35,397 bases of DNA from a virus: positions 1-35,397 of IMG/VR virus record IMGVR_UViG_3300023118_000020; one strand, 5' to 3'. Under the pieces are notes generated by a model that did not search any database, was not told the origin of the DNA, and was given only the letters and a program-made list of their open reading frames with translations. Position numbers and translations under genes: made by a program. This document shows, piece after piece, positions 1 through 35,397 of this stretch. How positions within the stretch are numbered: position 1 is the stretch's first letter; every line of letters begins with the position of its first letter.

Positions 1-56
1 CTCTCCGCGCCCAGTTCACCCCTTCACCCGAGACGGAACAGGAGAACGCGCGATGA
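1..56 (+). CDS. C-terminal end of an upstream gene (partial)
   Basis: The frame starting at base 3 is open from the window edge to a TGA at 54-56 and encodes a short polar tail ending in PSPETEQENAR. The TGA overlaps the ATG of the next gene at 53 (ATGA), the usual coupling in this genome. Only about 17 codons are visible, so no function can be assigned. Confidence 0.5.
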   Translation, partial: LRAQFTPSPETEQENAR

Positions 57-715
57 ACGAGAACCGACTCCTCGAAGCGGTCGACGACCTCACCAAGCCC
101 ATCATCGAACACCTCACCCAGAAGGATGACGACGGCACCTTCCTGAAAATCCACACCGCCGAGCACCTGCCCCTCCTCCATCAGCTGAGGGACGCCGTGA
201 ACCCGTCATCGAACACCGCGGCAGGGTCGAGCTCGCTCGCATCCACCCGCAACCTCGTCGACTCGGATGCGCTCTACCGGTACTCGCTCATCACCGCGGC
301 CATCGGCGACTGGTGCCGGATCATCGGAGTCGTGCCCACGCGGACACCTCACCGAGACCCGGTCACCGATCTCCGGCAGTGGTACATCGCATTCGAGCGC
401 ACCGGTGATGACGGCGAGTGGTACACGCGCGAACTGGTGAAGTGGGCCAACGTCATCCGCAACCTCGTTGACCGGATGGTGGAACGCTTCCCCGTCAGAG
501 GCGTCACCTGCCCGGTCTGCAAGTCGGACACGTTCACCGCCGACGACGGTGAGCAGGTCATGTTCCCCATCCTCATCGAGTACCGGCGACCGAAGGACGG
601 AGAGCACATCCGCCCCAAGGCCATCTGCCGCAACACCGACTGCGGCGCCACCTGGGAAGGGGAAGAAGCGATTGCGGAACTCAGCGAAGAAGTCGGAGCA
701 CGACACGCCGGATAA
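53..715 (+). CDS. Phage protein with C-terminal zinc-ribbon-like cysteines
   Basis: 220 aa, with start ATG at 53 preceded by AGGAGA. The N-terminal part is helical and opens with LLEAVDDLTKPIIEHL. The C-terminal third has two cysteine pairs, CPVC near residue 153 and CRNTDC near residue 193, about 40 residues apart, which looks like a four-cysteine zinc ribbon. Proteins of this layout are common just upstream of terminase genes in actinobacterial siphophages; I recall them as an uncharacterised DUF family but cannot name it with certainty. The tail after the ribbon is acidic. A role in DNA or RNA binding is only an inference from the ribbon. The stop codon lies at the edge of an inverted repeat at 714-731. 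Confidence 0.85.
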   Translation: MNENRLLEAVDDLTKPIIEHLTQKDDDGTFLKIHTAEHLPLLHQLRDAVNPSSNTAAGSSSLASTRNLVDSDALYRYSLITAAIGDWCRIIGVVPTRTPHRDPVTDLRQWYIAFERTGDDGEWYTRELVKWANVIRNLVDRMVERFPVRGVTCPVCKSDTFTADDGEQVMFPILIEYRRPKDGEHIRPKAICRNTDCGATWEGEEAIAELSEEVGARHAG

Positions 716-731
716 TTACACCCGTGTAATT
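714..731. promoter_or_regulatory. Perfect inverted repeat, possible operator
   Basis: AATTACAC and GTGTAATT form perfect 8-base arms separated by two bases. The repeat overlaps the stop codon of the preceding gene and is AT-rich in a GC-rich genome. A TAGAGT at 741-746 could act as a -10 element downstream. It is too short and AT-rich for a terminator, so an operator is more likely. Confidence 0.4.
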
Positions 732-789
732 CGATTCGTGTAGAGTTAGTGGTGCCTCGGATAGCTATGTCCGAAACCATTTCTTCGAC

Positions 790-817
790 AAGGCCCCGGA
801 CTTCGGTTCGGGGCCTT
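790..817 (+). terminator. Hairpin, terminator-like
   Basis: AAGGCCCCG and CGGGGCCTT form a perfect 9-base stem around a 10-base loop containing CTTCGG. No clean T-run follows, as is common in actinobacteria. It probably ends or attenuates transcription from the gene at 53. Confidence 0.5.
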
Positions 818-893
818 CGTTCGTTAAAGACCTCCGCGCGATCGATGCCCTTTCGCCCTGGAGCGCAGCCCCGACTGCGATACACAACCGGCA

Positions 894-929
894 CGGACGG
901 GCAGCCAACCTCATGGGGCTGCCCGTCCG
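894..929 (+). terminator. Strong 13-base-pair hairpin
   Basis: CGGACGGGCAGCC (894-906) pairs perfectly with GGCTGCCCGTCCG (917-929) around a 10-base loop. There is no T-run, so this may be a U-less actinobacterial terminator or a structural element of the packaging region. Confidence 0.5.
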
Positions 930-1168
930 CCTTCCACTTGCCACCACCTCGCAGCCCTCACCCTCAGAACAGGCCCAGCCGCACGCCATCCGAGTGACCA
1001 CCCCTCGACACGTGCAGGAGCCTCATCGTGGTCCCTGGCGTGATGGTGGCAACTAACTTCGGACCCTGTGCCGAAGACACAAACACCCGGTCGTCTCCCC
1101 GTACGGGTCATAGCCCCGGCACGCACCCACCTGCGGGCCGGGCACCCCAACTTCCGCGGGAGGTGCCC

Positions 1169-1420
1169 ATGAACCGCCTCACCGCATTCATCAAGGTGTT
1201 TATCCTCCGCCGCAAACTCTGGCTCGCCACCGTCCTCGACAACGGAGAAGCCCACTGCTTCCCCCTCGGCGATCAGATCAGACACCAACTCGACGAAGAC
1301 TGCATCTGCGGGCCCGGCGCAACACTCGTCACCGCCGATGACGACGAATCCCACTGGGCATACAAACACCACTCCCTCGACGGCAGAGAAGCCCACGAAC
1401 GTGAATGGGACTGGACATGA
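1169..1420 (+). CDS. Small conserved phage protein upstream of terminase
   Basis: 83 aa. I chose ATG 1169 because GGGAGG lies just upstream; the frame extends further upstream but with non-coding composition. The N-terminus (residues 1-20) is basic and hydrophobic, the middle carries LATVLDNGEAHCFPLGD, and the C-terminus ends in a HSLDGREAHE-type segment. The latter resembles small proteins encoded before the terminase in other actinophages. Inverted arms at 1140-1146 and 1162-1168 overlap the ribosome site and could mask it. The stop overlaps the next ATG. Function unknown. Confidence 0.75.
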   Translation: MNRLTAFIKVFILRRKLWLATVLDNGEAHCFPLGDQIRHQLDEDCICGPGATLVTADDDESHWAYKHHSLDGREAHEREWDWT

Positions 1421-1509
1421 CACCCACACTCGCTGACCACCTCACCGACGAGGACAGAGCCGCTCTCGCCTCCCTCACCAGGGACGCAGTCAACAACGAC
1501 AAGACATAA
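1417..1509 (+). CDS. Tiny ORF coupled to the preceding gene
   Basis: 30 aa, acidic, beginning MTPTLADHLTDED. Its ATG overlaps the TGA of the preceding gene (ATGA), the coupling used throughout this genome. No domain is recognisable and the evidence is only the coupling and codon composition. Confidence 0.45.
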   Translation: MTPTLADHLTDEDRAALASLTRDAVNNDKT

Positions 1510-1572
1510 CCACCGAGGGCTCCCCACCTCGCACTGAACGCACCCAGGCGGTGCAACGAGGTGAACGCACAA

Positions 1573-2046
1573 ATGGCACAGGGTCGAACATTCGAGGGCG
1601 GGCAACGAGCGCGCGAGCTATTTGACGCTGGCAAGTCCTGCAACGGCATCGCGAAAGAGCTTGGCGTGGCCCCTTCGACCATCAGTGGGTGGGCGAAGCG
1701 GGAGGGGTTGTCGTTCGCTCGGAAGCAGACCGCGGCGGCCGTGCACGCTCACCGCATCGACCGCGCGGCTGTTCGTGCGGACATCATCGACCGGATGTAC
1801 CTGCGGTCGCAGAAGGTGCTCACCCGCCTCGAGGCCGACAAGTTCACCTACCGCATCCCGACCGACGTCGGCAGCGTCCTGGTCCACGATGATGACCCGC
1901 CCGCTGTGGATGAGAAGAACCTCGCCGCTGCGATCGGCATCTACCTGGACAAGGCGTCCCGCCTCGAGCTCGTTGACGGCAACGCGGGCGAGGACCATGC
2001 GAAGAGCATGCTCGCCGAACTGGGCGAGATGCTGGGCATCAAGTGA
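1573..2046 (+). CDS. terS: Terminase small subunit, HTH type
   Basis: 157 aa. ATG 1573 is preferred because GAGGTG lies 9 bases upstream; a GTG at 1561 is part of that ribosome site. Residues about 18-46 form a helix-turn-helix (SCNGIAKELGVAPSTISGWA), typical of small terminases that bind the packaging site. The rest is helical, as expected for the oligomerisation region. The gene sits directly before TerL and its TGA overlaps the TerL GTG (GTGA). The role as packaging-site recogniser follows from domain plus position; a generic HTH regulator is the less likely alternative. Confidence 0.85.
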   Translation: MAQGRTFEGGQRARELFDAGKSCNGIAKELGVAPSTISGWAKREGLSFARKQTAAAVHAHRIDRAAVRADIIDRMYLRSQKVLTRLEADKFTYRIPTDVGSVLVHDDDPPAVDEKNLAAAIGIYLDKASRLELVDGNAGEDHAKSMLAELGEMLGIK

Positions 2047-3371
2047 CCGACACTCTCGCCGGCACGGCATTCAAGGCACCGATGTCGCCGCGCCAGATCG
2101 TCTCCATGAAGGAGTCGACGGCCCGCATCAACATCTGGGAAGGCTCGGTCCGCTCTGGCAAGACCATCGCCTCGCTGGCCCGCTGGCTGATCTACGTGGC
2201 CACGTCGGAGATCCGCGGCGAGCTTGTCGTGGTGTCCCGTACTCGCGACTCCGCCGCCCGGAACGTCTTCGCCCCCCTGATGGACCCGACCCTGTTCGGC
2301 AGCGTCTCCCAGTACGTCTCGTACACGTCGGGGGCCGCGTACGGGCTCATCCTCGGCCGCAAGGTGTGGGTACTCGGGTCATCCGACATCCGCTCGGAGA
2401 ACGTCCTTCGAGGGCTCACCTGTGCCGGCGCATACGTGGACGAGCTCACACTGCTCCGCGAGGACTTCTTCACCCAGCTGCTCAACCGGCTGTGGGAAGG
2501 CGCGCAACTCTTCGGCACCACCAACCCCGACTCTCCCGGGCACTGGTTCAAGGTCAACTTCCTCGACCGCTGCGACCCCGCTCACCCGCAGTTCCTGCCC
2601 GACTGGCGGGTGTGGAAGTTCCTCCTTGACGACAACCCGATGCTGTCGGAAGCGCGCAAGGACGCGATCTGCCGCGAGAACACCGGCCTGTTCTACAGGC
2701 GCAACGTTCTTGGCGAATGGGTGGCCGCTGAGGGTGCGATCTTCGAGACGTTCGACCCCGACCCTGCACTGGGGTTCGTCATCTCGTGGGACGACCTCCC
2801 CGAGATGCGCGAACTGATCTCCGTCGGCATGGACTACGGAACATCGAACCCCACCGCTGCTCTGCTTCTCGGCATCAGTGCTGAGCATGACGCCTTCCTG
2901 AAACCGACACCGCGCCTCTTCCTCATTGACGAGTACTACTTCAACTCGAAGGTCGAACAGCGCCAGCTCGCACCATCTGAGCAGTCGCGTGAGATCAAGG
3001 ACTGGATCGAAGCAGATCACCTGCCACCGAACAGCCCCCGCCTCACTCCCCGATTCGTCATCCTCGACCCGTCAGCCGCGCCTCTGCGCACCGAACTCGC
3101 ACAGCAGGGCGTCTCGACCACCCAGGCCGACAACGAGGTCCTGTACGGCATCCGCACTCTCGCGTCACTCATCGCCGACCGGAAGCTGATCGTGACCGAC
3201 CGGTGCAAGAACTTCATCCGCGAAGCCCCCGGCTACTCCTGGGACCCGAAAGAAACACTGCTCGGCAAGGACAAGCCGATCAAGGTCAACGACCACGCCA
3301 TCGACGCTGCACGGTACGCCGTCACGACGACAGAGAACATCTGGCGCACCCACATCAAGCTCGCAGCATAG
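2043..3371 (+). CDS. terL: Terminase large subunit
   Basis: 442 aa, GTG start overlapping the TerS stop. The N-terminal ATPase has a Walker A motif GSVRSGKT (residues 34-41), a hydrophobic strand ending in AYVDEL (Walker B, acidic pair D133/E134) and a GTTN coupling motif near residue 158. The C-terminal RNase H-like nuclease starts with VGMDYG (D263) and ends with a DHAIDAARY segment (D417/D421). Length and motif order match PBSX/Terminase_6-type large terminases. It would cut concatemeric DNA and drive it through the portal encoded next. Confidence 0.97.
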   Translation: MTDTLAGTAFKAPMSPRQIVSMKESTARINIWEGSVRSGKTIASLARWLIYVATSEIRGELVVVSRTRDSAARNVFAPLMDPTLFGSVSQYVSYTSGAAYGLILGRKVWVLGSSDIRSENVLRGLTCAGAYVDELTLLREDFFTQLLNRLWEGAQLFGTTNPDSPGHWFKVNFLDRCDPAHPQFLPDWRVWKFLLDDNPMLSEARKDAICRENTGLFYRRNVLGEWVAAEGAIFETFDPDPALGFVISWDDLPEMRELISVGMDYGTSNPTAALLLGISAEHDAFLKPTPRLFLIDEYYFNSKVEQRQLAPSEQSREIKDWIEADHLPPNSPRLTPRFVILDPSAAPLRTELAQQGVSTTQADNEVLYGIRTLASLIADRKLIVTDRCKNFIREAPGYSWDPKETLLGKDKPIKVNDHAIDAARYAVTTTENIWRTHIKLAA

Positions 3372-3380
3372 GAGGCCCCA

Positions 3381-5012
3381 TTGGCGAACGCCGATCAGTT
3401 CCCTCCGTACCCGTTCGACGTCGCCGCAGCACGGTACGTCGAGCACCGCGCGTGGTGGGCGTCCGACATGGCGACCATCGAGTCGATCTACACCGGCAAG
3501 AACTCCGTCACGCACCTGCACAACGGGATGCCGCACCGCGGCGGTGTGATGGGGTCGCTGTCGAAGATGTTCTGGGGACAACCGCTCCCCGCTGGCGAGG
3601 ACCGCGTACGTCTGCACCTGCCTCTCGCCGGCGATGTGGCCCAGAAGTCCGCGTCGATCCTGTTCGGTGAGATCCCGTCTATCGAGCTCCCCGACTTCGA
3701 GGAGAAGAACAAGACGGGGCAGGAGCGCCTGAACCTCATCATGGGTTCGGACGAAGCCCACGCGGAGCTGCTGAAATCTGCCGAGTACGCATCCGCGCTG
3801 GGTGGTGCCTACCTCGCCCCCGCATGGGACATCGAGGTCGCTGACCACGTGTTCCCGAAGGCGTACCGCGCCGACGTCGCCCTTCCGGTCTTCCGCCACG
3901 GGCGCCTCGCCACGGTGAAGCTGTGGACCGAGTACCGGCAGGACGACGGCCAGGCTGTGTTCCGGCTCATCGAGCAGCACGAGCGCGGCCTTATCCGGTT
4001 CACCCTTCACGAGGGGGGCGAACGCTTCCTCGGCCGCTCTGTGCCGATCACGACGCTCGAAGAGACCGCGCACTACGCGAAGCTGATCTCTCCCGTCGAG
4101 TACCTGGCGCTGTCAACCGACTCGAAGTACACGATCAGCATCGCCACCGGCATCGAAGAGATGGCTGTGGCGTACTACCCGAACATGATGCCGAACCCGG
4201 ACTGGGAGAACCTCGGCGCTCTCGCGTCCGTGGGACGGTCGGACTACTACGGGATCGAGCCCGTGTTCGACAAGACCGACCAGCTGTGGTCATCGCTGTT
4301 CCGTGATGTCGAGAACGGCGCCGGACGGGTCACCCTTCCGAAGGCGTACCTGGAGACAGGCGGCCAAGGCGAGGGATCGGCTTTCGACTCTGGGCGGAAC
4401 TACTACGTCGGCATCGAGGCTCTCGGCCAGGCCGGCGACTCGCTGGCATCCCAGATGCAGATCAGCCAGTTCGAGATCCGCGACGACGTGCACCTGAACG
4501 TCATCGATGCCCTCGAACGCCGCGTACTGCGGACGATCGGGCTGTCCCCGAAGGAGTTCGGCAAGACGAACCCTCGAGGCGGCACGAAGACCGGCATCGA
4601 GGTCATGGATGACCGGTCCGAGACCGAAGCCACTCGCGACGTCAAGGGCATCTACGTACGTCCCGCGCTCGCGAAGAATGCACGCGTGTGCCTTGCGATC
4701 GACAAGCAGGTCTTCCCGGGCAAGGGTGGCGGCGAATTCGGCACCCCCGTGGTGACGTTCGCGCGCATCTCGCAGGAAGACCCGGAGAAACGCGCTCGCA
4801 CCCTGCAACTGCTCGACTCTGCCCGGTCCATCGCGATCGAGGACCGGGTCAGGTATCGGCTCGAGGGCTCAGGCGCATCCGAGCCCGAGATCAAAGAGCA
4901 GATCGCACGCGCGGTGGCCGAGCACGAGTCGTCGCTCCTCGCTGATCCCTTCATGCAGCCGTTCGACGACACTGATGCGGACTCCGACGCCGAGCAGGAG
5001 ACCGAGGGCTGA
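3381..5012 (+). CDS. Portal protein
   Basis: 543 aa, TTG start with GGAGG ten bases upstream. Position right after TerL, size and sequence style (N-terminal segment with Trp/Tyr, central mixed domain, helical crown region rich in Glu and Arg, acidic C-terminus ending DADSDAEQETEG) fit an SPP1 gp6-like portal. The portal forms the dodecameric DNA channel at the capsid vertex and anchors the terminase and head-tail connector. No single catalytic motif is expected, so the call rests on synteny and length. Confidence 0.92.
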   Translation: MANADQFPPYPFDVAAARYVEHRAWWASDMATIESIYTGKNSVTHLHNGMPHRGGVMGSLSKMFWGQPLPAGEDRVRLHLPLAGDVAQKSASILFGEIPSIELPDFEEKNKTGQERLNLIMGSDEAHAELLKSAEYASALGGAYLAPAWDIEVADHVFPKAYRADVALPVFRHGRLATVKLWTEYRQDDGQAVFRLIEQHERGLIRFTLHEGGERFLGRSVPITTLEETAHYAKLISPVEYLALSTDSKYTISIATGIEEMAVAYYPNMMPNPDWENLGALASVGRSDYYGIEPVFDKTDQLWSSLFRDVENGAGRVTLPKAYLETGGQGEGSAFDSGRNYYVGIEALGQAGDSLASQMQISQFEIRDDVHLNVIDALERRVLRTIGLSPKEFGKTNPRGGTKTGIEVMDDRSETEATRDVKGIYVRPALAKNARVCLAIDKQVFPGKGGGEFGTPVVTFARISQEDPEKRARTLQLLDSARSIAIEDRVRYRLEGSGASEPEIKEQIARAVAEHESSLLADPFMQPFDDTDADSDAEQETEG

Positions 5013-5035
5013 TCCTCAACCCCCGGAGGTGACTC

Positions 5036-6244
5036 GTGGCCGAGAAGGACCCGAAGGAAAGCGCCCTGCTCGCTGCGGAACTGGTAGCGCTCTACACCCT
5101 CGCTGAACGCCAGCTGCTCTCCGGCATCACCCGCATCCTGAAACGCGCCCCCGCCACGCTCCAAGGGCTCCAGGCGGCCATGCCGCAGATCCGCACCCTG
5201 GCGCGGCAGATCACGGCACGGCTCATCTATACGTCGAACCCGCTCGCAGCGAAGATGATTACCGCCGCGGTGAACGAGGGCGCACAGGATGCAATCGGCG
5301 CTGTCGGGAAGGCGCTCGAGAGGGTGCCGCGTGCACAGCGACCGATCATCCCAGGCGTCGACATGGTCGCGGGTGGCGGCACACCACCGCCACCTCGCGG
5401 GAAGGCGCTCAGCGCGGGCGAAGACGACTTCTTCAACTTCTCCATGCCGCACGGGGAACGATCCGCGAACGCCATTCGCGCCGACATCGAGTCGGAGCTC
5501 GCGGACGTCCGGTTCCGCATCACGCGCCTCCCCGATGACGTGTACAAGTTCATTGCCCCGCACGGTGGCATCTACCAGGTGCTCGCCAACGGTGTGACCC
5601 CTGCACAGGCTCAGGCCATGGCGTGGAGGGTGTTCACCGCATCCGGGGTGACTGGTTTCACCGACAAGCTCGGGCGCGACTGGGCGCTGTCCTCCTACGT
5701 GGAGATGGCAGTCCGCACCGCGGCGACCCGGGCCTACAACGCTTCTCACCTGGCGCGGATGCACGCGATGGGCGTCCACTACTTCTCGGTCCCCGACGAT
5801 GGCCATCCATGCCCGTACTGCCTGCCCTGGCAGCACCGCGTACTCACCGACGGGGTGATCGCCAACCCGGTCATGCACGTGGATGCGACGATCGCGCAGG
5901 CGACCGCCGCGGGTCTGTTCCACCCCAACTGCAAGCACGTGCTCATCCCCGTATTCGCGGGCATCACAGTGTTGGGCGAGCCGCAGACGTGGACGCCGGA
6001 ACTGAACGAGGCCTACCAGCTGACGCAGAAGCAGCGCCGCCTGGAGCTCGAGGTGCGGAAGGCGAAACGGTCCCTCGAATATGCGATCGACCCCGACGCT
6101 CAGAAACTCGCCACAGCCGATGTTCGCAAAGCACAGAAGCGGGTGCGTGAGTTCGTCGCCGCGACCGGCCTGAACCGCCAGTCACGACGTGAACAGATCG
6201 ACCTCACCGACCCGCGCATAAAGCTTCCCACCCCGATCAGATAG
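5036..6244 (+). CDS. MuF-like minor capsid protein
   Basis: 402 aa, GTG start with GGAGG upstream. Residues about 210-310 contain a CPYC pair (PDDGHPCPYC), a QATAAGLFHPNCKH segment and a following hydrophobic strand, the arrangement seen in MuF/minor-capsid-2 proteins where Cys and His cluster near a H-P-N-C motif. Such proteins sit in the capsid next to the portal and are often ejected with the DNA. Gene order portal-MuF-scaffold-capsid agrees. The C-terminal 80 residues are highly charged and helical. Confidence 0.9.
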   Translation: MAEKDPKESALLAAELVALYTLAERQLLSGITRILKRAPATLQGLQAAMPQIRTLARQITARLIYTSNPLAAKMITAAVNEGAQDAIGAVGKALERVPRAQRPIIPGVDMVAGGGTPPPPRGKALSAGEDDFFNFSMPHGERSANAIRADIESELADVRFRITRLPDDVYKFIAPHGGIYQVLANGVTPAQAQAMAWRVFTASGVTGFTDKLGRDWALSSYVEMAVRTAATRAYNASHLARMHAMGVHYFSVPDDGHPCPYCLPWQHRVLTDGVIANPVMHVDATIAQATAAGLFHPNCKHVLIPVFAGITVLGEPQTWTPELNEAYQLTQKQRRLELEVRKAKRSLEYAIDPDAQKLATADVRKAQKRVREFVAATGLNRQSRREQIDLTDPRIKLPTPIR

Positions 6245-6256
6245 GCGGCATCCCCG

Positions 6257-6709
6257 ATGACCGTTCGTCACTGGACAGTCACCACGCACCACACCGGCAA
6301 ACCGCGAGAGGTCGACTTCCACCTGTACGACAAGACGAGCCAGCTTCGTGCTGCGGCCTCCCGCCATTCGAACGCGATCGAGCCGAACCCGACCGATCAC
6401 ACGCACACGGCAGCTGTTTGCCACACGTTCGCCCGCATCCACATTGCCGCTGACGGCACCGAAACAGATGACCCGAAAGCGGCCATCATTCGGTTCTCTC
6501 GCGAGAAGCTCAACGCCGAGGTCATCAGCCACGAGGTGGCCCACGCAGCGTCATGGCTGTACGGCCTAGATCTCATCGGACCGGGCGATCTCGCAGCCGA
6601 TCACTTCACCGGCAATAACGAGCCGTTCGCCTACCTCGCCGGCGACCTGTTCGCCGCGATCTGGCCGATGCTCTACGAGGTAACCGATGAAGCCCGAGCG
6701 CGCGCGTAG
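6257..6709 (+). CDS. Putative zinc metallopeptidase-like protein (HEVAH)
   Basis: 150 aa. Residues 92-96 are HEVAH, an exact HExxH zinc-binding motif inside a hydrophobic helix, and E122 in NNEPFAYLAGD is placed like the third ligand of gluzincin-type peptidases. No signal peptide or membrane segment is visible. It lies between MuF and the tRNA/scaffold in the head operon. It could be a head maturation protease, a virion-ejected protease or an early host-modifying enzyme; position alone cannot decide. The motif is seen; the activity is inferred. Confidence 0.7.
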   Translation: MTVRHWTVTTHHTGKPREVDFHLYDKTSQLRAAASRHSNAIEPNPTDHTHTAAVCHTFARIHIAADGTETDDPKAAIIRFSREKLNAEVISHEVAHAASWLYGLDLIGPGDLAADHFTGNNEPFAYLAGDLFAAIWPMLYEVTDEARARA

Positions 6710-6727
6710 GTTCGCCGCGCCCACCGA

Positions 6728-6800
6728 ATTGGCGTAGCTCAACTGGAAGAGCGCCGGTCTCCAAAACCGGAGGTTGTGGGTTCGAGTCCCACCGCCTTTG
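6728..6800 (+). tRNA. tRNA-Trp (anticodon CCA), imperfect acceptor stem
   Basis: The D-stem GCTC/GAGC, anticodon stem CCGGT/ACCGG with loop CTCCAAA (anticodon CCA), T-stem GTGGG/CCCAC and loop TTCGAGT are all perfect. The acceptor pairs ATTGGCG with CGCCTTT, leaving two T-T mismatches at the second and third positions. No CCA tail is encoded. It lies on the coding strand inside the head operon. The mismatches raise the possibility of a decaying or edited tRNA. Confidence 0.85.
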
Positions 6801-6864
6801 AAGTCCCGCCTGGCGCGGGTAATCCCCACCCTCGACGGACCTGGCGTCCACAAGGAGAACAACC

Positions 6865-7626
6865 GTGTCACTCACCACCCAGACCCACCCCGCACAGCGC
6901 GACATCGACGGGCTCGCCGTCATCGGCCGGACCAAGCACGCCCTCATGGGAATCCGGTACGAGGAGGGCGAAGGCGGAGACAACGCGGCAGCACAGGCTG
7001 CGGCAGCCGCAGCCGCTGCGACCGCAGGCTCGGGGGCGGGCGCTGGGGCCTCCACCGTCGACGAGCTCCCCGAGTGGGCCAAGAAGGAGATCAAGGATCT
7101 CCGGACAGAGGCAGCGTCGAACCGCACCTCGAACAAAGACCTCTCCGACAAGCTGGAAAAGCTGACCACCGGACTCGCGGGCGCGCTGGGTCTCGGAGAG
7201 CAGCAGGAAACCGACCCCGCGAAGCTGCAGGCGTCGGTCGTCGAACTCTCATCGAAGATCGGCGAGAAGGACACCGCCCTCACCCAGGCCCAGTCCGACA
7301 TCAAGGCGCGCGACCTGTACATCGAGGTCGCCACCGCCGCGCACCCCCTCGGCGCCAACCCGAAACTTCTCCTAAAAAACCAGGAGTTCCTCACTTCCAT
7401 CGCGTCGGTCGACCCGACAGATGAAGCGGCCATCACGGCCAAGATCACCGCTGCGATCCAGGCGAACGCAGCACTGAAGGCAACCCCCGGAAGCTCAGGC
7501 AGCGACGGACATCAGGGAGGCCAGGCCGCCGATCTCAAGGTGCAGCTCGCTGCAGCGGAGAAGGCGGGCGATCACTCCACCTCCATCAGCCTGAAACGGC
7601 GCATCGCCGCTCTGGCCAACCACTAG
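6865..7626 (+). CDS. Capsid scaffolding protein
   Basis: 253 aa, GTG start with AAGGAG upstream. The sequence is low in aromatics. It has an Ala/Gly-rich linker at about residues 43-63, a long charged coiled-coil region (about 68-150) and a short positively charged C-terminus (LKRRIAALANH). This is the usual architecture of tailed-phage scaffold proteins, and the gene lies directly upstream of the major capsid gene. It would direct procapsid assembly and leave before DNA packaging. Confidence 0.85.
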   Translation: MSLTTQTHPAQRDIDGLAVIGRTKHALMGIRYEEGEGGDNAAAQAAAAAAAATAGSGAGAGASTVDELPEWAKKEIKDLRTEAASNRTSNKDLSDKLEKLTTGLAGALGLGEQQETDPAKLQASVVELSSKIGEKDTALTQAQSDIKARDLYIEVATAAHPLGANPKLLLKNQEFLTSIASVDPTDEAAITAKITAAIQANAALKATPGSSGSDGHQGGQAADLKVQLAAAEKAGDHSTSISLKRRIAALANH

Positions 7627-7639
7627 CAAGGAGCACATC

Positions 7640-8827
7640 ATGGCCGGTATCACCGGACTGGGGACCACCTTCAACCTCCCCAACTACGTGGGCGAACTGT
7701 TCAGCCTTTCGCCCGAAACCACTCCCCTCCTGTCCGCGATCGGTGGTCTCACCGGCGGCAAGAAGGCCGACGCAACCACCTTCGAATGGCAGACGGATGA
7801 CCTCCGCGACGCCGCACAGCGCACCCGCGTTGAGGGTGCAGACGCACCCGCGTTCGAAGAGCGCACCCGCTCGAACGTGCAGAACGTCGTCGAGATCCAC
7901 CAGGAAGCGGCCGCGGTCAGCTACACGAAGCAGTCGACGACCGGGCAGACCACGTCCGCCGGCGTCTCGTCCGCCTCGCAGCCGATCACCAACGAGCTCG
8001 ACTACCAGGTCGAGAAGAAGATCAAGGAGATCGCTCGCGACGTCGAGTTCTCCTTCATCAACGGCCAGTACCAGAAGCCGGCGAACAACTCGACCGCTCG
8101 CAAGACCCGCGGCATCCTGCAGGCCATCCAGACGAACGTCGTCACGATTGCCCCGCAGAACGTCGGAACGGGCCTGTCCACCGCCACGGACACCATCACC
8201 GAGGCCACCACCCCCGTCGCCAACGACGACAAGGTGATCTTCACCGACATCGGTGCCGCAACCGGGATCGTCCAGAACCGCGTGTACTACGTCGTGCAGA
8301 AGGCCACCGGTTCGTTCAAGGTCGCCAGCACCAAGGGCGGCACCGCGATCACCCTCGGAACCGCGACCGTGTCGTACAGCCGTCCGGCTGTCGCCGCACC
8401 GTCCACGTCCACCTACCTCGACCTGGTGCAGCAGGTCTGGGACAACGGTGGGCTTGCCGAGTCCGAATACGCCACGTTCCTCCTCGGATCGTCGCAGAAG
8501 CGGAACCTGTCGAAGGCCATCGCGGCCTCCTACGGGCAGTACACGGAGACGAACCGCAACGTCGGTGGCATCAACTTCACCAAGTTCGAGACCGACTTCG
8601 GCACCTTCAACACGATGCTCGACCGGTTCATGCCGGCCGACACCCTCGCGGTCGTATCGCTCGAGCAGCTGTCCCCGGTGTTCCTCGAGGTCCCCGGCAA
8701 GGGGCACTTCTTCGAGGAGCCCCTCGCGAAGACCGGCGCCCAGGACAAGGTGCAGATCTACGGCGAGATCGGACTGGAGTACGGCAACGAGCTGGCTCAC
8801 GGCAAGCTCGTCGGCCTCCCGGTCTAA
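7640..8827 (+). CDS. Major capsid protein, SU10/DUF5309-like
   Basis: 395 aa, ATG start with AAGGAG upstream. The N-terminus (GLGTTFNLPNYVGELFSLSP), followed by ETTPLLSAIGG and an FEWQTDDL segment, matches the DUF5309/SU10 capsid type with an HK97 fold. A beta-rich insertion at about residues 175-250 (IFTDIGAATGIVQNRVYYVV) looks like an extra domain. Position after the scaffold supports the call. A strong hairpin follows the gene, which may set its high expression apart from downstream genes. Confidence 0.93.
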   Translation: MAGITGLGTTFNLPNYVGELFSLSPETTPLLSAIGGLTGGKKADATTFEWQTDDLRDAAQRTRVEGADAPAFEERTRSNVQNVVEIHQEAAAVSYTKQSTTGQTTSAGVSSASQPITNELDYQVEKKIKEIARDVEFSFINGQYQKPANNSTARKTRGILQAIQTNVVTIAPQNVGTGLSTATDTITEATTPVANDDKVIFTDIGAATGIVQNRVYYVVQKATGSFKVASTKGGTAITLGTATVSYSRPAVAAPSTSTYLDLVQQVWDNGGLAESEYATFLLGSSQKRNLSKAIAASYGQYTETNRNVGGINFTKFETDFGTFNTMLDRFMPADTLAVVSLEQLSPVFLEVPGKGHFFEEPLAKTGAQDKVQIYGEIGLEYGNELAHGKLVGLPV

Positions 8828-8838
8828 CCAGACCGACC

Positions 8839-8873
8839 GGATGCCGCGGCAGACCTCCTCTGTCGCGGCATCC
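8839..8873 (+). terminator. Hairpin after the major capsid gene
   Basis: GGATGCCGCG (8839-8848) pairs perfectly with CGCGGCATCC (8864-8873), and the stem can continue inward by five pairs to a CCTCC loop. No T-run follows. It could be a partial terminator or an mRNA-stabilising hairpin that raises capsid message. Confidence 0.6.
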
Positions 8874-8908
8874 ACCCCTCACTTCCCTCATCCTGATCGG
8901 AGACAGCC

Positions 8909-9340
8909 GTGGCCAACTACCCCTCGACGTTGGCGACCACGGGTGAACTCGCCACCTGGATGAGCACCAGCACCCCTTCCACCGCGGGCGCGACGCTCCG
9001 GTCCTGCACCACGCTCGTATTCGACGCCGTGAAGGGTGTCGCGTACGACGTCGATGAAGACACCATGCTGGCCACTGACGCTGAGGTGGGCGCGGCACTC
9101 AAAGAGGCCACCCTCATCCAAGCTGCCGCGTGGATCACCCTCGGCATCGACCCATTCAGCGGCGGCATCGACACGGGTGGCGTGAAGAAGTCGAAGAAGA
9201 TCGGCTCGGGGTCGTTCGAGATGGCCGGCGCGGACAACGCCGCAGCCGCGAAGGCCTACGCGGCCGGGCACCTGGTCCCAGAGGCCGAGGGCAGGCTGCG
9301 CCGCGCGAACCTACTGTCCTACTTCCCAGGGTCGCGATGA
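8909..9340 (+). CDS. Head-to-tail adaptor
   Basis: 143 aa, GTG start with GGAG upstream. It is mostly helical and begins MANYPSTLATTGELATWM. An LIQAAAWITLGIDPFSGG segment is typical of gp6/gp15-like connector subunits that bind below the portal. Its place immediately after the capsid gene and before a small beta-rich protein is the standard adaptor slot. Its TGA overlaps the next ATG. Confidence 0.75.
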   Translation: MANYPSTLATTGELATWMSTSTPSTAGATLRSCTTLVFDAVKGVAYDVDEDTMLATDAEVGAALKEATLIQAAAWITLGIDPFSGGIDTGGVKKSKKIGSGSFEMAGADNAAAAKAYAAGHLVPEAEGRLRRANLLSYFPGSR

Positions 9341-9681
9341 GTGCCGACGACCTCTCGGAGTTCTACGTCCACACAGCGATCGTGGAGAAGTTCCTCGGCA
9401 CATCCGGCTACGGCGAGGACCTCTTCGACCCCCCGGTGACGCTCTCCCCCGACACTGACTCGGGCTGTTTCTTCGACGACACTCGCCACCTGGTGCGCTC
9501 CAGCGCCGGTGAGCAGATGGTGTCCGAGTCGACCCTCTACACGTTCCCCACCGCAGCCGCACTGTTCGTCCCCAACTCGCGTGTCACCGTCCGCGGCAAC
9601 CAGTCCCGGGTGATCAAAGCGAACCTGAACGAATCGGGCGACCTCGACCTCCCCGACCATCTCGCGGTCAACCTCACCTAG
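9337..9681 (+). CDS. Head closure (stopper) protein
   Basis: 114 aa, ATG overlapping the previous stop (ATGA). It is beta-rich, and its ESTLYTFPTAAALFVPNSRV segment ends in a strand consistent with the HK97 gp10/SPP1 gp16 stopper fold. Position two after the capsid gene supports a connector role that seals the head after packaging. No sequence motif is diagnostic. Confidence 0.7.
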   Translation: MSADDLSEFYVHTAIVEKFLGTSGYGEDLFDPPVTLSPDTDSGCFFDDTRHLVRSSAGEQMVSESTLYTFPTAAALFVPNSRVTVRGNQSRVIKANLNESGDLDLPDHLAVNLT

Positions 9682-9689
9682 GAGGCGTC

Positions 9690-10025
9690 ATGGCTGATCA
9701 GTCCTTCGACGACGCACTCGACGGTCTGGAAGATCGCCTCATCGCCGCCACCACCATCGCGCTCGCCCGCGGGATGGAGCATGTGCGCGGCGTCGCAGCA
9801 CCCCTCACTCCCATCCAGTCCGGGCATCTCGTCGGATCCGCATCCGTCACGGTCAAGGGGCTCGTCGCCGAGCTCACCTACCCGGGCCCGTACGCGCGCA
9901 ACCAGCACTACAGCCTCGACTTCAAGCACGAACACGGGCAAGCCCTCTACCTCGAGCAGCCGATGATCACCGAAGCCGACAAGGTCATCCGGATCATGGC
10001 CGACACGCTCGGGGAGGAGTTTTGA
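9690..10025 (+). CDS. Neck / tail completion protein, HK97 gp10-like
   Basis: 111 aa, ATG with TAGGAGG upstream. The helix DGLEDRLIAATTIALARGM is followed by PIQSGHLVGSASV and YPGPYARNQHY, the usual HK97-gp10-like pattern (long helix, SGxL, then a G-PYA strand). Such proteins join the connector to the tail. The next gene starts inside its stop codon region. Confidence 0.75.
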   Translation: MADQSFDDALDGLEDRLIAATTIALARGMEHVRGVAAPLTPIQSGHLVGSASVTVKGLVAELTYPGPYARNQHYSLDFKHEHGQALYLEQPMITEADKVIRIMADTLGEEF

Positions 10026-10474
10026 GCACCACAGGCGATCTGGTCGACGGCATCGCCGGGATTATCTTCGCCGCAGGGCTCGCCACCTTCAACCCGAATG
10101 GTGTGTACCAGTCCAACCAGACGGGCATCTTCGAGAAGATCATGCCCGCCGCCCCCGACCGGGTCATTACTCTGACCGCCGTCTATCAAGGCGACGACGT
10201 CACCATGCCGCTCGGGCAGGTCATGGTGCAGGTGCGCGGCCGCGGCGTGCCGAACAAACCCCGCGATGTCGACGACCTCCTCGACCCAATCTTCAACATC
10301 CTCCACGGCGCCACCTACCTGACCTTCGGCAGCGTGACCGTCATCCAGATGAACCGCCGAGTCTCCACCCCCATGGGCATGGACGACTCAAAGCGGTGGG
10401 AACGCGTCGACCAGTACTACCTGGATGTCGACTTCCCCGCCACCACCAACCGCCCCGCACAGGGCTCCTGGTAA
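10022..10474 (+). CDS. Tail terminator
   Basis: 150 aa, TTG start at 10022 chosen because GGGGAGGAG lies just upstream and the start overlaps the previous TGA. The alpha/beta pattern with VQVRGRGVPNKPRDVDDLLD and a C-terminal beta strand fits minor capsid/tail terminator proteins that cap the tail tube and bind the connector. Position directly before the major tail protein agrees. Confidence 0.75.
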   Translation: MSTTGDLVDGIAGIIFAAGLATFNPNGVYQSNQTGIFEKIMPAAPDRVITLTAVYQGDDVTMPLGQVMVQVRGRGVPNKPRDVDDLLDPIFNILHGATYLTFGSVTVIQMNRRVSTPMGMDDSKRWERVDQYYLDVDFPATTNRPAQGSW

Positions 10475-10574
10475 CCATCCCCTCCACGAACCGCTGACAT
10501 CCCGCCAGCGACCCACCCCAAGCCGCCACGGCATGGGGCTCATCACCCTGCCCCAACGCCTATAGGAGGCAACA

Positions 10575-11279
10575 ATGCCCACCGCACTCGCCCGCCGATT
10601 CAAGGTCGACGTGTCCCTCAACGGGACCACGTGGCTGCCCTTCCGCGGCATCAACGATCTGAACCCGCCGATCACCCCGAACCTGCAGGCCGCCGACGAC
10701 TACGACTCCGACGGCTGGAACGCCTTCGAGAAGACCATGCAGTCGTGGGTTCTCACCATCAAGGCCCTCCGCAAGACGACCGCTGGTGTCTTCGACGCCG
10801 GCCAGGAGCTCGTCCGAGGCCAGCAGCTCGGATTCGGCGAGAACGCCCGCGTCTACGTCCGCTGGTACGACCGCAACGGCGCCCCCGAGGCGTACTCGGG
10901 CCGCGCGATCGTCGGCTGGGTGCCGTCGAAGACCGGTGTCGCCGACCTCGACGAGGTCACCGTCACCCTCACCGGTGATGGTGTGCTCTCCCCGATCACC
11001 AACCCCGGCACTGCGACCGTCGTCCCCGATGTCACCGCAGCCACCCCGTCGGGTGTCGCTGTCGGCGGCCAGGTCAGCATCAGCGGCTCCGGCTTCACCA
11101 GCACCATTCCGACCACCGGTGTGAAGTTCGGCGCGACGAACGCGACCAGCTGGGTCGTCATCTCCGACAACCTCATCGTCGCCGTCATGCCCACCGGTTC
11201 CGCCGGCGCCACGACGATCACGGTCACCAACAGCGTCGGCCCCGACGCCACGCCGCTCGCCTACACCCGCGGCGCGTAA
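10575..11279 (+). CDS. Major tail tube protein with C-terminal Ig-like (IPT/TIG) domain
   Basis: 234 aa, ATG with TAGGAGG upstream. Residues 1-145 form the tube domain (begins MPTALARRFKVDVSLNG). Residues about 150-230 read as an IPT/TIG Ig-like domain: a PSGVAVGGQVSISGSGF strand-turn followed by VKFGATNATSW and ITVTNSVG. Ig-like decorations on siphophage tail tubes are thought to bind weakly to cell-surface sugars. Synteny with the downstream chaperone pair is strong evidence for the tube role. Confidence 0.88.
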   Translation: MPTALARRFKVDVSLNGTTWLPFRGINDLNPPITPNLQAADDYDSDGWNAFEKTMQSWVLTIKALRKTTAGVFDAGQELVRGQQLGFGENARVYVRWYDRNGAPEAYSGRAIVGWVPSKTGVADLDEVTVTLTGDGVLSPITNPGTATVVPDVTAATPSGVAVGGQVSISGSGFTSTIPTTGVKFGATNATSWVVISDNLIVAVMPTGSAGATTITVTNSVGPDATPLAYTRGA

Positions 11280-11285
11280 CAAGCC

Positions 11286-11319
11286 CCGGGCGGCACGTGT
11301 GGGGATGCGTGCCGCCCGG
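11286..11319 (+). terminator. Hairpin after the major tail gene
   Basis: CCGGGCGGCACG (11286-11297) pairs perfectly with CGTGCCGCCCGG (11308-11319) around a 10-base loop. There is no T-run. Like the hairpin behind the capsid gene, it follows a gene expected to be highly expressed. Confidence 0.6.
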
Positions 11320-11345
11320 TTCATCCCCAGCAGAAAGGTCCCCTC

Positions 11346-11801
11346 ATGACCGAACTACGCGACTACTCGGCGTTCGCCGAAGCACCCCTCTCCTTCCCGA
11401 TCATGGGGAAGACCTACACCGTCCCGCCGCTGTCCATCCCGGCAGGTATCGCCCTCGCCGGGATCATCTCCGGCAAGGACAAGGCCGCAGCGAAGCAGGA
11501 AGGCGTGGAGCTCTGGAAGATGCTCCTCGGCCCGCTCTGGGACCAGATGGTCGAAGACGGCGTACCGCTCGAAGCGGCCACCCGCGTCGGCCTCACCGTC
11601 CTCGCCGACCACCAGTACGGCCGCGACTTCGCCGAAGCCACCTGGGAAGCGGGGGCAGACCCAAACAAGATCGCCGCCTATCTCCACGAGAAGGCGGCGG
11701 CGCAGGGGAATCGGGCCTCGCGGCGATCGAACAGTACGGCTGGGGCGAAAAAGACCCCGCCACGGGCCTCTACGAAGGCTACGACCTCCCGAAAGATCTG
11801 A
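11346..11801 (+). CDS. Tail assembly chaperone, short product (gpG-like)
   Basis: 151 aa when read without frameshift. The N-terminal ~118 residues (LSFPIMGKTYTVPPLSIPAG onward) are compact and fit actinophage tail-chaperone proteins. After residue ~120 the frame turns into a Ser/Thr/Arg-rich tail, while the -1 frame carries ordered sequence. It lies between the tail tube and the tape measure, the fixed place of tail chaperones that coat the tape measure during assembly. Confidence 0.85.
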   Translation: MTELRDYSAFAEAPLSFPIMGKTYTVPPLSIPAGIALAGIISGKDKAAAKQEGVELWKMLLGPLWDQMVEDGVPLEAATRVGLTVLADHQYGRDFAEATWEAGADPNKIAAYLHEKAAAQGNRASRRSNSTAGAKKTPPRASTKATTSRKI

Positions 11802-12028
11802 CCCCTGGCACCGGGTCGCTGATCACCCTGGACGCGATCTTCGAGCAGTGGAACCTGCTCGAGTTCTCATTCCAGACGATCGGCATCGACCTGGAGTCCG
11901 TCTGGCATGTGAAGTCGTGGCGGTGGTTCAAAGTCCACCTCCGCGGCCTTCTCGCATCCGACACCGCCATAGCCCGCCACTTCGCCCCCGAGCCAGCAGC
12001 AACGACCCCGGAGGTTCCCGATGAGTGA
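11346..12028 (+). CDS. Tail assembly chaperone, -1 frameshift product (gpGT-like)
   Basis: The -1 frame is open from upstream through 12028 and from about 11705 carries a well-ordered sequence (LAAIEQYGWGEKDPATG, then an acidic helix and SVWHVKSWRWFKVHLRGLL). It has no credible start or ribosome site of its own, so it is expressed as an extension of the upstream frame after a -1 slip near 11705-11708. This is the conserved G/GT strategy of lambda-like tails. The last residues overlap the tape-measure start. Confidence 0.82.
11703..11711 (+). other. Probable -1 slippery site CAGGGGAAT
   Basis: In the zero frame the codons are CAG GGG AAT. A glycine tRNA on GGG (11706-11708) can re-pair with GGG one base back (11705-11707), after which the reading continues GAA TCG GGC. 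A second, less likely site is the AAAAAG run near 11748. The exact slip point is inferred. Confidence 0.5.
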
Positions 12029-14909
12029 CTCCGGCCCCACCACTGCAGGTTCCATCGTCGGCAAGTTGAAGATGGACCGCGACCAGTGGTTGGTCGATGT
12101 CCAGATGACGAAGGAGGAGGCCGCCGAGATTGGGCGGCTCGCTCCGACGATCAAGGTCGACGCGAACATCAGCGAAGCCCTGGCGAAGCTGGAAACCCTC
12201 CGCGCCGCCTACTCGGGCCTGTCCGAGAACTCCAACGTCAGCACCACCAGTGTCGTCAGCAGCGCCCCGGCGAGCCGTCCGGCATCCACTGCCGGCACGG
12301 ATGCTCTGGTCGCTGCAGAGCGCCGTCTGGCCATCGCCGTATCCACGTCGGAGTCCGCCACCCAGCGGGCCATCGTCGCGCAGATGCGCTTCGACGAGAT
12401 CCGGGACAAGGGCAACCGCTCCGCTGCAGGAATGGCCGCTGCCGAGCTCAGCCTCACCGAGGCGATCAAGCGCTCCGAGTCCGCCGCCGAGAAGGCGGCC
12501 ATCGCCGAGTCCGCTCTCGCCGCGGCGCAGGAGAAAGCCGCCCGCGCGGCCATCGAAGAGGCAGCCGCGCAGGAGCTCGCCCAGAAGGCCACGATCAAAG
12601 CCACCGAGGCGAACAGCACCAACGCATCACGCATCGGCATGATCACCACCGCCGTCGCGGTCCTTCTCCCGATGCTCGTCCCTCTCGCCGCTGGTGCGAT
12701 CGGCATCGCCGGGTCTCTCACCTTCATGGGTGTTGCAGGCGTGGCCGCCATCTTCGGCATCAAGAAGGAGATGGCCGACGGGAGCGCCACCGGCAAGGCG
12801 TACGCCGACGGGATCAGCACCCTCAAGGACGTCTTCGACGGGGTGTCGCGCACCGCCGCGATCGCGATGCTCTCCTCCTTCAACAAGGTGGTGCGCGAGA
12901 CCACCTCCGCACTGCCGATGCTCAACCGTCAGGCGTCCGAGTTCTCCACTCTCCTCGGCCGCTCAGGAGCGAACCTCTTCGCGGGCACCATCACCGGTGC
13001 GCGCGTGCTCGAACCGCTGCTGCTCAGCACAGGCCTGTACCTCGAATCCCTGACCCAGAAGTTCGACCGCTGGACGTCCAACGGCGGACTGCAGAGCTTC
13101 GCCACCTACGCCCTCACCGCTCTGCCCCAGGTGGAGCGTGTCCTCGGCGCTCTCGCCACCGCGGTGATGCACATCCTCGAAGCCCTCGCGCCGCTCGGCA
13201 CCGTCGGCCTGTCCGTGCTCACGGTCCTCTCCGACACCATCTCCGGTATCCCGGTCGACACCCTGTCGAACCTGATCGGGGCGGTCGTCTGGGGAAGCAT
13301 CGCGTTCAAGGCGTGGGGCTTCATCGCCCCGATGCTCTCCTCCGTCGCCCTTCAGATGGGCGCTGTGGGCGCAGCGACGACGTTCGCTACCGGCCCTATC
13401 GGCTGGATCGCCGCCGCCGTCGGTGCGCTCATCGCCGTCCTGGCTATCGCGTCCGTCGCGACCGACGCGAACACCGCAGCATCGAACTCGTACGCCACGG
13501 CCCTCATCCAGGATGCCGGGGCTCTCGGCCTCGCCACCCGCACTCAAGCGGCGAAGAACCTGCAGGACGCCGGCGCGCTCGAGATCGCGAAGAAGCTCGG
13601 CCTGTCCGGGAAGACCGTAGTCGATGCGACCCTCGGGAACGTCGAAGCTCAGAAGAAGGTCAAGGCGGCCACCGACGAGGCGAACAAGGCCTTCGACGAC
13701 ACGCACAAGACGTTCATCCACCTCGGCGCCGACAACCAGCAGCTGGCCGGTGACACGGCGAAGCATGCCGCAGAGGCCCGACGGCTGAACGAGGTCATCG
13801 GCACCCAGTCGGCCGCGATGAAGGACCAGATCGCGGTCTACAACCAGCAGCAGGAAGCCATCGGCGGCACCACCATCGCCACCAAGGCTCAGCGTGACGC
13901 TCTCGAGGCGGAAGCTGCTGCAGCTGGCGTCTCGGTGGCCGCCTACCTCGCAGCGAAGACCTCGCAGGAGGACACCGGAGCTGCGACGGAGAAGACCACC
14001 GCGCTCATGTACCTGCAGAACGACGCGGCTGGGCTGCTCAAGAACTCGCTCGACCTCCTCAATGGGAAGACCATCAGCGCCGAGCAGGCGCAGAACCAGT
14101 TCGACTCGCAGCTGGCCAACATGGGTGCCCACATCGACAAGACCGGTAAGGACATCGACCGCGCGACCGCCTCTCTCGAGGGGATGTCGGCGGCTGCCGT
14201 CGCGAACCGTGGCGAACTGATCTCCTCTGTCCAATCAGCTCAGCAGGCTGCGCAGGCGTACCGGGATCAGGGAGCGTCGTCGGAAGACACCCGGCAGAAG
14301 CTCATCCAGATGAAGGCTGACATCGTCGAGCACGCCGTCGCCGTCGGTGAGGACCGCAACCAGGTCCAGCAGTACATCGACAAGCTGTTCCAGATCCCCG
14401 CATCGGTTCCGAAGACGAAGATCGAGGTCGACACGGCGCTCGCGCTGCAGCAGGTCGACATATTCATCGCGAACGTGCGCGCCCGCACGGTGAGCATCAA
14501 TGTTCGCGCTGACCTCCCTGACCTCAACGGTTCCGCATCCGGTTCCGGGCGGCCAGGCGTGGCGAACGGTGGCACGATCGGCGCTCTCGCCGACGGCGGC
14601 ACCGGTGGTGGCACCGTAAAGGGTCCCGGCACTGCGTTCTCGGACACGGCTGGTCTGTACCGCCTCGCCAACGGGGAGGAAGTCACCTCGAACAAGTTCG
14701 GCCAAGCCGACCGCAACCGCGCGCTGCTTAAGGCCATCAACGCCGGGCAGACGTTCGCTGTCGGGGCATCGCACGCGCCCGCGCCGGAACCAGCATCGAG
14801 TGGAGGGACGACGAAGATGATCACCTACGAGCCCCACTACCACCAAGTCGTAGGCGAGCGTCAGGCTGTCGATGACGGGTTCCGCCGACTCTCGTTGCTG
14901 GCCGGCTGA
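12021..14909 (+). CDS. Tail tape measure protein
   Basis: 962 aa, the longest gene in the window, ATG overlapping the chaperone stop. It is almost wholly helical, with Ala/Glu/Lys coiled coils at about residues 90-200 and 540-780. Hydrophobic segments lie at about 208-248 (VAVLLPMLVPLAAGAIGIAG) and 420-482, which may form a membrane pore during ejection. The C-terminus has a Gly-rich linker and a basic tail. The length sets tail length; about 0.15 nm per residue is the usual rule, which would give a tail of roughly 140 nm. Confidence 0.95.
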   Translation: MSDSGPTTAGSIVGKLKMDRDQWLVDVQMTKEEAAEIGRLAPTIKVDANISEALAKLETLRAAYSGLSENSNVSTTSVVSSAPASRPASTAGTDALVAAERRLAIAVSTSESATQRAIVAQMRFDEIRDKGNRSAAGMAAAELSLTEAIKRSESAAEKAAIAESALAAAQEKAARAAIEEAAAQELAQKATIKATEANSTNASRIGMITTAVAVLLPMLVPLAAGAIGIAGSLTFMGVAGVAAIFGIKKEMADGSATGKAYADGISTLKDVFDGVSRTAAIAMLSSFNKVVRETTSALPMLNRQASEFSTLLGRSGANLFAGTITGARVLEPLLLSTGLYLESLTQKFDRWTSNGGLQSFATYALTALPQVERVLGALATAVMHILEALAPLGTVGLSVLTVLSDTISGIPVDTLSNLIGAVVWGSIAFKAWGFIAPMLSSVALQMGAVGAATTFATGPIGWIAAAVGALIAVLAIASVATDANTAASNSYATALIQDAGALGLATRTQAAKNLQDAGALEIAKKLGLSGKTVVDATLGNVEAQKKVKAATDEANKAFDDTHKTFIHLGADNQQLAGDTAKHAAEARRLNEVIGTQSAAMKDQIAVYNQQQEAIGGTTIATKAQRDALEAEAAAAGVSVAAYLAAKTSQEDTGAATEKTTALMYLQNDAAGLLKNSLDLLNGKTISAEQAQNQFDSQLANMGAHIDKTGKDIDRATASLEGMSAAAVANRGELISSVQSAQQAAQAYRDQGASSEDTRQKLIQMKADIVEHAVAVGEDRNQVQQYIDKLFQIPASVPKTKIEVDTALALQQVDIFIANVRARTVSINVRADLPDLNGSASGSGRPGVANGGTIGALADGGTGGGTVKGPGTAFSDTAGLYRLANGEEVTSNKFGQADRNRALLKAINAGQTFAVGASHAPAPEPASSGGTTKMITYEPHYHQVVGERQAVDDGFRRLSLLAG

Positions 14910-15763
14910 TGGTCGATCTGAGCAGCACCACCATCGCCCTCGGGTCCGGTGTGGTGCTGGGAACGGTCGACGCCAACGGCACCATGTGGCGCATCAAGCA
15001 GGACGGGTTCACGGGGTGGGGGGAACCAGCCTCCACCCTGAGCCCGATCCAGAAGCCACGACAGCAGGGCGCATGGGCTGGTGACTCGTTCAACACGCCC
15101 CGCGGCATGACCGTCTCGGGAACGATCAGAGCGAAGACACCTGCGCTGCTGAACCTCGCGATCGAGCAGCTGCTCACCGCAGTCACCAATGCCGCGTTCA
15201 TCATGACGGTGACCGAGTCGGGCACCGCTCGATGGGTCACTGCCCGGAAGTCTGGCGAGACGCTCACCCCGAAGGTGACCAACGTTTTGGCGAGCTTCAG
15301 CATCCAGGTCGCTTCACTCGACTCGAGGAAGTTCGGGACAGCACTGAGTGGCTCAACCTTCCTGCCTTCTTCTTCGGGGGGCGTGACAGTACCCCTCGCT
15401 GTCCCGTTCTCGATCAACTCGTCTGTCGTGTCAGGACAGGTCACTCTCAACAATCCGGGAAACGAGATCGGGACAGTAAGACTGCGCATCGACGGGCCCA
15501 CTGTTGGCCCGCAGATTACGCACCTCGGCAGCGCGTTGCCGCTGGTTTTCGCGAGCTCCCTCACTCTTGGTGTCGGGGAGTGGCTCACGGTCGATATGGA
15601 ACGTCACTCAGCGATGGCCAACGACCAGTCAAGTCGAAACGGATACATCCTCAGCCGCGGATGGTCTGGATTTGACCCCGGCCCTAACACATGGGCTTTC
15701 ACCGCTTCCGGCTACAACGCCGCATCGAAGCTCACCGTCACCGCTATCCCCGCATCGAAGTAG
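14909..15763 (+). CDS. Distal tail protein (Dit-like)
   Basis: 284 aa, start ATG sharing a base with the tape-measure TGA (TGATG). The N-terminal half has the Dit pattern: strand, W-R-I, a GFTGWGEP loop, then PRGMTVSGTIRA and a helix. The C-terminal half is a separate beta domain (VSGQVTLNNPGNEIGTVRLR), as in Dit proteins with a galectin-like or carbohydrate-binding-like extension. It would form the hexameric ring between tube and baseplate. Confidence 0.85.
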   Translation: MVDLSSTTIALGSGVVLGTVDANGTMWRIKQDGFTGWGEPASTLSPIQKPRQQGAWAGDSFNTPRGMTVSGTIRAKTPALLNLAIEQLLTAVTNAAFIMTVTESGTARWVTARKSGETLTPKVTNVLASFSIQVASLDSRKFGTALSGSTFLPSSSGGVTVPLAVPFSINSSVVSGQVTLNNPGNEIGTVRLRIDGPTVGPQITHLGSALPLVFASSLTLGVGEWLTVDMERHSAMANDQSSRNGYILSRGWSGFDPGPNTWAFTASGYNAASKLTVTAIPASK

Positions 15764-15772
15764 GAGAACTCC

Positions 15773-16972
15773 ATGGCAGGCACAGGAATCGTTTGGCCCG
15801 CAGATGCTGTCTCATCGACACCCACATACACGGGCAGGATGCTGCGCAACACCCAGGCGCCCTTCCTCGCTGGAGCAACCCCCTCGCGGCCGCTGGGGGC
15901 AATTTCTGGGGTCCGTCCCGGCACTCCTCCGAGCACGGTTGTCGCGACCTCTGCGGTTCTTTACACGGTGAGCCCGTTCGCGGGAATCATCGACCTGGAA
16001 ACTGCGGCGATTGCAGGACCATACGCGTTTGCGTTCAACCAGAACGTCACGGGTGCGATCACCCCTGCCAACGGAGCCAACCCTCGGGTGGATGCGGTCT
16101 ACGTCCAGATCAGTGATTCGGCAGAGAGCGACGGGACTCCAATCACCACCCCTCCGAGCATCAAAGTCGACTACCTTGCCGGAACGGTCAACAGCAGTGG
16201 GACACTCGTCATTGCTGCCGTGCCGCCGCGATCTTTCGTTATCGCCAACATCAACGTCCCGATCTCCGGAGGCGGTTCCCCGACGGTGACGTGGGTGGCG
16301 CCGTATGCCGCTTCCGCCGGCGGAATCGTCCCCACCTCCGGAGCCACCCAGTACCCACCGGTTGCGACCCTGGGGCAGTACATCGATGACGCGAACCGTG
16401 GACTTATGCGCGGTAACGGTACTGGCTTCGCTCCTGCCAGCGCGCAGCAGCAGCTCGTTCCATCAGTGGCTGGCACAGGGGTTACGGTCAGCGCTGGAGG
16501 CACCGTAACGGCCACCGCTGCGACAGGCATCAACCTCAGCTCGATCCTGTCGACCGCGTTCGACCATTACTTCATCGACTTCAACATCACGGCGATGTCC
16601 GTCGCAGGCTCGCTGAACCTTCGAATGAGGCTCGGCGGAACCGACGATGCGAGCGCCAACTACTCCAATACGCTCCGTCAATCCAATGCGGGAAGCACAT
16701 CCTCCGGAGCGTTCACCAACGGGTCATCCTTCCCGTTCACCGCGATCGGAGTCGCGCACTGGACAGGTCTCCACATGTGGAACCCGGCCATCCCACTCGC
16801 AACTCGCATTTCAGCAACCGGATACACCGGCAATACAGGTGGAGTCCACATCGACGAATCCGTTTCCGGTGCCCACGCGCTTGGTGTGGCATATGACGGT
16901 CTGACCATTCTGCCGTCGAACGGTGGAACGATCACCGGAACGATCGCCGTCTACGGCTACAACAAGGGCTAG
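15773..16972 (+). CDS. Minor tail protein, beta-rich
   Basis: 399 aa, ATG with AGGAG upstream. The N-terminal ~180 residues resemble the attachment domain common in actinophage baseplate proteins (FAGIIDLETAAIAGPYAFAF, then ANPRVDAVYVQI). The C-terminal ~190 residues are Ser/Thr/Gly-rich with a jelly-roll-like pattern (FDHYFIDFNITAMS, LNLRMRLGG), typical of receptor-facing domains. The host receptor is not predictable. Confidence 0.75.
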   Translation: MAGTGIVWPADAVSSTPTYTGRMLRNTQAPFLAGATPSRPLGAISGVRPGTPPSTVVATSAVLYTVSPFAGIIDLETAAIAGPYAFAFNQNVTGAITPANGANPRVDAVYVQISDSAESDGTPITTPPSIKVDYLAGTVNSSGTLVIAAVPPRSFVIANINVPISGGGSPTVTWVAPYAASAGGIVPTSGATQYPPVATLGQYIDDANRGLMRGNGTGFAPASAQQQLVPSVAGTGVTVSAGGTVTATAATGINLSSILSTAFDHYFIDFNITAMSVAGSLNLRMRLGGTDDASANYSNTLRQSNAGSTSSGAFTNGSSFPFTAIGVAHWTGLHMWNPAIPLATRISATGYTGNTGGVHIDESVSGAHALGVAYDGLTILPSNGGTITGTIAVYGYNKG

Positions 16973-16981
16973 GAGTTCACC

Positions 16982-17857
16982 GTGGCACCGACGCTCGTCG
17001 CGATCCCGACCACGACCTACATTCAGGGCATCTCGTCGGCCCCGGGTTTGGTCGGCGTCCGGCAGCGCATCGACTCGCGAGCTCTTCCGAACTTGCTTGC
17101 GTTCGCGCGCGGTTTCCATGCCGCCGGTAATGGGCGACTGGAGATCAACGAGGGTGCTCGTTCTCGCCCGCGGCAGGACATGTTGTGGGACAACTGGGAG
17201 GCGTACCTCGCTCGCGGGAAACGACCGCCTGTCGCGGCGCTCGCAGCGTTCCCGTACACGTCGATTCACGACGAGGTCGAGCACGGCAACGCGATCGATT
17301 TCGGCAGCGGTATTGGCACCTCCACGACCGCAGCGTCCGTGTGGGCGCACAAACACGGCCCGGAGTACGGGGTGCGCGGCACCGGGGTCACCTTCTCCGT
17401 GAAGGAGTGGTGGCACTTCGACATCGACAAGTCCAGCACCGCAAGCAGCAGCTCAACCCCCATCTCTGCGGACGACCCACGGCCGCTCACTCAAGAGGAG
17501 CTCGACGAAATGGCAGCAACAAAAGGCGCGGCGCTCGTCCGCGACATGGTTCGCGACGGAAACCCGGACATCTTCCGCGCCCTGGTCTTCCCCGACGGCA
17601 CCGCCAAGAAGCTCAACAAGACGGAGGGCGTCGACCAAGCCACCGAGGCCCACGTCATCGTCTACGGACTGCCCCGCACGGACACCAGCAACGACGCGAC
17701 GCACAGCACCGTGCCTACCCAATACGGGGCACAACTCACCACGGACCAGTGGAAATGGTTTTGGTATGCGTACCAAGGGCCAATGGTCGGCTTTGGTGAC
17801 AGTGACTTCCCAGCCGGCCGACGGCCGACAATCTTAGGCCAGCCCAAGGGAATCTAA
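16982..17857 (+). CDS. Peptidoglycan peptidase, M15 family (tail lysin or endolysin)
   Basis: 291 aa, GTG with AGGAG upstream. Residues about 20-150 form an M15 (VanY/D-Ala-D-Ala peptidase) domain. The zinc ligands are visible as H101 and D106 in HGNAIDFG, with E142 and H145 in EWWHFDID. A Ser-rich linker at about 150-160 leads to a C-terminal ~130-residue region with no recognised motif, possibly cell-wall binding or virion attachment. It lies between tail genes, far from the holin at 21480, so it may be a virion lysin; it could also be the sole endolysin, since none other is seen. Confidence 0.85.
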   Translation: MAPTLVAIPTTTYIQGISSAPGLVGVRQRIDSRALPNLLAFARGFHAAGNGRLEINEGARSRPRQDMLWDNWEAYLARGKRPPVAALAAFPYTSIHDEVEHGNAIDFGSGIGTSTTAASVWAHKHGPEYGVRGTGVTFSVKEWWHFDIDKSSTASSSSTPISADDPRPLTQEELDEMAATKGAALVRDMVRDGNPDIFRALVFPDGTAKKLNKTEGVDQATEAHVIVYGLPRTDTSNDATHSTVPTQYGAQLTTDQWKWFWYAYQGPMVGFGDSDFPAGRRPTILGQPKGI

Positions 17858-17886
17858 CCCGACTTCGACTCGATAAGGAAGCTTAC

Positions 17887-19011
17887 GTGACCACCCTGCA
17901 GTGGCTTGCCACCGAGATGAAAACGGGAAAGGTTATTGCAGATCTCCCAGATCTCGATGGACCGGGTTCTCCAATCACCATCCTCCAAACCATGGGCCGC
18001 TACGAGCAGATCACTGCGGCGTTGCCGATCCCGACCGCGCCCGAGAACTGGTTGCGAGCCACCCTGCAAGGCGCAACCACTCTCGTTTTGCTCCAGGACG
18101 ACGTACCGGTGTGGGGGGCCTACATTTCCCGCCGCCCCCGCACGGCCGGGGACACGGTCGAGATGTCACTCATGACCATGGAGGGCTACTTTGATCGCCG
18201 GTACCTCGGAGATGTGACCTTTTCCCAAGTCGGACAGAACAACATCGTTCAGTCCCTTGTGAACTCGTTCGCAGCGACAGGGTCGAACGGCGGCATCCCG
18301 ATCCGTGTGCAGATCGTTAGCGGCGGTGCGGGAAAGCTGCGCGATCGTAGCTACTACGACAAGGACGACAAGACGTTGTACTCCGCCCTGCAAGATCTTG
18401 CCGGAGTCATTGGTGGGCCCGAATGGACCATCGGTTGGGAACACCAGTCAAATCCGGAGCGCTACACTCCCGTCCTCTACGTTGGAGACAGGCTTGGATC
18501 TTCCGTCCCGGCAGGCCTCGGCCCCGCCGCGACGTTCGACATCCCCGGGGCCATAAACGACCTGTCATTCCTCGAAGACTTTGGCGCATCCGCCGGTGCC
18601 AATGACGTTATGGCGTATTCGTCGGGCCAGGGAGACACCCGGCCCCAGTCACCGCGGCAGGTGGCGGCTGACCCGGACCGGCCAACGTTCGAGTACCGAT
18701 GGTCGCCCTCGACCAGCATCGTCGAGATCGCCACCCTGACGGGCCACGCGCAAGGCAAGCTGGCCCAAATGCTCGGTGGTGCCACATCCGTCTCTCTTTC
18801 CGCAATCCTCGATGAGGCTCCGAAATTTGGCGTCGACTGGTTCATCGGTGACGATGTCGGGTTCCAATTAGGCGGCTTCGACGAGAACGGGGACGAAATG
18901 CTGCCTTCTTTCCCTGGGGGACTGTCGGGCGTTGCGCGCGCGGTCGGTTATCAGATGGAACTGTCCGCCACCCCAACCATCACGCCCGTCATCGCGGGCT
19001 CCGCCCTGTAG
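17887..19011 (+). CDS. Minor tail protein (baseplate hub-like)
   Basis: 374 aa, GTG with AAGGAAG upstream. The pattern PIPTAPENWLRATLQGATTL then VPVWGAYISRRPR and GYFDRRYLGDVTF is typical of actinophage tail proteins that correspond to the tail-hub (gp37-like) family: two beta domains with a DDKTLYSALQDLAG helix between them. No enzymatic motif is visible. It probably forms the trimeric hub below Dit. Confidence 0.75.
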   Translation: MTTLQWLATEMKTGKVIADLPDLDGPGSPITILQTMGRYEQITAALPIPTAPENWLRATLQGATTLVLLQDDVPVWGAYISRRPRTAGDTVEMSLMTMEGYFDRRYLGDVTFSQVGQNNIVQSLVNSFAATGSNGGIPIRVQIVSGGAGKLRDRSYYDKDDKTLYSALQDLAGVIGGPEWTIGWEHQSNPERYTPVLYVGDRLGSSVPAGLGPAATFDIPGAINDLSFLEDFGASAGANDVMAYSSGQGDTRPQSPRQVAADPDRPTFEYRWSPSTSIVEIATLTGHAQGKLAQMLGGATSVSLSAILDEAPKFGVDWFIGDDVGFQLGGFDENGDEMLPSFPGGLSGVARAVGYQMELSATPTITPVIAGSAL

Positions 19012-19019
19012 GAGCGACC

Positions 19020-19814
19020 ATGACGAATCCTGGCGACCAGGTCCCCTATTACGCCGATGCCATCGTTCGACGCCAAGACGACACCAACCGCAAACTCCGC
19101 GAGCAGGGGGCGGCTCGATCGCTGGCCGCCTCCACCATCGGTAACGGCGGACTGGTCGTCAAGGATGGTGGCTCGATCACCATTGAGGGCACTGGCTCGC
19201 TGAACGTCGGCACCGGTGCGCTGAACTCGGCGGGTTCCATCTCCGCGGGCACGACGATCACCGCGGGCGGGGCGATCTCCGCGGGCACGACGATCACCGC
19301 CACGGGGACCATCAGCGGTGGCGGGTTCAGCACCGCGGGTGCCGTGTCGTGCGGGTCCGTCAGCACGGCGAACATCACGGTCAGCGCAAACCTTTCCGTC
19401 GGCGGATCGTGCACGGTGGGGCCGATCAACTCCACCTACGCCCGTGGCCACACTGTGCTGTCCGGGTACGCAGTCGCGTACTGGGATGGCAACGGCGACG
19501 CCGGCGTGAACGTCTCGTCGGTGGTCTACAAGCAGGACATCACGCCCGCCGATCTATCTGCCGACGTGCAGGCGATTCTGCGAATGGCGCTGGTCCGGTT
19601 CCGCTACATCGAAGCCGTCGAGATCTACGGCGACGACGCTCCGATCGAGCTTGGCTCTCTCGCAGAGTACGTCGAGTCAATCGGCCTCGGGGAATATGTC
19701 TTCCACGACGTCGACGGCAACGTTCAAGGCATCGCCTACGAGCGGCTCACGATTCCACTGATCGCGGTCGTGCAGAGCCTGGACGCCCGACTGCGGGCGC
19801 TCGAGGCGGCTTAG
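19020..19814 (+). CDS. Tail fibre with C-terminal S74-type chaperone
   Basis: 264 aa, ATG with AGGAG upstream. Residues 48-135 are a Gly/Ser/Thr beta-helix-like stem with repeats (SISAGTTITA occurs with a close copy). Residues 166-174, SSVVYKQDI, match the SSxxYKxDI signature of S74 intramolecular chaperones, which trimerise fibres and cleave themselves off. The final helix ends VVQSLDARLRALEA, a coiled coil. The stop overlaps a convergent minus-strand gene by a few bases. Confidence 0.85.
   Translation: MTNPGDQVPYYADAIVRRQDDTNRKLREQGAARSLAASTIGNGGLVVKDGGSITIEGTGSLNVGTGALNSAGSISAGTTITAGGAISAGTTITATGTISGGGFSTAGAVSCGSVSTANITVSANLSVGGSCTVGPINSTYARGHTVLSGYAVAYWDGNGDAGVNVSSVVYKQDITPADLSADVQAILRMALVRFRYIEAVEIYGDDAPIELGSLAEYVESIGLGEYVFHDVDGNVQGIAYERLTIPLIAVVQSLDARLRALEAA
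19239..19300 (+). repeat. 26-base direct repeat inside the fibre stem
   Basis: Bases 19239-19264 and 19275-19300 are identical and in the same frame, 36 bases apart, so each copy adds a 12-residue stem step. It encodes the ISAGTTITA steps of the fibre and could expand or contract by recombination. Confidence 0.85.
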
Positions 19815-20365
19815 TCGCAGAGAGGGACGCCGTTGATTGTCGAGCCGGAGCCGCTCGCGCACTGGGTGGTGTCGTAGTGGCCGCCGCCCGCTTCGTTCGG
19901 GTCTGACACGAACGGGATCGGGGAACCGGACGCGCCTGGGGCACCACCCCCACCGCCGCTCGCGCGCTTGACCGGTGCCTTGACCGCGCTCTTCGCGGCA
20001 GCTTCTGCATCGGCCTGAGCCTTGGCCAGATCAATCGCGGCCTGCGCTTCGGCCTGAGCTTTGAGTTCGGCCGCGGCCTTGTCTGCGAGGAACTTCTGGT
20101 AGTCCGCCTCGGCGGCGGCGTCCATCTCCTTCTTGGCGTTCTCGGCGGCTGCGAACATTTGGCCTTCGATCTCTTTCTGCTCCCGAGCTTCCTGCTTCAC
20201 CTGCGCGGTGTGGGCAGCCTCAGCTTCACGCGTGGCCCGGATGCCGGTAGCCACGCCGACTCCTCCAACAACGACGCCTGTAGTAATGACCACGGCGATG
20301 CCAATGCGAAGGGCCGCGGGGATGCGGCTGGGGGCGAAGGTGTTGCGCGTGATCTTCATGAGCAT
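19811..20365 (-). CDS. Membrane-anchored Ala-rich coiled-coil protein
   Basis: 184 aa. I chose ATG 20365 because it overlaps the TGA of the upstream minus-strand regulator (TGATG); an ATG two codons later is possible. A short basic N-terminus is followed by one membrane segment (about residues 17-40, LRIGIAVVITTGVVVGGVGV). Next comes an Ala/Glu/Lys coiled coil (about 45-125), a Gly-rich linker, and a C-terminal region with two Cys (TTQCASGSGS and GVPLCD). One anchor and an outside coiled coil suggest a surface-exposed protein, perhaps made in the lysogen. Function unknown. Confidence 0.7.
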   Translation of the reverse strand: MLMKITRNTFAPSRIPAALRIGIAVVITTGVVVGGVGVATGIRATREAEAAHTAQVKQEAREQKEIEGQMFAAAENAKKEMDAAAEADYQKFLADKAAAELKAQAEAQAAIDLAKAQADAEAAAKSAVKAPVKRASGGGGGAPGASGSPIPFVSDPNEAGGGHYDTTQCASGSGSTINGVPLCD

Positions 20366-20556
20366 CACTCTAGAGGGTGTAAGACACCTTCGTCTATACC
20401 CCCGTAATGGGCACTCAGAATTCGCCGCACCACCTCCCCCTCCGACACGGGCTTCCCGCTCGTCTCGCTCAGGCGCTTGGCGTCCGACTGGAGCCGCTCC
20501 CGCAGTTCCGGCGGGATCGAGTACGTCGCGGTCGGGTGTCTCCGCTGGTTCGGCAT
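20365..20556 (-). CDS. Ribbon-helix-helix (CopG/Arc-like) regulator
   Basis: 63 aa, ATG at 20556. The strand TATYSIPPELRERLQ, followed by a helix (SDAKRLSETSG) and VSEGEVVRRILSAHY, is the classical RHH fold: basic strand, helix, turn, helix. It is translationally coupled to the membrane protein. A repeated sequence, GTGTCTTACACC on this strand, lies 16 bases before its start and again just before the coupled gene, so self-repression is likely. No clear ribosome site is seen, so leaderless or weak translation is possible. Confidence 0.75.
   Translation of the reverse strand: MPNQRRHPTATYSIPPELRERLQSDAKRLSETSGKPVSEGEVVRRILSAHYGGIDEGVLHPLE
20376..20388 (-). promoter_or_regulatory. Candidate RHH operator, copy 1
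   Basis: GGTGT-AAG-ACACC is a perfect inverted repeat. It lies at the 3' end of the RHH gene, immediately upstream of the coupled membrane-protein gene. Twelve bases are shared exactly with copy 2. Confidence 0.5.
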
Positions 20557-20571
20557 TCAGCAAGTCTCGCA

Positions 20572-20584
20572 GGTGTAAGACACA
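20572..20584 (-). promoter_or_regulatory. Candidate RHH operator, copy 2
   Basis: GGTGTAAGACAC is repeated here in the 73-base gap between the divergent RHH gene and the plus-strand gene at 20630. A TTGAAC on the minus strand just upstream could serve as a -35 element. The site is well placed to control the minus-strand pair and perhaps the plus-strand genes. Confidence 0.5.
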
Positions 20585-20629
20585 TCTGCCGTTCAACTCC
20601 CCGCATGGGGCAACACCAGAGGGGGGCGC

Positions 20630-20869
20630 ATGCCCGAATGGCTCATCGGATTTCTAGGGGTCGCAGGCACCCTCACCATCGGAGTTCTCACCTGGCTGGC
20701 CACACGCCGGTCAGGTGATCGGACACGCATCGAGAAGCTCGAGGAACGCCTCGACAAGGTCGACGGGCGCAACGCGAAGCTGCAGGATTACGCCGGCCTT
20801 CTGCGGAAGCACATCAACGACGGCAACCCGCCGCCGCCGCCGCCCTACCCAGCCGATCTGTTCGAGTAG
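20630..20869 (+). CDS. Small membrane protein with coiled coil, possibly lysis-related
   Basis: 79 aa, ATG after GAGGGGGG. It has one N-terminal membrane helix (residues 4-24, WLIGFLGVAGTLTIGVLTWL), a charged coiled coil (RIEKLEERLDKVDGRNAKLQ) and a poly-proline tail (PPPPPPYP). The layout resembles small holin-like or spanin-like membrane proteins found near phage lysis genes. The holin candidate lies less than 1 kb downstream. No specific family is claimed. Confidence 0.7.
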   Translation: MPEWLIGFLGVAGTLTIGVLTWLATRRSGDRTRIEKLEERLDKVDGRNAKLQDYAGLLRKHINDGNPPPPPPYPADLFE

Positions 20870-20879
20870 GAGACCCCGG

Positions 20880-21470
20880 ATGAAGAGATTCAACGCACTG
20901 ATCGTCCTCTGCACCGTGACCCTCACGGCCATCATGATCGGCCTGGTGCTGGCGAACGTCTACGGCTCGGCGACAGCACAACGTCAAGCCGGGATCATCG
21001 ACACGCTCTCGTCGAATAACGAGGCGCTCCGCGAGCAGGTGAAGAAGCTCGGCGAGACGCCTGTGGCTCCGCCCGCGGCGACCGTGACGAAAGACGCCCC
21101 GCCGGTCACCCTGAATGGGTCCGACGGTCGGGATGGAGAACCTGGCGAGCGAGGCCCAGGCCCATCTGACGGGCAGGTGTTCTTCGCGGTGCAGCAGTAC
21201 TGCGCGCTGATGATCTGCGTCGGCCCACAGGGGCCATCAGGTGCACCAGGCGGCGCAGGAGCGAACGGGCAGGACTCGACCGTCCCTGGCCCGCAAGGTC
21301 CGCCCGGTGCCGACTCGACCGTCCCCGGCCCTCCCGGCGCCACAGGCCCCCCCGGGGGCAACGGTGAGCCGCCTCTCTCGTGGACGTACACCGACATGCT
21401 CGGTGGCTCCCACACGTGCACCCGCACAGACCCGTTCGACCCAAGTTCACCCACCTACACCTGCAACTAA
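20880..21470 (+). CDS. Membrane-anchored collagen-like protein
   Basis: 196 aa, ATG 20880 with TAGGAGA upstream. There is one N-terminal membrane segment (about residues 6-28) and a short coiled coil (LSSNNEALREQVKKLGE). Two blocks of Gly-X-Y triplets follow (GRDGEPGERGPGP near 83-95 and a longer GPQGP/GPPGA block about 118-160), interrupted by a cysteine-containing segment. Four Cys (C110, C115, C180, C196) could form disulfides outside the cell. Collagen-like repeats in phages are usually trimeric fibre or surface modules. Confidence 0.75.
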   Translation: MKRFNALIVLCTVTLTAIMIGLVLANVYGSATAQRQAGIIDTLSSNNEALREQVKKLGETPVAPPAATVTKDAPPVTLNGSDGRDGEPGERGPGPSDGQVFFAVQQYCALMICVGPQGPSGAPGGAGANGQDSTVPGPQGPPGADSTVPGPPGATGPPGGNGEPPLSWTYTDMLGGSHTCTRTDPFDPSSPTYTCN

Positions 21471-21479
21471 GGAGACACC

Positions 21480-21764
21480 TTGTCCAACGCAGCATCCGCC
21501 CTCTGGGCTTCCATCGTCCGCACCATCGTCCCGCTGATCGTCGGAGGTGCGATCTCCTGGCTGACCGCTCACGGCATCGCGCCGCTCGACACCAGCCTCC
21601 AGGACAACCTCACCCTCGTGCTGACCGTTGCCTTTACCGGCCTCTACTACGTGGGCGTGCGTCTGCTCGAGACGTACGTGACCCCGCAGTTCGGCTGGCT
21701 GCTCGGCCTCGCGAAGACGCCCGTCGCCTACACCCCCGAGTCGCCCGCAAAGCACGTCGCGTGA
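21480..21764 (+). CDS. Holin
   Basis: 94 aa, TTG start with AAGGAG upstream. Two hydrophobic helices (about residues 11-32, VRTIVPLIVGGAISWL, and 46-66, LVLTVAFTGLYYVGVRLL) are joined by a short polar turn, and the tail is hydrophilic. This is the class II/r1t-like holin layout of many actinophages. It would permeabilise the membrane at lysis. The GTGA at its end couples the next tiny ORF. Confidence 0.8.
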   Translation: MSNAASALWASIVRTIVPLIVGGAISWLTAHGIAPLDTSLQDNLTLVLTVAFTGLYYVGVRLLETYVTPQFGWLLGLAKTPVAYTPESPAKHVA

Positions 21765-21826
21765 ACCCCGACTACGAGGTCCCCGTCGACCCGATGGACG
21801 ACCTGCAGTGCGAAAGCTGCCAGTGA
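21761..21826 (+). CDS. Tiny ORF between holin and Cys-rich ORF
   Basis: 21 aa (begins MNPDYEVPVDPMDD), GTG overlapping the holin TGA, TGA overlapping the next ATG (TGATG). Acidic, with two C-terminal Cys in CESC. Support is the double coupling only. Confidence 0.4.
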   Translation: MNPDYEVPVDPMDDLQCESCQ

Positions 21827-21909
21827 TGTGCGCCTGCCGTCACCGCTGCACTGATCCGAACTGTCGCTGCGGCCCCGCATGCGACTCCTGCCCTGAACAC
21901 AAGGAGTAA
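21826..21909 (+). CDS. Cysteine-rich microprotein, metallothionein-like
   Basis: 27 aa with seven cysteines (positions 2, 4, 8, 13, 15, 19 and 22), arranged as CxC, CxxxC, CxC and CxxC spacings, plus two His. Its ATG shares a base with the previous stop (TGATG) and it ends in GAGTAA, which doubles as ribosome-site sequence for the fibre gene at 21913. A metal-binding role is inferred from cysteine density. It may also be a translational coupling peptide only. Confidence 0.45.
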   Translation: MCACRHRCTDPNCRCGPACDSCPEHKE

Positions 21910-21912
21910 CTG

Positions 21913-22260
21913 ATGCCAATTACACCCACTGAGGTGCAGGTTGTCGCCGTGGCCGAGTCCGCGAAGATCCTCTACCTGTCGCTTCACAGCGCCACCCCCG
22001 GAACGACCGGTGCGAACGAACTGTCTGGCGGTTCGCCTGCGTACGCTCGCCAGGCCACCACGGTCACCGCGACGGGCGGCACGGGCACCAGCACGCAGGT
22101 GACGTTCGACCAGAACCAGGTCGCTACCCACTTCGGCGCGTGGACTGCAGCCACCGGCGGGACGTTCATCGGCGGTAACGCCCTGTCGGCGTCGTCGGGC
22201 ACTGCTGCTACGCAGTCGCAGACGAAGCTGACCGTCACCCTCCCCGTCTCCGCGACCTAG
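21913..22260 (+). CDS. Small tail fibre-type protein
   Basis: 115 aa, ATG with AAGGAG upstream. The segment LSLHSATPGTTGANELSGG followed by SPAYARQA is the recognisable core of a widespread actinophage 'tail fibre' family. The C-terminus is beta-rich and Thr/Gly-rich (FGAWTAATGGTFIGGNALS). It is probably a virion decoration or short fibre. Confidence 0.75.
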   Translation: MPITPTEVQVVAVAESAKILYLSLHSATPGTTGANELSGGSPAYARQATTVTATGGTGTSTQVTFDQNQVATHFGAWTAATGGTFIGGNALSASSGTAATQSQTKLTVTLPVSAT

Positions 22261-22314
22261 GCGGGCGGGCGTGAGCCCTCACCGGATTGATCGCAACTGC
22301 TGGGAGGGGGAGTC

Positions 22315-23574
22315 GTGACCGTCTACAACTTCCCCTCCAACGTGCCGATCACCCCGGCTGGAAGCAACGACGACCCCAATACGTCGAGCCTCATGCTCGG
22401 AACCGTCTTCCACTCGACGGTTGCCGGGGTGCAGGCAATGGGTGTCCGTTTCTGGGTGCCCGCAGCGGGCGCGGGCGAGACCATTCGCGGTTACCTGTTC
22501 GTGGGCAGTTCCGGTTCCACTGTGCTCGCGTCATCATCCGCGGTCACTGCTGTATCAGGTTGGAACACGCTCACCTTCACCACCCCCTACACGTTGACCT
22601 CGGGCACGGATGTCACAGCAGCCGCGTACATCCTGGGGCTCGTCTCGCACGTGTACTACCCGGCCGTCGCTGGCGCCCTCACTAGCGCTCAGACAGTCTC
22701 GCCGCTGCAGAACGCCGCTACCGGTGCCCGCTACAACTACGGCAACGTCACCGCGTCCCTGGCTCTCAGCGGTGGTGACAATTTCGGCAGTTCGTCAGCC
22801 TGGTATGGCGTCGACATCATCGCATCCGACGCCGCCGGGGTTCCCGTCGTCACCGTGACTGGCTCCCTCCCGATGGCCCTCGGGCTGGTTGCAGCGTCGG
22901 CTCCTGTCCAAGCTGTCTCGGGGACGCTGCCGGTCGCCCTCGGGCTCAGCGGCAACGCTGTGGCCGTGCGAGCGGTCACGGGAACGCTCGCTGTCGCTCT
23001 CGGGCTGACCGCAGTTTCGGTGCCGTCCAAGACGGTCACTGGGTCTATGCCCGTGGCCCTGGGACTGGCCGCGACGAGTATCCCCTCAGTGACAGTGACC
23101 GGCGCGCTCGGCCTGGCCCTCGGCCTCGTCGGAACCGTCGGGGCGATCGTCCCACAGGTCACCGGAACTCTTGCCCTGTCGCTCGGCATCAGCGGCTCTG
23201 CAACTCCGGTCTCCGTGGCCACGGGGCAACTCCCGCTAACGCTCGGCCTCGCCGCCGCGAGCACCCGGGTCGACGTCCGCAGCGGAGCAATGCCGCTCAG
23301 CATCGGCCTCACGGGGACGGTAGGCACCACCGTCGCCACAGTCACGGGCGCGCTGCCTATGAGCATCGGGCTCGCTGCGTCCGCCGTGAACGTGATGACG
23401 GTCAGCGGGGCACTCCCGCTCTCCCTCGGACTGATCGGAACCGTGGCCGGTGGCCCGTCCCGCAACATCACCACCAACGGCACTACCTCCAGCCGGTGGG
23501 CGGCCAGCACGTCACAGCATCGGCGCACCGCCGCGACCACCAGGCGCCGCTACGAAGGGATCACCAGTGAGTAA
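22315..23574 (+). CDS. Tail fibre: DUF4082-like head plus ten ~20-residue repeats
   Basis: 419 aa, GTG with GGGAGGGGG upstream. Residues 1-172 look like a DUF4082-type beta sandwich: GVRFWVPAAGAGETIRGYLF, then SGWNTLTFTTPYTLTSGTDV and ARYNYG. Residues 178-380 are ten tandem copies of a ~20-residue unit with consensus VTGxLPxALGLxxxx. The last 40 residues are basic (QHRRTAATTRRRY). The repeats suggest a regular beta stem. The next gene starts inside its 3' end. Confidence 0.8.
   Translation: MTVYNFPSNVPITPAGSNDDPNTSSLMLGTVFHSTVAGVQAMGVRFWVPAAGAGETIRGYLFVGSSGSTVLASSSAVTAVSGWNTLTFTTPYTLTSGTDVTAAAYILGLVSHVYYPAVAGALTSAQTVSPLQNAATGARYNYGNVTASLALSGGDNFGSSSAWYGVDIIASDAAGVPVVTVTGSLPMALGLVAASAPVQAVSGTLPVALGLSGNAVAVRAVTGTLAVALGLTAVSVPSKTVTGSMPVALGLAATSIPSVTVTGALGLALGLVGTVGAIVPQVTGTLALSLGISGSATPVSVATGQLPLTLGLAAASTRVDVRSGAMPLSIGLTGTVGTTVATVTGALPMSIGLAASAVNVMTVSGALPLSLGLIGTVAGGPSRNITTNGTTSSRWAASTSQHRRTAATTRRRYEGITSE
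22846..23454 (+). repeat. Ten tandem ~60-base coding repeats
   Basis: Each unit encodes a V-x-V-[TS]-G-x-[LM]-x-[LV]-[AST]-[LI]-G-[LI] core of 20-21 residues. Units differ at synonymous and non-synonymous positions, so the array is old or diversified rather than freshly duplicated. These repeats do not match the retroelement template. Confidence 0.85.
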
Positions 23575-23872
23575 CGCGATCGAGATCTATCACGGCTCAC
23601 CCAGCGAGCTCGTCGTCATCGATGTGACGATCGACGGCGTCCCCGCCACGACAGGCGTGAAGGTCTGCATCTACCCGGTGGGCGGGACACAGCCGCGCGC
23701 CAGCGATCCGGGATGGCAAGACCCCGACACCGCCGGGGCAGACAGTGGCATCCTCGTCGGCACCGGCTCCAAAGCGTTCGCCGCCGGTGACGTCGCGCAA
23801 CCCTGGTACAAGGTGACCTCCACCCCTGAGGTGATCATCGAACGCTCCACCCCACTCGTCCGCTTCACCTGA
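23567..23872 (+). CDS. Small beta-rich phage protein at the end of the tail operon
   Basis: 101 aa, GTG start overlapping the end of the fibre gene. Composition is beta-rich (SPSELVVIDVTIDGVPATTG, then KVCIYPVGG). It resembles small Ig-like or baseplate accessory proteins, but no family can be named. It is the last gene before a strong terminator, so it ends the late operon. Confidence 0.65.
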   Translation: MSNAIEIYHGSPSELVVIDVTIDGVPATTGVKVCIYPVGGTQPRASDPGWQDPDTAGADSGILVGTGSKAFAAGDVAQPWYKVTSTPEVIIERSTPLVRFT

Positions 23873-23878
23873 ACAACT

Positions 23879-23923
23879 GACCCCGCTCAGCCCTCTTCGG
23901 AGGTCTGGGCGGGGTCTTTTCTT
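23879..23923 (+). terminator. Rho-independent terminator of the late operon
   Basis: GACCCCGCTCAG (23879-23890) pairs with CTGGGCGGGGTC (23905-23916) with one mismatch-like pair, followed by TTTTCTT. It is the only hairpin in the window with a proper T-run. It separates tail genes from the convergent minus-strand gene, whose 3' end it overlaps. Confidence 0.88.
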
Positions 23924-24183
23924 GTTGCCCGCACCCACTCGCCCCACGTCACATGCGCCGCCGTCGCAAGATCCGGGAAATAACCAATCAGCGCACGATC
24001 CTCAGACCGCGACTGGTAAGTGACGGCGCGGATCATCATGATGTCCCGCGGTTTCGTCTTCACCTCGAGCAGGATCGCGATCTTCCGCCCACGGTCCACC
24101 ATGAACCACTCACCCGGGCGGATACTTCGCTGCAGCGCCCGCATGGGCGTCCAGTTGTGCGCTATGACCGACACTCCCTCCAA
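23887..24183 (-). CDS. Hypothetical small protein
   Basis: 98 aa, ATG at 24183. It is mixed alpha/beta: GEWFMVDRGRKIAILLEVKT, then RDIMMIRAVTYQ and a DLATAAHVTWGEWV helix. There is no membrane segment or known motif. It is encoded against the late operon and probably expressed separately, perhaps from the lysogen. Function unknown. Confidence 0.65.
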   Translation of the reverse strand: MEGVSVIAHNWTPMRALQRSIRPGEWFMVDRGRKIAILLEVKTKPRDIMMIRAVTYQSRSEDRALIGYFPDLATAAHVTWGEWVRATRKDPAQTSEEG

Positions 24184-24214
24184 GTGGAGCAGCCGGCCTC
24201 TGCTGGATCAGAGT

Positions 24215-24652
24215 CTACGAGCCGTCGCCGTCATGCGGGCGAAGGTCGGGCACCTCGGCCTCTTGCGCGCGTACCTCAGTGAGCCGGGCCATTCCTGCCG
24301 CAACGTCTGGATCATCGTCGGACAGTTCGTCGTCGCCCCATTCGCCCCATTCGTCCTCGGGTTGCCACCGAGCCGCTGTCGCCACCAGCCCACCGATGAG
24401 GGCCAGGATGCCCACGTTCAGCAGAGCACCGCCGCAGATCATCGCCGGGAGCCCCGGGATCGGATTCTCCGCCATCCCAAAGGCTGCCGCGTAGGGATTC
24501 ACGTTGGCATTCATGACGGCGCCCACGATAAGCAGAATGATCCCGACTAGAGCACCGACACCGCCGATGATCCAGAGAGCGATCATCGCAGAGTTGCGCG
24601 GGATGAACTCGGGCTCTGGGCCAGATGACAGGGGTTCGTCGACATCGGTCAT
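24215..24652 (-). CDS. Membrane protein with two hydrophobic segments
   Basis: 145 aa from ATG 24652, preferred over an upstream ATG at 24715 because the extra N-terminus is Arg-rich and shadow-like. Two membrane segments (about residues 24-48, ALWIIGGVGALVGIILLIVG, and 69-92) flank a short loop; the C-terminus is strongly acidic (EDEWGEWGDDELSDDD). It lies directly upstream of and divergent from the DGR template. It could be a lysogenic surface protein (for example superinfection exclusion), but this is inference. Confidence 0.65.
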   Translation of the reverse strand: MTDVDEPLSSGPEPEFIPRNSAMIALWIIGGVGALVGIILLIVGAVMNANVNPYAAAFGMAENPIPGLPAMICGGALLNVGILALIGGLVATAARWQPEDEWGEWGDDELSDDDPDVAAGMARLTEVRAQEAEVPDLRPHDGDGS

Positions 24653-24756
24653 AGGCCTGAGACTAGCTCGCGGTCCCGCTCTGCGGGAGGCCCCCAAAAC
24701 GGTGTTAACCTTCATCGGTGATCAAACCTCTGATCTGGGCGGGAGCCCGCATCGGT

Positions 24757-24873
24757 GCAGTAGCCAACGACAGTCGAGCAGATCGGACTGAGCTCAACGC
24801 AGCTCAGAACGCCCTGAACAACCGGCTGAACGACTGGAACGACGACAACACGGCTTACAGCACTGCTCTCACT
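24757..24873 (+). repeat. DGR template repeat (TR)
   Basis: This 117-base segment aligns without gaps to three later segments (VR1-VR3). In all 72 observed differences the TR base is adenine; the 82 non-adenine positions are identical in every copy. It contains eight AAC codons in the target reading frame, the codon that gives the widest amino-acid choice under adenine mutagenesis without making stop codons. It is on the same strand as, and 122 bases upstream of, the reverse transcriptase. It lies within an open frame (24718-24999) whose TGA overlaps the RT start, but that frame has no ribosome site. A GGGC-GGGA-GCCC hairpin sits just upstream at 24737-24748. Confidence 0.97.
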
Positions 24874-24995
24874 CATCCTGTGACAAGAAGTCGCGGGCTC
24901 AGCCCGACCCCTCGGTCGAACATCCGACGCAAGACCTGCGCGGCTAGTAGAGCGGCAACCAGTCGCACCGAACACCGGGTACGACAGGACGACCT
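24874..24995 (+). ncRNA. Putative DGR spacer RNA between TR and RT
   Basis: 122 bases without a believable gene. In the Bordetella DGR the RNA between TR and RT is needed, with the RT, to prime cDNA synthesis, and its length there is similar. Here GGGC-TCA-GCCC can form a small hairpin near 24896-24906, and further GC-rich pairings are possible. The RNA role is inferred from position and family knowledge. Confidence 0.55.
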
Positions 24996-26015
24996 ATGAA
25001 GCGTCACGGATTCCTCTGGGATCAGATCGTCAGCTACGACAACCTCGCGCTCGCGCATCAGCGCGCACGCCGCGGGAAGTCGTACCAGCGGCAGATCGCT
25101 GACGTGGACGAGAACCTCCACGAGCGCATCGTCGACCTCTTGGTGACGATGGAACGCGGCGAGTACCGCACCAGCCCCTACCTCGAGCGGCTCATCTTCG
25201 AGCGCGGCAAGGAACGGCTGATCTACCGGCTGCCGTACTGGCCCGATCGCGTCGTCCACCACGCCATCTCCCAGGTGCTCGCCCCCATCTGGCGCGGGTC
25301 GATGATCCGGCACACCTACGCATCCATCCCCGGCCGTGGCATTCACGACGCAGCGGAGACTGTGCGCCGGCAGCTCCGCACAGACCCCGAAGGCACCCCC
25401 TACGCCCTCAAGATGGATGTGCGGAAGTTCTACCCCTCGATCCCCCACGACGGGCTGATGGAGGTCCTCGCGCACCAGATCAAGGACCGCCGAGTTCTCG
25501 GCCTGCTGGAAGAGATCGTGCGCTCCATCGACGTCACGGCACCCGGCGTCGGCGTGCCGATCGGCAACTACCTGTCACAGTGGTTCGCGAACATCTATCT
25601 CTCCCCGACCGATCACCGGTTCAAGGAGCACTACAAGGTGAAGTACTACCACCGCTACTGCGACGACATCGTGGCGCTCGGCCCCGACAAGCACGAGCTG
25701 CACCAGATCCGCGCGGACTTCACCACCTGGCTGACCGAGACCTACGGTGTCGACGTGAAGGGCAACTGGCAGGTGTTCCCCGTCGCCGACCGCGGCATCG
25801 ACTTCGTCGGCTACCGGATGTTCCCGGAGAAGACTCTGCTGCGGAAGGGCACGAAGAAGCGGATGGCGGCGAAGCTCTCCATGCCCGCCATCCAGCGATC
25901 CGCAGGTGCCGCTGCCGCCGCACTCCGCTCCGCGCCCGCGTACGACGGGTGGACATCGTTCGGGTCGACTCACGATCTGAGGGAAAAGCTGCTCTCGCCC
26001 GTGCTCAAGCTCTGA
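24996..26015 (+). CDS. Reverse transcriptase of a diversity-generating retroelement
   Basis: 339 aa, ATG after AGGACG. RT motifs in order: PDRVVHHA (83-90), motif A KMDVRKFYPSI (139-149), motif B GVPIGNYLSQWFANIYL (186-202), catalytic YCDD (221-224) and GIDFVGYRMF (267-276). Motif B has the SQ pair at 194-195 that marks DGR RTs; group II intron and retron enzymes usually have QG there. There is no maturase, HNH or other fused domain. The TR upstream and three adenine-mutated VRs downstream confirm the class. It would copy TR RNA into cDNA with errors opposite adenine. No Avd-like gene is seen nearby. Confidence 0.97.
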   Translation: MKRHGFLWDQIVSYDNLALAHQRARRGKSYQRQIADVDENLHERIVDLLVTMERGEYRTSPYLERLIFERGKERLIYRLPYWPDRVVHHAISQVLAPIWRGSMIRHTYASIPGRGIHDAAETVRRQLRTDPEGTPYALKMDVRKFYPSIPHDGLMEVLAHQIKDRRVLGLLEEIVRSIDVTAPGVGVPIGNYLSQWFANIYLSPTDHRFKEHYKVKYYHRYCDDIVALGPDKHELHQIRADFTTWLTETYGVDVKGNWQVFPVADRGIDFVGYRMFPEKTLLRKGTKKRMAAKLSMPAIQRSAGAAAAALRSAPAYDGWTSFGSTHDLREKLLSPVLKL

Positions 26016-26018
26016 GAC

Positions 26019-26037
26019 TTGATCGTCATCAGATCAA
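26019..26037 (+). terminator. Inverted repeat after the RT gene
   Basis: TTGATC and GATCAA form 6-base arms around a 7-base loop, three bases after the RT stop. The stem is weak and no T-run follows, so it is a possible terminator or protein site. Confidence 0.3.
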
Positions 26038-26084
26038 CTCCGGACCATTGATGCACTCGGTGATCGAGCGCCCCGCCTTCGCCG

Positions 26085-26321
26085 TGTAGGCACGCCTACA
26101 AAACCGGAGTGACACGCCGCAATTCACGACTAGGCTGATGGCCGCAATAAACAACCAAATCCGGCGTATTCATTGGATTTTGTGGGCTAGACGAGCAGGT
26201 GCGTTGCCGGGTTCGATTCCCGTCACTCGCTCTCCTGTAGGCCAATAGATACGGGGGTTTTATCCCGCGTATTAGACCGTGCCTACATTTTCGCCTACAC
26301 ATGTCAGTGGTCGCGCCTACA
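26085..26321 (+). other. attP region with six integrase arm-type sites
   Basis: The 7-base word GCCTACA occurs at 26094, 26281, 26293 and 26315, and its complement TGTAGGC at 26085 and 26236. The first pair forms a perfect inverted repeat with a two-base spacer. The six sites flank a tRNA-like core and lie directly upstream of the integrase gene, the layout of tyrosine-integrase attP sites with arm sites on both sides. Confidence 0.75.
26206..26235 (+). other. Putative attP core, tRNA 3'-end-like
   Basis: GGGTTCGATTCCC is a T-arm and loop, followed by GTCACTCGC, which fits the 3' acceptor strand of a tRNA. This resembles the 3' end of actinobacterial tRNA-Gly genes, where many phages integrate. 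The 5' side does not fold into a full tRNA, as expected for an attP that only copies the tRNA end. The tRNA identity is a guess. Confidence 0.6.
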
Positions 26322-26343
26322 TTTCGAACGTAGGAGGCAACAA

Positions 26344-27549
26344 ATGGCGAGTGTCACAGCCCGTCGAAATCGCGGCGGATCAGTCACGTGGCGCGTGCAG
26401 TTCCGCATCGACGGACGCATGGTCCAAGAAGGTTTCGCCACCGATCGCGCAGCTAACGACTTCGCCCGACTGGTCGACCGTGTCGGTGGCGAAGCAGCTC
26501 GAGCCACCCGCCAGAGACGCAATCTCTCTGAGTCACCCACGCTCGCCGACTTCACCGCCGCATACCTCGACCCGTCGAAGGGCCACCTGTCAGGTGTGAC
26601 CCCAGGGACACGCGACGGCTACCGGCAGATCGCCGACCGGTCGTTCCTCCAGGTTCTCGGCCCATATCCGATCGACGTCATCACGAAGCAGGACGTGGCC
26701 AGTTGGATCGCGTGGCAGGAAGATCAACCGTCGACCCGATACCCAGATCGGAAGATTGCAGCAAAGACGATCCGCAACTATCACGGGCTGCTTTCCGCGA
26801 TCATGGCTGCTGCCGTCGATGCCAAAGTCACAAGCGTCAACCCGGCAAAGGGCACGTCACTCACTCGAGGACGCAGGCAGGGCATATCCTTCCTCACCCG
26901 CGACGAATTCGAGACACTCCTGCACTTCATCCCCGCCCACTACAAACCGCTGGTGCTGATGCTCGCCGGCACAGGCATGCGGTGGGGCGAAGCTACAGCG
27001 ATCACGTGGTCAGATATTGACACCGCGCGAAACCCAGCGATGCTCACGATTGACAAGGCATGGCAGAAGGGCGCCAAGAACCGCGCTGTTCTCGGCCCAC
27101 CGAAGACGGACAAGGCGCATCGCACGATCTCCCTCTGGCCCGATCTTGTGGCAGCAGTTGGAGAGCGGCAAGCTGGCGGTGAGCTCGTGTTCAAGGGGCC
27201 GCAGAACGAATCGCGCGTATGGTCATATCGGTTCCATACCGCTGCGTGGGGGCCAGCTATCGACGCGGCGAACGACGAAGTGAAATGCGCCGCCATCGGG
27301 GCGAAGCCCATCGGTAAGCGACCACGCGTCCACGATCTGCGGCACAGTCACGCATCATGGCTCATCGCGGCCGGTGTTCCGCTCCCGTACATCCAGCACA
27401 GGCTGGGGCACGAGAACATCACGACCACGGTCGACCTTTACGGGCACATGCTCCCCGACATGCAATCGGCTACTGCCAACGCCATCGCAGAGGTCATGTC
27501 GGGGGTCTTCCCGGCGGCACCTCAGATGGCTCTCGAATCCAACCAATAG
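26344..27549 (+). CDS. int: Tyrosine integrase
   Basis: 401 aa, ATG with TAGGAGG upstream. The N-terminal arm-binding domain occupies about residues 1-60, the core-binding domain 65-170 and the catalytic domain 180-385. The catalytic residues are visible: R213 in GTGMRWGE, H330 and R333 in HDLRHSHASW, H356 in RLGHENI and nucleophile Y366 in TVDLYGHM. Lys near 255 (PPKTDKAHR) fits the beta-hairpin lysine. It would recombine attP with a host tRNA-linked attB. Its 3' end overlaps the convergent ImmA gene by 28 bases. Confidence 0.97.
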   Translation: MASVTARRNRGGSVTWRVQFRIDGRMVQEGFATDRAANDFARLVDRVGGEAARATRQRRNLSESPTLADFTAAYLDPSKGHLSGVTPGTRDGYRQIADRSFLQVLGPYPIDVITKQDVASWIAWQEDQPSTRYPDRKIAAKTIRNYHGLLSAIMAAAVDAKVTSVNPAKGTSLTRGRRQGISFLTRDEFETLLHFIPAHYKPLVLMLAGTGMRWGEATAITWSDIDTARNPAMLTIDKAWQKGAKNRAVLGPPKTDKAHRTISLWPDLVAAVGERQAGGELVFKGPQNESRVWSYRFHTAAWGPAIDAANDEVKCAAIGAKPIGKRPRVHDLRHSHASWLIAAGVPLPYIQHRLGHENITTTVDLYGHMLPDMQSATANAIAEVMSGVFPAAPQMALESNQ

Positions 27550-27902
27550 CGTTGGTAGTTCTCCACAACGCTCGGGGTTAGGCCAAGTTCTTCTGCGATG
27601 AACCAGACGTCAGAGCTGATTCGCTCAGCGGCTGCGTATGCATCGGGATCTACTAGCAACCATGCGCCTCGGCGATCAGCGTTGCGCTCATGCGGCCCGG
27701 AAGAGCAGGGGTGACGATAGTAGGCGTGCGCCAACTCGTGCGCCAAAGTCTCTTTCACCTCGGCCATCGGCATTCCCAACCGCAGATAAATGCGCGACTC
27801 GGCATCGTCGTACAGCCCCAAGAACGGATCGTCCAAGTGGGCTAGATGTACACGAACTCCGAGCCGTTTAGCTTCCTCCATCAGAGAAGCCATTGACGTC
27901 AT
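27522..27902 (-). CDS. ImmA/IrrE-type metallopeptidase
   Basis: 126 aa from ATG 27902, chosen because GGGGGAA lies six bases upstream; it overlaps the end of the repressor gene. Residues 55-59 are HELAH within ETLAHELAHAYYRH, the zinc motif of ImmA/IrrE peptidases. The C-terminal helix (AEELGLTPSVVENY) is typical for the family. Such enzymes cut phage or ICE repressors after DNA damage. Pairing with the upstream repressor on the same strand suggests an ImmR-ImmA-like induction switch. Confidence 0.88.
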   Translation of the reverse strand: MTSMASLMEEAKRLGVRVHLAHLDDPFLGLYDDAESRIYLRLGMPMAEVKETLAHELAHAYYRHPCSSGPHERNADRRGAWLLVDPDAYAAAERISSDVWFIAEELGLTPSVVENYQRYWLDSRAI

Positions 27903-28299
27903 TGGTGTTCCCCCGTTCGGCTCGCCGTCTGGCCGCAAGCCCGTACGCCCGGCTCGATACCTGACGAGTTGTCAGTGCATCGAGGACCTCAGCATCACTC
28001 ATCCCACTGACATCGAGATCGCTGCTCGGGTCAACCAACATGGCGAGTGCCAACAGCAGCGTCTCGGCGTCCTGGTTGGCCTCGGCCGCGGTCGCCTGTA
28101 TGACGTCAATTCCCAGAGGACGCACGCCGCGCCATTGCTCCGACACGTATGCCTGCGAACGATTCAAGCGCGCCGCGACCTGCTGCTGCGTAACACGCCG
28201 GTCTAAATCCTGCTCCAGGAGGCGTCGGAGCGCGCCGAATTCCGCTGCTACTCGCAGGTCGAATGGGCTCGCTTTGGGCAGATCGTTGTTTTTGACCAC
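27868..28299 (-). CDS. Immunity repressor, HTH XRE-like
   Basis: 143 aa, GTG at 28299. The helix-turn-helix lies at about residues 36-70 (VTQQQVAARLNRSQAYVSEQW). The C-terminal part is acidic, then Arg-rich, and probably mediates oligomerisation or ImmA recognition. The start lies 10 bases from an operator-like site and no ribosome site is visible, so a leaderless transcript that is self-controlled is likely. Divergence from the Cro-like gene completes a genetic switch. Confidence 0.85.
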   Translation of the reverse strand: MVKNNDLPKASPFDLRVAAEFGALRRLLEQDLDRRVTQQQVAARLNRSQAYVSEQWRGVRPLGIDVIQATAAEANQDAETLLLALAMLVDPSSDLDVSGMSDAEVLDALTTRQVSSRAYGLAARRRAERGNTNDVNGFSDGGS

Positions 28300-28309
28300 A
28301 TCGAGATGT

Positions 28310-28325
28310 TAACGCAAATGCGACA
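28310..28325. promoter_or_regulatory. Operator-like site near the repressor start
   Basis: TAACGCAAATGCGACA differs at three positions (28317, 28323 and 28324) from the perfect palindrome at 28352. The two lie 42 bases apart in the divergent promoter region. Confidence 0.65.
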
Positions 28326-28351
28326 CGCCGTGCTGTCCCCTCTTGTGGGGT

Positions 28352-28367
28352 TAACGCATATGCGTTA
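28352..28367. promoter_or_regulatory. Perfect 16-base operator palindrome at the Cro promoter
   Basis: TAACGCATATGCGTTA is fully self-complementary. It lies 10 bases before the Cro-like ATG and would overlap a -10 element (TTACAT), so binding would block early transcription. The spacing suggests a leaderless or nearly leaderless early message. Confidence 0.75.
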
Positions 28368-28377
28368 CATTCTGTAC

Positions 28378-28602
28378 ATGACATCAGCTAACGAAGACGT
28401 AGCAACCAGGGTTCGCGTGAACCTGGCCCTACGCAATGAACCCCAGGCGTGGCTGGCCTCGCAACTCGGATGGACAGAAGCTCGTCTCTCCGCCCGGATG
28501 GTGGGTAAGACGTCCTTCGCTTTCAGCGACGTGGTCGCCATTGCCACAGCGTTCGGGCTGACGACCACTGAGTTTCTTACCGGAGTGGCGGTGGCTGCAT
28601 GA
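28378..28602 (+). CDS. Cro-like HTH protein
   Basis: 74 aa from ATG 28378; the longer frame upstream runs through the operator and is not used. A helix-turn-helix is seen at about residues 23-57 (AWLASQLGWTEARLSARMVG, then SDVVAIATAFGL). It is divergent from the repressor across two operators, the classical Cro position. The TGA overlaps the ATG of the excisionase (ATGA). Confidence 0.82.
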   Translation: MTSANEDVATRVRVNLALRNEPQAWLASQLGWTEARLSARMVGKTSFAFSDVVAIATAFGLTTTEFLTGVAVAA

Positions 28603-28817
28603 GCGAACAAGCCGTCGACGTCGCGGGCATGGCACAGATATTGCATGTCTCCACCGGGACCGTCTATCGCAAGGCAGTCCTGGGCGAGATCCCCGGCTTC
28701 AAAATCGGCAATCGCTGGCGCTTCTACCCGTCCGTGGTGAAAGCCCACCAGTCGAAGGTGCCCGATCCATGGGCGTACTCCCCTGCCTCTCGCGCCGCTC
28801 GCCGACGGACCGCTTAA
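28599..28817 (+). CDS. Excisionase / MerR-type HTH protein
   Basis: 72 aa, ATG coupled to the Cro-like gene. The segment VAGMAQILHVSTGTVYRKAV, followed by EIPGFKIGNRWRFYPSVV, is the winged helix-turn-helix of the excisionase/HTH_17 family. It is basic at the C-terminus. It would bend attachment-site DNA and steer the integrase to excision; a transcriptional role is also possible. Confidence 0.85.
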   Translation: MSEQAVDVAGMAQILHVSTGTVYRKAVLGEIPGFKIGNRWRFYPSVVKAHQSKVPDPWAYSPASRAARRRTA

Positions 28818-28836
28818 CCGCGGATCCATTCCTTGT

Positions 28837-28863
28837 ATCGAAGTTCGCCCGAAGCCCTTCGAT
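28837..28863 (+). promoter_or_regulatory. Inverted repeat in the leader of the first DGR target
   Basis: ATCGAAG (28837-28843) pairs with CTTCGAT (28857-28863) around 13 bases that contain a nested TTC/GAA pairing. It sits in the 93-base gap before the target gene at 28911, the only sizeable gap in this operon. It may be a terminator/attenuator after the excisionase or an operator. Confidence 0.4.
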
Positions 28864-28910
28864 CCGATCCCCGCAACACCCATCCCCAGCACACAAGTAA
28901 GGGCACCGAC

Positions 28911-29597
28911 ATGACAACGACGTACTTCAAAGCAGTCAGACCCGATGGGTTCGACTTCCACACCCGCACCATCGACTACGGCACGGCTGCTCTGTCAGAG
29001 AGCAGGACGGTCACGCACCCGCGACCAACCATCAACGATTCCGACGCCTCCTTCTACTTCTCCGTCGCGACAGTCCCCACCGACTGCACCGGCTTCGCGT
29101 GGTCACGCGATGGCGGAGCCCGCCTCTTCGAGGTCGAGCCCACCGGTGACGTCTGGTCCCCACACGCCGACAGCATGCCCAACAAGCGAGCCACTACCGG
29201 CCTCCGCATCATCCGCGAACTGCCCGCCTGGATGCTCTTCGGCAACGAGGGCGAACGCATCATCTCGATCATCGAGCAGTTCGACCGCCTCGATCCCAGC
29301 ACTCGACAGCGCCTCGCAGGCGCATGGAACAGCTACTACTCCATCTGGTGGCCGACGTACTCGGCGGTGGCCAGCGACGGTCGGGCGGATCGGGCTGGGC
29401 TCGACGCGGCTCGGATCGCCCTGTACTACCGGCTGCTCGGCTGGCGCGACGACTACGCGGCTTACGGCGCTGCTCTCGCTTTGCTCCTGCGCCCGCTGGT
29501 CGGAACGACCTTCACCCAGGGCGAGTACGACGTCCTCTCCCGCCCGTGGCGATCCATCGTCGGCGAGATTCACCCCGACGACAAGGCGGTGAAGTGA
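28911..29597 (+). CDS. DGR target protein 1
   Basis: 228 aa from ATG 28911; the upstream frame extension is non-coding in style. The N-terminal domain (residues 3-120) is shared with targets 2 and 3: YFKAVRPDG.DF, then SVATVPTDCTGF, ARLFEVEPTG.VW.PH, PNKRA and RELPA..LFG. A helical linker leads to the variable region at residues 152-190, which is followed by a conserved tail ending PW-x-x-I-x-G-x-x-HPDD. There is no signal peptide or membrane segment, so a cytoplasmic or DNA-ejected protein is likely. I recall similar N-terminal domains in actinophages as an uncharacterised DUF. Function unknown. Confidence 0.93.
   Translation: MTTTYFKAVRPDGFDFHTRTIDYGTAALSESRTVTHPRPTINDSDASFYFSVATVPTDCTGFAWSRDGGARLFEVEPTGDVWSPHADSMPNKRATTGLRIIRELPAWMLFGNEGERIISIIEQFDRLDPSTRQRLAGAWNSYYSIWWPTYSAVASDGRADRAGLDAARIALYYRLLGWRDDYAAYGAALALLLRPLVGTTFTQGEYDVLSRPWRSIVGEIHPDDKAVK
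29364..29480 (+). repeat. DGR variable repeat 1 (VR1)
   Basis: 117 bases aligned gap-free to the TR, in frame. All 24 differences are at TR adenines (17 to G, 5 to T, 2 to C). Fixed Leu, Ala and Trp codons are unchanged; AAC codons have become Ser, Asp, Ile, Tyr, Leu or Arg. Similarity stops after base 29480. A GGTCG-GAA-CGACC hairpin lies 18 bases downstream but has no counterpart in VR2 or VR3. Confidence 0.97.
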
Positions 29598-29935
29598 TGC
29601 GCCAGGCACTCGAACTGATCGGCGACCTCCAGGCGCTGCGCGGCATCCTCCCCGAGTACGAGCTCGCCGAGCGTGCTCGGGCGATCCTCGAGCGCGCTGA
29701 CATGAAGCCCCTCGACCTCGCGGAGTTCCTCGCCGAGAAGGGTTTCACCGGTCCCCGCCTGATGCGCTCGGTCGGCACCTTCGGCAAGACCGTGAAGGAG
29801 GCGTACATCACCCACTACGGGTACGAGCCGATCAAGACGCACATCGTCATCAGCGGCGAGATCCGCCCGGTCTGCGCATACCTCGAGATCGACCGCGACC
29901 TGATCGAGGACGCGTTCGTGGAGTGGCTCTCGTGA
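29597..29935 (+). CDS. Hypothetical early protein coupled to target 1
   Basis: 112 aa, ATG sharing a base with the target-1 stop (TGATG). It is helical at first (LIGDLQALRGILPEYELAER), then has FLAEKGFTGPRLMRSVGTFG, which could be a small DNA-binding helix pair, and a C-terminal alpha/beta segment. It was considered as an Avd-type DGR accessory, but it lacks the basic four-helix character and is far from TR-RT. Function unknown. Confidence 0.75.
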   Translation: MRQALELIGDLQALRGILPEYELAERARAILERADMKPLDLAEFLAEKGFTGPRLMRSVGTFGKTVKEAYITHYGYEPIKTHIVISGEIRPVCAYLEIDRDLIEDAFVEWLS

Positions 29936-30012
29936 ACGAGTGGATCGGCGATGCCGCACTGATGGTCAGCGCCTTCGCGGTCGCGTGGCTCCTGATGGTG
30001 GTGTTCGCATGA
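29932..30012 (+). CDS. Single-pass membrane micropeptide
   Basis: 26 aa, GTG overlapping the previous TGA and TGA overlapping the next ATG. After a short acidic N-terminus almost the whole chain is one hydrophobic helix (ALMVSAFAVAWLLMVVFA). Double coupling and composition support a real small membrane peptide. Confidence 0.55.
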   Translation: MNEWIGDAALMVSAFAVAWLLMVVFA

Positions 30013-30377
30013 ACACCCCAGAGGTCATCACCGAACTGCGCGACGACGAGGTCTTCGTCTTCGGCTCCAACAAAGAGGGCCGTCACATTGCAGGTGCCGC
30101 GAGGGTCGCCGCCGATCATTTCGGCGCGGTTTGGGGAATCGGCGAGGGCATGGCCGGGAGCACGTACGCCATCCCCACCATGAGCGGTTTCACCGACATC
30201 GAGTTCGCTGTCGCCCGCTTCCTCTTCCACGCCTCCGTGAACGGCTCGAAGCGGTTCCTGGTCACGAAAATCGGCACCGGCATCGCCGGATACACCATCG
30301 CCGAGATCGCGCCTCTCTTCGTTGACGCACCCCCGAACGTCATCCTCCCCGTCGAGTTCGAGGAATTCGTCAAGTGA
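30009..30377 (+). CDS. Macro-domain-like phage protein (A1S_2505-type)
   Basis: 122 aa, ATG coupled to the micropeptide (ATGA). The strand VFVFGSNKEGRHIAGAARVA, the loop GIGEGMAGSTYAIPTM and the late strand RFLVTKIGTGIAGYTIAEIA are the marks of a small macro-domain-like family in phages, with Gly-rich loops placed to bind an ADP-ribose moiety. Role inferred: reading or removing ADP-ribose or handling NAD derivatives, possibly against host defence. It lies between two DGR target genes. Confidence 0.8.
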   Translation: MNTPEVITELRDDEVFVFGSNKEGRHIAGAARVAADHFGAVWGIGEGMAGSTYAIPTMSGFTDIEFAVARFLFHASVNGSKRFLVTKIGTGIAGYTIAEIAPLFVDAPPNVILPVEFEEFVK

Positions 30378-30460
30378 CCCGCCGTCGCCGCCTCAGCTTC
30401 ATCCCCGTCCCACTCCACACCACCATCCGCCGGGCGCTCGCCCTGCTGATCCTCCGCTGA
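30374..30460 (+). CDS. Tiny basic ORF
   Basis: 28 aa, GTG overlapping the previous TGA (GTGA). The Arg-rich start (MTRRRRLSF) is followed by a hydrophobic end (ALALLILR). Support comes only from coupling and its place between coupled genes. Confidence 0.4.
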   Translation: MTRRRRLSFIPVPLHTTIRRALALLILR

Positions 30461-30480
30461 CCTACCGAAGGGCATCTCAC

Positions 30481-31149
30481 ATGGTCAAGTACTTCAAGGC
30501 GGTCCGTCCCAACGGCCGCGACTTCCACTCCAACACCGTCGACTACGCCGCAGGTCTCACTACTGGCGAGCCGATCATCCACCCGAAGTCGAAGCGCGGC
30601 TCCGACGACGCCGCGCACTACATCTCCGTGTCGGTCGAACCGGGCGACTGCACCGGCTTCTCGTGGCCCGAGGGCGGCGCCCGACTGTTCGAGGTCAAAC
30701 CGGTCGGCAGAGCGTGGACCCCGCACAAGAACATGCTCCCGAACAAGCGAGCAGCGGTCGCGGTCAAGGTGATCCGCGAACTCCCCGCTCACCAGTTGTT
30801 CGGACCGCAGGGTGAGGCAGTGGTCGCCCTGGTCGAGACGTTTTCGACGCTGACCCGGAGCCAGCGAGACGCCATGTACCGCGCGCGCTCTGATCAGTGG
30901 TGGGACGCCTACGCGGTGGCCGACGACAGTCGGGCGGCTCGGGCTGAGCTCGGCGCGGCTCGGGGCGCCCTGCACTACCGGCTGTACGGCTGGCGCGACG
31001 GCCGCACGGCTTGCGGCGCTGCTCTCGCTGTCCTGTTGCGCCACACGATCGGCGCGGACGGCTTCGAGCAGAAGCACTACGACGCACTGGTCGCCCCGTG
31101 GGTGAAGATCACCGGCCAGAAGGCCCACCCGGAAGACCTCGTCTTCTGA
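30481..31149 (+). CDS. DGR target protein 2
   Basis: 222 aa, ATG 30481 with GAAGGG upstream. It is a paralogue of targets 1 and 3: it shares YFKAVRPNGRDFHS, DCTGFSWPEGGARLFEVKP, LPNKRA, RELPAHQLFGPQGE and a C-terminal PWVKITGQKAHPEDL. The variable region is at residues 145-183. It includes a Tyr-to-Cys change (TAC to TGC), again at an adenine. The downstream junction TGATGCGCCAGGCA is identical to that behind target 1, which points to duplication of the gene with its flank. Cytoplasmic by sequence; partner unknown. Confidence 0.93.
   Translation: MVKYFKAVRPNGRDFHSNTVDYAAGLTTGEPIIHPKSKRGSDDAAHYISVSVEPGDCTGFSWPEGGARLFEVKPVGRAWTPHKNMLPNKRAAVAVKVIRELPAHQLFGPQGEAVVALVETFSTLTRSQRDAMYRARSDQWWDAYAVADDSRAARAELGAARGALHYRLYGWRDGRTACGAALAVLLRHTIGADGFEQKHYDALVAPWVKITGQKAHPEDLVF
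30913..31029 (+). repeat. DGR variable repeat 2 (VR2)
   Basis: Gap-free alignment to the TR with 26 differences, all at TR adenines. Four AAC codons have both adenines replaced (two GGC, two CGC). It retains the TR bases AGT and ACG that VR1 and VR3 have changed, so it was not simply copied from them. In frame in target 2. Confidence 0.97.
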
Positions 31150-31262
31150 TGCGCCAGGCAGCCATCTACATCCTCGTCGCAGCCCTCGCGCTGGCGACCT
31201 TCCCGCTGCTCGCGCAGCACGACAGCCCCCACTCTTCGATCTCGACATTGGACCGACCATGA
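31149..31262 (+). CDS. Small membrane or secreted peptide coupled to target 2
   Basis: 37 aa, ATG sharing a base with the target-2 stop (TGATG) and ending over the next ATG. Residues 4-23 form one hydrophobic helix (AAIYILVAALALATFPLLA), and the tail is polar. It could be a signal-anchor micropeptide. Its first 13 bases match the start of the ORF behind target 1. Confidence 0.55.
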   Translation: MRQAAIYILVAALALATFPLLAQHDSPHSSISTLDRP

Positions 31263-32116
31263 CTGAACTCTTCACCGTCGTAGACGACGGCACCAACCGC
31301 CCTAGGTGGCTCGCCGGCCGCCAGGGTGGCGTCACCGCCACTGACATCTCGAGACTCGCGAGAGGCGGGGCAGGAACGTGGGCCGCGGTCCGCGCCGAGA
31401 AGGAAGGACGCGGTCGCGACTTCAAGAACGCGGCCATGCAGCACGGCATCGACCGGGAGAAGGTCATCGCGGAGTACGCCCGCGCATCGTTCGGCCTCGT
31501 CCCGTCGAGCGCACTGCTCGCCGCTATCGACGAGCCGCGTTACCTCGCAACACCCGACGGGTTGAGCGAGACGGAGACCGGCGAGTACAAGACCACCATC
31601 CACGACTGGCCCACCCTCCTCGACGCACCGGCCCGCTACCTCGATCAGATGCTCTGGCAGATGCGCGTCACCGGTCGCCGCAAGGCGCGTCTGGTGTTCG
31701 AACCGCATGACAACGGGGTCCCGCTCTACCCGTTCCCTCGTCATTTCGAGTTCGCCTATGACGAATCCCGAGTCACTGAGCTCGAGGCCGTAGCGCAGGA
31801 GTTCCTCGCCGGTGGTGAAGCGGACGAGAACGCCGCGGCACTGGATGTCCTCCTCTCCGCACGAGTGGAGGCGAAGGAAACGGCGGACGCTGCTACCGCT
31901 CAGGTCTCCTTGATCGACGAGCAGATCCGCGAACTGCTCGGCGGGAAGCCGACGAAGTTCGAAGGCTCCCTCGCGAACCTCACCCTCAGCGCACCGACCA
32001 CGCGGTCGGCTTTCGACTCGACCGCGTTCAAGGCTGCCCAGCCTGACGTCTATCAGCAGTTCGTGAAGTCGTCGCCTGTCACTCCCCGCCTCACCATCAC
32101 CACCAGGAGCAACTGA
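31259..32116 (+). CDS. YqaJ-type phage exonuclease
   Basis: 285 aa, ATG coupled to the preceding peptide. The PD-(D/E)xK core is visible as D100 (LATPDGL), E109 and K111 in GEYKTT, and the downstream Gln in MLWQMRVTG, as in YqaJ/lambda-exonuclease proteins; GVTATDIS is the early motif. It would resect double-stranded ends to give 3' overhangs for the annealing protein encoded next. The C-terminal helices are charged and may contact its partner. Confidence 0.9.
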   Translation: MTELFTVVDDGTNRPRWLAGRQGGVTATDISRLARGGAGTWAAVRAEKEGRGRDFKNAAMQHGIDREKVIAEYARASFGLVPSSALLAAIDEPRYLATPDGLSETETGEYKTTIHDWPTLLDAPARYLDQMLWQMRVTGRRKARLVFEPHDNGVPLYPFPRHFEFAYDESRVTELEAVAQEFLAGGEADENAAALDVLLSARVEAKETADAATAQVSLIDEQIRELLGGKPTKFEGSLANLTLSAPTTRSAFDSTAFKAAQPDVYQQFVKSSPVTPRLTITTRSN

Positions 32117-32742
32117 TGTCCGTCGATCTCGATTCCTACAACACCGTCGCCGAGCGCATCGTCGAGTTCCTGGAGAAGTACCCGACCGGGTCTCTGCAGC
32201 GGGTGGGCGAGCTCCAGTTCGTGTCCTATGCGGGTGCCGACTGGGTCATCTACACCGCTGCCGCCTACCGCACTCCTGACGATCTCCGCCCGGGGTATGG
32301 CACCGCGTGGGAGCGCGTACCCGGAACGACGAACTTCACCAAAGGCAGCGAGATCCAGAACGCCGAGACCTCGGCGTGGGGTAGAGCGATCATCGCTATC
32401 GGTGCGGCGGACACCCGCAAGGGCATCGCGTCATCGGAAGAGGTGAAACTCGCCATCGCCCGGCAGGAGGCGTTGCCGCCTCGCGAGTGGGTGAAGGAGG
32501 CGGAGAAGAAGAGCACGGCGGACGAAGTGCTCTCTGTGTGGCGTGAAGCGAAGACCAAGGGTGCGGCGGTGGCTGTGCTCGATCAGATCGCCACCCTCGG
32601 CCTCCAGCGACGGCAGATGGAAGAGGCCGCCACCGCGAACCCGACCACCGGCGAGGTCATCGATCCTGCCGCACCGACGGACCCGAACTGGAACGTCACC
32701 ACGATCGGCACCCCGGCACCGGAGGGTGGTGACGCAGCGTGA
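32116..32742 (+). CDS. Single-strand annealing protein, ERF-like
   Basis: 208 aa, ATG sharing a base with the exonuclease stop (TGATG). WVIYTAAAYRTPDD, then FTKGSEIQNAETSAWGRAII and AADTRKGIASSEEV match the central pattern of ERF-type annealing proteins of actinophages (E-T-S-A-x-G-R-A, then ..KGIAS-x-E-E). The C-terminus is low-complexity and acidic. Together with the exonuclease it forms a two-component recombination system for replication and end repair. Confidence 0.85.
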   Translation: MSVDLDSYNTVAERIVEFLEKYPTGSLQRVGELQFVSYAGADWVIYTAAAYRTPDDLRPGYGTAWERVPGTTNFTKGSEIQNAETSAWGRAIIAIGAADTRKGIASSEEVKLAIARQEALPPREWVKEAEKKSTADEVLSVWREAKTKGAAVAVLDQIATLGLQRRQMEEAATANPTTGEVIDPAAPTDPNWNVTTIGTPAPEGGDAA

Positions 32743-32894
32743 CTCACAACGTGACGATGGCCATCCATCGGGACAGCATCGAAGCGATCTGCTCCTGCGG
32801 CGCGGGAACTGAATCGCAGGGTCTGGACGAGTCCTCCCGTCTGTCGGTCGATGCCTGGATGAAGAACCACCGGGCCCAGGCGGTGGCGGCATGA
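32739..32894 (+). CDS. Small protein with CxC motif
   Basis: 51 aa, GTG overlapping the previous TGA and ending over the next ATG. ICSCGAGTESQG resembles half of a zinc knuckle, and a WMKNHRAQA helix follows. Similar 50-residue proteins with one CSCG are frequent in actinophage early operons. Function unknown. Confidence 0.65.
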   Translation: MTHNVTMAIHRDSIEAICSCGAGTESQGLDESSRLSVDAWMKNHRAQAVAA

Positions 32895-33355
32895 CCGACT
32901 CCCTCTCCCCCGAGATCGTGGAACGTCTCCGCGACATCGGCCTGGACGCCCCCGACCCGAACGACCAGCTGCACCGCAAGCTCGTCGCCACCCTCCGCCG
33001 CACCCAGGGCCTTTCCCTCGGCGCGCAGATCGTCGCGATGAAGTTCGACTTCAACTGGGAACTCCGGTCGGCGGGCGAGGTGTTCGCCCGTTCGAAGACG
33101 GACTACGAGCACCACATCGACAAGACGAAAGCCGCGCTGATGCTCGGCGACGGTCACTCCGGCGTGAAGGCCGACGCGATCGCCAACGGTTCCGACGAGG
33201 CCTACCGCCTCCTCCTGAACTACCGCCTTGCGGAGCAGCGCGAACGTGCCCTCCGCAAGTTCCTCGACACCCTCGACAACCGCGTGGAGGTGTGGCGCTC
33301 CGAGAACGCGAACGAGCGCCGCGCCGATGCGTACACCCCACCCGACCACGCGTGA
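32891..33355 (+). CDS. Hypothetical early protein, helical
   Basis: 154 aa, ATG coupled (ATGA). Almost fully helical: ERLRDIGLDAPDPNDQLHRK, then FARSKTDYEHHIDKTKAALM and LAEQRERALRKFLDTLDNRV. Charge is mixed. The pattern fits small actinophage replication-associated proteins of unknown role. It was considered as an Avd-like accessory because of size and helices, but it lacks the strongly basic surface expected. Confidence 0.75.
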   Translation: MTDSLSPEIVERLRDIGLDAPDPNDQLHRKLVATLRRTQGLSLGAQIVAMKFDFNWELRSAGEVFARSKTDYEHHIDKTKAALMLGDGHSGVKADAIANGSDEAYRLLLNYRLAEQRERALRKFLDTLDNRVEVWRSENANERRADAYTPPDHA

Positions 33356-33366
33356 AAGGCATCCCC

Positions 33367-34047
33367 ATGACCACGTATTTCAAAGCCACCCGCCCCGACG
33401 GGACTGACTTCTACAGCGGCAAGATCAGCTACCTCCAGGCACTGGAGAACGACACCCTGGTGCTGCATCCACTGCCCCTCCGCCCGGGTGCCACACAGGC
33501 GATGGGTTACCTCTCCGTCGCAACTGTCCCCACTGACTGCACGGGCTTCACCTGGCCCGCGCGCCTATTCGAGGTGGAGGCCCCGGGCGACGTGTGGACC
33601 CCGCACAGTGGCGATCTCCCGAACAAGCGTGCGACGACCCAGATCCGTGTCCTCCGTGAGCTCCCCGCCCATCAGTTGTTCGGCCCGCAGGGTGAGCAGT
33701 GCATTGCGATCATCGACGCGACCGCGGAACTCGACGATGAGACGAAGACTGCACTGAGGGAAGCCCGCACCGACGAGTGGTACGACGCCTACGACCGAGT
33801 GTGGCAGGTGGCCGACGACGGTCGGGCGGATCGGTCTGAGCTCGACGCGGCTCGGGACGCCCTGGACGACCGGCTGGGCGGCTGGGACGACGGCTACTCG
33901 GCTTACGGCGCTGCTCTCGCTGTCCTGACCCGGCACCTCACGGGGGAAGTCACCGCGGCGGACTACGCCGAGGTCACCCGCCCGTGGCGTGAACTCGTCG
34001 GCGCTGTCCACCCGGACGACACCCTTCCCGCGAAGGCGGCGTACTGA
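33367..34047 (+). CDS. DGR target protein 3
   Basis: 226 aa, ATG 33367 with GAAAGG upstream. It is a paralogue of targets 1 and 2: YFKATRPDGTDFYSG, VPTDCTGFTW, ARLFEVEAPGDVWTPH, LPNKRATT, RELPAHQLFGPQGE and PWRELVGAVHPDD. The N-terminal domain lacks the short insert before ARLFEV found in the others. The variable region is at residues 148-185. It is coupled to a two-helix membrane protein downstream. The surrounding genes are DNA-metabolism genes, not virion genes. Confidence 0.93.
   Translation: MTTYFKATRPDGTDFYSGKISYLQALENDTLVLHPLPLRPGATQAMGYLSVATVPTDCTGFTWPARLFEVEAPGDVWTPHSGDLPNKRATTQIRVLRELPAHQLFGPQGEQCIAIIDATAELDDETKTALREARTDEWYDAYDRVWQVADDGRADRSELDAARDALDDRLGGWDDGYSAYGAALAVLTRHLTGEVTAADYAEVTRPWRELVGAVHPDDTLPAKAAY
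33808..33921 (+). repeat. DGR variable repeat 3 (VR3)
   Basis: 114 bases aligned gap-free to the TR from its second codon; the first TR codon is not matched here. All 22 differences are at TR adenines (A to G or T). Most AAC codons have become GAC, so this copy is very acidic compared with VR1 and VR2. Confidence 0.97.
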
Positions 34048-34220
34048 TGCTCTGGTATGTCACCGCTGTAGTGCTGATGGCCGCCGGAGCGATGTTCCTC
34101 CGCGACGGCTACGTGAATCACGCGCACAACATCTTCATTTTCGGGTCGGTGGTGTTCGCGGCCTCCTGGGTGCTGATCTTCCTCGTCACGTTCCTCCTCG
34201 TGGTCGGCGGCACCAGATGA
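34047..34220 (+). CDS. Small two-helix membrane protein coupled to target 3
   Basis: 57 aa, ATG sharing a base with the target-3 stop (TGATG) and ending over the helicase ATG (ATGA). Two membrane helices (residues 3-17 and 30-55, FIFGSVVFAASWVLIFLVTF) are separated by RDGYVNHAHN. Holin-like in shape, but in an early operon. It may anchor a partner at the membrane. Confidence 0.65.
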   Translation: MLWYVTAVVLMAAGAMFLRDGYVNHAHNIFIFGSVVFAASWVLIFLVTFLLVVGGTR

Positions 34221-35397
34221 CCGAGGTGGTGCCATACGCAGAATTCATTGCTCGCCGCGCGGCCAGAGCAAAGGATGCGGGGCGCCTGATCGATCCGACC
34301 GCGCTGCACCATTCGCTCAAGCCGTTCCAGCGCGACGTCGTCGTGTGGGGAGCGCGCGTCGGTCGCCCTGCAATTTGGGCCGACACGGGTCTCGGCAAGA
34401 CGCGGATGCAGCTGGAATGGTGCCGCGTCATGGGGGCAACCTCGCTGGTTGTCACGACCCTGGCAGTCGCAATTCAGACGATCGATGAAGCGGCAGAGAT
34501 CGATATCGCGGCGACCTACGTGCGAAGCGCTGACCAGATCACCGGCCCGGGCGTCTACGTGACGAACTACGAGATGGTCGGGCAGTTCCCGCCCGCGCTG
34601 TTCGATGCTGTGGCGCTCGATGAGGCGTCGATCCTCAAGCAGTCGGACGGCAAGACGCGGACGATGCTGATCGAGCATTTCGCGCCCGTCGAATACCGCT
34701 CGGCATGGACGGCGACGCCGGCCCCGAATGACCCCGAGGAACTGACCAACCAGTCGGAGTTCCTCGGTCACATGAGCCGAACGAACATGCTCGCCGCTTA
34801 CTTCGTTCACGACCAGGACGGCTGGCGGGTCAAGGGTCACGCCTACGGTCCGATGATCGAGTGGATGTCGACGTGGGCAATCGCGATTCGTCGCCCATCC
34901 GATCTCGGCTACACCGACGAAGGCTACGACCTGCCCGGGTTGGAAATCGTTCCCGAGTTGGTTGACGTCGAGATCGAACCCGCCCCGGACGAACTGTTCG
35001 CGGTGTCGATCGGTGGTGTGTCCGGACGGTCGCGTGTGCGGCGAGAGACTCTCGAAGCCCGCGCCGCGCGGGCCGTCTCGCTGGTGGAGGCAGAACCGTT
35101 CGACTCGTGGCTGCTCTGGTGCGGACTGAATGACGAGGCGGAACTGCTCGCGTCACGCATTCCCGGATCGGTGAACGTCCACGGCGGCATGACTCCCGAG
35201 CAGAAGGCCGAACACCTAATCGCGTTCGCCCGGGGCGACCTCCGAGTCCTGATCACCAAGCCGAAGATCGCCGGCATGGGGCTCAACTTCCAGATCGCTG
35301 CTCGCATGGCGTTCGTCGGCCTCTCCGACTCGTATGAGCAGTACTACCAGTGCATCCGCCGCGAGTACCGGTACGGCCAGAAGCGAGTCGTCCGAGC
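34217..35397 (+). CDS. SNF2-type DNA helicase (3' end outside the window)
   Basis: At least 393 aa, open to the window edge. ATG 34217 is coupled to the membrane ORF. Motifs in order: KPFQRDVV (Q-motif-like, 35-42), Walker A DTGLGKT (56-62), DEAS (135-138), the SAWTATP motif III, and near the end YQCIRREYRYGQ, the motif VI arginine region of SNF2-like enzymes. It would translocate on or remodel DNA during phage replication or recombination, in line with the exonuclease and annealing genes upstream. Confidence 0.9.
   Translation, partial: MTEVVPYAEFIARRAARAKDAGRLIDPTALHHSLKPFQRDVVVWGARVGRPAIWADTGLGKTRMQLEWCRVMGATSLVVTTLAVAIQTIDEAAEIDIAATYVRSADQITGPGVYVTNYEMVGQFPPALFDAVALDEASILKQSDGKTRTMLIEHFAPVEYRSAWTATPAPNDPEELTNQSEFLGHMSRTNMLAAYFVHDQDGWRVKGHAYGPMIEWMSTWAIAIRRPSDLGYTDEGYDLPGLEIVPELVDVEIEPAPDELFAVSIGGVSGRSRVRRETLEARAARAVSLVEAEPFDSWLLWCGLNDEAELLASRIPGSVNVHGGMTPEQKAEHLIAFARGDLRVLITKPKIAGMGLNFQIAARMAFVGLSDSYEQYYQCIRREYRYGQKRVVR

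What the first reader, a model, noticed from the sequence alone, without database searches (positions are those of the whole stretch)
24757..33921. Complete diversity-generating retroelement with one template and three variable repeats
TR 24757-24873 aligns gap-free to 29364-29480, 30913-31029 and 33808-33921. By hand I count 24, 26 and 22 differences; every one is at a TR adenine (35 available) and none at the 82 other TR positions. An RT with the DGR SQ motif follows the TR on the same strand. Chance or ordinary divergence cannot give 72 of 72 at one base.
Basis: partly seen in the sequence, partly recalled or inferred. Interest (0 to 1): 0.97.

Follow-up and report, generated by a model that had tools for sequence, protein, structure and literature searches.

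The report
Phage retroelement diversifying helical proteins
A bacterial virus carries a gene-mutating retroelement (a DGR) that rewrites one face of a helix in three sister proteins encoded near its DNA-recombination genes, instead of the usual lectin-type receptor-binding tip, which suggests this targeted-mutation machinery can be used for more than choosing hosts.

Summary
TR 24757-24873 matches three VRs without gaps, and all 73 differences (24, 26, 23; VR3 starts at 33807) fall on TR adenines. No other such pair exists in the window. The RT (24996-26015) is a DGR RT; its best solved relative is the BPP-1 RT. No Avd gene was found.

The system has been active in nature. In a related contig (L074), the VR2 gene differs at 19 of 35 adenine sites but only 22 of 634 other sites (p=2e-16). 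Non-adenine VR sites stay locked to the template while flanks diverge.

The unusual part is the target. The VRs lie inside three paralogous phrog_8332 / DUF7666-like proteins encoded around RecE. The 39-residue VR is predicted (pLDDT 80-93) to be helical, not a C-type lectin. The TR's AAC codons line up on one helix face. Over 30 homologues were found; nearly all have AA(W/R)x tandem repeats there, and no DGR RT was found in the records searched. Near-identical phages differ in this repeat segment. Inspected VR targets of RT relatives look like C-type lectins.

New variant of a known system. Protein function is unknown; a variable intracellular binding surface is most likely.

The parts
24757..24873 (+). 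Template repeat (TR), 35 adenines, eight AAC codons in the target frame; no codon can mutate to a stop
24858..24873 (+). Candidate IMH* (last 16 nt of TR); all six VRs differ from it by the same three A-to-G changes
   Evidence: sequence pattern; role inferred
24996..26015 (+). DGR reverse transcriptase, 339 aa
   Evidence: Pfam RVT_1 1.3e-16; phrog_1423 9e-115; best solved relative BPP-1 RT 8ub7 3e-45
28911..29597 (+). Target gene 1, phrog_8332 protein, 228 aa
   Evidence: phrog_8332 2e-48; model pLDDT 92
29364..29480 (+). VR1, residues 152-190 of target 1
   Evidence: 24 differences, all at TR-A
30481..31149 (+). Target gene 2, phrog_8332 protein, 222 aa
   Evidence: phrog_8332 2e-47
30913..31029 (+). 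VR2
   Evidence: 26 differences, all at TR-A
33367..34047 (+). Target gene 3, phrog_8332 protein, 226 aa
   Evidence: phrog_8332 4e-54; model pLDDT 85
33807..33921 (+). VR3
   Evidence: 23 differences, all at TR-A
26344..27549 (+). Tyrosine integrase beside the TR-RT module (context)
   Evidence: Phage_integrase 4e-20
31259..32116 (+). RecE-like exonuclease directly after target gene 2 (context)
   Evidence: YqaJ 1e-8; phrog_434 5e-30

Best explanation
This is a naturally active DGR of a temperate phage, probably of actinobacteria. The TR transcript is reverse-transcribed by the adjacent RT with errors at adenines, and the cDNA replaces the matching 115-117 nt in any of three remote paralogous genes 4.5-8.9 kb downstream (copying from the TR is strongly supported by the sequences; the biochemical steps are inferred from BPP-1). 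The segment encodes a predicted-helical part of a small DUF7666-like protein whose genes lie around the recombination genes. The mutable AAC codons fall on one face of a helix, so each round should present a new side-chain surface on a conserved scaffold. Homologues in phages where no DGR was found mostly carry AA(W/R)x tandem repeats there, which differ between near-identical phages. The most likely role is a variable protein-binding surface acting inside the host cell, for example against host defence or host regulators (inferred; about 0.3 for this specific role).
For: 73 of 73 differences at TR-A. DGR-type RT. Orthologue comparison: VR2 gene 19/35 adenine sites versus 22/634 other sites, p 1.9e-16. 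Non-A VR sites 80/80 identical among paralogues beside 28-48% identical 60-bp flanks. Both L074 VRs share a private T48G. Helical VR, local pLDDT 80-93. AAC codons on one helix face, p 0.0025-0.006 depending on the model. No stop reachable from any TR codon. Homologues with repeats in that region and no RT found (positive control); repeat segment differs between near-identical phages.
Against: No Avd and no demonstrated IMH or hairpin. The TRs of L073 and L074 were not on their contigs. The helical fold is a prediction only. The intracellular role rests on gene position and lack of virion similarity; signal peptides and virion content were not tested.
Confidence: 0.82

Rival explanations
1. 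An ordinary phage DGR whose targets are virion or tail proteins used for receptor recognition, with an unrecognised C-type lectin variant as VR domain.
For: This is the usual role of phage DGRs (PMC8144416; PMC10743442); inspected targets of RT relatives look like that.
Against: Two models put the VR in helices; no lectin among the 50 best PDB fold matches; the targets match phrog_8332 of unknown function and lie around RecE-like genes, not among tail genes.
Confidence: 0.1
2. A decayed DGR: the VRs were diversified in the past, but the element is no longer active.
For: No Avd found; no recognisable promoter at the TR; several adenine sites read G in all six VRs.
Against: RT ORF intact; orthologues differ at about a third to half of adenine sites while nearby sequence is close; the always-G sites fit a neighbour-base effect also seen in relatives.
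Confidence: 0.12
3. Duplicated genes under selection, or ordinary gene conversion, without a DGR.
For: The three targets are paralogues.
Against: 73 of 73 differences at TR adenines, non-A sites 80/80 identical beside 28-48% identical flanks, and a DGR-type RT next to the TR.
Confidence: 0.01

Closest known systems
Bordetella phage BPP-1 DGR (Mtd / Avd / bRT)
   Same: TR upstream of RT, adenine-specific TR-to-VR differences, AAC-rich TR; its RT is the best solved sequence relative
   Different: No Avd found here; three remote targets; VR internal and predicted helical rather than in a C-terminal C-type lectin; no tail protein as target
Phage DGRs with related RTs in IMG/VR (L002-L071)
   Same: RT 34-50% identical; TR about 100-120 nt before the RT; adenine-only differences
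   Different: Most have a VR directly 5' of the TR; the inspected targets end in lectin-like GSRL/GSRF motifs (by eye)
Multi-target DGRs of bacteria such as Thiohalocapsa PB-PSB1 (PMC10907252)
   Same: Candidate remote targets diversified in trans; some targets predicted cytoplasmic and linked to conflict systems
   Different: Bacterial, not phage; targets are C-type lectin domains
phrog_8332 proteins of Propionibacterium Doucettevirus and Clavibacter phage CN1A
   Same: Homologous target proteins; in B22 and G4 a copy lies directly before RecE
   Different: No DGR RT found in these records; AA(W/R)x repeats in place of the VR

Membership tests
Diversity-generating retroelement | TR/VR pair differing only at TR adenines | tested here: met
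   73 of 73
Diversity-generating retroelement | RT of the DGR type next to the TR | tested here: met
   SQ-type motif; best solved relative BPP-1 RT; related RTs come with TR/VR pairs
Diversity-generating retroelement | VR inside an open reading frame, TR free of reachable stops in that frame | tested here: met
Diversity-generating retroelement | Template-driven variation in nature | tested here: met
   indirect, as the relatives' TRs were not seen
Diversity-generating retroelement | Avd accessory protein (present in BPP-1, not in every DGR) | tested here: not met
   PF22296 and PF05635 absent; nine relatives also lack a match above cut-off
Diversity-generating retroelement | IMH / IMH* and downstream stem-loop | tested here: inconclusive
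   Candidate at the distal TR/VR end; no hairpin conserved among the VR flanks, by eye
DGR target with C-type lectin VR domain | VR in a C-type lectin fold | tested here: not met
   Predicted helical, pLDDT 80-93; no lectin in the 50 best fold matches; prediction, not experiment
phrog_8332 | Profile match over most of the protein | tested here: met
   E 2e-47 to 4e-54
DUF7666 (PF24703) | Score above Pfam cut-off | tested here: not met
   21 bits against 27; fold match to a DUF7666 protein E 4.6e-5, so related but not filed as a member

The most novel reading that the evidence does not exclude
A DGR that diversifies an alpha-helical surface of small phage proteins acting inside the cell, as an evolvable binder against host defence or regulators, at a segment that homologues vary by tandem-repeat change, so that two unrelated mechanisms diversify the same surface.
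Probability: 0.4. Interest if true: 0.9.

Novelty: new variant of a known kind. Interest (0 to 1): 0.72.

Why it matters
In the large survey read here, annotated VR regions were systematically C-type lectin folds, typically at protein C-termini, and the search required a repeat within 1 kb of the RT (PMC8144416). A search with that limit would be expected to miss this system. If the helical VR is right, a lectin scaffold is not a requirement for DGR diversification, and helical scaffolds can serve in nature and perhaps in engineering. The comparison with the tandem-repeat homologues would make it testable what drives variation of this protein family.

Tried and rejected
A template-dislocation model of the A substitutions (substituted base equals the neighbouring template base) is not supported as a general rule: A before C did not become C and A before T rarely became T. 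An Arr / ADP-ribosyltransferase fold lead for the N-terminal domain (E 0.14 with model 1) was not among the 50 best matches with the better model nor found by a profile search. RNA structure in the TR-RT spacer is only weakly supported (z -1.7). No Rfam match except the tRNA. No consensus promoter or terminator at the TR. A genome-collection scan found one truncated homologue (L081), and 85 genomes of its family gave only weak matches besides it. The neighbour effect on adenine errors is not new in kind: it is known for BPP-1 bRT (PMC12875486). No paper mentioning DUF7666 was found.

Full report
OBSERVATION. TR 24757-24873 pairs without gaps with 29364-29480, 30913-31029 and 33807-33921, and all 73 differences fall on TR adenines. 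The exhaustive wildcard scan finds no other partner in the window; C- and T-wild control scans find nothing, and the G-wild scan finds only pieces of the same pairs reversed. The only correction is that VR3 starts one base earlier and holds 23 differences.

THE MACHINERY. The ORF 24996-26015, 122 nt after the TR, is a reverse transcriptase (phrog_1423 E 9e-115) with the motif IGNYLSQWFANIYL. Its best solved relative by sequence is the BPP-1 RT, 8ub7, E 3e-45. No Avd was found with PF22296 or PF05635; nine relatives' records also lack a match above the PF05635 cut-off, though several are fragments. The TR in the target frame has eight AAC codons, and no codon can mutate to a stop. The last 16 nt of the TR differ from all six VRs by the same three A-to-G changes, a candidate IMH*/IMH; this is inference.

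ACTIVITY IN NATURE. Two IMG/VR contigs, L073 and L074, carry orthologues of the early region. Comparing the window's VR2 gene with that of L074, 19 of 35 adenine sites differ against 22 of 634 others (Fisher 1.9e-16). For VR1, 16/35 (L074) and 11/35 (L073) adenine sites differ, but only 1/82 and 0/82 non-adenine sites, although the rest of those genes differs at about 16-17% of sites (p 2e-5 and 3e-6). Both L074 VRs share a private T-to-G at TR position 48. The three window paralogues agree at 80 of 80 non-adenine sites inside the VR, while the 60 bp on either side are 28-48% identical. Repeated copying from a local template predicts this; ordinary divergence does not. The contigs do not include the TR-RT region, so the relatives' own TRs were not seen.

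THE TARGETS. The three VR genes encode 222-228 aa proteins of phrog_8332, with an N-terminal domain weakly matching DUF7666 and, by predicted fold, matching a DUF7666 protein (E 4.6e-5). They lie in the region with the HTH_17 and RecE-like genes; the VRs begin 3.3-7.8 kb after the RT. The AlphaFold2 model of target 1 on 34 sequences has pLDDT 92 and pTM 0.88; the VR (residues 152-190) is largely helical, with local pLDDT 80-93. No significant PDB match exists and no lectin is among the 50 best. The AAC codons within and at the end of the central helix fall on one face (R 0.83; p 0.006 with the helix of model 1, 0.0025 with that of model 2 extended by one residue, 0.03 with its exact limits).

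HOMOLOGUES. A profile scan found 35 loci in viral contigs. Nearly all whose proteins could be read carry runs of AA(W/R)x in the region that corresponds to the VR. No RT was found within the fetched loci or in 23 whole records; the same query matched 4 of 4 control records. L106 and L107 (97-99% DNA identity over long stretches) share their N-terminal 125 and C-terminal 55 residues but differ in repeat number, and L104/L105 differ in the repeat segment likewise. The family therefore seems to vary this segment by two routes. Whether the DGR replaced a repeat segment, or the reverse, was not tested.

COMPARISON WITH KNOWN DGRs. The RT's relatives mostly have VR-TR-RT order, and the inspected targets have C-type-lectin-like ends (judged by eye, not by a fold search). 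Remote VRs are not unique: L020 has one about 7 kb from its TR. Roux et al. 2021 state that annotated VR regions were systematically C-type lectin and typically C-terminal, and they searched for repeats within 1 kb of the RT. I did not see their minor target clusters, and subscription literature was not searchable, so an earlier helical VR cannot be ruled out.

SUBSTITUTION CONTEXT. Adenines followed by G read G in 94% of cases here (n=53) and in 87% in 55 relative pairs (n=199); adenines followed by C never read C here (0/102) and do so in 4% in relatives. Neighbour dependence is known for BPP-1 bRT, where NAC favours G misincorporation, that is C in the VR (PMC12875486), so this RT group may differ in detail. 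Natural VRs are filtered by selection, and the six VRs are related, so this is suggestive only.

HOST. Not shown directly. Head genes resemble those of actinobacterial phages at DNA level, the targets those of Propionibacterium and Clavibacter phages, and RecE those of Microbacterium phages.

FUNCTION. Not shown. Gene position and lack of similarity to virion proteins suggest an intracellular protein; no signal-peptide predictor was available. The most likely role is a variable protein-binding surface, for example against host defence or regulators (about 0.3).

SUBMISSION NOTE.

Noticed in passing
L106/L107 (about 9995-10690) and L104/L105: In phages without a DGR found, the AA(W/R)x repeat segment of phrog_8332 proteins differs in length or content between otherwise 97-99% identical contigs.
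   Followed up: partly
window TR 24757-24873 and VRs; loci L002-L071: The base that replaces a TR adenine depends on its neighbours: A before G mostly becomes G, A before C almost never becomes C, unlike the reported BPP-1 profile.
   Followed up: partly
L073 118-1560 and L074 105-1547 (- strand): The related contigs carry an ORF that looks like a serine recombinase (by eye) where the window has a tyrosine integrase, suggesting exchange of the integration module.
   Followed up: no
window 30000-30377: A1S_2505 family phage non-structural protein between targets 1 and 2, conserved in L074.
   Followed up: no
window 6728-6800: tRNA-Trp gene (CCA anticodon) within the structural gene region.
   Followed up: no
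L020 2554-2627 against TR 9821-9894: A relative's DGR also has a VR about 7 kb from its TR, in a small lectin-like target, besides two near ones.
   Followed up: no
record of L006 (G005), 977-1858: A second, divergent RT (32% identical to the window's) lies on the same record as a DGR RT.
   Followed up: no
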